A DNA stretch of 64,000 nucleotides, taken from positions 1 to 64,000 of the IMG/VR virus record IMGVR_UViG_3300005841_000037, one strand, 5' to 3'. Positions 1 to 64,000 of the stretch are shown here, one piece after another. The stretch's first letter is position 1. Each line of letters begins with the position of its first letter. Position numbers and translations under genes: made by a program. The notes under the pieces were generated by a model. It did no database searches, was not told where the DNA came from, and saw only the letters and a list, made by a program, of their open reading frames with translations. The DNA is from a virus.

Positions 1-1
1 C

Positions 2-1402
2 AACGCCGACGGCGGGAAGTTCTACGAGCACCCGAGCCGCACCGAGGAGATCCCCGGCCCGGCCGGGAGCACGATCGTGCGCCCCGCCACCTACATCTCC
101 GTGACGCAGGTGCTGCAGCAACGCAACAAACCCGCGCTGGTGTTCTGGGCGGCAAACCTCGCCGCCCGCCGGGCCATGGACAACCTGCCGAAGCTGCTGG
201 CGGCCGCGCTCGTCGACGACTGCGGCCGGGCCGCCGCCCGCACCGAACCGTACGGGTGCAAGGAGTGTGAGGCCTGCATCGAGCGGTGGGTGTCCCTGTT
301 CCACGTCGGGGAGAAAGAGCGCCGGGCCCGGGAGGGCACCTGCGCGCACGACGTGCTGGAGCGGTGGATTCTCACCGGTGAGTGGTCGTACACCCCGGTC
401 ACGACCGGCGATCCGGCCGTCGACCAGTACGTGCCGACGCCGGAGGCGATGGCGCCGTACATCACGGCCCTGCAGACGTTCGTCGCCGACTACGGGCTGA
501 CGCCGGAGGACTTCCTCGTCGCCGAGTGCACGGTGTGGAATCATCGGCTGCGGTACGCCGGGACCCTCGATTTCATCGTTAATGTCGAGCCGCGGACGAA
601 GAAGGCGGCGGAGTTCTGCGTCCGGATCAACTACGCAGCACACCTGCAGGCCAACGTCCGGATCAACGCCCTGGGCGCGGAGGCGGTGCCGGAAGAGCTG
701 GCCGCGGGCATCACCGCGGCCGACTTGGCCCGGCCGGTGCGTATCCTCGGCGACGCGAAGACCACCGAGGGCGCCGCACCGAAGCTCTACAGCGAATACA
801 CGCTGCAGTTGACCGGCTACCGCAACGCGGAGACGATGACGCCGAAGCATGCCGCGCCGGAGATGGAACGGCCGATGGCGGAGACCGACGGTGCCGCGAT
901 CCTGCAGCTGCGCTACGACCCGGAGACCGGCAAGCCCGCGTACACGTTCCGGCCGGTGGTCACCGACGGCCACGCGATGCGCGCTTTCGAGGCGGTCATC
1001 GTCGACGCCCGGTGGGAGGCCGAGTTCGGCGACAAGTCGAACCAGGTCGGCAGCTTCCCTCTCCCCGGGGGCTGGACGTGGCAGCCGCCGACGTTCGAGC
1101 GGGCCACGACGCCGGACGGTAAGCTGTGCGGCTGCGCGGCCTGTGACAACCCGAACGACCCCGACTGCCTGTTCGCGGGCCGGGCGTCACGTCCGCCGGG
1201 GCTGCACGTGCGCGAGGTGACCGCCGACGGTGACCCCGCGCCGCCGAAGAAGCGGGCCCCGGCGAAGCGGGCCGCCAAGAAGGCCACCCCGGCGAAGGCT
1301 GCCGCACCGGCCGCCCGGAAGCCGTCACCGCTGGCCGACCTGTCGAAGTCCATGGGCATGGGGGTCTGGCCCGAGACCCCCGACGACGACATCCCGTTTT
1401 AG
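2..1402 (+). CDS. PD-(D/E)XK (RecB/Cas4-like) nuclease, 5' end outside window
   Basis: The frame is open to the left edge, so the gene starts before the window; a GTG at 77 is an internal codon in good coding sequence. The protein shows features of RecB-type PD-(D/E)XK nucleases: a SVTQVL segment near the N-terminus, an acidic GTLDFIV motif, a GDAKT motif (catalytic D and K) and a downstream YTLQLTGY motif. A cysteine cluster (CKECEAC) lies near residue 60 counted from the GTG. The C-terminal 60 residues are a lysine/alanine/proline-rich tail. It is probably a phage exonuclease acting in replication or recombination, as its neighbours suggest. The fold assignment is by motif only. Confidence 0.75.
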   Translation, partial: NADGGKFYEHPSRTEEIPGPAGSTIVRPATYISVTQVLQQRNKPALVFWAANLAARRAMDNLPKLLAAALVDDCGRAAARTEPYGCKECEACIERWVSLFHVGEKERRAREGTCAHDVLERWILTGEWSYTPVTTGDPAVDQYVPTPEAMAPYITALQTFVADYGLTPEDFLVAECTVWNHRLRYAGTLDFIVNVEPRTKKAAEFCVRINYAAHLQANVRINALGAEAVPEELAAGITAADLARPVRILGDAKTTEGAAPKLYSEYTLQLTGYRNAETMTPKHAAPEMERPMAETDGAAILQLRYDPETGKPAYTFRPVVTDGHAMRAFEAVIVDARWEAEFGDKSNQVGSFPLPGGWTWQPPTFERATTPDGKLCGCAACDNPNDPDCLFAGRASRPPGLHVREVTADGDPAPPKKRAPAKRAAKKATPAKAAAPAARKPSPLADLSKSMGMGVWPETPDDDIPF

Positions 1403-1617
1403 AACGTCTGTTCGACAAACCCGCTCGACCCTCACACCGTGCCGACCAGCCACCACCAACCCCATCCCCCCGCATCGACTACCCAGTCCATTTCGACCCC
1501 GACTTTGCAGCCCGTCCCACCGCTAGACGAACCGACTGCCCATATCACGCTCCCGCCGCCCAAGACCCCACCGACTTGCCTGCCTCCCACCACACCCATT
1601 CCGGAGGACGACTACCC
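1403..1617 (+). promoter_or_regulatory. 215-nt C-rich, G-poor untranslated leader
   Basis: No convincing gene is present. The sequence is dominated by C and A with almost no G runs, so little RNA structure is expected. It ends in GGAGGA at 1603-1608, spaced 9 nt from the GTG at 1618. Similar leaders stand before 4412 and 4964. I see no clear promoter hexamers. Confidence 0.4.
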
Positions 1618-3165
1618 GTGATCCGACGCATGATCTCCCGTGACCTCGGCGAATTCCGCGACTTCCAGACCCGCACCGTCGAGGTCGGCCGCATCCGCAC
1701 CGGTCAGTACGTCATTCCCGAGGGGAAGAGCGGCCGCCCGGTGAAGCTGGACAAGTTCCGGCTGACCTCCGAGAAGGAGGAGCACATCCGGGCCGCCGCC
1801 GAGCAGTACGGCGGCGAGGCCCGGCCGTATCAGCCGCAGGGTGGTGGCGCCCAGCAGTGGGAGGTCGTCACCGAGCTGGGCTCCCTGGAAGTGCTGCTGA
1901 TCAACGGCCAGCACATCGACCCCGTCTACGAGCAGTGGGGCAAGGGCCGCACGTGCATCCGCCGGTGCGACGGCGTGTGGAACGCGCAGACCCGCGAGGA
2001 CTGCCTGTGCAACGGCCCGAACCGGCCAAGCGATCCGCGGCAGCTGTGCAAGATTACGACCCGGGCCCAGGTGATGCTGCCCAGCGTGGCCGGACTGCAC
2101 GCGTGGCGGCTGGAGACCCACTCCGAGAACGCCGCCGTCGAGTGGTCGGCGCCGACCGTCGGCGGTCTCGTCCGGATCGCGCAGGTGCCGGTGCCCGCGA
2201 CGCTGTACCTGCGCAAGGAGCAGCGCCGGGAGCGCAACCATGCCAGGGGGGAGTTCGAGACCCGCGACTTCTTTGTGCCGACGTTTCACATCCGGCTGAG
2301 CGCGCTGGAGCTGGCGGCCGGGCCGGAGGCGATCACGGCTGCCCTCGTGGCCAACGGTGCGCCCGCGGCCCTGGCCCCGGCGGAGGTCCGCCGGGAGCTG
2401 GAGGCGGCCGCACCCGCACAGACGCCGCAGGCTGGGGCCCGAGACAAAACGAACCCCGAAGAAGTCCCGCCCCAGCCTGCGGACCCGCTCAACGAGGGCC
2501 GCCCACTGGAGGAAGGGGAGCTGCCACGCATCCTGACCGCCATCGAGAACGCTTCCACCCTGGCCGCGCTCGACGTGCTGAAGGACGCGTTCGCCAGCCA
2601 GAACGTGAGACATCGGCGGGTTTTTGACGCGTGGCTGTCGAAGCGTGCCGGGATCGAGGCCCGTGACGCCGACCAGCTGGCCCAGGAGGCGGCCGAGATC
2701 GCGGCGGAGGCCCTGCAGGACGAGTACGCCAACCGGGAGCCGTACGACGACACGGAGCCGTACATCGAGGGTCTCGACCGCGGTGAGCCGGACTACCCGG
2801 TCGGCACGGTGCTCACCGTCGGCGGCATCGAGTTCACCAAGATCTCCGACAACCCGTTCCCGCCTGGCTCGCCCGCCGCCCAGTTGTTCGACATGACCGA
2901 GGCGGCCGAGACGGAGGCAGCCCACTGGGATGCGAACCCGCCGGTCGAGGGCGCCGTCGAGGGCACCGGCCTGCCCATGGTGCCCGCGGGCAGCTACGAC
3001 CGGCTCACCGAATGGTCGAACCTCCTCATGGCCGCCGGGAAGCTCAGCCCGCCCATGACCACCGAACAGGTCAAGGCCTGGGCCAAAGCCACCTACGGCG
3101 TCACCAGCGTGGAGCAGGTCACCGGGGAGAAGTTCGCCCGGCTGCGCCTGTCCCTGGCGGGCTGA
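1618..3165 (+). CDS. phiC31 gp3-like (recombination directionality factor family) protein
   Basis: GTG start chosen because GGAGGA lies 9 nt upstream; a TTG at 1576 would have no ribosome site. Residues about 15-240 match the gp3-like family known from phiC31, where gp3 switches the serine integrase to excision. Seen here: the VGRIRTGQYVIPEGKSGRP segment, the LTSEKEEHI helix, the WEVVTE strand and a Cys cluster at about 113, 117, 129, 131 and 144, then LPSVAGLHAWRLETHS. About 270 residues of acidic, low-similarity sequence follow and have no recognised domain. No integrase is in the window, so a directionality role is inference; relatives in lytic phages may have another DNA-metabolic role. 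Confidence 0.75.
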   Translation: MIRRMISRDLGEFRDFQTRTVEVGRIRTGQYVIPEGKSGRPVKLDKFRLTSEKEEHIRAAAEQYGGEARPYQPQGGGAQQWEVVTELGSLEVLLINGQHIDPVYEQWGKGRTCIRRCDGVWNAQTREDCLCNGPNRPSDPRQLCKITTRAQVMLPSVAGLHAWRLETHSENAAVEWSAPTVGGLVRIAQVPVPATLYLRKEQRRERNHARGEFETRDFFVPTFHIRLSALELAAGPEAITAALVANGAPAALAPAEVRRELEAAAPAQTPQAGARDKTNPEEVPPQPADPLNEGRPLEEGELPRILTAIENASTLAALDVLKDAFASQNVRHRRVFDAWLSKRAGIEARDADQLAQEAAEIAAEALQDEYANREPYDDTEPYIEGLDRGEPDYPVGTVLTVGGIEFTKISDNPFPPGSPAAQLFDMTEAAETEAAHWDANPPVEGAVEGTGLPMVPAGSYDRLTEWSNLLMAAGKLSPPMTTEQVKAWAKATYGVTSVEQVTGEKFARLRLSLAG

Positions 3166-3168
3166 GCC

Positions 3169-3480
3169 GTGCCGGACGCCCTGCCCCTGCGGCCCTGCGA
3201 GCACGCCCGGTGCAAGCGCCGGGTCTTTGACGCGCAGATCATCAAACTCCGCGGCGCCCCCGTCGAGCTGGTGCTCGACGCGGTGCCGCAGACGTGGGAG
3301 CAAGGCGCCCGGCTCAAGATCATCCCGGCCGGTGGCGTCAAGATCACCGTGACGAAGCTGACCGCGACCATGGCGTACAAGGCCTTCGGCCGGGATGTGG
3401 TGCTCTACGTCGAGCACCGCGAGATGTGCCAGGCCGAGCAGCGCAAGACGAAGGCGAAGAAAGGCGCAGGTCACGCATGA
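3169..3480 (+). CDS. small hypothetical protein, possible zinc binding
   Basis: 103 residues starting at GTG, 3 nt after the previous stop, and overlapping the next ATG by ATGA, so it is translationally coupled to both. A CEHARCKR motif near the N-terminus and a late HREMC could bind a metal. No family recognised. Its position between the gp3-like gene and an exonuclease suggests a DNA-metabolism accessory role. Confidence 0.75.
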   Translation: MPDALPLRPCEHARCKRRVFDAQIIKLRGAPVELVLDAVPQTWEQGARLKIIPAGGVKITVTKLTATMAYKAFGRDVVLYVEHREMCQAEQRKTKAKKGAGHA

Positions 3481-4238
3481 CCCCATGGCACCTCGGGCCA
3501 TTGGCTCCGTTCGACATTGAATCGACCGGCATCAACACCCGGTCGGACCGGATCCTGACCGGCTACGTCGCCACGGTGACGAGCCGCGCCGAAGGCCGAC
3601 AGGTCCGGCCCGGCGCGCAGGTCATCATCGACCCGGGCGTGCCGATCCCGGCGGAGGCCAGCCGGGTCCACGGGTTGACAGATGACTTCGTAAAAGCGAA
3701 GGGGTCTGTCCCCGAGGTCGGCGTCTACTCGATCGCGAAGGCGCTCGCCGACGCGCTGAAGGCCCGCATCCCGGTCGTCGGCTTCAACCTCGCCTACGAC
3801 TTCAGCCTGCTGTACTGGGAGTGCCTGCGCCACGGCGTGCCGACCGTCGCCGAGCAGCTCGGCTACCCGCCCGCGGCGCCGGTCGGGCCGATCATCGACG
3901 CCTACGTGCTCGACAAGCACGTCGACCAGTTCCGGCGCGGCTCCCGGAAGCTCGACGACGACCCCGAGAAAGGCCCCGGCGTTGCCTCGCACTACGGGGT
4001 GAAGCTGACCCGGGCGCACGCCGCCGACGCTGATGCGATGGCCGCCGCGCAGATCGCCGTCATCATCGCCGACCGGCATCCGGACATTCCCACCGACCCG
4101 GTGGCCCTGCACCAGGTGCAGAAGCTGTGGCGCTTCGACCAGCAGTCAGGCCTTGAACGGCACCTGCGGAAGCGCAACCCGGAGGTCAGGGTGGATACTT
4201 GCTGGCCACTCTGCACCAACCCCGACCACCCGAACTGA
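3477..4238 (+). CDS. DnaQ-like DEDDh 3'-5' exonuclease
   Basis: 253 residues, ATG overlapping the previous stop. The four DEDDh positions are visible: FDIESTG (D13, E15), NLAYD (D108) and HAADAD (H181 with D184 or D186). Family knowledge: such proteins degrade DNA or RNA 3'-5' with two metal ions and serve as proofreading subunits or free nucleases. There is no fused polymerase. The C-terminus has a CTNPDHPN tail with cysteines. Confident as to family, not substrate. Confidence 0.88.
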   Translation: MTPWHLGPLAPFDIESTGINTRSDRILTGYVATVTSRAEGRQVRPGAQVIIDPGVPIPAEASRVHGLTDDFVKAKGSVPEVGVYSIAKALADALKARIPVVGFNLAYDFSLLYWECLRHGVPTVAEQLGYPPAAPVGPIIDAYVLDKHVDQFRRGSRKLDDDPEKGPGVASHYGVKLTRAHAADADAMAAAQIAVIIADRHPDIPTDPVALHQVQKLWRFDQQSGLERHLRKRNPEVRVDTCWPLCTNPDHPN

Positions 4239-4411
4239 CGAACCTATCCGCCCAGTCCCCATCCCTGCCCACGCCCCCTCGACGGGCCTATCCGCCAGCC
4301 GATCATTCCTGCCCTGCGCGACGATCCACACCCTGCCGAGCGACGACCCACACCTCATCTCCGCGACAACCCTATTCTCTCCTGTCCCAGCCGTACTCAA
4401 GGAGCGCGCGC
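4239..4411 (+). promoter_or_regulatory. C-rich, G-poor untranslated leader
   Basis: About 170 nt without a credible gene, rich in C and A, ending with AAGGAG at 4399-4404 before the ATG at 4412. Same style as the leader at 1403-1617. Confidence 0.35.
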
Positions 4412-4768
4412 ATGACGACGGAACGGCCGATCAAGATCTTGGCCAAGCTGCCGAAAGGCAACGCCAACGGCCTCGACACCATCTACGACGAGGTGAGGAA
4501 CCACGGCGCCGCGTACGCGGTCGTCCGGCTTGTTGCCAACGAGGTGGTGCTGCGCCCCGGTGGTACCCGGGAGCCGAAGCTGACCATCGCCCACATCGAG
4601 GGCCTGCCGAGGCTCGCCGAGGGCGACAACCCGCGCTACGACTTCTCGCTGGCGAAGCAGGGCGAACGGCTGCTGACCGCGGCCCGAGCCCGGCGCACCG
4701 GCGAGGATGAGCCCGGCGACATGGAGCCCATCCCGGGCATGTTCGACACCGATGATCAGGCCGATTGA
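4412..4768 (+). CDS. hypothetical protein in replication module
   Basis: 118 residues. ATG 4412 is preceded by AAGGAG; frame upstream of it is leader-like, so it is not included. N-terminal half is mixed alpha/beta (KILAKLPKGNANGLDTIYDEV), C-terminus acidic. No recognised domain. It stands alone between two C-rich leaders, just before SSB. Confidence 0.75.
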   Translation: MTTERPIKILAKLPKGNANGLDTIYDEVRNHGAAYAVVRLVANEVVLRPGGTREPKLTIAHIEGLPRLAEGDNPRYDFSLAKQGERLLTAARARRTGEDEPGDMEPIPGMFDTDDQAD

Positions 4769-4963
4769 CACGTGCCGTGACGGGGTGATGGGATGGGGGC
4801 CGGACGCGCCTGTCCGACCACGCGACCCGTCAGCCCGGGAACAATCCGACCGTGCAACCCCTGAAACCCATCTGGCCGTTCCCCTGACATCATCCGACCG
4901 TCACGACGTGCCACCACCAGCCACAACGCACAGCACGGACCCTAGAGAGAGTGAAGAAGAGCA
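4769..4963 (+). promoter_or_regulatory. untranslated leader before ssb
   Basis: 195 nt; the first 50 are G-rich, the rest C/A-rich and G-poor, ending in a purine stretch (GAGAGAGTGAAGAAG) that serves as ribosome site for the SSB ATG at 4964. No gene seen. Confidence 0.35.
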
Positions 4964-5428
4964 ATGAATGAACCCCTCATCACCATGGTTGGCAACCTCG
5001 CCGACGACCCGGAGTTGCGGTTCACCCCGTCGGGGGCGGCCGTGGCGAAGTTCCGGATGGCGCAGACCCCGCGGGAGAAGGCCGCGGGCGGTACCGAGTG
5101 GAAGGACGGCGAGCCGCTGTGGATGTCCGTCACGTGCTGGAGGACCTTGGCGGAGAACGTCGCCGAGTCGCTCAAGCGCGGCACGCGGGTCATCGTTACC
5201 GGCCGCCTGAAGTCCCGGACGTACGAGACGCGCGAAGGTGAGAAGCGCACCGTCACGGAGCTGGAGGCGGATGCGGTTGGCCCGGACCTGCTCTGGGCAT
5301 CGGCGCAGGTGACGAAGGCGGCCCGGTCCGACGGCGGTTCCCGCCCGGCCCGGCAGGAGTCGGCCCCGGCGCAGCCGTCCGCGGACACGCAGCGCAGCAC
5401 GCAGCCCGAGCAGACGCCGCCCTGGTGA
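4964..5428 (+). CDS. ssb: single-stranded DNA-binding protein
   Basis: 154 residues with a standard OB fold: start [19 protein letters not shown], then [38 protein letters not shown] and a [13 protein letters not shown] strand. A proline/glutamine-rich tail follows and ends in TPPW, a weak version of the acidic DDDIPF-type tip of bacterial SSB, so protein contacts through the tip may differ. Binds and protects single-stranded phage DNA during replication. GTGA overlap with the next gene. Confidence 0.95.
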
Positions 5429-5685
5429 ACTCGCGGCGTTTCGCCGTCACGTGGGGGCAGCCGCCGGACATGGGGGATCACCCGGATGAACTGCACTGCT
5501 TTGCGTGCGGCCACCCGCTCCCCGGCCGGGCGGCCGTCCAGTGCGGCGAATGCGGCCACGCGTGGCGCTGGTCCTGGCTGCTCAGCCTGCACAGCGCACG
5601 GGCTGACTGGAAATGCATGCGGTATGTGCGGCTCCGGCGTCCGAGCAAGATCTACGTTTGCCCGTGCTGCGCGCACGACCTGTGA
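5425..5685 (+). CDS. small zinc-ribbon-like protein
   Basis: 86 residues from a GTG overlapping the ssb stop; an ATG at 5470 is an alternative start. Three Cys pairs (CFACG, CGECG, CPCC) suggest one or two zinc sites. No specific family recognised; placed with DNA-metabolism genes. Ends before a strong hairpin at 5722. Confidence 0.75.
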
Positions 5686-5721
5686 CCCGGAACCCGGGCA
5701 CGGCGGAAGGATGGCACCACC

Positions 5722-5749
5722 GGCCCCGGGCGCGGCAACGCCCGGGGCC
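5722..5749 (+). terminator. strong hairpin between ssb operon and sugar cassette
   Basis: 11-bp perfect stem GGCCCCGGGCG / CGCCCGGGGCC with a 6-nt loop. No T-run follows, so it may be a terminator or simply an insulating hairpin ahead of the GGAGGACAC ribosome site at 5762. Confidence 0.5.
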
Positions 5750-5769
5750 ACCCCCACCTTGGAGGACAC

Positions 5770-6876
5770 ATGACGGTCAGCCCCGACGTCGAACGGCTTG
5801 CCGCCCGCCTCCGCCCGGCCGCGCCGCCGGAGCGGCCCCTCCGGGTGTTCTTCTGGCCTGCTGACGTCACCTCCGGCGTCTTCGAATACCGGGTCCGCAT
5901 GCAGCGTGACGAACTCCTCCGCCGCGGGCACGAGGTGCAGACGTCGCAGCACATGGGCGAATGGGCCCGCGACCACGCCGACGTCATCGTCGGCCAGCGG
6001 GTGTGCACCGGTCCGCCGTCGGCGATGTGGCAAATGCTGGCCGCAAAACCGGACCGGTCGTATGCCCTGGTGTACGAGACCGACGACGACCTCTTCTCGA
6101 TCGACCCGGTGACCAACCCGGCCGGGAAGATCTTCCGGCACCCCGAGGTCCGGCAGAACATGATCGACAACATCACGCTGGCCGACATGGTCACCGTCTC
6201 CACTGAACCCTTGGCCAAGGTCGTCAGCCGGTGGAACAAGAACGTCGTCGTGCTGCCCAACTGCATCGAGGCGAAAATCTTCGACATTGAGCCGCCGCTG
6301 CGGCGCGGCAAGGACGACGGCCGGGTCATCTTCGGCTGGCAGGGCTCGCAGACGCACCGCGAGGACTGGGAGTTCGCCCGCGCCGCCGTCGGTGACGTGC
6401 TCGCCGCCGACGAGCGGGCCCAGCTGAAAATGCTCGGCACCCAGTATTTCGAGGGCCTGCCGATCCTCGACGGCGGCCGCACCACCCGGCTGACGTTCAT
6501 GCCGTGGACCGCCGACCTCGACACCCACCACAAGCGGGTGTCCCGCTTTGACGTGACCTTGGCGCCGCTGGCACCAACCCGGTTCAACGCCAGCAAGAGC
6601 GGCCTGCGCGTGCTGGAGAGCTACGCCCTGGGGGTGCCGGTCGTCGCCAGCCGGGTCGAGGCGTACCGGGGCCTGGTCCAGCACGGTGCCGACGGCTTCC
6701 TTGTCGGCAGCCGGGCTGAGTGGCGCACCGCCATGGAGGCGCTGATGGATGCCGAGCTGCGGGTAACGATGGGCGCGGCCGCCCGGGAGCGGGCCCGCGG
6801 CTGGACGATCGAGGAAAACATCCATCGATGGGTGTCGGCGTACCGCGCTGCCGCCGCCGGAGAGAAGGCCACGTGA
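5770..6876 (+). CDS. GT4-type glycosyltransferase (GT-B fold)
   Basis: 368 residues. N-terminal domain starts with a LRVFFWPADV strand; the C-terminal domain has RVIFGWQGSQTH, an ADLDTHH turn and the donor-binding segment SGLRVLESYALGVPVVAS, the usual place of the E-x7-E element in GT4 enzymes, followed by HGADGFLV. Transfers a nucleotide-activated sugar to an unknown acceptor. First gene of a tightly coupled sugar cassette reaching 12614; ribosome site GGAGGACAC. Cytoplasmic, no membrane segment. Confidence 0.85.
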   Translation: MTVSPDVERLAARLRPAAPPERPLRVFFWPADVTSGVFEYRVRMQRDELLRRGHEVQTSQHMGEWARDHADVIVGQRVCTGPPSAMWQMLAAKPDRSYALVYETDDDLFSIDPVTNPAGKIFRHPEVRQNMIDNITLADMVTVSTEPLAKVVSRWNKNVVVLPNCIEAKIFDIEPPLRRGKDDGRVIFGWQGSQTHREDWEFARAAVGDVLAADERAQLKMLGTQYFEGLPILDGGRTTRLTFMPWTADLDTHHKRVSRFDVTLAPLAPTRFNASKSGLRVLESYALGVPVVASRVEAYRGLVQHGADGFLVGSRAEWRTAMEALMDAELRVTMGAAARERARGWTIEENIHRWVSAYRAAAAGEKAT

Positions 6877-7595
6877 ACCCCCCGGACCACATCCACCGCC
6901 TCGCGGTGGTCGCGACGCACAACCGCCCGGCCGAGCTGCAGCGGCTCATCGACGCCATCGCGCCGCAGTGCGACTTCATCGTGATCATCGACAACGCCAG
7001 CGACCCGCCGGTGCCGCACTGGGAGGTTGAGCGGTGGCCGACGGGCCGGGCCGGTACGGAGCACAGCTGCTGGGTCAAGGTCATTCATGATCCGGAGCAG
7101 CCGCCGAACCTGTCCCGCCTGTGGAACCGGGGCCTGCAGGTGGGTGCCGACCTGTTCTCCGGCGGCGAACGCTACGACGTGGCCGTCCTCAACGACGACG
7201 CCGTGCCGCCGCCCCGCTGGTGGGATGCGATGTCCGCGGCGATGCGCAGCACCGGCGCCGACGCGGCCTCCGGGCACCCGTTCGGCTTCCTCGGCCCCGG
7301 TGAGGTGCGGGTGCTCGGCGCCGACACGCCGATGGGGGTATCGAACCGGCTCACCGGCTGGGCGATGCTGCTCCGCGGCGAATGGGACGGTGCCCGGTTC
7401 GACGAGACGATGCGCTGGTGGGCCTCCGACGACGACATGTCGCACCGCGCCCGGCTCGCTGGCGGCCTGGTTCAGATCGGCGGGTTCGAGGTGCCGAACA
7501 CCGGTGCCGACACCAGCACGGTCGGCGTGCTGGCCGAGCAGGCGGGCCGGGACATGGCCCGCTTCGAGGAGAAGTGGGGACGGCGTCCATGGTGA
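6873..7595 (+). CDS. GT2-like glycosyltransferase
   Basis: 240 residues from GTG overlapping the previous stop. GT-A fold features: RLAVVATHNRPAELQRLI at the N-terminus, DFIVIIDNASDPP, the metal-binding VLNDDAVPP and RWWASDDDMSHRARLAGG near the catalytic end. Donor and acceptor unknown. Overlaps the next gene by 7 nt. Confidence 0.82.
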   Translation: MNPPDHIHRLAVVATHNRPAELQRLIDAIAPQCDFIVIIDNASDPPVPHWEVERWPTGRAGTEHSCWVKVIHDPEQPPNLSRLWNRGLQVGADLFSGGERYDVAVLNDDAVPPPRWWDAMSAAMRSTGADAASGHPFGFLGPGEVRVLGADTPMGVSNRLTGWAMLLRGEWDGARFDETMRWWASDDDMSHRARLAGGLVQIGGFEVPNTGADTSTVGVLAEQAGRDMARFEEKWGRRPW

Positions 7596-7924
7596 TGCTC
7601 AAGAACGGCCTGAAACTGGCCCCGTTCACCAGCCGGGGCGACCTGGAGCACTGGGCTGAGTACAGCGCCGATGAGTGGCGGCCCAACGATCCGATGGAGC
7701 TGCAGCTCGCCATCGACTCGGTGCGGTCCGGCCGGTCGGCGAAGTACCTGATGTGGGTCGACACCGACGGCCACTCCTACCCGATGTTCGTGTCGGACCT
7801 CATCGAGATGTTGCGCGAGGTGGTCGTCGACCACGGCACGATCCACGCCATGTTCCGGGTACGCAAGCGCGGCCAGAACTATGGCCTGTGCTACTCGGGG
7901 CCCGCGCCGGAGGTGACGCCATGA
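7589..7924 (+). CDS. hypothetical protein in sugar cassette
   Basis: 111 residues, ATG 7589 inside the end of the previous gene. Compact alpha/beta composition (KYLMWVDTDGHSYPMFVSDL). No recognised family. Coupled to the genes on both sides, so probably serves the same pathway. Confidence 0.7.
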   Translation: MVMLKNGLKLAPFTSRGDLEHWAEYSADEWRPNDPMELQLAIDSVRSGRSAKYLMWVDTDGHSYPMFVSDLIEMLREVVVDHGTIHAMFRVRKRGQNYGLCYSGPAPEVTP

Positions 7925-8634
7925 GGTCCCGCCGCGCCCCGGGTAGCCCGATCCCGCACACCGGCAAGCACCAGTTCCTGCAGGATCTGCACGACCTGCT
8001 GCGTCCTGAGCGGTATCTGGAGATCGGCTTCCAGTTCGGCAACAGCATGTGGGTTACCCGCGAGGACACGTCGGCGTACGGCGTCGATCCGCAGCCGCTG
8101 GGACCGGTGCCACCGAACGGCATGGTCTACACGGCCACGTCGGACGAGTTCTTCGCCCAGTTGCCGTCACCGTGCCGGGCCCCGTTTGATCTGGCGTTCA
8201 TCGACGGATCACACCTGGCCGAGGACGCCCTGCGCGACTTCATCGGCGTCGAGCGGCTGGCCCGGCCGGATGGGCGCACCGTCGCCGTCTTCGACGACGT
8301 GCTGCCCTACTCCGCCGACATCGCCGAACGCACCCCGCTGCCCGGGGACTGGGCGGGCGACGTCTGGAAGATCACCAATATTCTGGAAACGGTGCGGCCG
8401 GACCTGACCACCATTCCGGTGCACGTCGAGCCGACCGGCGCCCTCGTCGTGCTCGGACTCGACCCGGCCAGCACCGTGCTGCCGGAGGCGTTCGAGCAGC
8501 TCATGGCCCGCAATGCCCGTGAGTTCTCCAGCGCGGAAACCGCTGCCGGAATTGCCGCCGAGAGCCGCTGGGCCATCGGCCCGGCCGACGCGCTGCACGA
8601 GATCCGCTCCATCCTGAACATCACGGAGGCATAG
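7921..8634 (+). CDS. class I SAM-dependent methyltransferase (Methyltransf_24 type)
   Basis: 237 residues, ATGA overlap with the previous gene. Motif I is degenerate but recognisable as RYLEIGFQFGNSMW; FDLAFIDGSHLAEDALRDF is the typical acidic strand and helix of Methyltransf_24 enzymes, followed by AVFDDVLPY. In a sugar cassette a sugar O- or N-methyltransferase is the likeliest role. Substrate unknown. Confidence 0.75.
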   Translation: MRSRRAPGSPIPHTGKHQFLQDLHDLLRPERYLEIGFQFGNSMWVTREDTSAYGVDPQPLGPVPPNGMVYTATSDEFFAQLPSPCRAPFDLAFIDGSHLAEDALRDFIGVERLARPDGRTVAVFDDVLPYSADIAERTPLPGDWAGDVWKITNILETVRPDLTTIPVHVEPTGALVVLGLDPASTVLPEAFEQLMARNAREFSSAETAAGIAAESRWAIGPADALHEIRSILNITEA

Positions 8635-9486
8635 ATGCGCATCGCAGTCACCGGCGGGGCCGGGTTCCTTGGCCAGGCCACCATCACGGCTGGGCGTAAC
8701 GCCGGGCACGACATGCTGGTGGTCGACCGCACCAACGAACTGCACCCGGGCGTGATCGTCGCCGACGTCACCGACAGCGACGGGCTGGCCCGCGCGCTCG
8801 CCGAGCACGGCGTTGAGCACGTCATCCACTTGGCGGGCATGCTCGGTACCGCTGAACTGTTCGACGACCCGCACACCGCGGTCGACGTCAACGTCCACGG
8901 CACCCTCAACGTGCTGGAGGCCTGCCACCTGCTCGGTGCGGGATATACAGGGATTTCAATGCCGCCCGTATTTGACTCCGTCTATACGGCGACCAAGGTG
9001 TGCGCCGATCGGCTGGCCACCGCCTGGCACAAGTCCATGGGCGTGCGCACGTCGCACGTCATCGCCTACAACGCGTTCGGCGCCGGACAGAAACACGGCC
9101 CCGGCCACCCGCAGAAGATCATCCCCACGTTCGCGACGGAAGCCTGGGCCGGGCGGCCGATCCCCGTGTGGGGCGACGGTGAGCAGACCGTCGACCTGAT
9201 CGACGCCCGCGACATCGGCCGGATGCTCATCGAGGCGACCCGCTTCGGCGACGACCAGGTGTTCGACGCCGGGACCGGCTACGCCCTGACCGTCAACCAG
9301 GTGGCCGACTACGTCAACGAGGTCACCGGCTCGACGGCGGGCATCGAGTACCTGCCGATGCGCAAGGGCGAGACGCCGACGCACATCGTCGCCGAAGGCC
9401 GCGGGTGGAACCTGCTCGGCTGGCAGCCGCTCCTCGACTGGAGCGACCTCGACCAGGCGATCCTCGCCTACCGGCCCGCCGCATGA
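8635..9486 (+). CDS. NAD-dependent epimerase/dehydratase (extended SDR)
   Basis: 283 residues. Rossmann motif GGAGFLGQA at the N-terminus, VIHLAGM, and the catalytic YTATK (YxxxK). Acts on a nucleotide sugar (epimerase, dehydratase or reductase). The stretch around 8940-8990 is locally AT-richer than its surroundings. Start ATG lies 3 nt after the previous stop region. Confidence 0.85.
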   Translation: MRIAVTGGAGFLGQATITAGRNAGHDMLVVDRTNELHPGVIVADVTDSDGLARALAEHGVEHVIHLAGMLGTAELFDDPHTAVDVNVHGTLNVLEACHLLGAGYTGISMPPVFDSVYTATKVCADRLATAWHKSMGVRTSHVIAYNAFGAGQKHGPGHPQKIIPTFATEAWAGRPIPVWGDGEQTVDLIDARDIGRMLIEATRFGDDQVFDAGTGYALTVNQVADYVNEVTGSTAGIEYLPMRKGETPTHIVAEGRGWNLLGWQPLLDWSDLDQAILAYRPAA

Positions 9487-10217
9487 CCCGGGTTGCGATC
9501 CTGTCGGCGCTCATGGACGACTACGACACGCTGAAGCCGACCCTGCCGCAGGATGACGCCGACGTGCGGTGGGTGTGCCTCACGGACTCTGCCGCACTGC
9601 TGGCCGAGGCTGAGGAGCGGCTGGTGCCGGACGGCCACCGCGGCGAATACCTCGCGCTGGTCCACCCCACCGGCTGGGAACTCATGCCCTACCACCGGCC
9701 GCCGGGCGAACATCCGAACCGGGCGGCGAAGGCGCCGAAGGTCAACCCCGGCATGTTCACTGACCGGCTGCACTCGGTGTGGCTCGACGCATCCTTCCGG
9801 GTCGTCAGCCCGCGGTTCGCCGCCGACATGGTGGCCGCCGCCGACGGCTCCCGCGACGGCGTGGCCCAGTTCCGGCACCCGTGGCGGGATGACTGCATGG
9901 AGGAGGCCATGTTCTCCATCGGCCTGCCGAAATACGCGGGGGAGGCCGACCGGATCGACCGGCAGTGGCGGGCCTACCGCGAAGCGGGCATGCCGTCGGC
10001 CTGGGGCCTGTGGGCCACCGGCGTGATTGCCCGCCACCACACCGACGAGGTGCTGGCCTGGGGTGCGTTCTGGGGCCGGGAGATCGTCCAGCACTCCTAC
10101 CAGGACCAGGTGAGTCACCCGTTCGCGTGCTGGCGGCACGGCATCCGCCCGGCCGACCTGCCTGGCACCCACCTGGGCAACGAGTGGCTGGCCTACGAAG
10201 GGAGCGGGAGACATTGA
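9483..10217 (+). CDS. DUF616/TOD1-like glycosyltransferase
   Basis: 244 residues, ATGA overlap. RVAILSALMDDYDTLKP at the N-terminus, then AAKAPKVNPGMF and SVWLDASFRV (acidic metal-binding turn), as in the DUF616/TOD1-MUCI70 domain. This family is thought to act as glycosyltransferases; function here is inferred from the cassette. Confidence 0.65.
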   Translation: MTRVAILSALMDDYDTLKPTLPQDDADVRWVCLTDSAALLAEAEERLVPDGHRGEYLALVHPTGWELMPYHRPPGEHPNRAAKAPKVNPGMFTDRLHSVWLDASFRVVSPRFAADMVAAADGSRDGVAQFRHPWRDDCMEEAMFSIGLPKYAGEADRIDRQWRAYREAGMPSAWGLWATGVIARHHTDEVLAWGAFWGREIVQHSYQDQVSHPFACWRHGIRPADLPGTHLGNEWLAYEGSGRH

Positions 10218-11275
10218 TGCGTATCTTGGTTACCGGTGGGGCGGGCATGATCGGCTCCCACCTCGTCGATCTCCTGCTGGCCAATGGCCACGAGGTGACC
10301 GTCTTCGACAGCTTCGCGACCGGCCGCTGGGAGAACCTCACCACCGCGTGGGGCGGGCAACCAACCCCGCCACCCTCAGGTGTCTCCATGAGCAAATTCT
10401 GGGTGCGTTCCCCGAACCGGCCACTGACCGTTCAGCCCGGCACGGTCACCTGGAGTGCCAACGTCACCGACATTATGGCCCTGGCCCGGCCGGAGGTGGT
10501 GTTCCACCTGGCCGCCCAGATCGACGTGCAAACCTCGGTGACCAACCCGGAGGTCGACGCCGACGTCAACGTCATGGGCACGCTGCGCATGCTGCAGGCG
10601 GCCGTCTCGGCCGAGGTGCGCCGGTTCGTGTTCGTCTCCTCCGCCGCCATGTTCGGCGACCGGGGCGCCCCGCGGTCGCTGCGGGCGGGCGCTGATGGCT
10701 TCCGGGCCGTCCCGATCAGCCCGTACGGGGCCAGCAAAGCCGCCGCCGCCCTCTACGTCGACCTGTACGACCGCATGGGTGCCATCGGCCACCACAGCAT
10801 GACCGCGTCCACGGTTGTCCTCAGCAACGTCTACGGGCCCCGCCAGCGGCCCAGCTTCGGCGCGGTGAACCTCTTCACGCGCAAGCTGCTGACAGGCGAG
10901 CCGGTCACCTTGTACGGCGACGGGCAGAACGTCCGGGACTACGTCTACGTCACCGACGCGGCTGCCGCGATCGCGGCCGCGGGCGGCACGCTGCAGGACA
11001 CTCGCGGGCACCTTGTCCCGCCGCTCCTCTCCGAGGGCCGCATGCTGGTCGGCACCGGCGTCGGCACCACCGACGACGCGCTGCTGACCGCGGTCACCGC
11101 CGAGGTTGTCCGGCAGGCCCGGCCCACGCCGACACACCGCCCGGCGGCGCGCATGCCCGCGCGGGCGGCCGACATCCGTTCGATGGTGTTCCCGCGGCAT
11201 CCGCTGGCCGCCACGCCCCTCACGGACGGCCTCCGGCTGACCGTCGAGGCGATCCGGGGGGAGATGGGGCTGTGA
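10217..11275 (+). CDS. NAD-dependent sugar epimerase (GalE-like SDR)
   Basis: 352 residues, TGATG overlap with the previous gene. Rossmann GGAGMIGSHL, HLAAQIDVQTSV, VFVSSAAMFG and catalytic YGASK; NVYGPRQ and GDGQNVRDYVYV are typical of UDP-sugar 4-epimerases. An insertion at residues about 45-70 is unusual for GalE. Second epimerase of the cassette, so at least two sugar types may be made. Confidence 0.85.
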   Translation: MRILVTGGAGMIGSHLVDLLLANGHEVTVFDSFATGRWENLTTAWGGQPTPPPSGVSMSKFWVRSPNRPLTVQPGTVTWSANVTDIMALARPEVVFHLAAQIDVQTSVTNPEVDADVNVMGTLRMLQAAVSAEVRRFVFVSSAAMFGDRGAPRSLRAGADGFRAVPISPYGASKAAAALYVDLYDRMGAIGHHSMTASTVVLSNVYGPRQRPSFGAVNLFTRKLLTGEPVTLYGDGQNVRDYVYVTDAAAAIAAAGGTLQDTRGHLVPPLLSEGRMLVGTGVGTTDDALLTAVTAEVVRQARPTPTHRPAARMPARAADIRSMVFPRHPLAATPLTDGLRLTVEAIRGEMGL

Positions 11276-11895
11276 CCGAACTGACTGGGGTGCCGGTGAC
11301 CTTCGTCGTGCCGACCCACCCGGCCCGCGGCAACGTCAACGACCCAGGCACGCTGCTCGGTCGGGCGGTGGCCAGCATCTATGCGCAGACGGTGGAAGCG
11401 CTCGGTGGGGTATCGATCGCCTGCGACCTCAACGGCGATGGGGCGGCGGTCACCCGGCAGCGGGCCCTCGATGAGGTAACGCAGTCCTGGGTCAGCTTCC
11501 TTGACAGTGATGATTATCTATATCCGAACCACCTGGAGACACACTGGCGTTTGATTACGGAAAACGACGCCGACGTCGCTTACAGCTGGTGGTCAGGCAA
11601 TCGGCCGTTCCCGGAGTCCACCCACAGGGGCATCCCGTTCGACCCGGAGCACCCGCATCACATCACGATGACGCTGACGGTGCGCACTGAGCTGGCGAAG
11701 GCGGCCGGGTTCGGCAGCGCCCCACTGAACATGGAGTGGGCCGGGGAAGACTGGATTTTCATACTTCGCCTGTGTGAATTGGGGGCCAGGTTCGTCGGCA
11801 CCGGCGAGGAAACGTGGCACTATGACGCTTCCCACGGCAAGAACACGTCCGGCCACCCGTGGCGCGGCGACGGCCCGCTGGCGCCGCAATGCTGA
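11272..11895 (+). CDS. GT2-like glycosyltransferase
   Basis: 207 residues from an overlapping GTG. VTFVVPTHPARG opens a GT-A fold; FLDSDDYLYPNHLE carries the DxD-type metal site; EWAGEDWIFILRLCELGARF is the catalytic ED region. The section around 11500-11560 is clearly AT-richer than neighbours, hinting at a recent foreign origin. Short for GT2. Confidence 0.8.
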   Translation: MTELTGVPVTFVVPTHPARGNVNDPGTLLGRAVASIYAQTVEALGGVSIACDLNGDGAAVTRQRALDEVTQSWVSFLDSDDYLYPNHLETHWRLITENDADVAYSWWSGNRPFPESTHRGIPFDPEHPHHITMTLTVRTELAKAAGFGSAPLNMEWAGEDWIFILRLCELGARFVGTGEETWHYDASHGKNTSGHPWRGDGPLAPQC

Positions 11896-12614
11896 GCTTC
11901 GTGATCATGCGAGACCGGGTCACCTACGCCCAGCAGTGCGTACAGGCCCTCCTCGACGCCGGGCTCGACGTGGTCATCGTCGACCACGACTCCCGGTGGC
12001 CGGAGGCCAGGACGTGGCTCCGCGAGGAAATCGGCCCTGGCCCGGAGTGGCCGCGGGTGTGGCACGACTTCAACAACCATCCCCGGGACCTGTGGCGCGT
12101 CGGCGGCCCCCTCGACGGCTACCTGGGCCGCCGACCGGCCGATGAGCGCTTCGTCGTCACCGACTGCGACACGGTGCCGGACGAGTCCTGCCCGGCCGAC
12201 TGGCCGGGGATGCTGGCCACGCTGCTCGACTTCAACCCGCGTGCGGTCAAAGCGGGCCTAGGCCTGCGCACCGACGACCTCCCGGAGCACTTCGAGCACC
12301 GCGACCGGGTGCAGCGGTGGGAGGCGCGGTTTCAGCGACCGGCCGCCCCGTGGGTGATCGGCGACCACACCTTCCAGCCGCCCGCGGTGTGGGCCGACGT
12401 CGACACCACCCTCGCGATGTACCGCGGGTTCGAGACGTTCCGGCTGGGCCCGGCGATCCGCACCGCGGCGCCGTACTGGGCCCGGCACCTGCCGTGGTAC
12501 GAGGACACGGCGAACCTGCCTGAGGAGCTGCGGTTCTACGCCGACCGGGCCGAGCACGGCCACTGGCGGCGGCCGGACGGCTTCACCGACACACACGCCC
12601 TGGAGGGGCCATGA
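11889..12614 (+). CDS. putative GT-A-fold glycosyltransferase
   Basis: 241 residues, start inside the previous gene. LSFVIMRDRVTYAQQCVQAL, LDVVIVDHDSRWPE and VVTDCDTVPDE fit a GT-A glycosyltransferase with a D-C-D metal motif. Last clear sugar enzyme of the cassette. Acceptor unknown. Confidence 0.7.
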   Translation: MLSFVIMRDRVTYAQQCVQALLDAGLDVVIVDHDSRWPEARTWLREEIGPGPEWPRVWHDFNNHPRDLWRVGGPLDGYLGRRPADERFVVTDCDTVPDESCPADWPGMLATLLDFNPRAVKAGLGLRTDDLPEHFEHRDRVQRWEARFQRPAAPWVIGDHTFQPPAVWADVDTTLAMYRGFETFRLGPAIRTAAPYWARHLPWYEDTANLPEELRFYADRAEHGHWRRPDGFTDTHALEGP

Positions 12615-12970
12615 GCACTGTTGAAGAGCACGACTGCATCATCGACGAACTCGACGACGGCGACCGGCGCCAGGGTGCGGATGTGCTGGCCGGGATCCTG
12701 GAGGAGATCCAGCTGCACGACACCGACTACAGCCACCGGTACACGCTGGTGTTGTTCGCGGTGGCGACGGCGGTCCTGGTCGGCCTGGAGGCCGGGTTCC
12801 AGATCGACCCGGCGGAGCCCGACTACGTGGTGGCCTGCATCGAGCTGCCGACCGGTCCTGTGGGCTGGCACATTCCGGTGCACAAGCAGCCGTACGACGG
12901 CCACACGACGGAGCAGAAGTACGCTCGCGTCGGCGACTACATCAATGAGCAGGAGGCAGACCGTGGCTGA
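12611..12970 (+). CDS. hypothetical phage protein (GHTTEQKY family type)
   Basis: 119 residues, ATGA overlap. A hydrophobic VLFAVATAVLVGLEAGF segment could be a membrane or buried helix. IELPTGPVGWHIPVH and PYDGHTTEQKYARV resemble a short protein common in actinophages whose function is unknown. Confidence 0.75.
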   Translation: MSTVEEHDCIIDELDDGDRRQGADVLAGILEEIQLHDTDYSHRYTLVLFAVATAVLVGLEAGFQIDPAEPDYVVACIELPTGPVGWHIPVHKQPYDGHTTEQKYARVGDYINEQEADRG

Positions 12971-13382
12971 GGTCAACAAAACGCTGGGGCAGATCGCGTT
13001 CGAGGCGTACCGCGCCGAGGTGCAGGGCGCCGCCTACGACGACAAGTCGATCCCCGAGTGGGATGACCTGCACGGCAACAAGGAGCGGGCCCACCGCGGG
13101 TGGGAGGCGGCGGCGGCCGCGATCCAGCAGCGGACGCTGACTCTCGCGGCGGTCGACGACAGCCTGGCCCGCTACCCGGAGGGTTGGACGGCCCGGGGCG
13201 GGCGCCCGTTGAAGTCGCACGCGCAGCCGCTCAGCGACTTCCTGCCGAAGATTCAGGCCGATGGCCTCCCGGAGCACATGACGCTGTCGCAGGAGCCGCA
13301 GGTGGCGCCGTGGCGGGCTGAGGTGGCCCGTGCATCGGTGCCGGTCGAGGCCGACGACGCCACGGGCGACGACGACCGCTAG
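12963..13382 (+). CDS. hypothetical protein, end of + strand operon
   Basis: 139 residues from a GTG overlapping the previous gene. Helical, charged, acidic C-terminus. No recognised family. Converges with the - strand genes that start beyond the hairpin at 13521. Confidence 0.7.
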   Translation: MAEVNKTLGQIAFEAYRAEVQGAAYDDKSIPEWDDLHGNKERAHRGWEAAAAAIQQRTLTLAAVDDSLARYPEGWTARGGRPLKSHAQPLSDFLPKIQADGLPEHMTLSQEPQVAPWRAEVARASVPVEADDATGDDDR

Positions 13383-13525
13383 GCGCCGGGGTAGACGCCG
13401 ATGGCGAGGCCCAGGCCGATCAGGGCAAGGGTACCGGCGAGCAGGCGCAGCCGGAGAACCTCCGGCACGAAAAAGCAGATGCCCGCCAGGATGGCGGCCA
13501 CGAGGAAGCACAGAAAAGCGATCAC
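13379..13525 (-). CDS. possible 48-residue two-helix membrane protein
   Basis: Open frame with two hydrophobic helices split by PEVLRLRL, a composition typical of small actinophage membrane proteins. The GTG start lies inside the terminator hairpin 13521-13552 and has no good ribosome site, so expression is doubtful. It overlaps the stop codon of the convergent + strand gene. Confidence 0.45.
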   Translation of the reverse strand: MIAFLCFLVAAILAGICFFVPEVLRLRLLAGTLALIGLGLAIGVYPGA

Positions 13526-13552
13526 GCCCCGGGGATACCCTCGGGGCGTGAT
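13521..13552 (-). terminator. bidirectional terminator-like hairpin
   Basis: 11-bp arms ATCACGCCCCG / CGGGGCGTGAT. On the - strand it is followed by GCTTTTCT, so it should end transcription of the gene at 13568-14047; it also sits just past the end of the + strand operon. Confidence 0.7.
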
Positions 13553-13567
13553 CTATTAACGGGGAGG

Positions 13568-14047
13568 TCAGACGTGCGCAGCAGCGTGCAGGCCGCACCG
13601 TGGGCACCGCTGGATTTCAGCTACCCAGCGCTGCCCGCAGGGAACCGGCTGCTCAAGCTCGGCTAGCGTCGGCTGGTAGGCGCTATCGTCGCCCTGCGCC
13701 GCCCGGACGGTGGCGGGGGCGGTGCACTTCATGCAGCCCCCGACCTTCAGCGCGGGGCAATTGGTGCGGATGTGCGCCGGGGCGCGCTCAGCCGCCTCGT
13801 CCAGCGCCTGGGAGTGTGCCTGCTCGATCGCAGCGGGCAGGATCGCCAGGATCATCTCAGGCCCGCCAAGCGTGCCGTCAAGGGCCGCCGGGTGTCCCTG
13901 GCGAGCCGCGGCCACCCGGCGGCGTGAGTCCTCGCGGTACGCCTCGGTCTCGGCGGCGGCCACGTCAACCACGGCCTTGATGCCGATCTCCCGGGCGATG
14001 TTGCGCAGCTCAGTGATGCCGTATCCGCCGAACGTCGTGCGGGCCAT
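13568..14047 (-). CDS. hypothetical cysteine-rich protein
   Basis: 159 residues; start ATG 14047 behind GGAGGC. N-terminal half helical, C-terminal half has NCPALKVGGCMKC and a later PCG...CPRCGLH, likely a zinc site. Expressed from the operator-promoter at 14092-14121. No family recognised. Confidence 0.75.
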   Translation of the reverse strand: MARTTFGGYGITELRNIAREIGIKAVVDVAAAETEAYREDSRRRVAAARQGHPAALDGTLGGPEMILAILPAAIEQAHSQALDEAAERAPAHIRTNCPALKVGGCMKCTAPATVRAAQGDDSAYQPTLAELEQPVPCGQRWVAEIQRCPRCGLHAAAHV

Positions 14048-14091
14048 GGTTGCCTCCGAAGCTCCGGCGGGCCGTTCCCGCCAACAAGGCA

Positions 14092-14121
14092 ACACTAGCA
14101 AACTGTCACACGATGTGTCAA
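14092..14121 (-). promoter_or_regulatory. operator-promoter site A
   Basis: On the - strand TTGACA (14121-14116), 18-nt spacer, TAGTGT (14097-14092). The 17-nt palindrome TGACACATCGTGTGACA (14104-14120) overlaps the -35 box. It directly abuts the stop codon of the upstream gene (14122). Confidence 0.8.
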
Positions 14122-14310
14122 CTATCGCCCGTGACGGCGCCGGGTGCGGGCAGCTTTCCTGGCCATGCGGACCCGGCCGACTCGGAGGCGTCCGGCGTTG
14201 GCGATGCGGGCCGCCTTGCTCTTGCTGGCGCCCTTGCGGCGCAACGCCCGGTACACGTTCTGCCGGGACCGGACCACGTAGCCGTATTTGCCGCCCCTGT
14301 CACTGACCAC
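14122..14310 (-). CDS. small basic protein, paralogue of the gene at 14668
   Basis: 62 residues with start GTG 14310 behind GGAGG. About a third of residues are Arg/Lys; RALRRKGASKSKAARIANAG and the MARKAARTRRR tail match the protein at 14668 position for position. Probably binds nucleic acid. Such small basic proteins are common in actinophages; function unknown. Confidence 0.75.
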   Translation of the reverse strand: MVSDRGGKYGYVVRSRQNVYRALRRKGASKSKAARIANAGRLRVGRVRMARKAARTRRRHGR

Positions 14311-14344
14311 GGCAACCACCTCCGCCACCACGGTACTCACGACA

Positions 14345-14372
14345 AAGCCCCCGGCAACAGTGCCGGGGGCTT
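14345..14372 (-). terminator. terminator after 14386-14607
   Basis: 11-bp stem AAGCCCCCGGC / GCCGGGGGCTT, followed on the - strand by TTTGT. Confidence 0.8.
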
Positions 14373-14385
14373 GCGTTCGAGGCGA

Positions 14386-14607
14386 TTAGCGGAGGCTGAT
14401 CGGCGCCGCTGGGTCGCACTGCACGAGCCAGACGTTGGGGCGCCGGGTGGGGACGCCACAGCGGATCACGCTGGAGATCCAGATGCCCGCCGTGCGGCCG
14501 TCCTTAGCGAGCTGGACCCGGACAACTCGCGCATCGCCGGGGGCGGCGAAGTGGCCGTGCACGGCGGCGAGTGCGGCACCCTTGGTCAGATCGGCAACGG
14601 TAAGCAT
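14386..14607 (-). CDS. small hypothetical protein
   Basis: 73 residues, ATG 14607 behind GAGGGAGA. LTVADLTKGAALAAVHG then a beta-rich C-terminus. Read from operator-promoter B and ended by the hairpin at 14345. No family recognised. Confidence 0.7.
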   Translation of the reverse strand: MLTVADLTKGAALAAVHGHFAAPGDARVVRVQLAKDGRTAGIWISSVIRCGVPTRRPNVWLVQCDPAAPISLR

Positions 14608-14636
14608 TTCGGTCTCCCTCGCTCGGTGGTGAGACC

Positions 14637-14666
14637 ACTCTAGCAAACTGTCACACGGCGTGTCAA
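14637..14666 (-). promoter_or_regulatory. operator-promoter site B
   Basis: TTGACA (14666-14661), 18-nt spacer, TAGAGT (14642-14637); palindrome TGACACGCCGTGTGACA (14649-14665) over the -35 box. Abuts the upstream stop codon at 14668. Confidence 0.8.
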
Positions 14667-14667
14667 G

Positions 14668-14901
14668 TTACCGGCGGCGGCCGCGTGCCTTCCGGGTGCG
14701 ACTAGCCTTGCGGGCCATTCGGCTACGCTGCGAAAACGTCCTGCCACCGTTCGCAATGGCCGCCGCGACACGCTTGGACTTGCCCTTCCGGCGCAGGGCC
14801 TTATATGCCCGCTGCCTGGAGGGATAGACGAAACCGAATCGACCACCGCGCGCGCTAACGATCTTGACCGCCCCTCTCTCACTCCAGGGTATGCACGACA
14901 A
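14668..14901 (-). CDS. small basic protein, paralogue of 14122-14310
   Basis: Core RAYKALRRKGKSKRVAAAIA with a C-terminal MARKASRTRKARGRRR tail, parallel to the protein at 14122. The start is uncertain: no ATG or GTG precedes the conserved part except a TTG at 14901 or an ATG inside the terminator hairpin (14916). The homologous region begins near 14868. Confidence 0.6.
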   Translation of the reverse strand: MSCIPWSERGAVKIVSARGGRFGFVYPSRQRAYKALRRKGKSKRVAAAIANGGRTFSQRSRMARKASRTRKARGRRR

Positions 14902-14930
14902 AGCCCCCAGCACCATGCTGGGGGCTTTGT
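14898..14930 (-). terminator. terminator after 14940-15242
   Basis: Near-perfect 15-bp inverted repeat ACAAAGCCCCCAGCA / TGCTGGGGGCTTTGT with T-runs on either strand; bidirectional. Confidence 0.85.
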
Positions 14931-14939
14931 TCGGGCGGG

Positions 14940-15242
14940 TCAGGCGTTGGCTGCCAGCCAGGCCAGGCCCGCGTCGGTAACCACGACCGGGGAGTTGCCC
15001 TCCGGCTTCTCGTGGGCCAGCAGCCCGGCCGCTACGAGCCGCTCGGCGGGGGCGGTGCAGACGACATCCCGGCTGCGGTCTTGCGGGCGGGTGTAGCGCT
15101 GCGCCCGGCTGGCCTGACTGTTCGTGTCGTTGTGCCGGGCGGTCCAGAACCACACGATGCCGCGGGAATCGGTGGCCTTGTTCGCCACCCAGGTCAGCAG
15201 CTGGCGGTCGGTCCTGTGGAGCTTGATCGTGGTGTCCGGCAT
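14940..15242 (-). CDS. hypothetical protein, possible winged-helix
   Basis: 100 residues, ATG 15242 behind AAGGAG. KLHRTDRQLLTWVANK, AERLVAAGLLAHEKPEGNSPVVVTDAGLAWLA looks like a winged helix (helix, turn helix, beta wing), so a DNA-binding regulator is possible. Read from operator-promoter C. Confidence 0.7.
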   Translation of the reverse strand: MPDTTIKLHRTDRQLLTWVANKATDSRGIVWFWTARHNDTNSQASRAQRYTRPQDRSRDVVCTAPAERLVAAGLLAHEKPEGNSPVVVTDAGLAWLAANA

Positions 15243-15271
15243 GTGGGGCTCCTTCGCTTGGTGGAGACACC

Positions 15272-15301
15272 AACATAGCAAACTGTCACACGGTGTGTCA
15301 A
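15272..15301 (-). promoter_or_regulatory. operator-promoter site C
   Basis: TTGACA (15301-15296), 18-nt spacer, TATGTT (15277-15272); palindrome TGACACACCGTGTGACA (15284-15300), the consensus form. It lies between divergent genes. Confidence 0.85.
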
Positions 15302-15340
15302 CTACGCTCAGACGGCGGCCCGGTCATCTACGCTTCCAGT

Positions 15341-15682
15341 GTGGGTATCCCCCTGCTCCGGCATGTCCTGGCCCTCCTCGACGAGCGTGACCGCCGGTAC
15401 GAGGAGCGCTTCCGGGCGTCCCAGGAAGCGCTCCGCACCGCCCTCGACGCCACGGAGCGCCGGTTCCAAGGCGTCAACGAGTTCCGGGCCACCCTGTCCG
15501 ATCAAGCGGCCACGTTCGCCACCCGCGACCAGGTGGAAGCGCTGCGCGAGATCGTCACCGCACTGACCGGCCGGATCGAGCGGGCCGAAGGCAGCCGGGC
15601 CGGGCTGTCGACCGGGTGGGCGGTGCTGATCGGGGTGCTCACCGTCGGAGCGGTCATCGTCGGCCTGCTCACCCGCGGCTGA
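15341..15682 (+). CDS. coiled-coil protein with C-terminal membrane anchor
   Basis: 113 residues from GTG 15341 (a GTG at 15293 lies in operator C and is unlikely). Long helix DERDRRYEERFRASQEAL to EIVTALTGRIERAEG, then one membrane helix (WAVLIGVLTVGAVIVGLLT) and a short tail. Resembles small actinophage membrane proteins carried near lysis or tail genes. TACGCT at 15329-15334 just upstream could be a -10 box of a leaderless transcript. It is the only + strand gene between 13.4 and 61 kb. Confidence 0.75.
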   Translation: MGIPLLRHVLALLDERDRRYEERFRASQEALRTALDATERRFQGVNEFRATLSDQAATFATRDQVEALREIVTALTGRIERAEGSRAGLSTGWAVLIGVLTVGAVIVGLLTRG

Positions 15683-15686
15683 GCGG

Positions 15687-16190
15687 TCACGCGTTGTAGA
15701 TGAGCCGCAGCCGCCTGAATTCACCCTCGCCGTCGAGGGTGAACCGCGCCAGCGGCCACTCCGGGGCGGGGTCGTCCGGGCGGAAGTACGTTGCAAGCCC
15801 CGTCGTCATCTGCACGTCCAGAATGCCCGCCCGTCCCTCGATCAGGACCCCCGGCGTCCGGTTGAACCCGATACGGACCGTCTGATACGCGGCCAGCGGC
15901 GCCGAGATGGCCGGGTTGAAGAGCACGTTGCCCAGATCGGGGGTCATCGGGGTGGTGATTTCGACCTCCCAGCCGTACTGGTACTCCGGCCATGACCGCG
16001 TGATCGTTTCGGCCATGCTGGCGCAGTTCAGCTCCCACGTCTCGTAGGGCTTCGGCCTCCGGAGCTTGCAGACGCCCCGTAGCACCACCCGCGGGTAGGA
16101 CCGCAGCACCACCCCGCAGGGGCGCTGGAACTCCCCGGGCTTGAGCCCGGCCGACCAGCCGAGGTCCGGGGTCCGCCACGTAACCCTCAT
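15687..16190 (-). CDS. hypothetical protein
   Basis: 167 residues, ATG 16190 overlapping the stop of the resolvase gene (ATGA). Beta-rich, Trp-rich; no recognised family. Ends 4 nt from the convergent + strand gene with no terminator between. Confidence 0.7.
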   Translation of the reverse strand: MRVTWRTPDLGWSAGLKPGEFQRPCGVVLRSYPRVVLRGVCKLRRPKPYETWELNCASMAETITRSWPEYQYGWEVEITTPMTPDLGNVLFNPAISAPLAAYQTVRIGFNRTPGVLIEGRAGILDVQMTTGLATYFRPDDPAPEWPLARFTLDGEGEFRRLRLIYNA

Positions 16191-16798
16191 CGCATTCCCT
16201 CCGGCAGCACCAGTGCCTCCAGGGCCCGCTCCCGGAACGGGGTGACCTCGACCAGGGGGGAGCCGACGAGGTGGCAGGCGATGGTGCACAGCACGGCCGC
16301 GTCGGCCCGGTTGTCGTCGAGGGAGGCGAGGACATTGCCTCGCTTGCCGGTCTTGTTGATCTGGAACTGCGGAAGGTCGCGCTGCACGGAGGCGATGACC
16401 TCCCGCTTGTTCGCCGACCCGTTGCCGTAGGCGTACAGCTTCACCGTGGTCGGGGGGACGACGACGAGCGGGGTGCCGTAGCCGCCGATGAGCCGGACGG
16501 TCTCGAACCACAGGTAGCAGCGTTCGGCGTCGACCCTGGTGCCGGACGTCGGCAGGCCTTCGATGGCGACGAGGGCGGGCGCCCAGCCGTCCCATTCGGT
16601 CCGGCGCTCCCGGGTCTTGTTGTCGAGCCGCTCGGCCAGTTCGCGGAGCCGCTCGGCCCGGCTGAGGTGGGGCAGCCGCGGGCTGGTGAGTCCGGCCTCC
16701 CCGGTGACCTGGGTTTCGCCGTCGGGCCAGGCGAAGGCGCTGGCGGTGATGGACAGGTCGAGGCCGACGACGTGCGGCAGGGACTGGGTGGTGGTCAC
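16187..16798 (-). CDS. RuvC-like Holliday junction resolvase
   Basis: 203 residues from GTG 16798 behind AAGGA. RNase H/RuvC fold: VVGLDLSITASAF (D14), LVAIEGLPTSG (E80), DDNRADAAVLC (D161/D162 and D166). Phage RuvC-like enzymes resolve branched DNA before packaging. It could also supply nuclease activity to other systems of the phage; that is inference only. Confidence 0.8.
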   Translation of the reverse strand: MTTTQSLPHVVGLDLSITASAFAWPDGETQVTGEAGLTSPRLPHLSRAERLRELAERLDNKTRERRTEWDGWAPALVAIEGLPTSGTRVDAERCYLWFETVRLIGGYGTPLVVVPPTTVKLYAYGNGSANKREVIASVQRDLPQFQINKTGKRGNVLASLDDNRADAAVLCTIACHLVGSPLVEVTPFRERALEALVLPEGMR

Positions 16799-16869
16799 GG
16801 AGGTCCTTCCGGGGGAACGGGGGCGGCCCGCCCGGCGGGGTGCCGGGCGGGCCAAGGTGGCGGGCGGTG

Positions 16870-17067
16870 TCACGACCGGCCGTCGAACAACTCGCGGAGC
16901 CGAGGGATGGCGTTCGCGGCACCCGGGGTGATCAGGGCCAGGCCTTCGGCAAAGCCCTGGATGCTGGCCAGCCGCAGTATCAGCTCCTGTCGCGCCTCGT
17001 ACGCCTCGGGGTCGCCGTCACGGTCGTGGGCGTGCCAGCGGTCGATGAGGGTCATCAGGGAGTCCAT
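16870..17067 (-). CDS. small helical hypothetical protein
   Basis: 65 residues, ATG 17067 behind AAAGG. Helical (LMTLIDRWHAHDRDG, YEARQELILRLASI). No family recognised. Confidence 0.65.
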   Translation of the reverse strand: MDSLMTLIDRWHAHDRDGDPEAYEARQELILRLASIQGFAEGLALITPGAANAIPRLRELFDGRS

Positions 17068-17095
17068 CGGGTGCCTTTCGTGGTGGTGGGGCTCA

Positions 17096-17299
17096 TCATG
17101 CCCGGCCGCCGCCATGGCCGCGGGGGCGGCCAACGTGGTACGTCTCGCACCAGCCGCAGCGGAAGACCTTGCGCTTGGTGATGTTCGTGGTACCCCGGTA
17201 GATCTTGGCTCGGAGGTCGCGGCCTTCACGCCTGGTCTGGCACATGATCTTGCCGGTGACGGGGCAGCGTTCGCGCTGCGGCCGCACGGCCGCGGTCAT
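17096..17299 (-). CDS. small zinc-binding protein
   Basis: 67 residues, ATG overlapping the stop of the upstream gene. CPVTGKIMCQTR and VFRCGWCETYHVG form a likely Cys4/His zinc knuckle, a pattern widespread in small actinophage proteins of unknown function. Confidence 0.75.
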   Translation of the reverse strand: MTAAVRPQRERCPVTGKIMCQTRREGRDLRAKIYRGTTNITKRKVFRCGWCETYHVGRPRGHGGGRA

Positions 17300-18312
17300 T
17301 TTCCGGCTCGCAGGGCGGCTTCGATGCGGTCGAGCCTCGCCAGCGTTTCGCGCCGGTCATCGGCGGGGTACAGGCCGATCGTGCGGCGCAGGCTGGCGAC
17401 GTCGGCCAGGGCGGCCGCCGCCCGGTCGGAGATGCCGGTGCGGGCCTCGGCCGGGGTGTTCGCGATGGCCTCCGCGACGTCGTCACGGCGGCGCAGCTCG
17501 TCCGGCGTGTGCCAGTCGAACCCGTCCCGGTTCCAGTTGACCTTGATCTGACCAAATTTGTCGTCGACAAGCTCAATCCACCCGGTGTTGCCGTCGGCGT
17601 CGAGCACGGCCTCCCCGGTGGCCAGCGGGCGGGCCCGGTACTCGTCGAGGGCCTCAGCGTGCAGTAGCTCCAGGGCGCCCTTGTAGCTCTTGGCCTTCCG
17701 GACAGCAGCAATGAAGTGCTGGTAGGCGGGGGTGGCCTGGGTGGCCTGCTGCTCCGCGATCTCCTGCTCGGCGACGACGTCGGCGTGCGCCCGGTCGCGC
17801 TCCACCCGGTCCGCGGCGGCGCGGGCCTCCACGAAGGTGCCACCCGCGCTGTGCTTGGTTCGCTGACCGGCCACGATGTACCAGAAGCGAAAGCCGCCCT
17901 TAACGATTTCGACCGGCTGGCCGTTGCGGCCAATACGGTAGTGAACTTCGTTATTCTCGGCGTCGGTGACCTGTACCCAGCGCTCCGGGTCGGCGTCGTG
18001 CGCGGCCCGCTCGGCCTCACGGCGAGCATTCTCAGCGTACGCAGCCTCTTCGACCTGTTCGGGGGTGGTGGCGGGCATGTGCACGCCACGCGTGTTCCGG
18101 GTCTCGCGGAGGATACCGCGGTCCATCAGCGCCACGTAGGTGCCGACCCGGCCGCCGTCGCGGATCGGGTCCAGGTGGCCGCGCTGGTTGAGTGCCCGAA
18201 CCAGCGACAGCATCGGCTTCGTCAAGGTGACGTGCTTGCCGAGGACGGCGCTGTACACGCGACCGGTGTTGGCGGTCCTGCCCGGGTAGATCGGGAACAG
18301 TTCCTGCTGCAC
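17296..18312 (-). CDS. hypothetical protein under operator-promoter D
   Basis: 338 residues, GTG 18312 behind AAGGAGG. Possible winged-helix start (LTKPMLSLVRALNQRGHLD), a central highly charged helix, then beta-rich part (GWIELVDDKFGQIKVNW) and a helical tail. No family recognised. First gene of an operon with 17096-17299. Confidence 0.75.
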   Translation of the reverse strand: MQQELFPIYPGRTANTGRVYSAVLGKHVTLTKPMLSLVRALNQRGHLDPIRDGGRVGTYVALMDRGILRETRNTRGVHMPATTPEQVEEAAYAENARREAERAAHDADPERWVQVTDAENNEVHYRIGRNGQPVEIVKGGFRFWYIVAGQRTKHSAGGTFVEARAAADRVERDRAHADVVAEQEIAEQQATQATPAYQHFIAAVRKAKSYKGALELLHAEALDEYRARPLATGEAVLDADGNTGWIELVDDKFGQIKVNWNRDGFDWHTPDELRRRDDVAEAIANTPAEARTGISDRAAAALADVASLRRTIGLYPADDRRETLARLDRIEAALRAGK

Positions 18313-18339
18313 GGGGGCCTCCTTGTTGGTGGAGACCCC

Positions 18340-18369
18340 AGATTAGCAAACTGTCACATGGTGTGTCAA
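18340..18369 (-). promoter_or_regulatory. operator-promoter site D
   Basis: TTGACA (18369-18364), 18-nt spacer, TAATCT (18345-18340); palindrome TGACACACCATGTGACA (18352-18368). Abuts the stop codon of the upstream gene at 18370. The leader GGGGTCTCCACCAACAAGGAGG is nearly the same as at site E. Confidence 0.85.
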
Positions 18370-18708
18370 CTACTCGGGCAGGAGGGTCTTCCCGGTCGTC
18401 GTCGGCCACGACACCACCGGCGAAGGCAAAGCGACCGCCTCAGCGACCGCCTGCGCCTTCTCCGCCTCGGCGACGTCGACCGGGGTCAGCGACACGCCGC
18501 GGGCGTCCTGCGGGTCGCTCAGCGGCGTCACCGTGTTCTGTACGAGAACGGCACCACCGGCGGTGATGATGGCGCCGATGAGGGCCACCCAGCCGATGAC
18601 GTTCTTCGGCAGGAGGTCGGTCACCCCGGCGTAGCCGAGGAAAGCGCCGAGGGCCGCGGTGAACGCCCCGTACAGGACGACGGGCCGCGGGCGGGAAGTC
18701 GAGGTCAT
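18370..18708 (-). CDS. putative holin (two membrane helices)
   Basis: 112 residues, ATG 18708 behind GGAGGG. Two hydrophobic helices (VVLYGAFTAALGAFLGYAGV and VIGWVALIGAIITAGGAVLV) joined by a short loop, then a charged tail: the usual layout of actinophage holins. Lies three genes downstream of the endolysin in the same operon. Confidence 0.6.
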   Translation of the reverse strand: MTSTSRPRPVVLYGAFTAALGAFLGYAGVTDLLPKNVIGWVALIGAIITAGGAVLVQNTVTPLSDPQDARGVSLTPVDVAEAEKAQAVAEAVALPSPVVSWPTTTGKTLLPE

Positions 18709-18790
18709 GGAGCCCTCCAGGGCGGTGGGGCGATCGGGGCGGGGCGACGGGTATCGCGACGCGGACGGCAAGTCGAGGGGCCAGGAATGG

Positions 18791-19255
18791 TTAGTCGCCT
18801 GATTGTGCGTCCCGGGCCCGCCGGTCGCCAAGAGCCTGCAGCCGATACCGCCACCACACGATCCCGGCGAATGTGCACGAGCCGAGGAACAGGGCCTCTT
18901 CCAGGCCCGGCCAGTCGCCGAAGATCCGGCGGCTCAGGGCCAGGGTGAACAGGGCTTCCAGGCACAGCATGAACGCCATGACGTGCCGCCCCCACGGGTG
19001 GGAGTTCCAGTCGGTGCGGACATAGCGCAACAAAAACGCCAGGCCGCCGACGTCGGCGACGGCGTACGCGTAGAGGGTCAGGTCCGGCAGGATCGGCTTC
19101 GCCAGGTGGGCAACGAACAACCCGGCGATGTAGCTGGCCATGAGGATGAGCGGGCCGATCCAGCTGGAACGCCGGTGTTTCCGCGGGAACAGCGCGGGAC
19201 GGCGCGGGGGAAACTGTCCGGCCGCCGGTGGGGTGGTGATGTCGTCGGCGGCCAT
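18791..19255 (-). CDS. multi-spanning membrane protein, possible second holin
   Basis: 154 residues with about four membrane helices (IGPLILMASYIAGLFVAHLA, a Leu/Tyr-rich second, MAFMLCLEALFTLALS, EALFLGSCTFAGIVWW). YVRTDWNSHPWGRHVMAFM is typical of a small actinophage membrane protein family found in lysis modules. Role in host lysis is inferred from position. Confidence 0.6.
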   Translation of the reverse strand: MAADDITTPPAAGQFPPRRPALFPRKHRRSSWIGPLILMASYIAGLFVAHLAKPILPDLTLYAYAVADVGGLAFLLRYVRTDWNSHPWGRHVMAFMLCLEALFTLALSRRIFGDWPGLEEALFLGSCTFAGIVWWRYRLQALGDRRARDAQSGD

Positions 19256-19261
19256 GGCGCC

Positions 19262-19495
19262 CTACCTTTCGTGCGGTTTTGCCTGCCGAGCCGCGAACAG
19301 CGCTTCCATCGACTCGGAAAAATGGTTCCGGCCCCGCGCATGCGCGAGGTTCTCTGTCACCCGGTCGGTGCGCAACAGCCGCCGCCGGGTGTCGTCGAGA
19401 TCAAGTGTTGCACGCTCAACCGCATCGAGAGCGCGCTGGCGGTCGGCCCTGACCTGCGCGGACTCCCACGGGGGCCAACCCCAGCGCCACGGCAT
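19262..19495 (-). CDS. small helical protein of lysis module
   Basis: 77 residues, ATG 19495 behind GGGGAG. Trp-rich start (MPWRWGWPPWES) then one long charged helix. Similar short proteins occur beside actinophage holins; function unknown. Confidence 0.65.
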   Translation of the reverse strand: MPWRWGWPPWESAQVRADRQRALDAVERATLDLDDTRRRLLRTDRVTENLAHARGRNHFSESMEALFAARQAKPHER

Positions 19496-19499
19496 CGTG

Positions 19500-19901
19500 T
19501 TACTCCCCACCACTTCCGGGAGGATCCCAGTTGCCCCATTGTGATGCCCGCGGAGTCGGATCTTGACCGTGGTCACCCCTACGGTTACTCTGCGCACCCT
19601 TCGGGTTGCGCCCGGCTCGGCCGACGGGTCCCGGCGTCGGCACCGACGACGGCTGCGGCAGTGCCCGCACGAAGCGTTCGAACGTCTCCATGCCGTCGGT
19701 CACCTTCTCCAGCTGCTTGAGCAGCAGATCATTCCGGGCCCGTTCCGTCACCAGCGCGTCGAGGACGTCCTCATACGTCTTCCGCGGCACCAGGTCGCCT
19801 TTCAGGATGAACCTCGAAACGCCGAGGAGCGTCCAGAAGGCGACCGCCCAGCCACTGCCGTTCAGGATCTTGTCGAAGGGCACCGCATCGAACCAGTCCA
19901 C
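19500..19901 (-). CDS. membrane protein with coiled coil (holin-like)
   Basis: 133 residues from GTG 19901. One N-terminal membrane helix (GWAVAFWTLLGVSRFIL), LVPRKTYEDVLDAL, a coiled coil, then a proline-rich tail. This layout is common immediately downstream of actinophage endolysins and may control lysis timing. Confidence 0.65.
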   Translation of the reverse strand: MDWFDAVPFDKILNGSGWAVAFWTLLGVSRFILKGDLVPRKTYEDVLDALVTERARNDLLLKQLEKVTDGMETFERFVRALPQPSSVPTPGPVGRAGRNPKGAQSNRRGDHGQDPTPRASQWGNWDPPGSGGE

Positions 19902-19946
19902 GGTGTCGCCCCCCGTTACGTGCAGTTGTGCAACTGTTAGAGCAGT

Positions 19947-20837
19947 TTACTGACCGGGGGTGGCGACGGGGGCGACGACGGGGCCGCGCTCGACCTCCAA
20001 GGTCAGGTGGCCGGGGTAGACGTCGCCGCCGGGCTTGACCGGGACGCGCCGCACGTCGAGGCCGGTCGTGTCCTTCGGGAGTTCGACGCTGACCAGCTCG
20101 CCGCCCTTGATGAGCCGCTCGCCATTGGTCCAGCGGTCGCCCGCGAGGGGCTCCCAGACGTCCGGCTGGCCCTTGGACAGGAACACCCGCACCTTGTACT
20201 GGGTGTCGCCGGTGGCGTTGCAGAGCCGCAGCCACGCCCGCCGCGGGTCGGCAACGCCGCCCTGGACGGCCGGGAGGGTGATGGAGGTGATGCCCTCACG
20301 CTCGATCGCGATCGGGGGGAAGCTTGCGCCCATGTCGTCCTCGTCTTCCGCGGCGATGCCGCTCGTGGTGGCCGTGCGGCCGATCGTCTGCCAGTCCTGC
20401 TCGCCGTCGGCACGCGCATCGCCGACGACGGAGAGGTGGCCGTGCGTGAAGTGCTTGTCACCGTTTTTGGGGTTGTACGGCCGCCAGGTCCACGCCCCGT
20501 AGCCGCTCACGGCGTAGCTGGAGTAGATCTGCCCGTTGGAGATCCCGTACTTCACCCGCGCATCCCTCGACCGCCGGATGTCATCGAGCACCTGATGCGC
20601 GTCGAGCCCCAGGTCAGGCCGGTTGGGGAAGTCCCCGGCGGTGACGATCTGGTTGCCCCAGCCGGGGAAGTTTTTCGCCAGGTGGTCGCCGGTGGTGTGC
20701 GCCGGGTCGCCGATGAGGCCCCACTCGTCGGCACCGACCTGGCCGGGGGTGCCCGCCTTGCGGGGCGCGGCCTTCGGCGCGGCCTTCTGCAGCTGCCGCT
20801 GGAGCTTCAGCAGCGACCGGGCCGCCCGCCAGGCCAC
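19947..20837 (-). CDS. endolysin, M15-type peptidase with C-terminal beta domain
   Basis: 296 residues from GTG 20837. Residues about 35-140 carry the zinc peptidase pattern: GDPAHTTGDH, LGLDAHQVLDDIRRSRDARV, WTWRPY and HFTHGHLSVV (H-x-H). Such M15 phage enzymes cut peptidoglycan cross-bridges or stems. The C-terminal 150 residues are beta-rich and may bind the cell wall or act as a separate domain. No signal peptide, so holin-dependent release is expected. Confidence 0.75.
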   Translation of the reverse strand: MAWRAARSLLKLQRQLQKAAPKAAPRKAGTPGQVGADEWGLIGDPAHTTGDHLAKNFPGWGNQIVTAGDFPNRPDLGLDAHQVLDDIRRSRDARVKYGISNGQIYSSYAVSGYGAWTWRPYNPKNGDKHFTHGHLSVVGDARADGEQDWQTIGRTATTSGIAAEDEDDMGASFPPIAIEREGITSITLPAVQGGVADPRRAWLRLCNATGDTQYKVRVFLSKGQPDVWEPLAGDRWTNGERLIKGGELVSVELPKDTTGLDVRRVPVKPGGDVYPGHLTLEVERGPVVAPVATPGQ

Positions 20838-21004
20838 TAGCCGACCGGCTTGTCGTCGGCGCCCGGTTCGACGCTGATGGTGTACGACCGTCCGGCCACG
20901 TCGACGGTCAGGGTGCTGCCGTCGGCGGCGAGCGCCCCGACAACGCCCTGACCTTCCAGGTCGGTCTTGATCTGCTGCAGCAGCGCTGCACTGTGGTCTG
21001 CCAT
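20837..21004 (-). CDS. small hypothetical protein before endolysin
   Basis: 55 residues, ATG 21004 behind GAAGGAGG. LLQQIKTDLEGQ then three short beta strands. Its stop overlaps the endolysin GTG by one base, so translation is coupled. No family recognised. Confidence 0.7.
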   Translation of the reverse strand: MADHSAALLQQIKTDLEGQGVVGALAADGSTLTVDVAGRSYTISVEPGADDKPVG

Positions 21005-21045
21005 GACTGCCTCCTTCTCGAACAAGTGTGCGGTACGCGGTGTGC

Positions 21046-21597
21046 TTACGTCACGTTCGGCGCGAACGGCCACGACGCGGCCGGGCCGACGTCAGTCACC
21101 ACCAGGGCCCGCGGCCGGATCGTGTCGGCATCGGACACGCATGTGCCGGTGTTCGTGTCCAGGCCCAGGACCAGGGTTACCGTGAGCGGCGTTGACGCCG
21201 TGTTCCGCATGTAGATCTTGCCGTAGTGGTTGACGCCCAGCGTCTCCGTCCGGGTGCGGTAAAAAGCGCCGATCTGCGGCGGCGTCGACACCACGGTCTT
21301 CCACAGCGAGTAGTTGGCCAGCACGCCGCCGGACGAGCCGACCGAGCCACCGATGTTCTCGATCGAGTAAGCCCGCCCGGCGCCGAGCACACACCCGGAC
21401 AAGGTCAGAACCGCGGTGATCGACGTGCCGATCGACGACGAGGGCAGGACCGACGACGCACTCTGCGCCGTGGTCAGCAGCTCCAGGTCGGTAACGTCGT
21501 CGTGGAGGTCGTTGACCGCCTCGGTGACGTCGGCGATCCACTGCGGGTCGAGCACCTCGCCGTCGGCGACGGCAACGATGGGAAACGTGACGGTCAT
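21046..21597 (-). CDS. tail-associated beta-rich protein
   Basis: 183 residues: N-terminal helix (VLDPQWIADVTEAVNDLHDD), the rest a Ser/Thr/Gly-rich beta protein. Typical of short tail-tip or fibre-associated proteins just after the minor tail genes. No specific family. Confidence 0.65.
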   Translation of the reverse strand: MTVTFPIVAVADGEVLDPQWIADVTEAVNDLHDDVTDLELLTTAQSASSVLPSSSIGTSITAVLTLSGCVLGAGRAYSIENIGGSVGSSGGVLANYSLWKTVVSTPPQIGAFYRTRTETLGVNHYGKIYMRNTASTPLTVTLVLGLDTNTGTCVSDADTIRPRALVVTDVGPAASWPFAPNVT

Positions 21598-21616
21598 CAG
21601 CAGACCCTTTCCGTGA

Positions 21617-24600
21617 TCATGAGCTGGGCCCGACGATGGACCGGCCGACGAGGCTTTCGCCGACGATGCAGATGGGATACGTCTTCCGGGCGACGACCTG
21701 CTGCGTGTAGGCGGCGCCAGACCCGGCGTGCCGCACCGACTGGAGCCGCCACAGGCTGCCGTCGGTGCCGGACTCGGTGTCGACGAACTGCGAGAGGTCG
21801 CCCGGCTGGCGGCGCGCGTCGGCGACGACGGTCACGCCGGACGAGTCGTCGCCGACCGTGGTCATCGGCAGCCGCAGGTTCGTTTTCAGGTTGCGGGCCA
21901 GGCGGCGCGCGGACTCGCTCGTCTGCACGCCCCCGGCGGAGACGGAGAGGCTGCGCTCACCCCGGCGGACGGAGACCGCGGACAGGTCCGTGTCGGTGGC
22001 ATACGTTTGCACCGTCGACACCGGCAGGCCTGCCAGCGCCAGCGCTGGAAGGTTCACCCCGTTCGCCAAGTAGTAGGTGAACAGCGACGAGTTGCTGAAC
22101 TGGATCAACGCCTCACCGGCGTTCCAGCCGACCACGGTGGCACTGATCGACGCCGTGGTGTAGCCGCCGGAGCCGTCCGACGCCAGGTTGTAGGAGGCGT
22201 ACGACGTGCTGGGGTCCGCCGTGGCCGACGCGGGGATCGTGGTGCTGTCCACGGCGGTGATGATCTGGTTGAGGCCGACGATCGGCGCCGAGAACGTCAC
22301 CCGCAGCGTTGTCATGCCCGGCGGGATCGCGATTTCCTGGTTGGTGGGCAGCTCGTAGGCCCGCCGGTACAGCCCCGCCTCCGCGGTGAATCCCGGCACG
22401 CTGGCCTCCGAGTACGACACGCTGACGGCGTTGCGGATCCGGGCCGGGTCGTTGTCGACGTCGAAGGACCCGCTGTTGAGTGCCGACGACACGGCCAGCG
22501 CCGAAACCTGCTGCTGCTCGGGCTTCACCCACCAGCTCAGCGGCAGATATTGGAACTGGTCCAGTTCGTCACAGCGCATTGCTGCCAGTTCGCTCTGCGC
22601 GTAGGAGGCCGCGAACTCCCAGATCTCCCGCGGCTTCGTCTCGCACAGGGCGACGAGCTTGTTCCGGGACAGCCCGACCTGGGCGGTCGGCGCGAAGTCG
22701 GCGTGGTTGCGCCAGCGGGGGAAGTCGTCGGGGTTCGCCTGCGCGCCAGTGGAGAAGGTGAAGTCGCTGAACGGCAGGTACGACAGGATGAACGAGTTGG
22801 TGATATCGAAGTTGTTGACATTGTTGTTGGGCAGGTTCGTCGTGGCCAGCGACGCGGATGCCGACCCGACGGTGTTGTCCATGCAGGTCCAGAGCTTGTC
22901 CGAGTCGAAGTCGTAGGCGGCGCCGATGAAATGCCATTCCCCGTCGAGCGGCAGCTGCGGGCCGGTGAGGGTTTTCGCCCCGGTGACGGCATCGTTGACG
23001 GTGATGTAGACGCGGCGCTGCACGTCGAGGCCCATCTGGGCTGACGCCGAGTTTGTCACGTTGATCATCTGCAGCTTGAGCAGCGCGGTGACGTTCGACG
23101 ATCCGCCCGGGGCCTGACTCCAGTCGGTGGTGTCACCCTTCACCCAGGCTTCGAGACGACCCTTGTGGCCGCCGACGGTGAGCGCGGCGGGCTGGCCGTC
23201 GGACTGGTCGAACGGCGGATTCTGGGTGTAGGCCCGGCGGGACCGGGCCGCCCGTAGCTGCAGGTCGGGTGCGGTAACGTACGGCCCCTCGATCCAGTCG
23301 GCGTCTTCCAGGGACGTGCCGGAGGCGAACGTGCCGCCGGAGGCGATCTCGACGACGTTCCACCGCTCGATGCCGCTGGTGGCGAGCCGGTTGCCATCGG
23401 GGTATCCGGCGTCGTGGAACCGCCACAGGGAGCCGTGGTTGGGGTAGTACAGCGTCGTGTACCCGTCCCGCGGCTTCGGCCCGGCGTAGATGCCCGCCTG
23501 GGCGACCGCCCACGACACCGGCCAGCAGGCCCGCAGGCCACCCGCGTACCGGGCCGGGAACGCGAACGGCCGGACCTGCCGCATGAGCTTCATCCTGGTC
23601 GCCGACACCGTTTTCAGCTGCGCCTTGCCGCCCTTGACGGGGATGTTGACGGTCTGGCCGGTGAAGATCCGCACGTATTTGATGCCCGCATCGGTGACGA
23701 GGCCTGTGTCGAGGGTGAACCCGGCCAGGTCGCGCTCGACGCCGTACAGCGGTGAGTCGGCCCGCAGCGGCGACCAGAACTCGACGCCACGCAACTGGTT
23801 CCAGGTGATGGCGGTGAACACCAGGGCGGCCATGGTGGCGTCGGTGACGGCCCCGGCGCCGGTCGTCGCCGTCTTCGTGTAGGACCCGGCGGCGCGCACC
23901 GTGGGGTCGTAGTTGAGTTCGGCGTTGACGTTGAGGGCGCCGTTGCCGCCGACGGCATCCCGGATCTCGGTGTCCCCGCTCGGCGGCACCCAGTTCGCGG
24001 CACCGGCGGATCCGCGGGCGAACGCCGACACGATCAGCGCTGCCTCCGTCGGGGCCCGGGTCGGGGCGGCCGCCACGGTGACGGCCGGGGCCGACAGCGA
24101 CGGGCCGACCCCGGCGTTCGCAACGATCGACGCCGTGGTCAGCTCCATGTCGACCTGCTGATCCTTGCCGTCGCGCAGGCCGACGGCGGCGGCAATGATC
24201 GTGTAGGTGGTCGGGGCCGTCCCGGCGAACGAAAACACCACCGACGCACCGCTGGCGGCCAGGTCCGCCGACACCTTCCGCACGTACACGGTGGTGAAGA
24301 CGGTGACGTCGGCCGCCGACATGACCTGCTCGAACAGTTCGTCGTTGCAGTCGATGGTTGCGAGGACGTTGCGCACGTTGACGGTGACGACGATCCACTC
24401 ACCGGCGCGGGGGCCGCCGCTGGCCGTCGGCGGGATGACGAGGGTGTCGGCGAAGCCGGTGCCGGTGCCGTTGACGACCTGTGCCGACCACGATGATGCC
24501 GCCGACACCACCGTGCGGGACGGGGCCCGGCCGGTGAGTTCGGTCTCGAACTCCGGCACGGACGTGCCGGACACGAAACTGACCGTGTTCGGATAGCCGT

Positions 24601-24769
24601 CGTCGAGGTCGTGCGCGACCTCCCAGTCCTGGGAGATCTGCGACGACAGATCATCGAGGGTCTTGTCGGCGGTGTAGCCGTACCCGGAGAAGTCGGCTCG
24701 CGCCCGCGGTGGCACCCACGTGCGGTGGCTGACCACGGCGGCGGCGTAGTCGCTGCCAGCGTCCTGCAT
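21617..24769 (-). CDS. large minor tail protein with LamG-like domain
   Basis: 1,050 residues. Start ATG 24769 was chosen because the sequence upstream in frame is out-of-frame code of the neighbour. Long beta-rich protein: an N-terminal tail-tip-like part, a concanavalin/LamG-like section around residues 560-700 (RLEAWVKGD, GEWHFIGAAYDFDSDKLW), and a C-terminal section resembling baseplate hub modules. Likely tail tip or receptor-binding component. Confidence 0.75.
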   Translation of the reverse strand: MQDAGSDYAAAVVSHRTWVPPRARADFSGYGYTADKTLDDLSSQISQDWEVAHDLDDGYPNTVSFVSGTSVPEFETELTGRAPSRTVVSAASSWSAQVVNGTGTGFADTLVIPPTASGGPRAGEWIVVTVNVRNVLATIDCNDELFEQVMSAADVTVFTTVYVRKVSADLAASGASVVFSFAGTAPTTYTIIAAAVGLRDGKDQQVDMELTTASIVANAGVGPSLSAPAVTVAAAPTRAPTEAALIVSAFARGSAGAANWVPPSGDTEIRDAVGGNGALNVNAELNYDPTVRAAGSYTKTATTGAGAVTDATMAALVFTAITWNQLRGVEFWSPLRADSPLYGVERDLAGFTLDTGLVTDAGIKYVRIFTGQTVNIPVKGGKAQLKTVSATRMKLMRQVRPFAFPARYAGGLRACWPVSWAVAQAGIYAGPKPRDGYTTLYYPNHGSLWRFHDAGYPDGNRLATSGIERWNVVEIASGGTFASGTSLEDADWIEGPYVTAPDLQLRAARSRRAYTQNPPFDQSDGQPAALTVGGHKGRLEAWVKGDTTDWSQAPGGSSNVTALLKLQMINVTNSASAQMGLDVQRRVYITVNDAVTGAKTLTGPQLPLDGEWHFIGAAYDFDSDKLWTCMDNTVGSASASLATTNLPNNNVNNFDITNSFILSYLPFSDFTFSTGAQANPDDFPRWRNHADFAPTAQVGLSRNKLVALCETKPREIWEFAASYAQSELAAMRCDELDQFQYLPLSWWVKPEQQQVSALAVSSALNSGSFDVDNDPARIRNAVSVSYSEASVPGFTAEAGLYRRAYELPTNQEIAIPPGMTTLRVTFSAPIVGLNQIITAVDSTTIPASATADPSTSYASYNLASDGSGGYTTASISATVVGWNAGEALIQFSNSSLFTYYLANGVNLPALALAGLPVSTVQTYATDTDLSAVSVRRGERSLSVSAGGVQTSESARRLARNLKTNLRLPMTTVGDDSSGVTVVADARRQPGDLSQFVDTESGTDGSLWRLQSVRHAGSGAAYTQQVVARKTYPICIVGESLVGRSIVGPSS

Positions 24770-24777
24770 GCCGCCTC

Positions 24778-25701
24778 CTAGGTGACGTCTTCGGCGAAGA
24801 CCACGGTTGGGCTGACCCGCAGTTCGGGGCTCAGGAACGGCCACGCCTCCGGCCCGGCGACGAGGCGGACCGGCCAGACGCCGGTGCCGTGCGCGAACGT
24901 CGTGTCGGGGGTGGTGCCTTCGTTGAGCATGAACTGCCGGAAGCGGATCAGCGTTCCGGGCGAGGCCCCCGACAGGTAGTTGATCTTCCAGTCGGCGTAG
25001 ACGGCACCGACGGGCGGGGTGCCGGTCGCATAGCCCTGCGTCGACGCCGACACGGACGTCGTCACCGGGCCACTGCCCGCGGTCGAGGCGGTGACCTGGC
25101 TGCCGGTCGCGTCCCGCCAGATGATCTGGGGCTGGATGGTGTAGACGGCGCCGGAGCTGCGGACCGTGAAGGAGAAGCACAGCGGCCGCCCAGCGACGAC
25201 GGGCACACCGTACTGGTACCAGCTCGACGGCCAGTCCGCGGTGATGTACGCCGCCGCCGACGCACCCGGAGAGGCGTTGGCGAAGTTCCAGAAGAGGCCG
25301 CGGGGGCCGATCGTGTCCAGGGGGGTGACGAGCCCGGACGTGATCGTGCAGCCGGACCCGGCGACAGCGAAGTTGGTGGTGTCGTTGGTGAGGGAGGTGC
25401 TGCTCGACATGTTGGCGGGCAACATGTTGCGCTGGCCCGGGTCGAGGAGCACGAACGGGCCGGGCCCCTGGTGGCCGTCGAGGAAGCCCTGCAGGTAGAT
25501 CCAGTCCTCACGGAACAACTGGTCGTAGTTGAGGGTGTAGACCCGGGCCCCGCCCAGCATCTGGTCGACGGCGGTGCCGCCGACGCCCAGCTCGAACGTG
25601 GCGGTGCGCCGCTGCCGGGGCGCCTCGAAGTTGCCCCGCGGCGACCGGATGGCGGTCAGCTGGCCGAGCCGCCCGAGGTAGATCCTGGAATCGAAGGCCA
25701 T
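24778..25701 (-). CDS. minor tail protein (distal-tail-like)
   Basis: 307 residues, directly after the tape measure gene, the usual slot of the distal tail or first minor tail protein. RIYLGRLGQLTAI, FELGVGGT, WIYLQGFLDGHQGPGPFVLLDPG resemble minor tail proteins of actinophages with a carbohydrate-binding-like centre. Function by position and pattern. Confidence 0.75.
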   Translation of the reverse strand: MAFDSRIYLGRLGQLTAIRSPRGNFEAPRQRRTATFELGVGGTAVDQMLGGARVYTLNYDQLFREDWIYLQGFLDGHQGPGPFVLLDPGQRNMLPANMSSSTSLTNDTTNFAVAGSGCTITSGLVTPLDTIGPRGLFWNFANASPGASAAAYITADWPSSWYQYGVPVVAGRPLCFSFTVRSSGAVYTIQPQIIWRDATGSQVTASTAGSGPVTTSVSASTQGYATGTPPVGAVYADWKINYLSGASPGTLIRFRQFMLNEGTTPDTTFAHGTGVWPVRLVAGPEAWPFLSPELRVSPTVVFAEDVT

Positions 25702-25703
25702 GC

Positions 25704-28433
25704 CTACCCTCCGGCCGTGGTGATGACGGACCGGCCGGTGTTCGTCCAGCCGGTGCGGGTGCGGTTGCCGACCTGGGCGGCGGCGGCCACCGTAGCCGCG
25801 CTGTCCATGAGGACCACGGGGATGGCGCGGCGGATGCCGTCGCCGAGGTCGGCCAGGAGGGTGACACCGCCGACGGAGACGTTCGGCGCGGCGACGTTGA
25901 CTGTGGGGCGCATGCCGCTGATCATGTCGGCGGTGTTGCCGAGGTAGCGCTGCAGCTGCGGCTCGGTGTCCTGCATGCCCCGCATGACGCCGGGCAGGAT
26001 CCAGTGCCCGACTTCTTTCTGCATGACCTTCGACGGGGAGCCGATGTCGAGGGCGTCGAGGAAGCCCTGCTTGATCCGCTGCGCCGCCGCCTTCGCCTTG
26101 TTGACTGCCCAGCTGAGCATGTCCTCGATGCCGTTGGCCAGGCCGCGGATCATGTCTTTACCGGCGCTGACCAGCCACGACCCGGCGCCGGACAGGGCCG
26201 AGGTGACCCTGCCAGGAATGCTGCGCACGAAGTTCATCATCCCGTCAATGCCGGAGCTGACCTCCTGCTTCACCCAGTTCCAGGCCCGGGAGAAGACGCC
26301 CGCCAGCATCGAGCCGAGGCTCGACAGGGCGCCCGTCACCTGGCCCGGCAGGGCCTTTGCGCGGGCCACCAGGTCGTTGACCGTCGCCGAGGTGACCATC
26401 TTGACCCAGTCCCAGGCGGCCGAGAACGCCCCGGTGATCCACCCCCAGAAGCCGGACAGGGCGGCCATGACGAGGCCCGGGAACGCGTTCCACAGCGCCA
26501 CCAGGAAGTTGATGGCGCCGGTCACGGTGTTGATGAGCCAGGCCACGCCCATCGAGACGTAGGCGGGAATGTCGACCATCCACAGCTTCACGAAGAAGCC
26601 CGCGATGTAGCCGAGGCCGTACAGGATGGCGTTCGCCAGCCACGACAGGCCGTTGGCGATCATGCCGGGCAGGGCCATGATGAAGCCGCCGATGAGTGCG
26701 GGCAGCGATGCGAACCAGTTGACGATCTTGCCGCCCCACTCGACGACGAAATTGAAGGCGGTCACTAGACCGTTCCAAATCATGACAAAGAACCCACCAA
26801 CGGCGGACGCCGCCGAGGTGATGCCGCCCCAGATGGTGGTGCCGAGCCACGCGAACCAGGTGCCGACGGCCTTGACCCCGCCAACGATGTTTTCCCACAA
26901 GTTCGAGAAGAACGGCCCGATCCCGCGGACGAAGCTGAAGACCATGTTGAGGCCCTTGTAGGCGGCCACGGTGGAGCCGAGCAGGGCCACGAAGGCATTG
27001 CCCGCCCAGTGCACGAGCACGCCGAGGTTGTGCAGCGTCTCCTGGCCTTCGGCGCTTTTCAGGTACTCGTTGACCTTGGCGATGGCGTCACCCATGCCGC
27101 GGAGCGTGTCGGTGCCTTCGTCCCCCAGGGATGAAAGGATAGTGCCCGCGAACTCGCCGAGGCCTTTCAGGACGTTCCAGAGCTTCACGCCGACGTTCCA
27201 GGCGCGCTCCATCCACCCGGTGAACTTGCCGCCGGGGGCGGTGATCTTGACCATCCAATCGGCGGCTGCCTGCAGGCCGTCGGCGAGTACCGAGACGAAC
27301 TTCAGCACCCACGGCAGACCGGCGTTGATCAGGGCGAGAAAGCCGCCGAAGGCGTTGACGAGCGGTTCGGCCAGGGTGTCGATGATGCGCGTCGTCGTGT
27401 AGAACAGGTTGTTGATCATCTCGATGGTGCCGGGTGCGGACAGGAGCTGCAGGAATAGCGCAATCAGGTGGCCGAGGGCACCGGCGACGCCGGACATGCC
27501 GGTCGCGAGGGCCGGGAGCAGTGTCGAGCCGAGCTTGTCGAACTGGCCGATCAGCTGATTGAACAGCGACTCCTGCGTGATGCGCTTGATCTCTTTCAGC
27601 GCCGGGCCGAGCTTCACGAATTCCTTGGCCACGGTGCGCGCCGACGGCGTGAGCCCCTTGAGTGCCTCGTTGAACTTCTCCACGTCACCGGACAGGCCTG
27701 CACCGACGGCCTCGCCGAAGCCCTGGAAGGCGACGATGGCGGGCGCGATCGCGGCGACGAGCACGCCCAGGGCCGCGGGCAGTGCCAGGGCGGCCGCTGC
27801 GAGGTGCGTCAGCGCCCCGGCCAGGCCGAGCGCGATGGGGATGGCCGCGCCCATGGCGGCGAACTGGATGACACCGCCCGCCCCACCGGCGGCGGAACTT
27901 AGGGAGCTGAACGCGCCCGACGCGCTCTTCCACAGCTCCTTGGCCTTGTCGAGGCCGTCGGAGACAGCGCTGGAAATGCCGCTGGCAATGCCGGAGAACA
28001 GGGCTTTGCCGCCGGAGAACAGGTTCGACAGGCCCGATCCGAGGCCAGAGAAGGCTTTGCCGACGAGGCCGCGGGCGCGGCGTAGCGCGCCGGTGAGGCC
28101 GCCGAGAATGGACCGGCCGATGCTGGCCCCGCCGCCGCCCTTGCCACCGCCGAACAGCGCGGCCAGCACGTTGCGGCGGCGGCCCTCCTCCTGGGCGACG
28201 TTGAATGCGCGGTTGGCGAACGCTTTGAACGTCCGGTCAATGTCGCCCCCGGACCGTTCGAGGCCTTTTACGTAGCCTTTGCCGGACTTCTCGCCGGACT
28301 GACTGAACGCCTTTTCCTCGGCTTTCAGCTCACCGTCGACCTCTTTGAAGAAGCGCCGGACATCGGCGAGGGCGCCGTCGACGTCGGCCTCGATGTCGAG
28401 ATAGCCCTCAGCAATTTCGAAGCCTTTCGCCAC
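25704..28433 (-). CDS. tape measure protein
   Basis: 909 residues, longest gene of the tail module after the minor tail gene. Charged N-terminal helices (ADVRRFFKEVDGELKAEEK), then many hydrophobic segments (ALGLAGALTHLAAAALALP and others), Trp-rich repeats and the SPSKVMQKEVGHWI C-terminus often seen in tape measure proteins. Sets tail length and is expelled during infection. Moderate length suggests a medium-long flexible tail. Confidence 0.93.
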   Translation of the reverse strand: MAKGFEIAEGYLDIEADVDGALADVRRFFKEVDGELKAEEKAFSQSGEKSGKGYVKGLERSGGDIDRTFKAFANRAFNVAQEEGRRRNVLAALFGGGKGGGGASIGRSILGGLTGALRRARGLVGKAFSGLGSGLSNLFSGGKALFSGIASGISSAVSDGLDKAKELWKSASGAFSSLSSAAGGAGGVIQFAAMGAAIPIALGLAGALTHLAAAALALPAALGVLVAAIAPAIVAFQGFGEAVGAGLSGDVEKFNEALKGLTPSARTVAKEFVKLGPALKEIKRITQESLFNQLIGQFDKLGSTLLPALATGMSGVAGALGHLIALFLQLLSAPGTIEMINNLFYTTTRIIDTLAEPLVNAFGGFLALINAGLPWVLKFVSVLADGLQAAADWMVKITAPGGKFTGWMERAWNVGVKLWNVLKGLGEFAGTILSSLGDEGTDTLRGMGDAIAKVNEYLKSAEGQETLHNLGVLVHWAGNAFVALLGSTVAAYKGLNMVFSFVRGIGPFFSNLWENIVGGVKAVGTWFAWLGTTIWGGITSAASAVGGFFVMIWNGLVTAFNFVVEWGGKIVNWFASLPALIGGFIMALPGMIANGLSWLANAILYGLGYIAGFFVKLWMVDIPAYVSMGVAWLINTVTGAINFLVALWNAFPGLVMAALSGFWGWITGAFSAAWDWVKMVTSATVNDLVARAKALPGQVTGALSSLGSMLAGVFSRAWNWVKQEVSSGIDGMMNFVRSIPGRVTSALSGAGSWLVSAGKDMIRGLANGIEDMLSWAVNKAKAAAQRIKQGFLDALDIGSPSKVMQKEVGHWILPGVMRGMQDTEPQLQRYLGNTADMISGMRPTVNVAAPNVSVGGVTLLADLGDGIRRAIPVVLMDSAATVAAAAQVGNRTRTGWTNTGRSVITTAGG

Positions 28434-28448
28434 CGTCGCCCCCTTCCG

Positions 28449-29251
28449 TCAGCCGAACTGGATGATGCCGTCGAGCGCGGCCCCCGCCAGGGCGGGCACC
28501 TTGTGCAGTTCGCCCGCGGGCACCGGGACGATTTCCCGGCCCGCGACCCCCTGCGCTTCCCTGCGTTTCTCCTCGTTGCGCGCCTGCCGTTCGGCTACCG
28601 CCCGCATCGCCCCCTTGTAGGCGGGGAGGCGGAACGCGAACCGGTAGAACTTCCCGGCCTCCATCCGCCACATGTCGTCGATGCGGTGGATGGCTGATAG
28701 GTCAGATTCGATGTCCGCGAGGTGGTCGAGGACCCATCCGACCTGCTCAGCGCGCTTTAGCCATTTTTTTCGCCGTTGTCCTCCAGGGTGCCCATGATCT
28801 TTTTGAGGACCTTGTTCATGATCCCCTGGAGCTGCTGCGGGGTGATCAGGTCGGGCCGCTCGACCGCGAGGTCCTTGAGCGCCGTCCAGCCCTGGCCGAT
28901 GGCGAGCTTCAGCACGCGGCCGACGGCGACGTCCCGGCCCTCGTCGAGAGCATCGAGGTAGACGATGCTGTAGCCGGGCGGGAACTCGACCGGGATGAAA
29001 TACGGCATGCCGTCGATGGCGAACAGCCGCTCCATCGGGATCGCGGGCGCCGGGGTGCTGGTGTCGAAGTCGAGGTCGTCGTCGGGGTCCGCCGTGGTGG
29101 TGCCTGCGCCACGGGCGGTGCCCAGCGCGGGCGCCGAGTAGAAGTCGGCCAGGTCGGGGTGGAGCAGGTTGGCGTTGGCCGGGGGCGCCACCTTCGCGGT
29201 ACCCCCGGCCTTCTTGGTTGCCTTGCGTGCCGGTGCTGTCGGTGCTGCCAT
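28449..29251 (-). CDS. tail assembly chaperone G-T fusion by -1 frameshift
   Basis: The first 160 codons are those of 28757-29251. At the A7 run (plus-strand T7, 28764-28770) a slip of -1 avoids the TAA at 28757-28759 and continues in the next frame through WLKRAEQVGWVLDHLADIES and WRMEAGKFYRF to the stop at 28449, giving about 267 residues. The downstream frame has no own ribosome site. Frameshifted tail chaperones between the major tail protein and tape measure genes are the rule in siphoviruses. Confidence 0.88.
28757..29251 (-). CDS. tail assembly chaperone, unshifted product
   Basis: 164 residues: Lys/Ala-rich start, acidic middle, then IGQGWTALKDLAVERPDLITPQ. Lies between major tail protein and tape measure as expected. 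Ends NGEKNG where the A7 slippery run lies in the last codons. Confidence 0.9.
   Translation of the reverse strand: MAAPTAPARKATKKAGGTAKVAPPANANLLHPDLADFYSAPALGTARGAGTTTADPDDDLDFDTSTPAPAIPMERLFAIDGMPYFIPVEFPPGYSIVYLDALDEGRDVAVGRVLKLAIGQGWTALKDLAVERPDLITPQQLQGIMNKVLKKIMGTLEDNGEKNG
28764..28770 (-). other. slippery A7 frameshift site
   Basis: On the - strand GAAAAAAATGG: tRNAs on A-rich codons can re-pair one base back, entering the frame that encodes the second half of the chaperone. The stop codon follows five bases later. Confidence 0.85.
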
Positions 29252-29293
29252 GGGATCTGCCTCTCCCTCGGACGGTCAGGGGATATAGATGAT

Positions 29294-29878
29294 CTACGAT
29301 TCGTCAATGATCCTAAACGGCGCCACCGTGTCGGAGACGTAGTGGCTGGTGAACGTCACCGGGACCAGGGTAAGTTCGTCCTTTTTGTACGACATTTCGA
29401 CGTTCTCCGTCGAGATCGCCTTCCGCAGGATGAACCGGCGGCGCTTCGACACGCCCGCGGCGTTGGCCGGGGCGTAGCCGTCGAAGAGGACGGCGATGTA
29501 CGTCGGCTGCAGCTCGGTACCGTCGTAGGTCGGTTCGTAGAAGCTGTAGCCGCTGGCCGTGGTGATGGTGCCGCCGTTGAGGCCCAGCGTGAAGTTCGCC
29601 AGCGTCGCCTCGGCGAGGTTGGCGTTGATCTGCAGCTCACGCTCGGTCGTCTTCGTGCCGATGCGGTCGGCCAGCTGGTCGACCCGCATCTCGCTGAAGG
29701 ACTGGTTGATCGTGATCGTGATGCCGTCGCTGGTGAAGCCGGTGTACGTCCACGCGCTGGCCTGCGGCACGCTGTTGACCGCGGCCAGGCCGGGCTCGAA
29801 GGCGCCAGTGGCGGAGAAGACGCCGGTGTACATCCGGCCCGTGCCTTGAATGACCTGATACGCCTGACCGTTAGGCAT
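29294..29878 (-). CDS. major tail protein
   Basis: 194 residues, single beta-rich domain (TYTGFTSDGITITINQSFSE, RVDQLADRIGTKTTERELQI, GVSKRRRFILRKA). Position immediately upstream of the chaperone pair and the size fit the tail tube subunit. Confidence 0.85.
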   Translation of the reverse strand: MPNGQAYQVIQGTGRMYTGVFSATGAFEPGLAAVNSVPQASAWTYTGFTSDGITITINQSFSEMRVDQLADRIGTKTTERELQINANLAEATLANFTLGLNGGTITTASGYSFYEPTYDGTELQPTYIAVLFDGYAPANAAGVSKRRRFILRKAISTENVEMSYKKDELTLVPVTFTSHYVSDTVAPFRIIDES

Positions 29879-29914
29879 GTGCTACTCCTCGTGTTGGGTA
29901 ATGCCCTGCCGCGT

Positions 29915-30424
29915 TCACGGCGTTGTCCAGGTGGTACCGAGCCCGTGCCAGGCGAAGCGCACGTCCATGCCGACCCGGGCATAGTCGGCCGGGTCGGACG
30001 GGCGCCGGGACGGCTCGGTCAGGGCGGAGAACTCCAGCACGCGGGCGTCGGGGTAGCCGGTGGGCAGGCTGACCACGCGGTGGGTGTCGTGGCTTGTGGT
30101 ATCGAACTGGGTGGCGATGACCGCCTCGGCGATCGCGTAGGCGACGTTCCACGGTGGCTTCTTCGACCGGCCCTGCGCGGTGGCCGCCCAGACGTCGATG
30201 GAGACCACGGTGTGCCGCACCGGGACGTTGATGTCGAGGGTGCCGCTGATCGCGGTCAACTGGATAAAGCCGGTGCTGCCCCAGGTGACGGTGCCGGTAT
30301 CCCGGTCGGGGCCCTGCAGGACGGCGCCGACCGCCGTGGCGTAGTCGGCCAGCACGGTGCGCAGGTAGGCCCCGGCCACCAGCTCGGCGTTGGCCCGGTG
30401 CGGGATCGGCAGCACGGTGGTCAT
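29915..30424 (-). CDS. tail terminator / head-tail completion protein
   Basis: 169 residues, mixed alpha/beta, RANAELVAGAYLRTVLADYA near the start and VDIRFAW-type end. Located between the gp10-like gene and the major tail protein, where tail terminators are encoded. ATG overlaps the previous stop. Confidence 0.65.
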   Translation of the reverse strand: MTTVLPIPHRANAELVAGAYLRTVLADYATAVGAVLQGPDRDTGTVTWGSTGFIQLTAISGTLDINVPVRHTVVSIDVWAATAQGRSKKPPWNVAYAIAEAVIATQFDTTSHDTHRVVSLPTGYPDARVLEFSALTEPSRRPSDPADYARVGMDVRFAWHGLGTTWTTP

Positions 30425-30849
30425 CGCAGGCCTGCCGTGATCGCGCCGACGCGGGCGCGGGTCAGGCGGCGGCGCCGGTACAGCGCTGGCCGCATGAACG
30501 GCTGGGCCTGGCTGCCGGGGTGCCAGACTTTCCGGCCGAAGTACGCGCCGGTCTCCGGATCGTGCAGCGACCAGGGGCCGTGGCTTTCGATCCAGTGCGG
30601 CGCAGCCCCGTACTCCTGGGCCGCCCAGTAGTTGACGTCATGGGCGAGCACCCCGCGGCCGCCGACTTTGACGACGCCGCGCAGGCCGCCCGGGTAGCGG
30701 GTGCCGATGGTGGAGACGAGGTCGCCGGAGTCGACCGGGCACCCGGCCCGTGCATCGTCGGCAATCGCTTCGGTGATGGCCTTGACCTGGGCGCCGACGT
30801 GGGCGAGGAACCAGGATTCCCAGTTACGGGCTGGTCGGACACGCGCCAT
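30421..30849 (-). CDS. HK97 gp10-like head-tail protein
   Basis: 142 residues, start ATG 30849 behind GGGCGAG; the upstream in-frame part runs into an operator sequence. Charged N-terminal helix, CPVDSGDLVSTI, YWAAQEYG and HPGSQAQPFMRPAL match the gp10-like pattern (the PVDTGxL and G-x-xPFxxPA motifs). Confidence 0.8.
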   Translation of the reverse strand: MARVRPARNWESWFLAHVGAQVKAITEAIADDARAGCPVDSGDLVSTIGTRYPGGLRGVVKVGGRGVLAHDVNYWAAQEYGAAPHWIESHGPWSLHDPETGAYFGRKVWHPGSQAQPFMRPALYRRRRLTRARVGAITAGLR

Positions 30850-30942
30850 TGTCTCGCCCCCTCTGCGGGTCTGCGGCCACCACTGCACGCCGGTCTGCCC
30901 GGCGCCGGTGAGAAGGGGGTCGGGGGCTGCCTGCCCGCCTTC

Positions 30943-30959
30943 CGTCACACCATGTGTCG
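30943..30959 (-). promoter_or_regulatory. isolated operator copy without a -10 box
   Basis: CGACACATGGTGTGACG on the - strand matches the 17-nt palindrome of the operator-promoters, but the sequence 18 nt further is GC-only with no -10 box. It lies within the head-tail connector operon, between genes at 30849 and 30991. Confidence 0.6.
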
Positions 30960-30962
30960 ATT

Positions 30963-30981
30963 TTCGTACGTATGTACGAAC
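30963..30981 (-). promoter_or_regulatory. GTTCGTAC-type inverted repeat S4
   Basis: TTCGTAC GTAT GTACGAA inverted repeat next to the isolated operator. Related sequences lie before the genes at 32684, 38409 and 48226. Confidence 0.45.
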
Positions 30982-30990
30982 ATCTGGTGA

Positions 30991-31320
30991 TCAGGTTACA
31001 CGCTGCAGGACCGCCCGCGTAGAGCCGAGACCGACGGGGTTCGTCGACGGGTTCAGGCTGGTCACGTAGTAGACGCTGCCGGTGCGTTCGTCGCGGATGC
31101 GGTCGTCCTGGCGGAGGTCGACGCCGCGCCACACGCGCATGGCGTAGGTGCGGGGCGTGTCCTTCCGGCCCGACGAGGGGCGGCCGCCGGTCACGGGCTG
31201 CTCCAGGATCGAGGCGCGCACGCCGGTGGCCACCGGCTCGTCGGTGTCGATCTCGTCGCCGTAATCATTTTCGGCGGTGCCGCGCATGATCGTGACCGTG
31301 GTCGTGGCGATGAAGCTCAC
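30991..31320 (-). CDS. head-tail connector (stopper-like) protein
   Basis: 109 residues from GTG 31320 overlapping the upstream stop. All-beta: SFIATTTVTIMRGTA, RTYAMRVWRGVDLRQDDRI, GSVYYVTSLN; pattern and position fit head-closure proteins of the gp16/HK97 gp9 type. Confidence 0.65.
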   Translation of the reverse strand: MSFIATTTVTIMRGTAENDYGDEIDTDEPVATGVRASILEQPVTGGRPSSGRKDTPRTYAMRVWRGVDLRQDDRIRDERTGSVYYVTSLNPSTNPVGLGSTRAVLQRVT

Positions 31321-31478
31321 CCGGTCACCTCCGTGTGGCAGGGGCATTCGCAGACCGCGGGGCAGAACTTGCAGTGCGGCGGGCCCGGCTCGCCGCGCTC
31401 CCGCATGCCTTTCCCGCACTGCTCGTGCACCCCGTGCAGGCACGCCGTCGACGTGTAGTGGTGCGGCGTGGCGTCCAT
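31317..31478 (-). CDS. small Cys/His-rich protein
   Basis: 53 residues with CLHGVHEQCG and CKFCPAVCECPCH; nine Cys/His suggest one or two zinc sites. Overlaps both neighbours by 4 bases or fewer. Such tiny zinc proteins occur among actinophage connector genes; function unknown. Confidence 0.75.
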   Translation of the reverse strand: MDATPHHYTSTACLHGVHEQCGKGMRERGEPGPPHCKFCPAVCECPCHTEVTG

Positions 31479-31942
31479 CAGTGCCCCGGCGGGGTGGCGC
31501 CGAACGGCAGCGGCGACCACTCGTACTGGTCGTCCCGGACCGCGGAGTCGCGGTTGCCCCGGTCGCTCAGATGCCGCCGCGACCACAGGCCTTTCGATAC
31601 CCGGATCTCCTTGCGCCACGACAGCCGGTTCAGGCAGCGGCTGGCGAGCGGCGCGAGGAGGTGCGCGTTCGCGTTCGCGTACTGCGCGCTGAGCCCGTCC
31701 TGGGAGACACCTTCGACGTCCATCGCCTCCAGGACGTCGGGGTGCGCATCGAGCCACACCGCCTGCCAGGCGACGGCCTGCTGCAGCAGGCGGAGGTTCT
31801 TGCTCGCGATCAGGCCGTTGTCGGAGGCGACCGTCGACGTCCCCGAGAAGAGTTCGATGATGGTCTGGGCGCCAGCCAGCGACTCCTGCGAGGCTTCCCG
31901 GCCTGTCAGGTCGTGTACCTGGTCAATTGTCGCCCAGCCCAT
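31478..31942 (-). CDS. head-tail adaptor
   Basis: 154 residues, helical: ATIDQVHDLTG, QTIIELFSGTST, NLRLLQQAVAWQAVWLDAHPD. The pattern of a helical gp6/gp15-type adaptor; position directly before the closure protein. Confidence 0.75.
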   Translation of the reverse strand: MGWATIDQVHDLTGREASQESLAGAQTIIELFSGTSTVASDNGLIASKNLRLLQQAVAWQAVWLDAHPDVLEAMDVEGVSQDGLSAQYANANAHLLAPLASRCLNRLSWRKEIRVSKGLWSRRHLSDRGNRDSAVRDDQYEWSPLPFGATPPGH

Positions 31943-31952
31943 AACGTCTCCT

Positions 31953-32684
31953 TTACCGCTGACGCTTCAGTGGCACCTGGTAGATGGCGGTGCGGCGGTT
32001 GTCGGCGTCGGCAGCGAACCCGACCCGCTCGCCGACGGTGATGCCGCCCTTCGTGGTGAGCCCCGCGGCCGCCGCCTGCGCGTGCGTCTCCGCGATCATC
32101 CGGAAGTGATCGTTATCGGTCACCTCGTGGGGGCCGATGACGAACTCCCAGCGGAACGCGCGGACCTCGGCAGCGCCGAGGGCCTCACCGACACGCACCT
32201 GGCCGGTCCGGGCCGTCAGGTTCGGGCGGCCGGTCTTCCCGCCGATGATCGCCGACGGCACCGCGCCGGTCTCGCCATCGGCGGCCACGGTCGTGATCGC
32301 GGGGGCCCCGGGGCTGTTGCCGATTTCGGGCGCCCGGCCGACGGCCGGTCCGGCCAGGTCGTCGGATGCGCTGGGCCGGGCCGCCGCCGGAGGGGTGGCA
32401 CCGGAGGCAGCCGCGTCACCGGCCCCGGCGGCGGTCGGCTGCTCTGCCGGTTCGTCGAGGTCGTCGAGCAGGTCGATCTCCTCGGCGGAGGGCACGTCGT
32501 CCTGGGTCAGCCCGCGGCGGGCATCGTCAGCCTTGAGCTTCTCGATCAGCTGCACCTGCGTGCCGTCGGCGGGGATGCCCCGTGTGCTGCACAGCTTGCG
32601 CAGGTCGCGGAAGCCGAGACGCGAATAGTCGGGGACGAGTTCGTCATCCGTGGCGTGGTTCGGGGTGTCGGCTGGGGTGGTCAT
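31953..32684 (-). CDS. SAP-motif protein in head-tail module
   Basis: 243 residues. Residues about 18-55 (LGFRDLRKLCSTRGIPADG, then QLIEKLKADD) form a SAP/LEM-like helix-extension-helix, a DNA-binding motif. Long Ala/Pro/Asp-rich linker, then a folded C-terminal part (FRWEFVIGPHEVTDNDHFRM). May contact packaged DNA in the capsid. Confidence 0.7.
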   Translation of the reverse strand: MTTPADTPNHATDDELVPDYSRLGFRDLRKLCSTRGIPADGTQVQLIEKLKADDARRGLTQDDVPSAEEIDLLDDLDEPAEQPTAAGAGDAAASGATPPAAARPSASDDLAGPAVGRAPEIGNSPGAPAITTVAADGETGAVPSAIIGGKTGRPNLTARTGQVRVGEALGAAEVRAFRWEFVIGPHEVTDNDHFRMIAETHAQAAAAGLTTKGGITVGERVGFAADADNRRTAIYQVPLKRQR

Positions 32685-32704
32685 GAGGCTGCCTCCTGGT
32701 GAAG

Positions 32705-32731
32705 ATCGTACCGAACATGCGTGCGAAAACT
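32705..32731 (-). promoter_or_regulatory. GTTCG-type site S3
   Basis: - strand TTTCGCAC GCAT GTTCGGTACGATC, 20 nt before the ribosome site of the SAP gene. GTACGAT could act as an extended -10 box. Related to sites at 30963, 38462 and 48285. Confidence 0.4.
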
Positions 32732-32754
32732 ACTTGCCGCCCATTATCAACCTC

Positions 32755-34323
32755 CTACCCGCTGGGCACGGGGGCGCGGCGCACGTGGACGACCGGCCGG
32801 TCCGTGACATGGTCGACGACCACAGACCGGGTGACGTGGACGATGGGGCCGGGCCGGACGTTGACGAGGGCGGCCCGGGGTGCACCTTCGGTGTCGGCGG
32901 TGACGATGACGGTACCAACGGCGGTGCGCACGGCGACGGTGACGGCACTGACCGTCGCCCCTCCGGTCGCGGTGACCACGGCCGTGCCAACGCTGGCGAT
33001 CGCGGCCACGGTGGCGGGCAGCGCCAGTACGCCGAGCCGGACGGCCGGTGCAGGCACCGAGGCGACGGCGGCCACGGTGGCGGGGACCGGCCGGGAGCCG
33101 GTCGACAGCACCGGGGAGCCGACGGCGGCCGCGACGGCGACGGTGGCCGCCGACACGGTGGCCGAGCCGCCCGCGCTGACCGCGGGCACGCCGACGGCGG
33201 CGATCGCGGCAACGACGGACGCCTGCACGAGCGCCCCGCCGGAAACGACCGGGGAGCCGACGGTAGCCGTGGCGGCCACAGTGGCCGGGGCCGGTCCGGC
33301 GCCCGCCTGGAGGGTCGGCGACGGCACGGCAGTGACGGCGGTCACGGTGCTGGGGGTGATGGCCGCGCTCAGGCGCACCGTCGGGGCGGGGATCGCGGCC
33401 ACGGCGGCCACCGTGCTGGCCGTGACGGTCTGGCCCGTGTTCAGTGCTGGGGCCCCGACGGCCGCCACGGCCGCCACGGTGCTGGGAGTGATCGCCACCG
33501 ACATGCGCGGGGTCGCCGTCGGCACGGCGGCGCTCGCGGCCACCGTGCTGGCCGTGGCGGTCTGGTCGGCCCGGATGGTGATGCTGGGGACGGCGGCGAC
33601 CGCGGCGACGACGCTGGGTGTGGCGGTGGCGTTGGTGCCGCCGAGGCTGAAGTCAAAGGAGGGCGGGTTGGCTCCGGCGGCCGTCGTACCGGTCTTGCTG
33701 CTGAAACTCGACGTACCGATCGCCACCGTCATGGTGGAGCCGTTGGTGCCGTCGAAGTCCTTGCCGTGGATCAGTTCTTTCGGCGCGCCGCCGGACACGT
33801 CGCGCCAGGTGGTGAGCAGGTTCGACTTCATCGAGTCAAGTTCGGCGTCGGACAGGACCCGGGTCCACCAGCACATGATCGCGATCGGGCCGTTGCCCTT
33901 GATCACGTTGAAGCCGATGCGCAGCTCGGTGGCGGCGCTGGCGTTGTCGCCCTGGTTGCCGGAGCCGGTGGAGACGCCGTGACTCATCGTGCCGGAGCCG
34001 TCGGCGGCGTACGCCCAGACGTGGTGGCGATAGGTGTTCGATCCGGCGGCTTTCGACTGCGCGATCAGATACCAGGTGCCCTGGGTGAGGGTGCTGAAGC
34101 CGCTGCTGAAGTCGTTATTGCCGTAGATCTTGTTGGTGTCCTCGAACAGGGCCCTGACCTGCGTCGACGACACGAACGCCCCGGCGAAACCGCCGTTGTT
34201 GTTGCCGACCGCGGGCTGCGCAAGCACGGCGACGGTGTAGGCGCCTTGCGTCACCGCGGATGCGGTGCCCGCGGTGAAGCTCAGGTATGAGTTCGCGGCG
34301 GTGATGTCGAAGGACACGGACAC
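32755..34323 (-). CDS. LamG-like protein with ~11 Val/Ala repeats
   Basis: 522 residues. Residues 1-230 are a concanavalin/LamG-like beta sandwich (SFTAGTASAVTQGAYTVAVL, WYLIAQSKAAGSNTYRHHVW, WWTRVLSDAELDSM). Residues about 240-480 consist of about 11 repeats of 22 residues with core PSTVAAVAAVPAP. The C-terminus is His/Arg/Val-rich. Probably a capsid or connector decoration or fibre that binds sugars. The repeats also create long spurious frames on the other strand. Confidence 0.75.
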   Translation of the reverse strand: MSVSFDITAANSYLSFTAGTASAVTQGAYTVAVLAQPAVGNNNGGFAGAFVSSTQVRALFEDTNKIYGNNDFSSGFSTLTQGTWYLIAQSKAAGSNTYRHHVWAYAADGSGTMSHGVSTGSGNQGDNASAATELRIGFNVIKGNGPIAIMCWWTRVLSDAELDSMKSNLLTTWRDVSGGAPKELIHGKDFDGTNGSTMTVAIGTSSFSSKTGTTAAGANPPSFDFSLGGTNATATPSVVAAVAAVPSITIRADQTATASTVAASAAVPTATPRMSVAITPSTVAAVAAVGAPALNTGQTVTASTVAAVAAIPAPTVRLSAAITPSTVTAVTAVPSPTLQAGAGPAPATVAATATVGSPVVSGGALVQASVVAAIAAVGVPAVSAGGSATVSAATVAVAAAVGSPVLSTGSRPVPATVAAVASVPAPAVRLGVLALPATVAAIASVGTAVVTATGGATVSAVTVAVRTAVGTVIVTADTEGAPRAALVNVRPGPIVHVTRSVVVDHVTDRPVVHVRRAPVPSG

Positions 34324-34379
34324 GACATCACCACCGCCAATCGATCAGCTTGACTTAGAAAACGCCCTGACCTGCAGGA

Positions 34380-34850
34380 TCATGGCGTCCAATCGACCGT
34401 AAATACCCCAGTCGCTGCCCACTGGATGCCGAAGGTGCCGTTGACGGTGCTGTAGGCGGTGCCGCCGAAGTAGACGAGCACGATCAGGTTGTCACCGGCG
34501 AGGGCGTCGGCGTAGATCCGGGCCGCCACCGCGCTGGTCAGCGTGGTGCTGGCGACGCTGATGTCGCCCATGTCGTACATCTGGGTGCCGGTCGGCGACT
34601 CGGTGTTCGTCGGCGACGTCGACGTGCCGCCCGCGGCCGCCGCCGACAGGGCGATGCCGCCGGACGCCCAGCCGGTGCCGGAAACCTCGTTGGTGCTGGA
34701 CCACGAAACGTCGGTCGAGAAGTTGGGGGTGGCCGCGTTGCTCAGCAGCGCGATCTTGTGCGTGGTCAGCGACAGGTCGATGGCCAGCTGGGTGGCGTCG
34801 AACACGTCGATCATGTTGGCTACGTACAGGCCGGACACGGAGACAGCCAT
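34380..34850 (-). CDS. beta-rich structural protein
   Basis: 156 residues: IDLSLTTHKIALLSNAA, Ser/Thr/Gly-rich middle, then VYFGGTAYSTVNGTFGIQW. Resembles a small virion decoration protein; family not certain. Follows the capsid genes. Confidence 0.65.
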   Translation of the reverse strand: MAVSVSGLYVANMIDVFDATQLAIDLSLTTHKIALLSNAATPNFSTDVSWSSTNEVSGTGWASGGIALSAAAAGGTSTSPTNTESPTGTQMYDMGDISVASTTLTSAVAARIYADALAGDNLIVLVYFGGTAYSTVNGTFGIQWAATGVFTVDWTP

Positions 34851-34852
34851 CG

Positions 34853-35293
34853 TTACGCCTCCTGTCCTGCGTGGTCGGCCAGGGCAACGGCCAGCTGTCC
34901 GGCGGCCTCTTCGGCGGCCGCCTGGGCGCGCTCAAGGTTGGCCTGCATCGCCTCGAAGGCCTCGTCGGGCACCTCGTCGTCCTCTTCGGCGGCCGCGAGG
35001 GCCTGCTCCAGCGCGGCGACGAGGGCGAGCGCGTCGCGTTCGGTGCGGCGCAGGCGGCGCCAGCGCTGCAGCTCGTCGGCGGCCGCCCGCTCATCGGCAC
35101 GACGCTCCGGCGTCGGGTCCTCGAACAGGGCCTGCTGCGCGGCGACGTAGGCCGCGGTGGCGCCAACCTCCGCCTGGGCGGCGTCGTCGTCTCCGGCGGC
35201 CCGGCGGGCCTTCGTCTCCTTGTACGGGAAGTGCGAGAGCGGATCCGCCAGCCGGTCTGCGAAGGTGGGCCGCTCCGAGCCCGGATAGGTCAC
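34853..35293 (-). CDS. helical hypothetical protein in capsid module
   Basis: 146 residues from GTG 35293 overlapping the upstream stop. Two long Ala/Glu/Arg-rich helices, ending in an Ala/Gln-rich coil. May be a minor capsid or assembly factor. No family recognised. Confidence 0.65.
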   Translation of the reverse strand: MTYPGSERPTFADRLADPLSHFPYKETKARRAAGDDDAAQAEVGATAAYVAAQQALFEDPTPERRADERAAADELQRWRRLRRTERDALALVAALEQALAAAEEDDEVPDEAFEAMQANLERAQAAAEEAAGQLAVALADHAGQEA

Positions 35294-35550
35294 TGGTGCG
35301 CTCCGATCTTGAGCTTCACGGTCTGCGGCCGGAGCAGGACGTCCTGGCGTTCGCCTTTGACGGCGTGCTCGGTGACGGTGTTGCCGAGTTCGTCCGTGGT
35401 GGCTTTGATGCGCACGCCGTCGGCTCGGCGCCCTTCGCGGACGACGTTGCCGGTCCGCCGGGAGATGACGCCCACGGACCGCATCCGGGCCAGCCACTCC
35501 TCGCGGGTTTCGCCGGTGCGGTCTTCCATGCGGTTGATGTTGGTCTGCAT
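35290..35550 (-). CDS. small hypothetical protein in capsid module
   Basis: 86 residues, ATG 35550 overlapping the upstream TAA. Basic N-terminal half (TREEWLARMRSVGVISRRTG), beta-rich second half. No family recognised. Confidence 0.65.
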   Translation of the reverse strand: MQTNINRMEDRTGETREEWLARMRSVGVISRRTGNVVREGRRADGVRIKATTDELGNTVTEHAVKGERQDVLLRPQTVKLKIGAHQ

Positions 35551-35912
35551 TACCGGGTGACCCCTCTCGTACAGCGGGCCACGCCGGAAGCCAGCGGCTC
35601 CACCTCGTCGCCGTCGGTGATGACCAGGTCGTAGACGCCGGACCGCCACGCGTACCCGGCGGTCGTGTCGGCGTCGATGGTGGCGGTGACGACGCCGTTG
35701 GCGGCATCGACGTCGACCACGGCAGTGGCGAGGATGTCCGTGGCGTCCTCGGTGGCCCGGACCTGCATCGCGCCGGTCCAGCCGGTGAGGTCCCGGATCT
35801 CCACCTGGTCGGTGTTGCCGGTCGGGTCGACCTCGACGCACTGGATGCGCAGGGTGAACGTCGAGTAGGTGCGGATCTCGATGTTGGTGACCACGGCCGT
35901 CACAGCGCCCAC
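35550..35912 (-). CDS. LtfC/gp6-like beta-sandwich protein
   Basis: 120 residues from GTG 35912. RDLTGWTGAMQVRATED, VTATIDADTTAGYAWRSGVYDL and EPLASGVARCTRG fit the small beta-sandwich seen in phage LtfC/BppU-like proteins. Located just after the capsid gene. Confidence 0.65.
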   Translation of the reverse strand: MGAVTAVVTNIEIRTYSTFTLRIQCVEVDPTGNTDQVEIRDLTGWTGAMQVRATEDATDILATAVVDVDAANGVVTATIDADTTAGYAWRSGVYDLVITDGDEVEPLASGVARCTRGVTR

Positions 35913-35935
35913 CCCCTCACTCCCGGTACGCGAAA

Positions 35936-35961
35936 ACCGGCGGCAGTTGCCCGCCGCCGGT
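35936..35961 (-). terminator. terminator after major capsid gene
   Basis: 9-bp stem ACCGGCGGC / GCCGCCGGT, followed on the - strand by TTTTC. Confidence 0.8.
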
Positions 35962-35995
35962 CTCCTATCCCCCGCATGGGCCCCGACGGCCCGGG

Positions 35996-37090
35996 TTAGT
36001 CGGTGATGCGCTCCAGCACGGCGACCGCGGCCGGGTGCGTGACCTTAAATGCCCGCCTTGTCCGGAATTTCATCGCGTAGTCATCCGTATCGTCCTGGGC
36101 GCGCGCGTCGTCGGTCAGCGTCTCCGGGCCGGACCGGTCGCCACGCGCCAGGTTGCGCTTGTTCGCGTAGATCAGCAGGTCGTTGCCGCTCGGGGAGCCC
36201 GAGTTGACCGCGGAGGTCTTGCAGCCACGCGACCAGTAGATCGGGGTCTCGAAGAGCAGGTCCGGGGTGCCGTTGCCCGGCAGGCCGGAGGTCGCTCCGC
36301 GGCCGCCGGTGCCCGGCTGGAAGATCGGGCGGCCCTGGGCGTCGACGCACATACGCAGCGCGTCGCGCCAGCCCGGGGCGGCGATGACGATCATGTCCGG
36401 GTTGTTCCAGTACTTGCCGGTCTCCACCAGCTTGAACACGTACGAGAGCTTCTCGTACAGCGACGTACCCGCCGGGGTGGTGGGGACGCTGATCAAGTCG
36501 TCGTCCCACGTGGTGTAGTTCACGTCGGCGACGTAGCTGGAGTTCGAATCGGTGGTGCGGACCGTCTTGTAGACCGAGGTGAACGGCACGGTGGTGCCGT
36601 TTTCGGTGCCGGTGACGGCCAGGCAGGCGTTGTCGAAGACGTCGGCGTACGAGATGGCCCAGTCGAGGGCCTTCGTGCCGAGGACGTCGAGGCGGCCGTT
36701 GGCGTCGGCCAGGTCATCCTCGTCAACCGTCACGCGGGCGATGAAGCGCCGGGCCGTGAGGGTGACGTCGTCGTTGGTGCTGGTGTCGGAGACGTAGGTG
36801 GTGCCCGCGGAGACGGTGATGCCCGCGGAACGCGGGATCGACTTCGTCTTGCTGGACATCGCCACCCGGCGGAACTGGCTCTCCGCGACGGACTCAACGA
36901 GCACCCGCTGGACCACGGCCGAGTCGTACTCGATCGGGATCCACGTGGTGATGTTCATGTTGGCGCCACCGGCGGCAACGTAGACAGGCTGCCCGCCGCG
37001 GGTAGAGCCGACGACCTTGCCGGAAACGGCCTCGTCGCGGTCGGTGGTGACCTCCCACTGAACGCGGGAGTTGGTAAGACTGCGCGTCAT
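35996..37090 (-). CDS. HK97-fold major capsid protein
   Basis: 364 residues, ATG 37090 behind GAAGGAG. N-terminal helix region, then VQRVLVESVAESQFRRVAMS, FIARVTVDEDDLADANGRLD, DMIVIAAPGWRDALRM and a C-terminal AFKVTHPAAVAVLERITD strand and helix, all typical of HK97-like capsid proteins. Preceded by its own promoter and bounded by terminators, consistent with very strong separate expression. Confidence 0.92.
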   Translation of the reverse strand: MTRSLTNSRVQWEVTTDRDEAVSGKVVGSTRGGQPVYVAAGGANMNITTWIPIEYDSAVVQRVLVESVAESQFRRVAMSSKTKSIPRSAGITVSAGTTYVSDTSTNDDVTLTARRFIARVTVDEDDLADANGRLDVLGTKALDWAISYADVFDNACLAVTGTENGTTVPFTSVYKTVRTTDSNSSYVADVNYTTWDDDLISVPTTPAGTSLYEKLSYVFKLVETGKYWNNPDMIVIAAPGWRDALRMCVDAQGRPIFQPGTGGRGATSGLPGNGTPDLLFETPIYWSRGCKTSAVNSGSPSGNDLLIYANKRNLARGDRSGPETLTDDARAQDDTDDYAMKFRTRRAFKVTHPAAVAVLERITD

Positions 37091-37207
37091 TGAGTGGACT
37101 CCTTCGCCACGCGCACCGATGGGGGTCGATGCTCGTCGCGAGCGAAGGTGGCGCAGCTGGAGGCCCGTCACGGGCTTTGTCCAGGTGTTTGCCTTACCTG
37201 ATCCAGA

Positions 37208-37236
37208 ACGTTAGCACAAGCGTTTCAAAGGGCCAA
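37208..37236 (-). promoter_or_regulatory. likely promoter of major capsid gene
   Basis: - strand TTGGCC (37236-37231), 17-nt spacer, TAACGT (37213-37208). A CCACATGTGG palindrome lies just upstream (37239-37248). It falls between the scaffold gene terminator and the capsid ATG and lacks the 17-nt operator. Confidence 0.55.
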
Positions 37237-37258
37237 TACCACATGTGGCCAGGCATGG

Positions 37259-37296
37259 AAAAGCCCCCGTTGCGTAAGAGGCAGCCGGGGGCTTTT
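37259..37296 (-). terminator. bidirectional terminator between scaffold and capsid genes
   Basis: 11-bp stem AAAAGCCCCCG / CGGGGGCTTTT with a 16-nt loop, T-run on both strands. Confidence 0.88.
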
Positions 37297-37353
37297 CGGG
37301 AGACCTGGGAGGTCGATCCTGGTCAGAGCTTACTGGGATGTCGTGGCCCGATT

Positions 37354-38409
37354 CTACTGCAGGCGCATCCGCTCCACCATCTGCTCCGCCCAGCCCTTCG
37401 GCGCGCGGGCCTGGCGGCCGCGGTCCCCGCCGTCGGCGGCGCGGGCGCCGCCGCGGACCCCGGACCGGCGCGGCGTCGTCGCGGCGCGGTCGTTGTTGCT
37501 GCGGGTCTCGCGCTCCCGGGCGCGGCTTGTGCGGCGCGGCTCGAAGAACGTCGGGAAGTCCTCTTTCAACCGCTCGATCTCCTCCTCGATGCCGAGCAGC
37601 TCGAAGCCGGAGTCGTCCATGTCCAGCTCGATGGCGTCGTGGTCGAGGGTGCGGAGCGCCCGCTGCATCTGGCTGGCGGTGCCGGTGAACCCGGCGTCGG
37701 CAAGGGCCAGCCGGGCGGCCTGCTCGGCGAGGATCGGCAGCACCACGTCCCGTTCGGCGCGGCGGCCGCGCTGCTCGGCTGCAAGGACCTGCCGGGCGAT
37801 CTCCCGGTCGCGCTTGCGCTGGTCGACGGGCTGCGGCTGCTCCGGCTCGCGCTCGTAGTCGCCGTCGGGGCCGTAGCCGTCGCCGTCCTGGTCGTCGGGG
37901 CTGACCACGTCGTCGCCGAACGGCTGGCCGTTCTCGGGGTCGATGCCGCGCTGTGTCAGCCACGTGGCAAGGTCGTCGATGCCGAGCTTGTCCATGGTCT
38001 TGCCGACGCGGCGGCGCTTCCCGGCCTCATTGTTGGCACGCTTCAGGGCACTCTGGACGCGGTCCCACGATTCGCGGGTCGGCGGGGTCCAGCCGTCCTC
38101 TTCGGCGCCCTCGTCGTCGGGGTCGTCCTCGTCGTCTTCGTCGTCGTCCGCCTTCGCGCGGGCCGGGCGGCGGCCGCGCATCGAGGCAGGAACTTCCTCG
38201 TCCTCGTCGTCATCGTCGTCATCATCGTCGCGGTCGTCGTCGAAGTCGGGGCTGTCGTCGTCGTCGCGGACGCTGAAGTCGACGCCGCCGCCTCCGCGGC
38301 CGCCCTGGGCCGGGTAGACGGGCTGGCCTCCGGTGGTGTAGCCGACCGGGGCGAACGGGTTGGCGAAGTGCAGGGGCGCCATGGGGCGCGTCAGGTCCAG
38401 TGTGGTCAT
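37354..38409 (-). CDS. capsid scaffolding protein
   Basis: 351 residues, ATG 38409 behind GGAGG. Strongly acidic N-terminal third (runs of Asp/Glu), then charged helices (KTMDKLGIDDLATWLTQRG, DREIARQVLAAEQRGRRAE) and a basic C-terminus. Acidic, helical and directly upstream of the capsid gene: standard scaffold. Confidence 0.85.
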   Translation of the reverse strand: MTTLDLTRPMAPLHFANPFAPVGYTTGGQPVYPAQGGRGGGGVDFSVRDDDDSPDFDDDRDDDDDDDDEDEEVPASMRGRRPARAKADDDEDDEDDPDDEGAEEDGWTPPTRESWDRVQSALKRANNEAGKRRRVGKTMDKLGIDDLATWLTQRGIDPENGQPFGDDVVSPDDQDGDGYGPDGDYEREPEQPQPVDQRKRDREIARQVLAAEQRGRRAERDVVLPILAEQAARLALADAGFTGTASQMQRALRTLDHDAIELDMDDSGFELLGIEEEIERLKEDFPTFFEPRRTSRARERETRSNNDRAATTPRRSGVRGGARAADGGDRGRQARAPKGWAEQMVERMRLQ

Positions 38410-38461
38410 CGCGACCGCCTCCGATTCGTGCCCGTCACGGGCGGACATCACGTCGTTGATC

Positions 38462-38486
38462 AGCGTACGCGAACGCATGTACGAAC
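38462..38486 (-). promoter_or_regulatory. GTTCGTAC-type site S2
   Basis: - strand GTTCGTACATGCGTTCG followed by GTACGCT, about 55 nt before the scaffold ATG. GTACGCT could be an extended -10 box. Closely matches S4 at 30963. Confidence 0.45.
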
Positions 38487-38506
38487 GGGAGTGGCTGGGA
38501 AGCGAA

Positions 38507-38530
38507 AAGCCCCGGCCGGGGCCGGGGCTT
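38507..38530 (-). terminator. terminator after 38538-38771
   Basis: 9-bp stem AAGCCCCGG / CCGGGGCTT, followed on the - strand by TTTTC. Confidence 0.8.
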
Positions 38531-38537
38531 CGGTTGG

Positions 38538-38771
38538 CTACCCCCAGTCGCGGAGGGTGTCGACGTAGGCGGCTTTCGTCCGCCACCTCCGATCGCACCG
38601 GGTGCACTGCACCTCCGAGTACGCCGACGGGGTGAACCGGCCACCGCTGAAGGCGGAGTAGTTGCCCCGCCGGACGGTGACCCGCCAGTGGCTGCGGTGG
38701 TTTTGCATGCAGACCCGGGTGCGCTCACGCTCGCGCATCAGGAACAGGTCGCCGTATCCCAGGTCAGGCAT
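38538..38771 (-). CDS. small hypothetical protein with Cys pair
   Basis: 77 residues, ATG 38771 behind GAGGAGAG. Basic, with CTRCDRRW near the C-terminus and VCMQNHRSHW in the middle, so a Cys2-His2 metal site is possible. No family recognised. Confidence 0.75.
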   Translation of the reverse strand: MPDLGYGDLFLMRERERTRVCMQNHRSHWRVTVRRGNYSAFSGGRFTPSAYSEVQCTRCDRRWRTKAAYVDTLRDWG

Positions 38772-38780
38772 GATCTCTCC

Positions 38781-39671
38781 TCAGTTGACGAACGTAACGC
38801 GGGACAGTTCAGTCTGCGGGATGCCCTGGTACTCGTCGTGCTTCTTGACGGTGCCCTTGATCCGGGCGGTGAACGGCTCGTTGCCCGCCTCGTAGAACCG
38901 GACTCGCGCGGCGTGACCGAAGCCGCCGGACGCCCAGGTCTTCAAGGCCTGGCCGTCGGCGGTCTCCATCGTGACCAGGTAGCGCATGCCATAGTCGCCC
39001 TCGAAGCCCTTGACGTTGCGGACGGTCACGTCGACCTCGGCACGTTGGCCGACGGTGCCCCAGTGCCCGGCGGCCCGCTTGGCCTCGATGCGGGCGGCCC
39101 GATCGCCCAGGGTGCGCATCGCGGCCTCCTCCTGCTTCTCGGTGAGGGGCTTGCAGCCTCGCACGTTGCGGGCCATGTCGCCGAGGAAGCCCCGGCCGTA
39201 GTCGTCGCTGTACTCGTCCTTCGGCTGGGCCAGCAGGGCGGCGATGAGGCCGAGGCGGCCGGGGACGGCGTCACGCCAGGCGTCCCAGGCAATGGCCTGC
39301 TGGTGCAGCTCGCGCATCAGCTTGCGCTCCGCGGCGCGCTGGCGGGCCTCACGGCCCTTGACGAGGCGGTGCGCCTCGTCCCAGCCCTTGGGGATCAGGG
39401 CGCCGAGGCCGTTGCCGTAGCAGCCGTAGCACATGGTGCCGTCGAGCTGGTTGTAGCTGAACTGGCCCCAGCCGCCACAGCGGCCGCACGGGTGGTAGAC
39501 GGCGGTGCCGTTCTCGACGGTGCGGAAGACGTAGCCGCGGATCTCCCAGGTGTGCTCGATCTCGCGGGTGGCCCGGTGGTCGCGGGTGTGCTCAACGAAC
39601 GAGCCGGTGTAGGTGACGAACTCGGGGACCTCGATCGGGGCGGTCTGCTCGTCGGTGGTGGTCTGCAGCAT
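38781..39671 (-). CDS. DnaJ-type zinc-finger protein
   Basis: 296 residues, ATG 39671 behind AAGGAGG. CGRCGGWG and CYGCYGNG (residues about 62-86) form a zinc ribbon as in DnaJ central domains. Then Arg-rich helices and a beta-rich C-terminal domain. Similar proteins are found in actinophages and plasmids; function unknown. Driven by operator-promoter E. Confidence 0.75.
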   Translation of the reverse strand: MLQTTTDEQTAPIEVPEFVTYTGSFVEHTRDHRATREIEHTWEIRGYVFRTVENGTAVYHPCGRCGGWGQFSYNQLDGTMCYGCYGNGLGALIPKGWDEAHRLVKGREARQRAAERKLMRELHQQAIAWDAWRDAVPGRLGLIAALLAQPKDEYSDDYGRGFLGDMARNVRGCKPLTEKQEEAAMRTLGDRAARIEAKRAAGHWGTVGQRAEVDVTVRNVKGFEGDYGMRYLVTMETADGQALKTWASGGFGHAARVRFYEAGNEPFTARIKGTVKKHDEYQGIPQTELSRVTFVN

Positions 39672-39699
39672 CTGAGGCCTCCTTCGTGGTGGAGACCCC

Positions 39700-39729
39700 A
39701 GATTAGCAACTTGTCACACGGTGTGTCAA
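39700..39729 (-). promoter_or_regulatory. operator-promoter site E
   Basis: TTGACA (39729-39724), 18-nt spacer, TAATCT (39705-39700); consensus palindrome TGACACACCGTGTGACA (39712-39728). Abuts the stop codon of the giant ORF (39730). Confidence 0.85.
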
Positions 39730-42700
39730 CTAACGTTGGTCGCTGAGGGCGATCGAGTCCCAGTAGCGGCGGCGCGGGCCCATCAGGGCCTGCACCAGGG
39801 CGGTCTTCGACATGCTGGCCGCGCCGGGGATGCCTGCGTCCCGGGCCATCGCCTTGAGTCCGGCGAGGGTGTAGCCGTTCAGCAGCCGCTCGGCCGCGTC
39901 GTCGTTCGGGGCGACCCGGACTTGATACATGCCGTCGGTCTCGCCCTCGCGACGTGGCGGCAGATTGCCGCCGGTGGCCGTGCGCGGGTTGAACGCCTCG
40001 GTGCGCGGAGCCTGCGCGGGCCGGGAGCCAAACCGTCGCGGGGCCGCCGCCGACTGCAGCGGCAGACCGGCGTCGAGCAGGGCCTGGCGGGCCTCCGCGA
40101 GTTCACGCCGTGCGGCGCTCTCCCGCGGGCCGTTCAGGTTGTCGCCGTCGAGCCCGGCGACCCGATCGGCCGCCCGGGAGTACCGCTCGCGCAGCGACGC
40201 CTCGTCGACCGGCCCGGCCGGGCGCAATGGGGCCGCCTGGGGGCGGGCCGGGGCGGGCGCCGGGGCGCTCTCCCGCGGCGGCGCGTTCCGGAACGTCGCC
40301 GTCCGGGTGGCCGTGCCCTGCACGGTGCGGTCGTCCTTCACGTCGCCGACGATGACCTCGGTGGTCGAGCCGTCGGCCTTGTGAACGGTGAGCCGCTGGC
40401 CGGGCTGAACGTCCCCCGCTGGGCCGATGATCATCCACTCGTCTCCGGCCCTGAAGTAGATCGTCTTGCCGGTCTTGACCTGGTCGAGGAGCCGCTGTGC
40501 GCGGGCGACCGCCGGGTTGCTGAGGTCCGGCTTGACCTCCGGCGTACGGGGCGGCCGCGGGAACTCGCGGTCGAGGGCCCGGTTGCTGGCCTGGATGGCG
40601 TCCTGCGCGGCGAGTCGCTCCGCCCCGGTGCGGGTGTCCCGGTCCCGGTCGGGGCCCTCGATGGCGCGGCGGGCAAGCTCCGCCTGACCGCGCTCCCACG
40701 CCCGCTGCCGGGCCGACACCGGGGCGGCGGGAGCCGCCGGGGCCGGGTTGCTGCCGGTCGACTCGGCGAGGATCTGCCACCCGGGCTTCTTTTCGGCCGC
40801 CGGGGCGGTCTTCGCCGCTTTTCCCGGACGCTCCCGGACCGCCTCGACGATGAGCCGCTTCGTCTCCGCCTTGTCGTACGGCCGGGGCACCTTCACCCCG
40901 AGATCCTTCGCAAGCTGCTTCAGCCCGGCGTCGGTGTAGCTGAGATTGGCCTCCGCGTCCTGACCTTCGGCCAGGTCGCGCTCGACGTTGCCGACGACCC
41001 GCTTGAAGAAGGCCTCCCGGTCGGCGACCCGGCGGGCCGCTTCGGCGTCCTTCTTGGCCTGGGCGGCCGCCTCCTTCTCCTCGGCGGTCGGCACGACCCT
41101 GGCGGGCTTCTCCGGGGCCTTCGCGATGCCCCCGACGGTCACGATCTGAGTACGCCGGTTGCGAACCTGGGCAGCCTCGTTCTGGCCACCCAGAGCGCCC
41201 TGCAACGACTGCGACCAGCGGGACACGTGGTGCGACTCGGCCGGTCCGGCGTCCAGATTGTCAGCCTGCTTACGCTGGCGAGCTGCCATGTCGCGATGGT
41301 TTTTGACCATGTATGCCGGACCGTAGCGATCGAACCTGGTCTCTCCGACCTTATCGCCGTCGCCATACGCATAGTCGTAGCGGATGGTGTCCTTCGGGTC
41401 CGGGATGCCGTACTGACCTTCGTCACTGAGGTAGGTGCCGCCCCCGCCGTATCGACTACGGCGGGCGGTGCGCTGCACCGGCCCGAACCCGGGCAAGTAG
41501 TACTCGAACGGCGATGCTCCGTTCCGCTTATCGTTGTCGCTGCGGTTGGCGGTGCGGTGCTTCTCCAGCTTGGAGAAGTCGGATCCGGCGTCGACCCAGG
41601 CCTGCAACGCGTCAGCGAAGCGGTCGCTTTCGGTGGCCGAGGCGCGCAGGTCGCGGGCCTGGCCCCGGTGGTCCTCGGTGACGACCACGGCGTGTGTGTA
41701 CGCCATCGTCTTCGAGGTGCGCTGCGCGGTGGTGCCGTCGGGCAGGGTAACCGTGGTGGTGCGACCCCGGCTCGACTCGGTAACGCCCAGCTGCGGCTCG
41801 CCGGTCGACTTGGCCTTCGCGGTCATGTTCGCCTCCGTGGTGGGGGAGTTGCTTGCCCCACCATTCTGCGAGTTGTCACGCGGTGTGTCAAGTCCGCGTT
41901 TGCGCAGCTCTGCAGTAGCCGCGTTGGACAGCGGCGACCCCGGCGCCGACTTGGCGATGTTGCGCAGCGTCGGCTCGTTGAGGCGCTCCAGCTCACCCGG
42001 CCGGGGCGTGTCGCTGGGTTTGGCGGTGCGGTCCAGGTCCACGTTCAGGATCGCGTTGTGGGCACGCTGGGCCGCCGCCTCCCGGGCGGCGTCACCTTTT
42101 GGGAGGTCGATCCCCCTCCGCTTCGCCTCCGCCAGCAGCGCCTTGCCCTCCGGCGACTCGGTGCCGCGCATCTGGATGCCGTTGCGCACCTGGGCGTCGG
42201 TGAGGTTGGTGTATTTGGTGTCCGGCGCCGACTTCGCCCGGTCCCCGATGGCCTTCGCCAGGCCGTGCATCCGCTGCGACTTGGTCCCGGCGGGCAGCTT
42301 GACGCCCAGCACCTTGGCCGCGGTGCTCATGTCGCCCAGGGTCACGCCGTGCTCGGCGTCGCGGGCCTCCATGACGGCCAGGGCCTCCGTCGGGGTGGCG
42401 TCCCGCAGGGCGGCGGCCAGGTGGCCTTCCCGGGCGGCCTTCATGCGGTCACCGGCGATCGCCTGGTTGCGCAGGTAGTCGACGCCCTTCTGGCGCTTCC
42501 ACGACGCCGGGAAGCCTGCCAGACCGGCCGCGCGGGCGATCTGGTTGAGTTCGTCGATCGTGCCGTCGGCGGCGTAGCGGTCGCCCGCCTTGAGCCGGGC
42601 GGCCCGGCCCTCGATGGAGTTGTCGATCGGCGGCGGCGCCGTGTAGGTGAGTTCGCGCAGCTTGGCCTTCGCCCCGGCCACGTGGTCGGCGTCGACCTGA

Positions 42701-45261
42701 CCCCGGATGGTGGCGCCATGGAAGCCGCTGCGGTTACTGGCGATCGTCCGGTTCTTGGTCTCACCGGAGTTGGCGACCTGACGCAGCTCGTCCAGCACAG
42801 TGCGCTGCCGGGTCTCCGGCAGGGCGTCGAACTGCTCCCGGGTCAGGTTCTTGTGCCGGTCGTAGCGGTCGGCCTGGGAGCCGACGCGCTTGCCGCTGGT
42901 CATGAGGCGGCCGCCCTGGCCGTCGCGGTCCCGCGGCGTCCAGCCGAGCTTCTTCGTGCCCCGGTCGGCGGGCAGATTGTCAAGGTCCAGCTGCCGGTTA
43001 CGCGGCGGGGTGTGCTGCTGGTGCTGGCTCGACGGCTCACCGACCCCGGCCGGGTTGAGCTTCTTGGCCTTCGCGGCCGACAGTTCGGCGTCCTTGGCCT
43101 CCAGGAGGGCGGCGAGCTCGTCGTTGGACTTGCCGCGCCGCTCCCGGAGCGGGATCTGCTTCTGCCCGGCGAGGATGTTGAGGGTGGTGCGGTTCATGCC
43201 GCGGTAGTTCGCGGCACCGCCCTTGTCGGGGGTGGCGTTGAAGGTGTTGGCCCGGATGTTGGCCATGGTGCCGGATTCGGGGCCGTCGAGGCCGAGGGCC
43301 TCGCGGGCCTTCCGGGCCTTGATGGCGGCGTCGGCTTTCGCATAGCGCTGCTCGATCTCCGACTCGGACGGCCGGTCGTCTTCCAGGTTGCCGCCCTTGT
43401 GGAGGCGCCGGGGGGCGTCGGTAAGCAGGTCGGCCTTCGTCGCCAGGTCGGCCGGGTTCGGGTCGGGCGTCTGCTGCAGGGCAGGCTTCGGCGCAGCCTT
43501 CTTCGCCGGGGCCTTCTTGCCGCTGCGCGGGGTTGGCCGGATGTCGAGCGGCAGGGCCGCCCGCCGGTCGCGCTCAGCCTCGTACGCCTGGCGCTCCCGG
43601 GCCTGCTCCTCCAACCGGTTCGCGACCGCCTCAAACTGGTCGGCACGCTGCCGCAGCTTCGCCTGGCGACCATCGGTGTCGTAGCCCTTGCCGGGGCCGC
43701 CCATCAGGTTGTCGTTGTACTGCTGGCGGTCGTCGGCCAGCCTCCGGTTGGTCGCGGCAGCCTTGCGCAGGTCGGCAGCCGCCTCGGCGTGCGTCTTCTT
43801 CGGCGTGCCGAACCCGCCCGGCGTGGACGTGTCGCGGGCCGCCTGGTCCAGCGGCTTGAACGTCGAGTCCCGGGAAACCAGGGGGGGCTCATTCCAGCCA
43901 CCAGCGTTGAGCATCGGCAGGCCCAGATCCTGCATCGCCGTGTGCACGTTCGGGCCGCCCACCTCATCGTGATGAGGCGTCACCACCTTGGCCAGGGCGG
44001 TCTTCATGGTCATATCGACGGACCGCGCCCCCTGCCCGGCCGAAAAGCGCGGCTTCTTGCCATCGGGATCGGTCAAGAACTGCGTCTGGATGTACCGGCC
44101 GTCCGGCGATTTGAAGGTGATCAACCGATGCATCGGGCTCTGATCGGCGATCTGCCAGCCGTGCTGTTCCATCTGCTCGACGACCTTACGGGCCGTCGCG
44201 TTCTTGACCAGGCCTTCACCGGGGCCGCTGCCCAGCAGCTTGTCGTAGTTGGCGCGCTGCTCGTCGCTCAGCTTCGGCGTCATGGCAGCACGCTTCGTCT
44301 CGGCCGACGGGCGACCCCTCGTGGTGGTGGACACCCCGCTACCCTTACCGCTGACACGCGGCGTGTCAACCGGCTGGGGCTCGGCTTCCTCAGCGAAGTT
44401 CGTCTCGGCCAGGGGGCGGTTCGCCAGCGCCCGCGACTCCGCGAACGCCGGGTCGTCGAACGGGTTGGCACGCTTCGTCGCCGCACCGGTCGCCGCCGCC
44501 GTCTTCGCCTGCATCGCCAGCCGGTCGCGCTCCTGGTCCTCCTTCGACAGCTTCCGCGTGGCCAGGGGCGACTTCTGCGGGCCGCCGAGCAGCTGCCCCC
44601 ACACCTCCCGGCCGGTCATCGAGCTGCCGTGGGCACCCTGGGCGCCACGCTCGTACTCATCCCGCGGGGGCCGCGGCACGCCGACGCCACGGTGCGACTC
44701 GGAGACGTTGCCGCCGTGCGACTCGGCGTCCGCCTTCAGGCTGGCCATCCGGCGCTTGATCATCTTTGCCTGGGCGCCGTCCGGGTCGAGTCCCTTCAGG
44801 CGGTCGGAGAGCTTCAGGTACTGGTCCCGGGCCTCGGCGTTGAGCTGTGCCGTCCCGGCGCGGGCATCACTGTCGGCCTTCAGGTCACGCGGATCCTCAC
44901 CCTGCAGCGCCGTCATGGCGCGCTCGCGCGTCGCCGCGGTCTCCTTGGCGCTGCGCGGCGTCTTGCCACGGGTCGTGGACGCCGGGCGCCGGGCCGGACC
45001 CTCGACAGGCTGGTGCGGGGCGAGGTTCGTGCGCCGCTGCGGCGCGTGCGTAGCCAGCGCGGCCTCCGCCTTCGCGCCCCGGGCGATCCGCGGGCGACCC
45101 GGGTGGCCGGGTGCCGACGTGCCCGCCTTCAGGCCGTCGTCGGCGTTGCGGAACTTCTCCGCCGCCGCCCGCACCCACTCGGGGGAGCCCTTCCGGGCGA
45201 ACCGGCCGTTGCTGGCCCGCGGGTGCTGCCACTCGCGGAAGATCCTCTTCGTGCGGGCCAC
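39730..45261 (-). CDS. giant multi-module protein (1,843 codons), possibly fused genes
   Basis: One uninterrupted frame directly downstream of portal and a minor capsid gene. N-terminus has HPRASNGRFARKG, as in capsid-associated proteins. Several SAP/Rho-N-like motifs follow (YRGMNRTTLNILAGQKQIPL, YTDAGLKQLAKDLGVKVP, YTLAGLKAMARDAGIPGA) between Ala/Arg-rich linkers. A compact domain at about 330-430 includes HGWQIADQSPMHRLITFKSP. Residues about 1146-1843 follow an internal promoter, ribosome site and in-frame ATG (41826), so a separate 698-residue product is likely; ATG 44283 (residue 327) follows a degenerate copy. Could be a polyvalent protein co-packaged with DNA, or several early genes fused by loss of stops. 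Confidence 0.7.
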   Translation of the reverse strand: MARTKRIFREWQHPRASNGRFARKGSPEWVRAAAEKFRNADDGLKAGTSAPGHPGRPRIARGAKAEAALATHAPQRRTNLAPHQPVEGPARRPASTTRGKTPRSAKETAATRERAMTALQGEDPRDLKADSDARAGTAQLNAEARDQYLKLSDRLKGLDPDGAQAKMIKRRMASLKADAESHGGNVSESHRGVGVPRPPRDEYERGAQGAHGSSMTGREVWGQLLGGPQKSPLATRKLSKEDQERDRLAMQAKTAAATGAATKRANPFDDPAFAESRALANRPLAETNFAEEAEPQPVDTPRVSGKGSGVSTTTRGRPSAETKRAAMTPKLSDEQRANYDKLLGSGPGEGLVKNATARKVVEQMEQHGWQIADQSPMHRLITFKSPDGRYIQTQFLTDPDGKKPRFSAGQGARSVDMTMKTALAKVVTPHHDEVGGPNVHTAMQDLGLPMLNAGGWNEPPLVSRDSTFKPLDQAARDTSTPGGFGTPKKTHAEAAADLRKAAATNRRLADDRQQYNDNLMGGPGKGYDTDGRQAKLRQRADQFEAVANRLEEQARERQAYEAERDRRAALPLDIRPTPRSGKKAPAKKAAPKPALQQTPDPNPADLATKADLLTDAPRRLHKGGNLEDDRPSESEIEQRYAKADAAIKARKAREALGLDGPESGTMANIRANTFNATPDKGGAANYRGMNRTTLNILAGQKQIPLRERRGKSNDELAALLEAKDAELSAAKAKKLNPAGVGEPSSQHQQHTPPRNRQLDLDNLPADRGTKKLGWTPRDRDGQGGRLMTSGKRVGSQADRYDRHKNLTREQFDALPETRQRTVLDELRQVANSGETKNRTIASNRSGFHGATIRGQVDADHVAGAKAKLRELTYTAPPPIDNSIEGRAARLKAGDRYAADGTIDELNQIARAAGLAGFPASWKRQKGVDYLRNQAIAGDRMKAAREGHLAAALRDATPTEALAVMEARDAEHGVTLGDMSTAAKVLGVKLPAGTKSQRMHGLAKAIGDRAKSAPDTKYTNLTDAQVRNGIQMRGTESPEGKALLAEAKRRGIDLPKGDAAREAAAQRAHNAILNVDLDRTAKPSDTPRPGELERLNEPTLRNIAKSAPGSPLSNAATAELRKRGLDTPRDNSQNGGASNSPTTEANMTAKAKSTGEPQLGVTESSRGRTTTVTLPDGTTAQRTSKTMAYTHAVVVTEDHRGQARDLRASATESDRFADALQAWVDAGSDFSKLEKHRTANRSDNDKRNGASPFEYYLPGFGPVQRTARRSRYGGGGTYLSDEGQYGIPDPKDTIRYDYAYGDGDKVGETRFDRYGPAYMVKNHRDMAARQRKQADNLDAGPAESHHVSRWSQSLQGALGGQNEAAQVRNRRTQIVTVGGIAKAPEKPARVVPTAEEKEAAAQAKKDAEAARRVADREAFFKRVVGNVERDLAEGQDAEANLSYTDAGLKQLAKDLGVKVPRPYDKAETKRLIVEAVRERPGKAAKTAPAAEKKPGWQILAESTGSNPAPAAPAAPVSARQRAWERGQAELARRAIEGPDRDRDTRTGAERLAAQDAIQASNRALDREFPRPPRTPEVKPDLSNPAVARAQRLLDQVKTGKTIYFRAGDEWMIIGPAGDVQPGQRLTVHKADGSTTEVIVGDVKDDRTVQGTATRTATFRNAPPRESAPAPAPARPQAAPLRPAGPVDEASLRERYSRAADRVAGLDGDNLNGPRESAARRELAEARQALLDAGLPLQSAAAPRRFGSRPAQAPRTEAFNPRTATGGNLPPRREGETDGMYQVRVAPNDDAAERLLNGYTLAGLKAMARDAGIPGAASMSKTALVQALMGPRRRYWDSIALSDQR
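41862..41891 (-). promoter_or_regulatory. operator-promoter site F inside the giant ORF
   Basis: TTGACA (41891-41886), 18-nt spacer, AGAATG (41867-41862); palindrome TGACACACCGCGTGACA (41874-41890). A leader with GGAGG and an in-frame ATG at 41826 follow, as at the other sites. Confidence 0.7.
44340..44369 (-). promoter_or_regulatory. operator-promoter site G inside the giant ORF (degenerate)
   Basis: TTGACA (44369-44364) with a perfect palindrome TGACACGCCGCGTGTCA (44352-44368); 18-nt spacer leads to AGGGTA. The following GGTGTCCACCACCACGAGGGG resembles the leaders of sites D and E. Confidence 0.55.
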
Positions 45262-45263
45262 GC

Positions 45264-46043
45264 CTACCGTCCCCCTCGCGTCTGCGCGATCTGCGCACTG
45301 ACCTGCTGCATCCAGCTGTCGACCTGCGTTCCCCGCGGTGTCCGGCGCAGCTGCTGCCGGGCCGTTTCCTGCCGGGTCCGGGCATGCTCGCGCCGCATCC
45401 TGGCAACGAACACCTGCGCCCGCCCCTCATCGGAGGCCCGGGAGTCCGCGCGGGCGCCGTACCCGAAATCACCCTCGCGGGTACGTGCCGTCGCAGTATC
45501 CGGGTACCGCTGCGTTACATAACGCGCGTCGCTCAGCTCCGGCCGCCCCCGCATCTCACCCCGGCGCTTGGACACCACATCATCTTTGTGCTGCATCGAG
45601 GCGGCCCACTGGTGCGTGTATTTGCCGTTCATCCGCTCGCCGTAGCTGTTGAAGATCCGGCGGTCCTTGTCGACGAACGTGTACTGCGCCCCCATGTCAC
45701 CGGGGTTGCGGCGCAGGCCGATCGTCTCCCGGTACATCTCGAACGCCTGATCGAGACGCACGGCCTCGTCGTGTTCCTCGTCGGTCCGGTCCCGGCCCTG
45801 GCCGCCCTGCTCCGGGGGCAACGGGATGCGCCACAGCCGCCGATGCTCGGCGGCCGCCTCGGCGTGACCCTCGGGGTGAAAGCTGTTGCTGCGCTTGAGG
45901 CCCTGGACGCGATCGGAGTCGAGCGTGCCGGAACGTCCCGAACGCTCCGCGAACGCGTCCATGTGCTCGGCCCATCGGGCAATGGCCGTGTCAGTGAACC
46001 GGCCATGCGTGTCACGCCGGTGTTTGCCTTCGTCCCAGGTCAC
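45264..46043 (-). CDS. capsid-associated protein
   Basis: 259 residues from GTG overlapping the portal stop. KHRRDTHGRFTD at the N-terminus is the H-R-D-x-x-G-R-F signature seen in actinophage minor head proteins; the remainder is charged and helical. Tied to portal by translational coupling. Exact function unknown. Confidence 0.65.
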   Translation of the reverse strand: MTWDEGKHRRDTHGRFTDTAIARWAEHMDAFAERSGRSGTLDSDRVQGLKRSNSFHPEGHAEAAAEHRRLWRIPLPPEQGGQGRDRTDEEHDEAVRLDQAFEMYRETIGLRRNPGDMGAQYTFVDKDRRIFNSYGERMNGKYTHQWAASMQHKDDVVSKRRGEMRGRPELSDARYVTQRYPDTATARTREGDFGYGARADSRASDEGRAQVFVARMRREHARTRQETARQQLRRTPRGTQVDSWMQQVSAQIAQTRGGR

Positions 46044-48226
46044 GCCTTACCTCCCTGCGTGCTGGATCCGGCCGCCGACGGCTTCGCCGGTGGTGCCGCC
46101 TTCACGGCCTTCTTCGGCGCGGCCGCCGCCTTCTTCGGCTGCGCCTTCGCCGGTGCCGCCTTGCCCGCGGTCTTCGCCGGGCGGGACGTCACCTTCTTCG
46201 GTGCCGCGCCCGGCGCCCCCGGCCCGCCCATGCCGCCCGGGGGAAGCACCGGCGGCGGGTCCCGGAACGTCGGCGCGGGCAGCGGATCGGCGTCCGGCTC
46301 CGCCTCGGCGGTGCCGTCGGCGAGGTTGCCGATGATGCGGCTGATGAACGCCTGCATCTGGTTGTCGCTGACAATCCCGGCGGTAACGCCCGAGGCCAGG
46401 GCCTGCACGGCGGTGCCGACCTCGCTGAGCAGCGTGATCCGCTGCTCCAGGGTCAGGCCGTCGTGTTCTTTCAGCCACGCGTCGATCTGGTCGTCGGGGT
46501 ATCCGGCCTCGTTGAGCAGCACCTCACTGGGCACGCCCAGTTCGGCTTTCGCCTTGAGGACCTGGAGGCCGTTGAGGTCGTTGATCGGCGCCGCGGGCTT
46601 CCACCGGACGTCGACGGCCACACCGTCGATGCCGAGCATGCGCAACGCCAGCTCGTAGGCGTCCTGCCACTCCGGGTCGTAGCGGCTCTGCCGGTCCTCG
46701 ATGATCGAGTTCCGCCCGGCGTTCATCTCCCGGGCCGCCTCACCCGACGGCATGTCCGTGGTGTTCTTCGTGAACGCGTACAGCGGCTGCCCGGTCAGCT
46801 CGGCCATCGACTTGATGAACCGGTCGAGGGGCTTCATGAACGTGTCCGGGTCGGCCGCGGAGTACTGGCCGGTGGACTTGCCGAACATGCGCCACACGCT
46901 GCCCGGGTCGGACTTCAGCCCGGACGTGCCACCTTCGCCTTCCGGGTCGTCGTCCTCGTCCTCCGGGTGGTCGGGGTCGAGGTCGTTGTACAACGGATCG
47001 TCGATCTTCGGATCGACCATGACGTACCGCTGCGGGAAGCCCTGGTACTCGATGACCCCGGCGTACGACCAGATCAGCTTGTTGATCAGCGTCTGCGGGC
47101 CGTAGGCACCGACGTGTTCGGGCTGGCCGCACGGCACGTCGTTGCGGAAGTGGAACCAGGTCAAGCCCCACTTCGCGACGATCGTGTCGTCGCCGACGAT
47201 CTTGTCGACGGCCGCCTGGTCGTAGGCGCCAGACCGGGGCGGGAATGCCTCTTCGGCCTCGTCGTCGAGGCCTTCCTCCAGCTCGTCGGGGTCGGAGAAT
47301 TCGTCGGCGGCCACCTCGGCCATGTCGGCGATGTCCCGGGCCTCGGTGAGCCGGTGCCACGAGCCGGGCAGGGTCGGCGGGTCGCCGGGCTCCGTCACCC
47401 AGCGTTCGACGCGGCCCTCACCTTGGGTGATCTGGCCTTTCGGGTCGATCTGCAGCGGCCCCGGGTAGTAGAGGTTCGCCCGGTAGACGAGCTTCCGGCC
47501 CTGCGCGGTCAGGCCGTCTTCGCCGAAGTCGCTCGGGGTCTCCCACGACTTGATCACGTAGGCCACGCGCAGCGGGTCTTCGGGGTCGTACATGAAGGCG
47601 ACGTTGTGGGCGGTGTTGACCCGGAAGTCGACGCTGACGACCTTGCCCGCGTCGTCTTCGACGGGCCACAGGAGCAGGAACGCCTCACCGTGCTTCGAGA
47701 CGGTCTTGTGCAGGGCCTTCTCGTACACGTCCAGGCGGTTGTTGTGCCGGATGAGCTTGACGGCCGCCTCAGCGCGCTGCAGGGCCTCTTCGTCGGCGGA
47801 GGCCTCGTCGTCGTCCTCGTCGTCGGTCGGCTCGTCCTCGTCGGTGACGGGGGCGACCTTGACCGCGGCGATCTGCAGCCGGTTGGCGATCTCGTCGACG
47901 GGGATCCGGGCGTAGTTGAAGTCCTGGACGTCGTCTTCGGCGACGCCCTGCTTCAGCAGCAGCTTCCGCACCTGCTGGGAGGCGTAGACCATGCCGACTT
48001 CGCCGTCGTAGTACTCGTCGGCGATGTCGGCCCGGGTCCGCTGCTCCTGCAGCACGGCGAGGCCTTCGATGATGTCGCGGCGGGCAAGCCGGTCACGTTC
48101 GGCGCTGGCCGGGCTGGCAAGGCGGCGGATGAACGGGTCGTTGGCGAAGTCCGACCCACGCCCGGCGCCCGCGGTCGGAAAGGTGTGCGCCGGGGTGTTC
48201 GTCCGGGGCCTGGCCGGTGCCGCCAT
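46040..48226 (-). CDS. portal protein
   Basis: 728 residues: N-terminal arm, RADIADEYYDGEVGMVYAS, a beta-rich wing, FHFRNDVPCGQPEHVGAYGP, then SMAELTGQPLYAFTKNTTDM and REMNAGRNSIIEDRQSRYD near the stem and crown. A 100-residue Lys/Ala/Pro-rich tail. Forms the DNA-entry dodecamer. A hairpin in its leader may control translation. Confidence 0.88.
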   Translation of the reverse strand: MAAPARPRTNTPAHTFPTAGAGRGSDFANDPFIRRLASPASAERDRLARRDIIEGLAVLQEQRTRADIADEYYDGEVGMVYASQQVRKLLLKQGVAEDDVQDFNYARIPVDEIANRLQIAAVKVAPVTDEDEPTDDEDDDEASADEEALQRAEAAVKLIRHNNRLDVYEKALHKTVSKHGEAFLLLWPVEDDAGKVVSVDFRVNTAHNVAFMYDPEDPLRVAYVIKSWETPSDFGEDGLTAQGRKLVYRANLYYPGPLQIDPKGQITQGEGRVERWVTEPGDPPTLPGSWHRLTEARDIADMAEVAADEFSDPDELEEGLDDEAEEAFPPRSGAYDQAAVDKIVGDDTIVAKWGLTWFHFRNDVPCGQPEHVGAYGPQTLINKLIWSYAGVIEYQGFPQRYVMVDPKIDDPLYNDLDPDHPEDEDDDPEGEGGTSGLKSDPGSVWRMFGKSTGQYSAADPDTFMKPLDRFIKSMAELTGQPLYAFTKNTTDMPSGEAAREMNAGRNSIIEDRQSRYDPEWQDAYELALRMLGIDGVAVDVRWKPAAPINDLNGLQVLKAKAELGVPSEVLLNEAGYPDDQIDAWLKEHDGLTLEQRITLLSEVGTAVQALASGVTAGIVSDNQMQAFISRIIGNLADGTAEAEPDADPLPAPTFRDPPPVLPPGGMGGPGAPGAAPKKVTSRPAKTAGKAAPAKAQPKKAAAAPKKAVKAAPPAKPSAAGSSTQGGKA

Positions 48227-48232
48227 GAAAAA

Positions 48233-48279
48233 CTCCCGCCGGGCTGGACGTTATGGACGCCCATATGCTACGGCGGGAG
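48233..48279 (-). promoter_or_regulatory. leader hairpin masking the portal ribosome site
   Basis: On the - strand CTCCCGCCG (48279-48271) pairs with CGGCGGGAG (48241-48233); the second arm contains the ribosome site and is followed by TTTTTC and the ATG at 48226. Could act as attenuator or translation switch. Confidence 0.5.
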
Positions 48280-48284
48280 ATCAC

Positions 48285-48303
48285 TTAGTACAACCGTACG
48301 AAC
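48285..48303 (-). promoter_or_regulatory. GTTCGTAC-type site S1
   Basis: - strand GTTCGTACGGTTGTACTAA, about 60 nt before portal. TACTAA could be a -10 box. Same family as S2-S4. Confidence 0.45.
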
Positions 48304-48325
48304 TGGGGAAACGTACCGCCCCAGG

Positions 48326-48670
48326 TCAGCCGACGAGCGGCCAGGCGGCCCAGTAGCCGAATTCGGATGCCACCCCGGCCTCCTCGGTGTCACAGAACCG
48401 CACGTATTCGTGCCGGGTGGTGATGTCCTCGGCGACGTCACGGTCGACGGTGAGGAACGCGTCATCGTCGACGCTGACGACGGTACCGGTGGCCCGGTAC
48501 GGGCTGTCCATCGGCGGGCGCATGGTGACCTTGTCACCGGGCTGCGGTTCCACCGTTGCAGTGTAGGTGCCGCATCCGGCGTTGAGGTCGTCGGCGTGGG
48601 CGGGGACGGTGGGGGCGAGCAACGCGGCGGCGACCGCGAGGGGCGCGAACACCCGGTACAGCTTGATCAT
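48326..48670 (-). CDS. secreted protein
   Basis: 114 residues, ATG 48670 behind AAGGAG. Signal peptide (YRVFAPLAVAAALLAPTVPAHA), then a beta-rich domain with two Cys (GCGTY, RFCDTEE). Likely exported from the infected host; function unknown. Transcribed from site H. Confidence 0.75.
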   Translation of the reverse strand: MIKLYRVFAPLAVAAALLAPTVPAHADDLNAGCGTYTATVEPQPGDKVTMRPPMDSPYRATGTVVSVDDDAFLTVDRDVAEDITTRHEYVRFCDTEEAGVASEFGYWAAWPLVG

Positions 48671-48699
48671 TGAGGCTCCTTGGTGGTTGGTTACCTCAT

Positions 48700-48729
48700 A
48701 GTAACCCCGTTTGTCACGCCGTGTGTCGA
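48700..48729 (-). promoter_or_regulatory. operator-promoter site H
   Basis: TCGACA (48729-48724), 18-nt spacer, GTTACT (48705-48700), or TACTAT slightly downstream; palindrome CGACACACGGCGTGACA (48712-48728). Confidence 0.65.
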
Positions 48730-48770
48730 TCCTTGCCGGGTGTCAACGTTCGCCATGGGTGCAAACAGAC

Positions 48771-48797
48771 GGAACCCCGGCCGGTGGCCGGGGTTCC
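48771..48797 (-). terminator. hairpin after lipoprotein gene
   Basis: 12-bp stem GGAACCCCGGCC / GGCCGGGGTTCC with a 3-nt loop. Confidence 0.75.
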
Positions 48798-48809
48798 TGG
48801 GGTGGTGCG

Positions 48810-49325
48810 TTACTGCGCGGTGGTCGTCTGGCAGGCCGCGATGTACGGCGGGCCACCGCCGGGACTGGACGAGTGCACGTGGTCGATGACCGGCGGGTTG
48901 TTGCCGTCGGTGATCGAGCAGTACCCGTCTTTGCTGCCCGCCTTTTCCAGCTCGAAGTGCAGGCTGATGGTCAGTTTGTTCTTGGCCGGGTAGGAGACGC
49001 TGTGCTTCCAGCCGCCCGCGGCGACCGGGATGTGCGGCGGATAGACCCCGCCGTCGTATTTGCCGCCGGTGATGCTGAGGTACACGTCGTAAGGACCAAA
49101 CCGAGACTCAACGAACGTCTGCAGGATGAAACAGCGCTGGTTCGGGTCCGTGAACTCAATGTCGGGGCACGTTGGCGCCTTATTCGGGTTCTGCGGGCCG
49201 GGCTGGCCGCCGTCGACCGGCGGCGGGAAGTCCCGGGGCCCTTCGGCTACGGGCGGCTCGGCGGGGCAGGCCAGCAGGAACGGAACCAGGACCGCGGCCA
49301 GCCCGATCGGCCACGCGCGCCGCAC
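48810..49325 (-). CDS. lipoprotein, possible superinfection-exclusion factor
   Basis: 171 residues from GTG 49325. Hydrophobic signal VLVPFLLAC gives a lipobox (LLAC), then a Pro/Gly-rich linker and a beta-rich domain with four further Cys. A phage-made surface lipoprotein suggests blocking of receptors or DNA entry against other phages; that role is inference. Coupled to the upstream membrane protein. Confidence 0.75.
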   Translation of the reverse strand: MRRAWPIGLAAVLVPFLLACPAEPPVAEGPRDFPPPVDGGQPGPQNPNKAPTCPDIEFTDPNQRCFILQTFVESRFGPYDVYLSITGGKYDGGVYPPHIPVAAGGWKHSVSYPAKNKLTISLHFELEKAGSKDGYCSITDGNNPPVIDHVHSSSPGGGPPYIAACQTTTAQ

Positions 49326-49513
49326 TACAGGACCGCCCGGACAGCCTCGATCGCCCCGTATCCGGCGGCGAGGAGGGTGCCGAGGGCACCGAACACGATG
49401 AGGCCACAGATGCCGCCGCCGCTGCTCCCGCTCCTCTTGTGCGCCGGGCGGCTGCCCCGGCCGTATCCGTCGCGGTTGCCGCCGCCCCGGCGGTGATCGC
49501 CCTTGTTGCCCAT
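49325..49513 (-). CDS. small Gly/Arg-rich membrane protein
   Basis: 62 residues, ATG 49513 behind AAGGAGG. Gly/Arg/Ser-rich cytoplasmic part and one membrane helix (ICGLIVFGALGTLLAAGYGA). Stop shares one base with the lipoprotein GTG. Could assist the lipoprotein. Confidence 0.7.
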   Translation of the reverse strand: MGNKGDHRRGGGNRDGYGRGSRPAHKRSGSSGGGICGLIVFGALGTLLAAGYGAIEAVRAVL

Positions 49514-49543
49514 GTGGGCCTCCTTCGTGGTGGGTGAGGCTTC

Positions 49544-49573
49544 ACCCTATCACACTGTCACATGGTGTGACAA
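49544..49573 (-). promoter_or_regulatory. operator-promoter site I
   Basis: TTGTCA (49573-49568), 18-nt spacer, TAGGGT (49549-49544); perfect palindrome TGTCACATGGTGTGACA (49556-49572). Confidence 0.75.
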
Positions 49574-49582
49574 CTCAATGTC

Positions 49583-49699
49583 GCTGGCCGGGGCAGATGT
49601 CTGATGGGTTTCGCTTCTGGCTCGGCCCCGGCCAGCAGTTTTGGGGCCCGCCGCCGCGGCTCACCCTGGGGTTTCACGGAAACTCCGGCGACGGCGGGC
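49583..49699 (-). ncRNA. bridge-RNA-like unit G (two hairpins) downstream of Tnp_20 gene
   Basis: G1: 8-bp stem GCCCGCCG (49646-49653) / CGGCGGGC (49692-49699), 38-nt loop. G2: 12-bp perfect stem GCTGGCCGGGGC (49583-49594) / GCCCCGGCCAGC (49625-49636), 30-nt loop. On the - strand both loops carry GAAACCC near their centre. Same architecture as the units upstream of the gene. Confidence 0.7.
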
Positions 49700-49707
49700 A
49701 GTTCAGG

Positions 49708-49761
49708 ACCGGCCGGGGCGGTCGGTCATGGGATCTCGTTCGCTCGATGGCCCCGGCCGGT
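49708..49761 (-). ncRNA. bridge-RNA-like hairpin F2
   Basis: 12-bp perfect stem ACCGGCCGGGGC (49708-49719) / GCCCCGGCCGGT (49750-49761) with a 30-nt loop holding GAGATCCCA. Begins 3 nt after the Tnp_20 stop codon. No long-stem partner hairpin of the first type is seen for it. Confidence 0.68.
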
Positions 49762-49764
49762 GGT

Positions 49765-50607
49765 CTACGGGAGGAGCGGCGGGTTTTCCAGCAGGTCCGG
49801 GTCGGCAAGCACGTGCAGGCGCCGGGCCTCGATCCAGAATGCCTTCAAAATCTCTTTCGACGCATAGCGCATGGCGTCGGTGTGCCGGTGGCCGAGGGTC
49901 CACGCCTCCAGCCCGGCCGCGTCGCGCAGCTCCGGCGCGGTGGCCGCGCGGCGGCGGTCATAGGCAACCCGGAACGGCGAGCACCGGCAGTCGTCGGTAT
50001 GCTGAGGCGGGGCGGCGGCCGAAGTGCTCGCTTCATCCGCTTGAGTTTCGCCGCCGCCCTTGCACGCCCTGTCCAACTGCTTCAGGCAGGACTCGGCGCA
50101 GAGGTACGCCCTTGTCTTGGCATTGGTCGACCAGTTGGACTTCACGCCCTTCTGCCGCTTCACGGCCTTGCCATCGGCGACGTGCAGCCCCGAGTAGGCC
50201 CAGAGCGCGCTCACCGTGCGCGGCGCGTCGGTGTCGAATCTCCAGTACGGGTCACCGATCGCGGCCAGCAGCCTGCCAGCCTGTTTCATGCCGAGTCCGC
50301 GCTGCGCCTTCACCCACGCCCCCATCGGGTGCGCAGCCATGGCCTTCTCCAAGCCTTTCACCGCATCGGCCTCGATGGTCTTGAGGGCGTCGAAGATCGA
50401 CAGGAAGCGGACGGCGGCCGGGTGGTCGGGGGCCATGCCCGCCGACCGCACCACCTCGTCCTTATCCGGCTTCCACGGCTTGCCGTCGGGGGTGAAGCCG
50501 GTCAGGGCGCCGTAGCGGGCGGCGTTGGCCATGCGGACGCGTTCGAGGTCGTCGAGCACGTCGGCGGCCAGTTGGACGGCGGTCGGGTCGAGCAGATCGC
50601 GGTGCAT
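49765..50607 (-). CDS. IS110-family transposase C-terminal (Tnp_20) domain protein
   Basis: 280 residues, ATG 50607 behind GGAGA. Residues about 65-100 are a helical linker. Residues about 101-262 match the IS116/IS110/IS902 C-terminal domain: RGLGMKQAGRLLAAIGDP (helix-hairpin-helix), VSALWAYSGLHV, KRQKGVKSNWSTNAKTRAYL, SPFRVAYDRRR and DAMRYASKEILKAFWIEARR. The N-terminal DEDD RuvC-like domain of IS110 transposases is absent; residues 1-60 do not resemble it. An insertion at about 180-208 carries CRC. The gene lies within the hairpin array, five units before and three hairpins after it. No terminal repeats of an insertion sequence seen. Confidence 0.78.
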   Translation of the reverse strand: MHRDLLDPTAVQLAADVLDDLERVRMANAARYGALTGFTPDGKPWKPDKDEVVRSAGMAPDHPAAVRFLSIFDALKTIEADAVKGLEKAMAAHPMGAWVKAQRGLGMKQAGRLLAAIGDPYWRFDTDAPRTVSALWAYSGLHVADGKAVKRQKGVKSNWSTNAKTRAYLCAESCLKQLDRACKGGGETQADEASTSAAAPPQHTDDCRCSPFRVAYDRRRAATAPELRDAAGLEAWTLGHRHTDAMRYASKEILKAFWIEARRLHVLADPDLLENPPLLP

Positions 50608-50628
50608 TGGGTCTCCTGTGGTGGTGGG

Positions 50629-50739
50629 CCCCGCCCGGGGCGCCGCAATTTTGGGTGACGGTGGTCCATCGGCCCCGGGCGGGGAGCTGGTCAGCAGGGC
50701 GCGGGCATTTCGGGTAACGGTCGACTGTCGGCCCCGCTG
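50629..50739 (-). ncRNA. bridge-RNA-like unit A
   Basis: A2: perfect 13-bp stem CCCCGCCCGGGGC (50629-50641) / GCCCCGGGCGGGG (50672-50684), 30-nt loop. A1: weaker stem CAGC..GGGC / GCCC..GCTG (50692-50739). The loops share ACCGTTACCCGAAA versus ACCGTCACCCAAAA on the - strand. Lies just before the Tnp_20 ribosome site. Confidence 0.7.
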
Positions 50740-50753
50740 GGTCTGGAGTTGAG

Positions 50754-50867
50754 CCCCGCCCGGGGCGCATCGGACTCGGTCACCGACAGTCACTCGGCCC
50801 CGGGCAGGGAGCTGAACCGGCAGGGCGTTGAGGGCACGGGCATCGAAAACCCCGAGGCTCTGCCGGT
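50754..50867 (-). ncRNA. bridge-RNA-like unit B
   Basis: B2: 13-bp stem 50754-50766 / 50797-50809; the one plus-strand C:A mismatch is G.U in - strand RNA. B1: perfect 8-bp stem ACCGGCAG (50816-50823) / CTGCCGGT (50860-50867), 36-nt loop. Loop cores CGATGCCCG and GGTGACCGA. Confidence 0.7.
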
Positions 50868-50883
50868 CGTCTGTAGATTTGTG

Positions 50884-50986
50884 GCCCGCCCAGGGCGCTC
50901 GCATGACGGCATCGATACGGTAGCGGCCCTGAGCAGGCGGTCCTGCACGGACGTTCAACGGGCTTCGTTGCGGCGAAGGTGCAGGA
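50884..50986 (-). ncRNA. bridge-RNA-like unit C
   Basis: C2: 13-bp stem 50884-50896 / 50926-50938 with two plus-strand C:A pairs that are both G.U in - strand RNA. C1: perfect 8-bp stem TCCTGCAC (50941-50948) / GTGCAGGA (50979-50986) with an inner CTTCG/CGAAG stem. Loop cores CGATGCCGT and CGAAGCCCG. Confidence 0.7.
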
Positions 50987-50993
50987 GTTGCGC

Positions 50994-51105
50994 CCCCACC
51001 GGGGCGGCACCACTACGGGCATCACGCCACTATCGGCTCCGGCGGGGAGTTCGCGCCGCCCGGCGGCAGCATCACGGGTACGGTCGGCATCAGCGGCCGG
51101 GCGGC
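50994..51105 (-). ncRNA. bridge-RNA-like unit D
   Basis: D2: 12 of 13 positions pair or wobble, 50994-51006 / 51035-51047. D1: perfect 10-bp stem GCCGCCCGGC (51055-51064) / GCCGGGCGGC (51096-51105), 31-nt loop. Loop cores GTGATGCCCG and CCGTACCCG. Confidence 0.7.
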
Positions 51106-51115
51106 AAATCTGGGA

Positions 51116-51240
51116 GCGCAGCCCCGGGCGGATCTTCCCCGGGTATCGCGGACAGAACGGCCCGGGGCTGCGCAGTGCGGGGGGTGGCGGCGCGGCGGTT
51201 GCCGATCGGGTCTCGCAATCTCTTTGGCCACGCCGCCACC
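51116..51240 (-). ncRNA. bridge-RNA-like unit E
   Basis: E2: perfect 13-bp stem GCGCAGCCCCGGG (51116-51128) / CCCGGGGCTGCGC (51161-51173), 32-nt loop. E1: perfect 10-bp stem GGTGGCGGCG (51183-51192) / CGCCGCCACC (51231-51240), 38-nt loop. Loop cores GCGATACCCG and GCGAGACCCG differ at one base. First unit of the upstream array, ending 5 nt from the preceding gene. Confidence 0.72.
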
Positions 51241-51244
51241 TGGT

Positions 51245-51781
51245 CTAGGCCCGATCCATCAGCTGCTTGAGCACAGCCTCCGGCAGATGTTCTACCGTGT
51301 CCGCGCCGTGCTGGCGCAGCACCTCGGCGATCTCGTCATACCGGGCGGCGACAGCCATGTTCCGGGCGGCCTGGCCGCGGGCGAACGCCGCCGCCGCGAT
51401 CAGGTCGGCGGCGGTGGCGTCGCCGAGGCGCAGCCGGTGCTCACCGGTCCAGATCGTGTCCCGCAGGAACCGCTCACGCTCGGCGGCGAACATGTCGCGC
51501 ATCCTGGCCCGTTTCGCGCTCACCGGCGCAGCCACCGCACGGCGCGTTCCCTGCGCGGCGAGCTTCGCCTGCGCGCTCCGGCCGTGGATGTACGGATTCA
51601 CGGTGCGGTTTTTGCTGAAGTAGGTACGGACTGCGGCGCGCAGGAACGACAGCATATGCGCCTCCAGCACCTCGGCCGGGGCGGACTGGCGGACCTTGAC
51701 GGCGATGTCGGCGACGTCGGTGAGACCGGCGCTCACGGCCTGGTCGATGTAGGTGCGCAGGTCGGGCATGTCGTCGGACAC
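51245..51781 (-). CDS. hypothetical protein upstream of hairpin array
   Basis: 178 residues from GTG 51781 behind AAAGGAG. Helical: DLRTYIDQAVSAGLTDVADI, an Arg-rich linker, then WTGEHRLRLGDATAADLIAA and RYDEIAEVLRQHGADTVEHL. Resembles a family of unknown function in Streptomyces phages. Shares a transcript with the array and Tnp_20 gene. Confidence 0.75.
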   Translation of the reverse strand: MSDDMPDLRTYIDQAVSAGLTDVADIAVKVRQSAPAEVLEAHMLSFLRAAVRTYFSKNRTVNPYIHGRSAQAKLAAQGTRRAVAAPVSAKRARMRDMFAAERERFLRDTIWTGEHRLRLGDATAADLIAAAAFARGQAARNMAVAARYDEIAEVLRQHGADTVEHLPEAVLKQLMDRA

Positions 51782-51920
51782 GGGCACTCCTTTCGATGGT
51801 GGGACGCCGGGGCGGAAGGCTTCAGGGCTTCCCTGGCTTTTGGGCCCCGGCGGGCTTTGGGGTCGGCCGGGCGCCATTGCGCTGGTTACTCGGCTCTTCA
51901 ACGGCCCGGCCGACTTCACA

Positions 51921-51950
51921 ACCCTGCACTATCGTCACACCCCGTGTCAA
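51921..51950 (-). promoter_or_regulatory. operator-promoter site J
   Basis: TTGACA (51950-51945), 18-nt spacer, CAGGGT (51926-51921); palindrome TGACACGGGGTGTGACG (51933-51949). Begins at the terminase stop codon (51952-51954). Drives the gene at 51781, the array and the Tnp_20 gene. Confidence 0.7.
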
Positions 51951-51951
51951 G

Positions 51952-53745
51952 TTACCGGGGCTGCAGCGTGCCGTCCTTGCGCGCGATCTTCGGCGTGAGC
52001 AGCCGGACCACCGGCGACATGGCGGCGTCCACGATGTCGTCATGGGGAACGAGCGGCCACGCCAGCATTTGATCTTCAAGTGCCGGAATGACCCTGGAGA
52101 ACGTCACCCGGTTGCGTTGTTGCAGGTCGAGGGCGCGGGCGAACTTGACCTCCTTGCCCTCCGAGGTGCCATAGGTGATCACCCGGATGGGGAAGTTGTC
52201 GAACACCTCGGTCCACAGGTCACCGCCCTGGTTGTTCTCGATCACCAGGGCCTTGACCTGCGGATAGTCCTGTAGCACCGTCAGCACGTGATCGCGCAGC
52301 CGCTTGCCGGTCAGTTTCACGCCCTGCGCCATCTCAATGTGCACCCGGGACAGCCTGGTCGCCGTGCCCTTGTCGAGGGCCTCCCGGGCCTCACGCCTGG
52401 TCAGGCGGCCGAACCGGATCCGGCCCTTGCCGTCGACGCCATCGGTCAGTTCCTCGCGCTTCCAGAGCGCCAGTTCCGCCGCGGTAACCTTCGATGCGTT
52501 CGCGACCGCCGGGGCATATCCGACCACGGCGATACCGCAGTCATCCGATCGGGTTTTCATGGTTACCGGCGGGTCGAGGAAAATGAACCATTTGGTAATG
52601 TTCGCCGGAGTGCCGTACATGAAGTCATCGGCACCCCAGTATTTGCCTTCACGACCCTTCGGGTCATTGTCGTAGTTCAATTTGTACGAGCGGGTGTGCT
52701 CGATCGATTCGAGGTATTCCAGGGACCATTTCGCGGGCCACACACTGCGCCGGGTGCCGTCGCGCCGGGTCACGATCGCCCTCGTGTGATACGTCTTGAT
52801 CTTCTGCTCGTCGACCCACGGTTCGACGTCCTCACCCTTGGAGTGCCGGACCAGCTCATGCACGATGCTGCCCGGCATTGTAACCGTGCCGACGAGAACG
52901 ACGCGCGCCAATTCGTTGAGTGGCAGAATGGCGTTTTCGATGGTGCTGAGCCGCTTCTCCCGCTGGAACGGCGAATACGTCGCCTCCGGCGGCTCGCAGT
53001 CGTCGAAGATCAGCAGGTCGGGCCGCTCGGCACCCATCTTCATGCCCAGCGACGTCGAGTCGATACCTTTCGCCACGAACGTGAAGCCGCTGCGCGAGTG
53101 CAGCATATTTTGATTGTCGGCGACGGTCCGGCCGGTGTGCCGCCGGGCCGGGTTGCACAGGCCCGGGTAGTCGTTGCGGAGCAGCACATTGTCGGCGTGC
53201 TCGGCCTTGAACGTCGACAGGTGCAGCTCCGCCATCGAGCCCGAGTCGGCGAACGCCGCCGCGAACTTCGCATGGCCGTGCGCCCCCGCCCACATCGGCA
53301 AAATCAAAAACCACCAGGTGGACTTCCCGCACGACCGGGGCGCGACGAATGCTTTCCGGTCTTCACGCTGGCCGCGGGACGGGCCGATCCACCGCCGGGC
53401 GGCCCGGACCCACAGGAAGTGGGCGTCGGCGAAGGAGATGTCACCTTCGTTGTTTTTGAGGTGTTTGCGCATGTAGGTGAGCGCGAACAGCATCGGGTCG
53501 TACTTCGTCAGCACCCGGCGGCCCTCGGCGGAGCCGAGCAGCCGCGGATCGAACTGCGACAGGTACAAGTCGAGGTCGAACGTTTCCGGGTTGGCGTCGG
53601 GGCTGTACGGGTCGATGGTGACGCCCGCCAGGGCGGCCATCGCCAGGGCCCGCTGGCGGCGCCGCTCGGGTGTGACGGCCTCGTCCGGCGGGATGGCGGT
53701 CGTGGGGCCGTCGGCGACGGTGGCGCCACCGGCGAGGGTGGTCAC
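51952..53745 (-). CDS. terL: terminase large subunit
   Basis: 597 residues. ATPase domain with Walker A APRSCGKST (135-143) and Walker B LLIFDDCE (244-251); nuclease domain with FIFLDPPV, ALVIENNQGG and a terminal HDDIVDAAM acidic motif. Cuts and pumps phage DNA through the portal. Start ATG lies 3 nt after the small subunit stop. Confidence 0.95.
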   Translation of the reverse strand: MTTLAGGATVADGPTTAIPPDEAVTPERRRQRALAMAALAGVTIDPYSPDANPETFDLDLYLSQFDPRLLGSAEGRRVLTKYDPMLFALTYMRKHLKNNEGDISFADAHFLWVRAARRWIGPSRGQREDRKAFVAPRSCGKSTWWFLILPMWAGAHGHAKFAAAFADSGSMAELHLSTFKAEHADNVLLRNDYPGLCNPARRHTGRTVADNQNMLHSRSGFTFVAKGIDSTSLGMKMGAERPDLLIFDDCEPPEATYSPFQREKRLSTIENAILPLNELARVVLVGTVTMPGSIVHELVRHSKGEDVEPWVDEQKIKTYHTRAIVTRRDGTRRSVWPAKWSLEYLESIEHTRSYKLNYDNDPKGREGKYWGADDFMYGTPANITKWFIFLDPPVTMKTRSDDCGIAVVGYAPAVANASKVTAAELALWKREELTDGVDGKGRIRFGRLTRREAREALDKGTATRLSRVHIEMAQGVKLTGKRLRDHVLTVLQDYPQVKALVIENNQGGDLWTEVFDNFPIRVITYGTSEGKEVKFARALDLQQRNRVTFSRVIPALEDQMLAWPLVPHDDIVDAAMSPVVRLLTPKIARKDGTLQPR

Positions 53746-53748
53746 GGC

Positions 53749-54399
53749 CTACAGCTCCGGGTCGTCGCTGGCGGTGGCGATGATGTCGGCCTCGGAGGCG
53801 GCAGCGCGGGCGGCGGCCTCGTTGACCATCTCCTGTAGCTCCATCTCCTCCTGGGTGAGCTGCGTCAGCTGCACGTCGACCTTGACGGGCATGTTGAGGC
53901 CCATCAGTTTCGAGCGGGCGCCGACGAGCGACTCGACGGTGCGCAGCGCCTCCAGGGCGGTCCGGGTCGCCCGGAAACTGGCCTTCACCTTGTCGTACTG
54001 CTTCCACGCCTCGGCGGCGGCCGCTTCCAGCTCGATCGCGGCCTCGGCGCGCAGTACGGGGGTGTTGACGACGCCGGAGCGCTTGTCGACGTCTTCGCGA
54101 GTCCACCGGCGGACGGTCTCGATGGACAGGCCGAAGCGTTCGCCGATTTCGCGCAGCGGCGCGTGCGGGTGGCTGACGGTGTAGGCGATGACCTCTTTGA
54201 CCAGGGATTCGTCGTAGGACCGGGGGCCGAATCGCTTATGGCCGCGGGTCCGGCCGCGGCCGTCCTCGTGGTCGTCGTCCTGAATGCGGGGGCCGGTCCA
54301 GCCGTCGCTGTGCGAGTATCCGGCGCCCGGGTAGTGCCGCCGGACGACGATCTCGCCTTCGAGGGCCTGGCCGTCGTCGTAGTCTGGTGCGTCGCCCAT
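53749..54399 (-). CDS. terminase small subunit
   Basis: 216 residues. Helix-turn-helix APLREIGERFGLSIETVRRW (residues about 78-98), then long helices for oligomerisation (LRAEAAIELEAAAAEAWKQY). Recognises the packaging site; directly upstream of terL. Confidence 0.85.
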   Translation of the reverse strand: MGDAPDYDDGQALEGEIVVRRHYPGAGYSHSDGWTGPRIQDDDHEDGRGRTRGHKRFGPRSYDESLVKEVIAYTVSHPHAPLREIGERFGLSIETVRRWTREDVDKRSGVVNTPVLRAEAAIELEAAAAEAWKQYDKVKASFRATRTALEALRTVESLVGARSKLMGLNMPVKVDVQLTQLTQEEMELQEMVNEAAARAAASEADIIATASDDPEL

Positions 54400-54448
54400 C
54401 TCGGACCCTTCCGTGCTGCCGTCGCGGCTGGTGGGCCCGCATCACGCA

Positions 54449-54480
54449 GAAGCCCGCCACCTTGAAGGTTAGCGGGCTTC
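54449..54480 (-). terminator. hairpin upstream of terminase operon
   Basis: 9-bp stem GAAGCCCGC / GCGGGCTTC with a 14-nt loop that contains ACCTTGAAGGT; separates terminase genes from those at 54557 on. Confidence 0.7.
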
Positions 54481-54556
54481 GAACATGTGATCTAGTGGTG
54501 AGCAGCGACGCGGGATGTATGGGAAACGGGGACCCTTCGGTCACGCTCGCTGGCCA

Positions 54557-54793
54557 TCATAGCGGGTCGTCGGGGTCAAGACGCATCTCGGCCCGGCTGG
54601 CCTGCCAGGCGGCGAAGTGGCTGGCGATGTTCGCCCAGAGGCTCATCATGGCCACCCAGAGCACCGAGTCGCGCCACCAGAGCAGCGTCGGCATAATCGC
54701 CAGCATCCAGGCCGCGGTCAGCACCAGGTGGACGCGCGCCCAGTTCCGGGGACGCGTCAGGGCGGCCACGAGGGCCGCCCTGGGCGTGGTCAC
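54557..54793 (-). CDS. small membrane protein
   Basis: 78 residues with two membrane helices (VHLVLTAAWMLAIMPTLLWW, VLWVAMMSLWANIASHFAAW) and an acidic C-terminus. No family recognised. Confidence 0.75.
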   Translation of the reverse strand: MTTPRAALVAALTRPRNWARVHLVLTAAWMLAIMPTLLWWRDSVLWVAMMSLWANIASHFAAWQASRAEMRLDPDDPL

Positions 54794-54796
54794 GAA

Positions 54797-55390
54797 CTAC
54801 TTCCGGCCGGTGTTGCGGGTGTCGCGGGTGTCGTCCTTGCTGGCCTGCTCGGCGAGCTTGGCGTCGGCGGCCGCGCGAACGCTGGTCGCCGTCGCCGACT
54901 GGCCGTCCTTGGTGGCCTCGGCGGACGCTTCGCGCTCCGCGGCGCGCAGCGCGTTGGTGCGGGCGTTCTGCTTGATCGCGCCCTCGTACATCCCGGGGCC
55001 TGCGGCCTCCTCGTCGTCGCCCTCCAGTTCCTTGCCCTGGCTGGCGGCGAGGAAGCGGTAGAACGACTGCAGCGGGTACTTCCAGGCCCGGCCGGTCTTG
55101 TCGTTGCCGTCGCGGACAACGACCTGACCGGCGTCGATGTCGGTCGCGATGTAGTCGTTGGGGCCCTCGCCGTACTCCAGGATCGGGACCGCCACCGGCG
55201 CAGCCTCGACCTCACCGTCGTTGTCGGCGTCGGGGAGCTGGACGTGGGCGGTGACGTGCTTCGTCCACTGCTCGAACAGGGCCGGGCCGAAGGCCAGGTC
55301 CAGGCTGTTGGCCGTCGGGGCCTGCAGCGCGTGGGCCGGGTCGGCCTGCTCGTTGGCCGCGTACTCGCGGCCCTTGCCGGTGTCGGCCAC
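54797..55390 (-). CDS. hypothetical protein
   Basis: 197 residues from GTG 55390, placed ideally behind AAGGAGG (an upstream ATG would overlap that site). Folded N-terminal half with FEQWTKHVTAHVQLPDAD and YIATDIDAGQVVVRDGNDK, then an Ala/Lys/Glu helix. No family recognised. Confidence 0.7.
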   Translation of the reverse strand: MADTGKGREYAANEQADPAHALQAPTANSLDLAFGPALFEQWTKHVTAHVQLPDADNDGEVEAAPVAVPILEYGEGPNDYIATDIDAGQVVVRDGNDKTGRAWKYPLQSFYRFLAASQGKELEGDDEEAAGPGMYEGAIKQNARTNALRAAEREASAEATKDGQSATATSVRAAADAKLAEQASKDDTRDTRNTGRK

Positions 55391-55422
55391 TGGGGCCTCC
55401 TTCATGATCGTCTCTGGCCAAA

Positions 55423-55456
55423 GAGAAACGCCCACCGGATACCCGGTGGGCGTCTC
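55423..55456 (-). terminator. terminator after 55520-55681
   Basis: 11-bp stem ACGCCCACCGG / CCGGTGGGCGT, extended by weak pairs, followed on the - strand by TTTCTCTTT. Confidence 0.85.
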
Positions 55457-55519
55457 CCTGAAACGGCACGACAAATCTTGAAGGGGTTCAGCGTTTTCTG
55501 CGGTCGTACCGTAGATCTG

Positions 55520-55681
55520 TCACGCCTGTTCGCGGGCCTCCTGGCGGCCTTCGCGCCGCTCCCGGCGCCGGATGCCGCGCTTCACCTTCGAGGTGGCGCC
55601 CGGCCGCTGGTAGCGGGTGAGCAGCCGCCGCCAGCCGGTGGTCACGTCCTGCTCGTCGCCGTTGATCGCCTTGCGCTTCAC
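55520..55681 (-). CDS. small basic protein
   Basis: 53 residues from GTG overlapping the upstream stop. Very basic (GWRRLLTRYQRPG, GIRRRERREGRQEAREQA), helical; possibly nucleic-acid binding. No family recognised. Confidence 0.7.
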   Translation of the reverse strand: MKRKAINGDEQDVTTGWRRLLTRYQRPGATSKVKRGIRRRERREGRQEAREQA

Positions 55682-55887
55682 AGCCACCCCGATTTCCCGG
55701 CGATGAGCAGCGCCGCCGACACCACGGGGATGGCCAGAATCGGAATCCACCAGGCGGACTCCATGACGCTCCGGATGCTGTTGCGGGTCTCGCCCTCGGG
55801 CAGCTTCCGCTTGGCGTGGTGGGCGGCCAGCAGGGTCGCGAACACCACCCCGGCCAGCAGGCCGCCGATGATCTTCAGTGCTTCCAT
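55678..55887 (-). CDS. small membrane protein
   Basis: 69 residues, two membrane helices (IIGGLLAGVVFATLLAAHHA and WWIPILAIPVVSAALLIAG) split by a charged loop. GGAGG lies only 3 nt from the ATG. Coupled to the basic protein downstream; the first gene after the tRNA island. Confidence 0.7.
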   Translation of the reverse strand: MEALKIIGGLLAGVVFATLLAAHHAKRKLPEGETRNSIRSVMESAWWIPILAIPVVSAALLIAGKSGWL

Positions 55888-55901
55888 GATCCTCCTTGCA
55901 A

Positions 55902-56163
55902 TGGTGGAGCTGCACGGGCGGGAGTCGAACCCGCGTACGGAGCGGCGCGCACCACCCCCGGGCCGAATGGGCCCTGCCGACTGCCGTCATCGGCGTACCG
56001 CGCATTGCGGGGCCCCGGCCCGCTGTACTGATGGTGCCGACGGCAGTCGGCCGGGAACCCCTTTCGCCAGCATCGCTGCGCCGCAGCGGATTTGCACCGT
56101 CACCCCGTCTTGGTGGCCACCGCCACGGGGTCTCTTTGTCCGGAGTCCAACCGGTCGATGCTG
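55902..56163 (-). ncRNA. structured RNA region ending in a T-arm and CCA
   Basis: On the - strand: an 8-bp closing stem CAGCATCG / CGATGCTG (56068-56075, 56156-56163) round an 80-nt multi-helix part; a 13-bp stem 55976-55988 / 56039-56051; a GGGCC/GGCCC hairpin; then GCGGG TTCGACT CCCGC and CAGCTCCACCA (to 55902). The T-arm and CCA look like tRNA or tmRNA, but no matching 5' acceptor strand is found. Identity unknown. Confidence 0.5.
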
Positions 56164-56199
56164 ACTTGCCCGTACCCGGTGGCCACCGGGCCGGTACCG

Positions 56200-56270
56200 T
56201 GCCCCTGGCCGGAATCGAACCGACCTCCCCGCTTTGTAGGCGGTGCCTGACCCTCGTCGGCGTCAGGGGC
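56200..56270 (-). tRNA. tRNA with ACA anticodon (formally Cys)
   Basis: Acceptor stem GCCCCTG / CAGGGGC perfect; D stem GCC/GGC; anticodon arm CCGC CTACAAA GCGG; T-arm GTCGG TTCGATT CCGGC. Loop gives anticodon ACA with U33 and A37. An A34 Cys tRNA with A73 is abnormal; charging identity is open. Confidence 0.75.
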
Positions 56271-56361
56271 TTCCCGGGCTGCGCATTGCTGGCGAGGCAC
56301 GCAGTGGCCGGGTTGCACGGGAGCCCAGCTAGGTCGCCACCCGCTAGGACGATCCGTACCG

Positions 56362-56433
56362 CAGGAGGACGGGGATTCGAACCCCGGCTACCCGCTTTGG
56401 AGACGGGTGCTCTGGCCGCTGAGCTATCCTCCT
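56362..56433 (-). tRNA. tRNA-Trp (CCA)
   Basis: Acceptor AGGAGGA / TCCTCCT, D-arm AGCTCAGCGGCCAGAGC, anticodon loop CTCCAAA, T-arm CGGGG TTCGAAT CCCCG; discriminator G. Confidence 0.92.
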
Positions 56434-56746
56434 AGGCGCCGCCCGGTCCGGACCGGGCGGCTTGTGCGGGGCCGAACTGCCGAGGCGTACCCGGCCAGCA
56501 GATCCTGCACCGCAAGCGGGTGAGGTGTGATCCCCTGCGCCCATCCGGTCGTACGCCCGGATCACGTCCCGCTCCCCCGGCGTAACCCGCCGGATGGTCA
56601 CCCAGCCGCCCCTGTCGGCAGGCTGGGCAATGTCTCGCAGTGTCCGGGTCCGATCAGGGCAGGTCCCGCCGGTCGTACACTGCGCATTTGGGCAGCCGAC
56701 TACGTGCGGCTCCGCAACGGACCGCGGCCGGTAACGCCGCGGATCG
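56434..56746 (-). other. spacer in tRNA island
   Basis: Holds a perfect 24-nt palindrome GCCGCCCGGTCC / GGACCGGGCGGC at 56438-56461 (terminator-like). An open - strand frame covers the spacer but starts in one tRNA and ends past another and has no ribosome site, so I do not call it a gene. Confidence 0.4.
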
Positions 56747-56818
56747 AGGATCACCAGGGACTCGAACCCTGAACTGACCGGTTAAGAGCCGGTTCCTCTG
56801 CCATTGAGGTAGTGATCC
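56747..56818 (-). tRNA. tRNA-Lys (CTT)
   Basis: Acceptor GGATCAC / GTGATCC, anticodon arm ACCGG CTCTTAA CCGGT, T-arm CAGGG TTCGAGT CCCTG. Complete cloverleaf of 71 nt. Confidence 0.93.
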
Positions 56819-56864
56819 AATGTCCCGTGTGCGCGCCCGGACGGGACCAGCCGGGAGATGCCCC

Positions 56865-56883
56865 ACCCTCCTGTCCGGAGGGT
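56865..56883 (-). terminator. hairpin after small membrane gene
   Basis: 7-bp stem ACCCTCC / GGAGGGT, 5-nt loop; no clear T-run. Confidence 0.45.
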
Positions 56884-56902
56884 CAGTCGCGCGGTTGAAC
56901 GT

Positions 56903-57070
56903 CTACTTCCCGGCCACCCACGGCACGCCGTCGCCGGTCATACCCTTGGCCGCGGGAACGACCCGGCTGCGCAGGGCGTTCGCGTCGGGCAGGCCGTGGC
57001 CGAGGGCGTCGGCCAGGATCATCATCGGGTAGGCCAGCAGCGCCAGCGCACCGAGCAGTGTCAGCAGCAT
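56903..57070 (-). CDS. small membrane protein inside tRNA island
   Basis: 55 residues starting ATG 57070 with AAGGAGG 5 nt upstream. One membrane helix (LLTLLGALALLAYPMMILAD), then GHGLPDANALRSRVVPAAKG. Clear ribosome site and composition support a real gene despite small size. No family recognised. Confidence 0.75.
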   Translation of the reverse strand: MLLTLLGALALLAYPMMILADALGHGLPDANALRSRVVPAAKGMTGDGVPWVAGK

Positions 57071-57085
57071 GCTGACCTCCTTTCG

Positions 57086-57160
57086 CGTCCGTCAGGGGAA
57101 TTGAACCCCTGTCACGCCCGCCAAAAGGGGCCGGGCGGCTCGCCGTGGCTCTACCGGACG
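57086..57160 (-). tRNA. tRNA-like gene with irregular anticodon arm
   Basis: Acceptor CGTCCGG / ACGGACG (one mismatch) and T-arm AGGGG TTCAATT CCCCT are good. The anticodon region forms a 6-bp stem CGCCCG / CGGGCG round 11 nt (GCCCCTTTTGG); reading TTT (Lys) or TTG (Gln) each leaves mismatches. D-arm weak. Confidence 0.5.
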
Positions 57161-57247
57161 TCATCTTCGTTTCCCGCCTTGCAGGGCGCCGTTGACGCGG
57201 CACAACCCCACTCCGTCGACGGGTGGATCGTCAAATCCTGAAGCGTG

Positions 57248-57395
57248 GATGACATGGGATTCGAACCCACCATCGGCTACTTTGCGTTTCGGCTCGGCCC
57301 ACCACGCGGGCCGTGCGAGCTTGACGCGTTTCACCCTTCCCCTTTCGGGGCGCCAGGGCCAAGATGCCCCGCTCTCTCCATTGAGCTATCTCACC
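57248..57395 (-). tRNA. tRNA-like gene with ~75-nt insertion
   Basis: 5' half GGTGAGA with D-arm GCTCAATGGAGAGAGC and arm GGGGC ATCTTG GCCCT; 3' half T-arm GTGGG TTCGAAT CCCAT and acceptor TGTCATC, pairing six of seven positions with the 5' end. Between them lie hairpins CCCC GAAA GGGG and GGCCC GCGTGGT GGGCC nested in a GCTCG/CGAGC stem. Intron, giant variable arm or fused halves are all possible. Confidence 0.4.
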
Positions 57396-57397
57396 CG

Positions 57398-57470
57398 TAC
57401 CCCGCCCGGGACTTGAACCCGGAACTTCCCGATTAAAAGTCGGGCACGCTGCCAGTTGCGTCAGCGGGGC
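57398..57470 (-). tRNA. tRNA-Lys (TTT)
   Basis: Acceptor GCCCCGC / GCGGGGT, anticodon arm CCCGA CTTTTAA TCGGG, T-arm CCGGG TTCAAGT CCCGG. Complete cloverleaf. Confidence 0.92.
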
Positions 57471-57474
57471 ACAA

Positions 57475-57504
57475 CCGGGGTGACATCGTTTTCAGCCACC
57501 CCGG
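57475..57504 (-). terminator. hairpin between small gene and tRNA-Lys
   Basis: 8-bp stem CCGGGGTG / CACCCCGG with a 14-nt loop. May be a terminator or processing site; it lies inside the tRNA transcript. Confidence 0.45.
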
Positions 57505-57604
57505 CCTCTAAACGGTGCACATCAGCGCGGGACCGTAGGGGTACGTGCCTCTGTCGGCCTCTGTGCGGTGGTGCATCGTCCCCGGTTACGACGGGGGCGA
57601 GGTG

Positions 57605-57799
57605 TTACCGGTTCTTGCCGGGCGGCGGGTTGGTGGTGGCGCCACGACTTCCGGCGCCGAAGGAGTCGCGGGCGATACGGTCCGCCCTGGCCCCCTCGGC
57701 CTTGTTGTCGACGCCGCGGTCAGCGCGGATGCGGCCCCCGCTGGAACCGCCCTCGGCCTTGCCGGAACTGTGGCCGGTCTCGCCGCGGTTCTTCGCCAT
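57605..57799 (-). CDS. small hydrophilic protein inside tRNA island
   Basis: 64 residues, ATG 57799 behind GGGAG. Gly/Arg/Ala/Ser-rich and probably disordered (GETGHSSGKAEGGSSGGRIR). No family recognised. Confidence 0.65.
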   Translation of the reverse strand: MAKNRGETGHSSGKAEGGSSGGRIRADRGVDNKAEGARADRIARDSFGAGSRGATTNPPPGKNR

Positions 57800-57831
57800 A
57801 AGGTGCTCCCGTCTCGTGGTGGATGTTGCCG

Positions 57832-57906
57832 TAGCGGAGGCTGGATTCGAACCAGCGCATGCCGGGCTTATGAGGCCCGCGAGGATGACCGCTCCTCTAC
57901 TCCGCT
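57832..57906 (-). tRNA. tRNA-Met (CAT)
   Basis: Acceptor AGCGGAG / CTCCGCT, anticodon arm CGGGC CTCATAA GCCCG, T-arm CTGG TTCGAAT CCAG. Elongator, initiator or Ile2 identity cannot be told with certainty. Confidence 0.9.
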
Positions 57907-58033
57907 CCGTGGTGTTGCGATGTAGTTATCAAAGCGACATCCCCACACCGGGGGCCGGGCGCCGCTCGCGGGTGTAACCCCGATACTGCCTCGCCCGGAC
58001 CCCCAGGGGGTCCACCTCCGAGGAGGTCTTGCG
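57907..58033 (-). other. spacer with hairpins
   Basis: Contains GGACCCCC/GGGGGTCC (57997-58013), CCTCC/GGAGG just beyond, and a GATGT/ACATC stem; no gene seen. Perhaps processing signals of the tRNA transcript. Confidence 0.4.
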
Positions 58034-58132
58034 CAGCGGGTGCCGGAATTGAACCGGCCTCCCCGGATGGGGCTGGCTGTTACGCCGCGCCCCAGAGCCA
58101 GGTGCATCACCAGAGTTGCCAATCCGCCCGCC
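58034..58132 (-). tRNA. tRNA-like gene, long variable arm, anticodon unclear
   Basis: T-arm GCCGG TTCAATT CCGGC and acceptor GGCGGGC / ACCCGCT (G.U and one mismatch). A CCCC ATCC GGGG hairpin before the T-arm fits a type II variable arm. A TGGCT/AGCCA stem encloses 17 nt where an anticodon loop of 7 is expected. First gene of the tRNA transcript. Confidence 0.45.
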
Positions 58133-58231
58133 GGGGGTGCACCTCCCGGCGTTGCCGTGCCGCTCGGCGGAAGCCCGGACCCCACACCTTGCGGTGCTGG
58201 TCCCGCCATTGCCGTCCGCCTTGCAAGAAGA

Positions 58232-58261
58232 ACACTAGCCTTCTGTCACGCCGCGTGTCAA
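58232..58261 (-). promoter_or_regulatory. operator-promoter site K for the tRNA island
   Basis: TTGACA (58261-58256), 18-nt spacer, TAGTGT (58237-58232); palindrome TGACACGCGGCGTGACA (58244-58260). It lies inside the 3' end of the JAMM gene, whose TAG stop is part of the -10 box. Confidence 0.8.
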
Positions 58262-58732
58262 GTCCGTTGCCGGATTTTCTTGTTTCCGCAGGTCAGCGAC
58301 CTGGTAGTGGACCTTCGTAACGTCCTCCGGGGTGATCCGCCACAGCACCGCATGCGGCCGCTGCGGCTCCAGGTCCACCACCATGTGCAGCAGGCCGGGG
58401 TCTGTCGCATACCGCCGGTCCGTGATGCTCGGCGCCGCACCCCCGGCCAGGTGCGAATGCACCATCACATACGGCCGGTAACCGAGGCCCTCCAGCTCGT
58501 TGTACGCGTCGAGCAGCTCCTGCGGGTCGACCTCGTAGCGGTAGCGCTTGAAGTCGGCGACGTTCGTCAGCGGCGACCACTCGTCGACGGTGACGTTCGC
58601 CAGATATCCAGCGCCGAGGCGCACCGGCGCGTCGAGGGGGCCCGACAGGATGCCGACGCCCTCTTCGCCGTGCCGGGCGGCCCTGATCATGTGCTGCAGG
58701 GCCGCCTCGAACGCCGCCTTCCCCATGATCAT
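58235..58732 (-). CDS. JAMM/MPN metalloprotease-like protein
   Basis: 165 residues. VMVHSHLAGGAAPSITD gives H92-x-H94 and S102-x2-D105, the zinc motif of the JAB1/MPN/Mov34 family. Family knowledge: isopeptidases or peptidases, also found in phage tail-tip (lambda K) proteins. Here a stand-alone domain away from tail genes, so a role in processing host or phage proteins is possible. Confidence 0.82.
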   Translation of the reverse strand: MIMGKAAFEAALQHMIRAARHGEEGVGILSGPLDAPVRLGAGYLANVTVDEWSPLTNVADFKRYRYEVDPQELLDAYNELEGLGYRPYVMVHSHLAGGAAPSITDRRYATDPGLLHMVVDLEPQRPHAVLWRITPEDVTKVHYQVADLRKQENPATDLTRGVTEG

Positions 58733-58734
58733 GA

Positions 58735-59430
58735 TCAGGTGGCCGTCGGCCGCGGGGTCGCCACAGGCTGCTGCATAACCGCGAACCAGGCGGCGGCCAT
58801 CGCGTCATATCCGGCCTGCGACGGGTGCAGGGTGTCGCCGAGCAGCGGCGGCGGCACCGCGGCCTGCATGTCCGCCAGGGGCAGCCGGAACCGGGCGGCG
58901 ATGCTGACCACGCGGGCGTTGAAGTCCTGCACCGCGGCTTCCTTGCCGGGGATCAGGGGGATCTTCGCCAGGACCAGGACGCTGCCCGCGGGCAAGTACA
59001 GCCGGGTCTGCATGACCAGCAGCTGCAGGTCCTCGGCCGCCTGCTCCGGGGTGTCGCCGTTGTTGATGTCGTTGGTTCCGGCCATGAGCAGCACCACCTG
59101 GGGTGCGGTGGCCTGGACCCAGGCGGCCGCGTACGGCGTCATCCGGTCCGCGGGCCAGCCGCTGTGGCCCTCGTGGTGGTTGCCGAGGGTGTCGACGACG
59201 CTGCCGACGTACACGGCGGTCCGGCGGGCGTGGGCCAGTTCGGCGCGGAGCCGGGTGCGGTATCCGGCGCCGTTGCTGCCGGGGCCGTATCCGGCGGTGA
59301 TGCTGTCGCCGATGCCGAGGACGGTGATGGGTGTGGGCGCGGCCAGTCGCACCGGGGCGGTGTAGCTCGCAGCCCCGAGGGTGAGGGCGGCGGCCCCGGC
59401 GAGCAGGGCCGCCACCACCTTGTTGATCAT
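58735..59430 (-). CDS. secreted SGNH/GDSL hydrolase
   Basis: 231 residues, ATG 59430 overlapping the upstream stop. Signal peptide (VVAALLAGAAALTLGAASY), block I GIGDSITAGYG (S43), GTND (G118, N120) and DTLHP (D199, H202): a complete SGNH catalytic set. Such esterases remove acyl groups from lipids or wall sugars; it may modify the host envelope at lysis or entry. Confidence 0.85.
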   Translation of the reverse strand: MINKVVAALLAGAAALTLGAASYTAPVRLAAPTPITVLGIGDSITAGYGPGSNGAGYRTRLRAELAHARRTAVYVGSVVDTLGNHHEGHSGWPADRMTPYAAAWVQATAPQVVLLMAGTNDINNGDTPEQAAEDLQLLVMQTRLYLPAGSVLVLAKIPLIPGKEAAVQDFNARVVSIAARFRLPLADMQAAVPPPLLGDTLHPSQAGYDAMAAAWFAVMQQPVATPRPTAT

Positions 59431-59999
59431 TCGTCCGCCTCCAGGGTGATCAGGGTCTCGGGGAGCACGGCCACGGCGCCGGTCTGGTCGACGTGGCACA
59501 GGACCGTGCCGTTGTAGACGGACATGGCCCGGCCGGTCAGCAGGTAAAACTCAAAGCCGTCGTCGTCGGCGACCTTCGGGGCGCCGGTCACGTCGATCCA
59601 GCCTTCGGGCGGGATGAACAGCAGGGAACGCCCGGGGAACCTGACGATCTGTTCGCCGACGAGTTCGGCCCGGAATCGGGCCTGCAGCGGGTGCGGGTTG
59701 GCGGGGCGCTTCTCGCCCCCGTCGACGGCGTCTTCGGCGTCCTCGTCGTCGCCGAGCCCGGCAAGGGGGTTGCCACCGTCGAGCGTGCCCGCGTCGAAGG
59801 CCTTCGCGGCCAGGGCCGCCTCGGCGACGGACGCAAGGACACCGGCAACGGCCAGGGCCGACTGCTGGCGGCCGGACAGTTCCGCTGCCGCCCGGATGCT
59901 GCCGCTGGCACTCATCGCGCCGGGAAGCTGCCGGTGGATGTCGGCGGCTTCCAGGGCCAGCGCGGCGGCGGTGTCGATGAGCCGGTCGATGTCAGTCAC
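59427..59999 (-). CDS. hypothetical protein
   Basis: 190 residues from GTG 59999. Ala-rich helical N-terminal half (RQQSALAVAGVLASVAEAAL), acidic linker, beta-rich C-terminal half (GRSLLFIPPEGWIDVTG). Overlaps neighbours by 4-8 nt. No family recognised. Confidence 0.75.
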   Translation of the reverse strand: MTDIDRLIDTAAALALEAADIHRQLPGAMSASGSIRAAAELSGRQQSALAVAGVLASVAEAALAAKAFDAGTLDGGNPLAGLGDDEDAEDAVDGGEKRPANPHPLQARFRAELVGEQIVRFPGRSLLFIPPEGWIDVTGAPKVADDDGFEFYLLTGRAMSVYNGTVLCHVDQTGAVAVLPETLITLEADE

Positions 60000-60501
60000 G
60001 GAGCAGCTCCACGTTCCGGTCGCGGTCGACGGGCCGCGACGGGAGGTCCGCGGCCGGGGGCTCCTCGTCGTCGCCGCGATCGGCGAAGGCGTCGAGCGCG
60101 ACCCGGCGGGCCTGCTCGATGACGGTCAGGGCCGTAGAAACGGGATTGCCGTCGTGCTCGACGAGGAAGGCTGTCAGGCCGTTGCGGGAAAGCCCGGCGG
60201 CGAGCCGCTCGATCTCCTGCCCGTCGCGGCGCATCGCCCGGTACGTCTCGTTTTTGACCAGCGTGGCGTTGCCGACCATCTGGAGCGCGGCGAGCACGTC
60301 GAGCACCATCTGCTGGGAGGTCTGGTCAAGCGCGGCCCCGGCGGGCCAGCGGCCCGGCGCGAGCTGACGCACCAGCGCCAGGACGGCGCTGGCGGTCACG
60401 GTCTGTTCGTCGTCGTACTGGGGAAGCTGCTCGGTGTCGCGCGGAATGGCGGGGGTGGGGCGTGCCATGTCGTCCTGGGAGGGATGGTTGAGGTGTGGCA
60501 T
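59992..60501 (-). CDS. hypothetical protein
   Basis: 169 residues, ATG 60501 behind AAGGAG. Disordered N-terminus, helical core (TASAVLALVRQLAPG, ALTVIEQARRVALDAFA). No family recognised. Confidence 0.7.
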   Translation of the reverse strand: MPHLNHPSQDDMARPTPAIPRDTEQLPQYDDEQTVTASAVLALVRQLAPGRWPAGAALDQTSQQMVLDVLAALQMVGNATLVKNETYRAMRRDGQEIERLAAGLSRNGLTAFLVEHDGNPVSTALTVIEQARRVALDAFADRGDDEEPPAADLPSRPVDRDRNVELLRD

Positions 60502-60576
60502 GTCGTCTCCTTTGTGGTGGGGTGTTTCGGCAGGGGAAGTCGGGGTCGTCACGGCCTGTGTGGTCGATGTGGCTGG

Positions 60577-61029
60577 TCAGGCGGGCTGGGATTCCACGGT
60601 CTGGAGCGGGCCGTAGCCGTAGCGCACGATACCGGTCTTGCCGCCCGCCAGGGTCTGACGGACCCGGAGAACCTCGGCGGCGGCGTCCCTGGAGTCGACC
60701 GGCCCGAGGTACCGGAAGCTGACCACCTGGGCGGGCATGACGTGCGTGCCACCCTCGACCTCGAACGACAGGTGCGGCTCCCACTTCGGCGGCGGCTGGA
60801 TCGGCAGGCGCTGCGCGAACGCGATGTCGAGCCGGATGATCGCGGCGAAGTGGACCTCGGGCTTGAAGTTCTTCAGCATGTCGAGGTTGACGCTGCCGTC
60901 GTCGTTCGTCGGCGTGTTGAACACGACGCACATGATGTGCTCTTCGCCGTCGGCGGTGCTGAGCAGGATGGCGTACTCCTGGCCGCCCTGGAGCTGCGGG
61001 GCGGAGCGGAGGATCGGGACGTTCGGCAC
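60577..61029 (-). CDS. hypothetical protein
   Basis: 150 residues from GTG 61029 behind GGAAGGA. Beta-rich (YAILLSTADGEEHIMCVVFN, PHLSFEVEGGTHVMPAQVVS). First gene of the leftward operon from the divergent region. No family recognised. Confidence 0.7.
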   Translation of the reverse strand: MPNVPILRSAPQLQGGQEYAILLSTADGEEHIMCVVFNTPTNDDGSVNLDMLKNFKPEVHFAAIIRLDIAFAQRLPIQPPPKWEPHLSFEVEGGTHVMPAQVVSFRYLGPVDSRDAAAEVLRVRQTLAGGKTGIVRYGYGPLQTVESQPA

Positions 61030-61453
61030 GCGGAAGTCCTTCCGGTGGTGGGGGCGGGTGTCGGTGCAGATCGGCCGGGTTCAGGTTTGTCGGGCTGGTC
61101 CGATGAGGCATGAGTCGTCGGCCTGGGTGGCTGCGGCACACATCGTCGCTGGGAAAGAAAGGGTGGGGTTCGTCGGGACGGCAATGGGTGCGTAATGGAC
61201 TGTCGTCGATATGCGGCTTCGGCACGTATGGTCGGATCGCCCCCCGGAGTGTGGCAGGGAAGCGCCAGTATATGCAACCGCGGACCCTGGTGGTCTGTCC
61301 GGTATTCGGGGCGAGTTTCGTAGAATGTCCGAATTTCTCGAGCAGTGATCATCATCTATGTTCCGTGTTGACACGGGTCACCCCGGCGGGGCACCCTGCA
61401 TCACGCGGCCATCGGCCGCGCCACCACAACCCCCATCACGGAGTGTGAAGCGT
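61030..61453. promoter_or_regulatory. divergent control region
   Basis: 424 nt between divergent genes. The part 61310-61375 is the most AT-rich of the area. It holds TTGACACGGGTCA (61368-61380, + orientation), a half-matching relative of the operator palindrome. Left of it the - strand leader is C-rich and G-poor like the + strand leaders at 1403 and 4239. No gene seen. Confidence 0.5.
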
Positions 61454-62425
61454 ATGACGTCCCCCGCCAAGGTCGCCGCCGTCAAGGCTGCGGCCCCCAA
61501 AAAGACCGCCCCGGCCCCGCTCATCCCGGTGCAGGTGCCCCCCGCGGTGCTGCCACGGTCGGTGTTCGCGAAGCTCAAGCAGAAGGTGTACAGCCACCGC
61601 TACCGGGTGCGGCTGCACGTCGGGCACCTCGTCGGCGGCACCCCGACCAACGAGAAGGTCGCCGAGGGCTGGATCCGCACGAAGATGGGCCTGCCGACCG
61701 ACGAACAGATCCAGGCTGCTGTCGAGGAGACAATGCGGGCCCGCGGCGTGACCGCGAAGGTCGCCGCCGAGGAGGTCGCCCGGGACCGGAACCTGTCCGG
61801 TTTCAAGCGCAACTTCGACACGCCGATGGCCCGGCTCGTGCAGCAGCAGGCGTCGACGGTCGGCGTCGAGGTCCTCAACCGGGACAACCGCCCCGAACAC
61901 CGCGTGTTCACGCCCGAGGAGGCGGCGGCCACCTTCGGCGAGCTGTACATCGAGGGCCGCCAGATCAAGGCGATGCTCAAGGAAGGCACGAACATCGCCC
62001 TCGGCGCCGGTGCGGCCAACATGGGCGTCAAGGGCAAGGGCTGGGGCGAGACCCGCAAGGGCATCCAGGCCTACCTCGTCGAACACATGTTCGTCCCCGA
62101 CGAGCAGGTGCTGCTCGGCGTCACCGACCCGTCCCGGGTCCAGCAGAGCTTCGTGCACACGTGGCGCGGCGCCGGGATCAAGCTGGAGGAGCACCTCGAC
62201 GAGGCCATCGTCGAGTTCGAGGTGCACTGCGACGTCGACTTCGAGGCTGCCGACAAGGACTTCTGGGGCAAGGTCATGGTCCGGTGCGAAATGAACGGTC
62301 TGGGCTCCAGCCGGTCGCAGGGCTTCGGCACGTTCTCGACGGTCCGGTTCGAGAAGTGGACCGGCAAGGCCTGGAAGTCGATCGCCGACATCGACGACAT
62401 CGACCCGATCCCCGCGGCCGCGTAG
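61454..62425 (+). CDS. DNA/RNA-metabolism protein with RAMP-like glycine loop
   Basis: 323 residues; ATG 61454 with GGAG 10 nt upstream (an in-frame GTG at 61445 is possible). After a Lys/Ala-rich start: KLKQKVYSHRYRVRLHVGHL, a helical middle, then VEFEVHCDVDFEAADKDFW and a C-terminal GLGSSRSQGFGTF, which resembles the glycine-rich loop of RAMP (Cas5/6/7-type) proteins. No other Cas gene or repeat array is here. Function unknown; the RAMP link is tentative. Confidence 0.65.
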   Translation: MTSPAKVAAVKAAAPKKTAPAPLIPVQVPPAVLPRSVFAKLKQKVYSHRYRVRLHVGHLVGGTPTNEKVAEGWIRTKMGLPTDEQIQAAVEETMRARGVTAKVAAEEVARDRNLSGFKRNFDTPMARLVQQQASTVGVEVLNRDNRPEHRVFTPEEAAATFGELYIEGRQIKAMLKEGTNIALGAGAANMGVKGKGWGETRKGIQAYLVEHMFVPDEQVLLGVTDPSRVQQSFVHTWRGAGIKLEEHLDEAIVEFEVHCDVDFEAADKDFWGKVMVRCEMNGLGSSRSQGFGTFSTVRFEKWTGKAWKSIADIDDIDPIPAAA

Positions 62426-62445
62426 GCTGGCCCTTGCAGGAACCA

Positions 62446-62478
62446 CACCGCCCCCGGCACTTCCGGCCGGGGGCGGTG
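62446..62478 (+). terminator. strong bidirectional terminator
   Basis: 13-bp stem CACCGCCCCCGGC / GCCGGGGGCGGTG, followed by CTTTTTC on the + strand. Separates convergent genes. Confidence 0.92.
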
Positions 62479-62488
62479 CTTTTTCGTT

Positions 62489-62941
62489 TCAGCGCCGTTC
62501 CAGCAGCTCTTCCGGCGGCGGCCCGTAGGCGAGCGGCCAATAGCCGATGAGGTTGGAGCACAGGGCGCCGGTTTCGAGTTCGGCGCGCAACGTCATCACG
62601 TTGTTGCCGGGGCGGCTGCCGGAACGGGGGCGGCCGAAGTGGGCATCGAGCCAGCCGGGTTCGCCGTATGTCGGCTTCGTCTTCGGCTCGTAGAAGCCGA
62701 CGACGAGGCCGCTGCCGGGGCACCGGTCGCCGGGCCGCAGCCACACCGAGGCAACCATGGTGCCGTGTTCGTCGACGTTGTGCCGGGCGAGGGTGCCATT
62801 GCGGGTCTCCCGGACATCCCGGTGGCAGGCGGGGCACACGTACTCGTCTCGCATCGGGGTCGGGTCGTCGACGACGCCGGGCGGAAGGGGCCGGGTGCCG
62901 CGCAGGCGGCGCAGGTTCGCGGCGCGGCCCTGGGTGGTCAC
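62489..62941 (-). CDS. zinc-finger-like hypothetical protein
   Basis: 150 residues. YVCPACHRDVRETRNGTLARHN with a second His further on makes a C2H2-like zinc site; DRCPGSG adds Cys. Overlaps the upstream stop by 4 nt. No family recognised. Confidence 0.72.
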   Translation of the reverse strand: MTTQGRAANLRRLRGTRPLPPGVVDDPTPMRDEYVCPACHRDVRETRNGTLARHNVDEHGTMVASVWLRPGDRCPGSGLVVGFYEPKTKPTYGEPGWLDAHFGRPRSGSRPGNNVMTLRAELETGALCSNLIGYWPLAYGPPPEELLERR

Positions 62942-63288
62942 AGCGCCCGCCGGAGGGCGCGGATGTCGACGTCGTAGCCGTGCTGGGCGGCGACCTCGAC
63001 GAGCCGGGCGCGGACCTCGGCGCGGGCCTCCCGCACGGCTCGGCCGCCGAGCAGCTCGGCCCGCACGGTGGCGATCCGCACCGCCTCCAGCTTCGACGGG
63101 CGGCCCCGCCCGCCGCGGATCGAATACCCGGCCCGGCGGGCCGCGTCGAGGACCGCGGCACCGGAGGCCGGTGGGTTCATGAGTTCACCGATAACGTGGG
63201 ACGGCAGGCGGTAGCTGTTGAGGCGTTCAAGCTGCTCGTAGTCGTCGGCGGTCCAGATGTAGCGCTTCCCGGCGCGTGAGCCGGTCAT
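62938..63288 (-). CDS. possible DNA-binding protein
   Basis: 116 residues, ATG 63288 behind GGAGG. Start KRYIWTADDYEQLERLNSYR and LPSHVIGELM suggest a helix-turn-helix, followed by an Arg-rich segment (GGRGRPSK, AT-hook-like) and long helix. May be a regulator. Confidence 0.65.
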   Translation of the reverse strand: MTGSRAGKRYIWTADDYEQLERLNSYRLPSHVIGELMNPPASGAAVLDAARRAGYSIRGGRGRPSKLEAVRIATVRAELLGGRAVREARAEVRARLVEVAAQHGYDVDIRALRRAL

Positions 63289-63321
63289 CGTGTCCTCCTT
63301 GCGTGTGTGGCGGGGGCAAGG

Positions 63322-63368
63322 CCGAGGCCCCCGGCGCGGGAGGGTGCGCCGGGGGCCTCGGGGTTTTT
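63322..63368. terminator. strong terminator hairpin
   Basis: 16-bp stem CCGAGGCCCCCGGCGC / GCGCCGGGGGCCTCGG, TTTTTC on the + side (and AAAAA before it on the - strand): bidirectional. Confidence 0.88.
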
Positions 63369-63378
63369 CGGGTGGTGG

Positions 63379-64000
63379 CTAGCGGATCGTGAACTCCGAC
63401 GGAACCGGCCACTCCCGCGGCGGCTGCAGCCGGGTCACCTGGCGGTTGTCCCGCCAAATGTTCCACGCGTGCAGGGTCAGCAGGAACGCCTCGGCGGGCT
63501 TCGGCCGGTACACGTCGGTGCGCAGCAGCCGGTCGCGGAGCGCCTTCGCCGGGTGACCGTCGTCAAGCCGCTTGCCCTGCACCACGTTCTCGATGATGAA
63601 CAGGTCGGCCGCCTCCGGGTCCTTGCGGGCGCACAGCGCCCACGCCATGGCCAGGCGTGAGGACGGCGCCGCGAACTTCAGCCCGACGCCGGTCGCGGCG
63701 TACACGACCTTCATCGATGCGCGGATCTCCTCGGCGTGCTCCGTCAGGTAGGCGCGCAGTTCCGGCTTCGTGGTGAGACCGACGGCGGTACCGCCGGAGT
63801 TGAGTCCGACGATGATGTCGCGCTCCCACAGCAGCAGCGCACGGGTGACAGCCGCGATGTGGTTCTCGTTCGACCAGCCCTCCAGGCGCAGCGTGTCACC
63901 GAACGACCGGGACTTCCCGGTGTCGATGGTCTCCTGCGCGTCGTCGGGGAGGCCCCGGACCACGATGCACAACTGGGCGGTCTTGGACTTGCGGATGGCG
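63379..64000 (-). CDS. C-terminal part of GQHRL-type (ParB-like) phage protein, 5' end outside window
   Basis: Frame open to the window edge. VVRGLPDDAQETIDTGKSRS, GDTLRLEGWSNENHIAAVTR and ALLLWERD match the region after the DGQHRL motif in a ParB-like actinophage family; the motif itself would lie outside the window. Function of that family is unclear. Confidence 0.6.
   Translation of the reverse strand, partial: AIRKSKTAQLCIVVRGLPDDAQETIDTGKSRSFGDTLRLEGWSNENHIAAVTRALLLWERDIIVGLNSGGTAVGLTTKPELRAYLTEHAEEIRASMKVVYAATGVGLKFAAPSSRLAMAWALCARKDPEAADLFIIENVVQGKRLDDGHPAKALRDRLLRTDVYRPKPAEAFLLTLHAWNIWRDNRQVTRLQPPREWPVPSEFTIR

What the first reader, a model, noticed from the sequence alone, without database searches (positions are those of the whole stretch)
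49583..51240. Multi-unit bridge-RNA-like hairpin array around an IS110-domain gene
Seen: in 49583-51240, outside the gene 49765-50607, about 13 hairpins recur. Upstream there are five tandem units of 110-130 nt. Each has one short-stem hairpin (8-10 bp perfect in units B-E, weaker in A) and one 12-13 bp-stem hairpin, with 29-40 nt loops. Three more hairpins follow the stop codon, the first 3 nt after it. Stems are GC-rich and alike, loops variable. Known: IS110-family recombinases use a noncoding bridge RNA with two loops, encoded beside the transposase, to choose target and donor DNA. Inference: this phage may carry a programmable recombination or DNA-targeting system with many guide RNAs and one stand-alone Tnp_20 protein. 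I know of no described array of this sort.
Basis: partly seen in the sequence, partly recalled or inferred. Interest (0 to 1): 0.96.

Follow-up and report, generated by a model that had tools for sequence, protein, structure and literature searches.

The report
Phage TIGR guide-RNA array with TasA
This phage carries about fifteen small hairpin guide RNAs around one guide-RNA-binding protein; it is a member of the TIGR-Tas RNA-guided DNA-targeting family described in 2025, and its relatives in cultured mycobacterial phages, whose guides change very fast, make the open question of what these systems target testable.

Summary
Thirteen hairpins lie in 49583-51240, plus two (one degenerate) at 51805-51914. 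Each is a single unit (period about 61 nt, not paired 110-130 nt units) with an 8-14 bp GC-rich stem and a loop of 30 nt (29-31): box C (CCR), 9-nt spacer A, box D (CG), 4-nt linker, box C (CCR), 9-nt spacer B, box D (CG). This is the stem-loop TIGR array of Faure et al. (Science 2025, PMC12045711). The 280-aa protein passes the curated TIGR-Tas cut-off (NF052498, E=3e-44). Its AlphaFold2 model (pLDDT 90) matches TasR and TasH structures best and IS110 (IS621) only weakly. It has no nuclease domain, so it is a TasA. The bridge-RNA/IS110 reading is wrong in family but right in spirit: many guides, one RNA-guided protein. Relatives confirm the pairing: 61 of 65 tas loci carry such hairpins beside the gene. 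Two features I did not find in that paper's main text: in 21 of 47 homologues guide units lie in frame inside the tas ORF, and in 14 near-identical mycobacteriophages stems are fixed while spacers are hypervariable (diversity 0.59 against 0.02-0.04 in flanking genes). No targets were found. New member of a known kind.

The parts
49765..50607 (-). tasA: 280-aa solo Nop-domain Tas protein (ATG at 50607)
   Evidence: NCBIfam NF052498 TIGR_Tas_endo E=3.3e-44, 151.4 bits, cut-off 100; PDB 9mty_A by sequence E=1.4e-16; AF2 model pLDDT 90.2, Foldseek best 9mty/TasR E=2.4e-8
49583..49636 (-). tigRNA hairpin: 12-bp stem, 30-nt loop; spacer A AGCCAGAAG, spacer B TCAGACATC
49646..49699 (-). tigRNA hairpin: 12-bp stem with one G.U, 30-nt loop
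49708..49761 (-). tigRNA hairpin: 12-bp stem, 30-nt loop, 3 nt after the tas stop codon
50629..50684 (-). tigRNA hairpin: 13-bp stem; A ATGGACCAC, B AAATTGCGG
50692..50739 (-). tigRNA hairpin: 9-bp stem with one G.U; A ACAGTCGAC, B AAATGCCCG
50754..50809 (-). tigRNA hairpin: 13-bp stem; A AGTGACTGT, B AGTCCGATG
50816..50867 (-). tigRNA hairpin: 11-bp stem with one mismatch; A CGGGGTTTT, B TGCCCTCAA
50884..50938 (-). tigRNA hairpin: 13-bp stem with two G.U, 29-nt loop; A CTACCGTAT, B TCATGCGAG
50941..50986 (-). tigRNA hairpin: 8-bp stem; A TCGCCGCAA, B TTGAACGTC
50994..51047 (-). tigRNA hairpin: 12-bp stem with two non-Watson-Crick pairs; A ATAGTGGCG, B TAGTGGTGC
51055..51105 (-). tigRNA hairpin: 10-bp stem, 31-nt loop; A boundaries uncertain, B TGATGCTGC
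51116..51173 (-). tigRNA hairpin: 14-bp perfect stem; A TTCTGTCCG, B GGGAAGATC
51183..51240 (-). tigRNA hairpin: 14-bp stem with one G.U; A AAGAGATTG, B ATCGGCAAC
51805..51852 (-). degenerate tigRNA-like hairpin: 9-bp perfect stem, 30-nt loop, boxes partly lost
51862..51914 (-). tigRNA hairpin: 11-bp stem, 31-nt loop (5-nt linker); A TTGAAGAGC, B GCGCAATGG
50010..50059 (+). possible degenerate unit inside tasA on the opposite strand: 10-bp perfect stem, 30-nt loop, loop D box CT instead of CG; it lies in a linker that is disordered in the model
2425..2482 (+). solitary tigRNA-like hairpin (14-bp perfect stem, 30-nt loop, C and D boxes mostly in place) inside a Gp3-like (PF18897) ORF, 47 kb from tasA

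Best explanation
A TIGR-TasA system of the stem-loop type in an uncultivated actinophage-like virus. The array is probably transcribed together with tasA on the minus strand (inferred), cut between hairpins by a host RNase (as shown for another stem-loop array, PMC12045711; inferred here), and each hairpin is bound by a TasA dimer at its two box C/D pairs. Spacers A and B (9 nt each) then pair with opposite strands of one DNA target of about 18 bp, so the protein is steered to many sites by exchangeable guides. Having no nuclease, it would bind and bend or block DNA rather than cut it. Shown here: protein family, array anatomy, box motifs, RNA-like pairing, linkage of array and gene across viruses, very fast spacer change in relatives. 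Inferred: expression, processing, DNA binding, biological role. Most likely role: interference with, or regulation of, DNA of competing mobile elements or of the host, because spacers change far faster than anything around them.
For: NF052498 TIGR_Tas equivalog 3.3e-44 above its curated cut-off; 9mty_A by sequence 1.4e-16; AF2 pLDDT 90.2 with Foldseek best TasR 2.4e-8, then TasH. Loops decode as CCR-9-CG-4-CCR-9-CG in the window and in many other viral contigs. 352 units within 1.8 kb of tas (275 kb) against 7 in 479 kb further away; 61 of 65 loci; nearly all on the tas strand. Without selecting for stems: box patterns beside tas on its strand are flanked by at least 7 of 8 Watson-Crick pairs in 292 of 742 cases, against 1 of 400 on the other strand and 4 of 1153 far away; non-Watson-Crick pairs are G.U 86 against A.C 36 on the tas strand (p=7e-6), which favours RNA pairing. 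Isolated phages of Mycobacterium, Gordonia and Rhodococcus with the homologue that were inspected all carry the array. In 14 mycobacteriophages, diversity is 0.024 in the upstream gene, 0.035 in tas, 0.082 in stems and 0.586 in spacers. The same architecture with pull-down RNA-seq is published (PMC12045711 section 9).
Against: No transcript or binding data for this phage. Box D is CG here, UG in the TasR arrays of the paper (the paper says the motifs can diverge if edge and loop covary, which they do here). No target was found: no enrichment over controls in 1.45 Mb of held sequence, none in 50 kb of Euphoria, none for one conserved guide in 249 Mycobacterium genomes; scattered IMG/VR matches show no pattern. 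In four of 65 tas loci the detector saw no unit nearby.
Confidence: 0.93

Rival explanations
1. IS110-family insertion sequence or recombinase with multiple bridge RNAs.
For: Distant shared ancestry: IS621 appears in the structure search with probability 0.96 but E 0.37; PHROG 4285 is labelled 'transposase'.
Against: No DEDD/RuvC domain, no Tnp_20 Pfam hit; TIGR-Tas model far above its cut-off whereas the weaker hits in Mycobacterium genomes, which look like IS110-type proteins, reach only up to about 56 bits; one dual-spacer loop per hairpin.
Confidence: 0.02
2. Array of transcription terminators, attenuators or packaging (pac) sites between terminase and portal genes, unrelated to the protein.
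For: In the window the array lies between terL and portal, and hairpins sit next to stop codons.
Against: The same units follow tas to other gene neighbourhoods (near Cas4-type exonuclease and repressor genes in mycobacteriophages) and into the tas ORF; constant 30-nt loops with box C/D motifs; spacers hypervariable between sister phages.
Confidence: 0.02
3. A genuine TIGR array that no longer functions as a guide system (relic or domesticated regulatory RNA).
For: Two units here are degenerate (51805-51852, 50010-50059); no targets found.
Against: Boxes and stems are kept in most units; tas is intact; in relatives stems are conserved while spacers vary, so the frame is under selection.
Confidence: 0.05

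Closest known systems
TIGR-TasA with stem-loop array (Peromyscus gut contig; Faure et al. 2025, PMC12045711 section 9)
   Same: Solo Nop-domain Tas; 13 tandem stem-loops beside the gene; two short spacers per hairpin framed by box C and box D; variable palindromic stems
   Different: Actinophage-type relatives, GC-rich; box D is CG; loop length fixed at 30 nt with a 4-nt linker; extra units upstream of a neighbouring gene and possibly within other ORFs
TIGR-TasR / TIGR-TasH with dual-repeat arrays (PDB 9mty, 9vzx and others)
   Same: Nop fold (Foldseek E 2e-8 to 3e-4), two spacers between box motifs
   Different: No RuvC or HNH nuclease here; edge repeats replaced by self-complementary stems
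IS110/IS621 bridge-RNA recombinase (PDB 8wt6, 8wt9)
   Same: Related Nop-like RNA-binding domain; dual-guide RNA logic
   Different: No DEDD catalytic domain; guides in tandem arrays; structure match weak (E 0.37)
Box C/D snoRNP (Nop5, Nop56/58)
   Same: Nop domain and C/D-framed guides
   Different: No fibrillarin or L7Ae partner seen among the neighbours; structure match weak (3nvi E 0.6)

Membership tests
TIGR-Tas (stem-loop type, TasA) | Nop-domain Tas protein | tested here: met
   NF052498 151 bits, cut-off 100; 9mty by sequence and fold
TIGR-Tas (stem-loop type, TasA) | Tandem stem-loop array beside the tas gene | tested here: met
   13 hairpins flanking tas plus 2 upstream; 61 of 65 relatives
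[quoted passage not shown]
   9+9 nt spacers; CCR and CG at both edge and loop positions
TIGR-Tas (stem-loop type, TasA) | No nuclease domain (TasA rather than TasR/TasH) | tested here: met
   No HNH/RuvC hit; confident model begins with the long N-terminal helix, no extra domain
TIGR-Tas (stem-loop type, TasA) | Array processed to single-hairpin RNAs bound by Tas | not testable with these tools
   needs RNA-seq or pull-down
TIGR-Tas (stem-loop type, TasA) | Spacers A and B direct binding to opposite strands of a DNA target | tested here: inconclusive
   no natural target found in the sequence searched
IS110 transposase | N-terminal DEDD RuvC-like catalytic domain | tested here: not met
   absent from sequence searches and model
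IS110 transposase | Single bridge RNA with target and donor loops at the element end | tested here: not met
   about 15 separate one-loop hairpins
CRISPR array | Identical direct repeats with unique single spacers | tested here: not met
   stems differ from unit to unit

The most novel reading that the evidence does not exclude
Guide units are built into protein-coding sequence. In 21 of 47 homologues one to three sense guide hairpins lie in frame inside the tas ORF at one recurrent site, 34 of 35 in the same codon phase, with no stop in 608 codons (8.3 expected). Excising a guide would destroy the tas message, so guide processing may limit Tas synthesis (self-limiting feedback). The window phage shows a trace of this: a unit-like hairpin in tas (opposite strand) and a solitary unit in another ORF at 2425-2482.
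Probability: 0.4. Interest if true: 0.75.

Novelty: new member of a known kind. Interest (0 to 1): 0.58.

Why it matters
The function and natural targets of nuclease-less TasA are open questions, partly because known systems sit in metagenomes (PMC12045711 discussion). The family member found here led to relatives in more than 80 sequenced phages, mostly of Mycobacterium smegmatis, where the gene is annotated 'transposase' or 'hypothetical' and sister phages differ at this locus mainly in their spacers. That gives natural guide-variant series in a tractable host. The in-frame placement of guide units within tas suggests coupling between guide processing and Tas expression.

Tried and rejected
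Rfam search of the window and of the array: only tRNAs at gathering threshold; sub-threshold microRNA matches in the array are chance. Megablast of 46000-54400 against phages: nothing. AlphaFold2 on the single sequence: pLDDT 39, discarded; repeated with 45 homologues. Target search with 474 guides in 1.45 Mb: 198 matches with at most 2 mismatches for the expected order, 214 for the control order; with re-paired spacers 179-226 and 174-199, so no signal. One guide in 249 Mycobacterium genomes: 0. IMG/VR target patterns: 10, 12, 0, 2 and 0 matches; for the two window guides the contigs have GC 0.35-0.66 against 0.695 for the window, so treated as chance. Considered and rejected: CRISPR array, terminators or pac sites, bridge RNAs. 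The counts by loop length also peak at 32 and 34 because the same hairpins are counted again with inner pairs removed or slid; I rely instead.

Full report
WHAT IS THERE. The gene at 49765-50607 (minus strand) lies between the large terminase gene (51952-53745) and the portal gene (46040-48226) of a 64.6-kb virus record. Read on the minus strand, they are single units of about 61 nt, not pairs. Twelve of the fifteen array hairpins have a loop of exactly 30 nt, two have 31 and one 29. Column by column the 30-nt loops read C-R-(9 variable)-C-G-(4)-C-C-R-(9 variable)-C, and the first stem base after the loop is G in every unit. So each unit is stem / CCR / spacer A / CG / linker / CCR / spacer B / CG / stem.

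HOW FAR FROM CHANCE. The unit detector (box motifs plus stem) returns 10 units at its cut-off in the window and none in five shuffles. An exact 38-base pattern taken from the consensus hit 58 stretches of IMG/VR, and about 35 contigs beside the window's own copies carry such hairpins, most with several, up to 13. In a test that does not select for stems, box patterns next to tas genes on the tas strand are flanked by 7-8 Watson-Crick pairs out of 8 in 292 of 742 cases, against 1 of 400 on the opposite strand and 4 of 1153 elsewhere; mispairs are G.U (86) rather than A.C (36) on that strand, p=7e-6. That asymmetry is expected of RNA made in the direction of the gene.

WHAT THE PROTEIN IS. Pfam gives no hit, but NCBIfam's TIGR-Tas model gives 151 bits (cut-off 100, E=3.3e-44) and the solved TasR chain 9mty matches by sequence at 1.4e-16. 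An AlphaFold2 model from 45 homologues has pLDDT 90.2; its best structural matches are TasR (E=2.4e-8), then TasH, with the IS621/IS110 recombinase at 0.37 and Nop56/58 at 0.6. No nuclease domain is present. By the naming of PMC12045711 this is TasA; the word 'endonuclease' in the NCBIfam name does not apply to it.

COMPARISON WITH THE LITERATURE. Faure et al. (PMC12045711, read) describe TIGR systems, including Tas proteins outside the dual-repeat clade that are accompanied by tandem stem-loop arrays with two 8-12-nt spacers framed by box C and box D, variable palindromic stems, and either variable or constant intervening sequence. Their example encodes TasA and 13 stem-loops, and pull-down RNA-seq shows one-hairpin RNAs. 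The window locus fits every anatomical point that could be tested by computation. What differs is detail: box D is CG, and the linker is a constant 4 nt in most units. A paper search found no other work tying these arrays to mycobacteriophages, although the 2025 paper cites mycobacteriophages in general.

RELATIVES. The homologue occurs in 84 phage records, 76 of them Mycobacterium phages, at 28-42% identity. Those inspected (HarryOW, Euphoria, Chanagan, Rich, Morrissey, BENtherdunthat, Spooky, Peregrin and the prophage prophiFSAT01-1) all have the hairpins next to the gene; the Microcystis phage Mvi-JY20 instead shows a repeat array that looks like the dual-repeat type. Searches with the alignment gave 58 viral and 7 actinobacterial loci. 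Units are concentrated beside tas: 352 within 1.8 kb of it (275 kb of sequence), 7 in the remaining 479 kb, with 61 of 65 loci having at least one. Only 4 of 249 Mycobacterium genomes have a match above the family cut-off; the many weaker matches look like IS110-type proteins.

FAST SPACERS. In 14 closely related mycobacteriophages, nucleotide diversity is 0.024 in the upstream gene, 0.035 in tas, 0.082 in stems and 0.586 in spacers, and units look exchanged independently between phages. The frame is kept and the guide content is replaced, as expected if targets change.

GUIDES INSIDE GENES. In 21 of 47 homologues 35 sense units lie inside the tas ORF, 34 in one codon phase, with no stop in 608 codons against 8.3 expected from array units read in the same phase (P=2e-4), at one recurrent insertion site in the protein alignment. 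The main text of PMC12045711 does not mention this (its supplement was not readable here). The window's own tas lacks that insertion but has a 50-nt hairpin with a 30-nt loop in another linker, on the opposite strand and with one D box changed (50010-50059); that linker holds the only stretch below pLDDT 50 in the model (188-194). A solitary unit-like hairpin sits in a Gp3-like ORF at 2425-2482.

MECHANISM AND LIMITS. By analogy with TasR, A and B pair with opposite strands of adjacent 9-bp half sites. From the reported cut positions and 8-nt 3' overhangs I infer that one target strand reads 5'-A.rc(B)-3'. No target was found for any guide tested, but little relevant sequence could be searched, so this is weak evidence either way. 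The biological role (competition between mobile elements, host or phage regulation) is inference.

Noticed in passing
2425-2482 (+ strand): Solitary tigRNA-like hairpin (14-bp perfect stem, 30-nt loop, boxes mostly in place) inside a Gp3-like (PF18897, recombination-directionality-factor-like) ORF at 1576-3165, about 47 kb from tas.
   Followed up: partly
50010-50059: 10-bp perfect stem with a 30-nt loop inside tasA on the strand opposite to the gene, in an insertion relative to homologues; possibly a degenerate guide unit.
   Followed up: partly
L065 3646-4520, L066 3589-4514, and 21 of the tas loci L074-L130 listed: Guide units in frame inside the tas ORF at a recurrent insertion site; in Gordonia phages BENtherdunthat and Spooky the annotated tas N-terminus is also a translation of the array.
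   Followed up: yes
L033 243-578: Compact array in a 117-kb IMG/VR contig: 37-nt period, alternating 7-nt GCCGGGC/GCCCGGC edges and 30-nt loops, apparently intermediate between stem-loop and dual-repeat TIGR arrays.
   Followed up: no
L068 4579-4781 (Microcystis phage Mvi-JY20): A repeat array that looks like dual-repeat TIGR (ACGAAACCC / ATGCGAGCC alternating) follows a distant homologue of the protein.
   Followed up: no
56362-57906 (- strand): Four tRNA genes in the phage.
   Followed up: no
51245-51784: Small conserved phage gene of unknown function (PHROG 4604) between the array and terL, with two units just upstream of its likely start.
   Followed up: no
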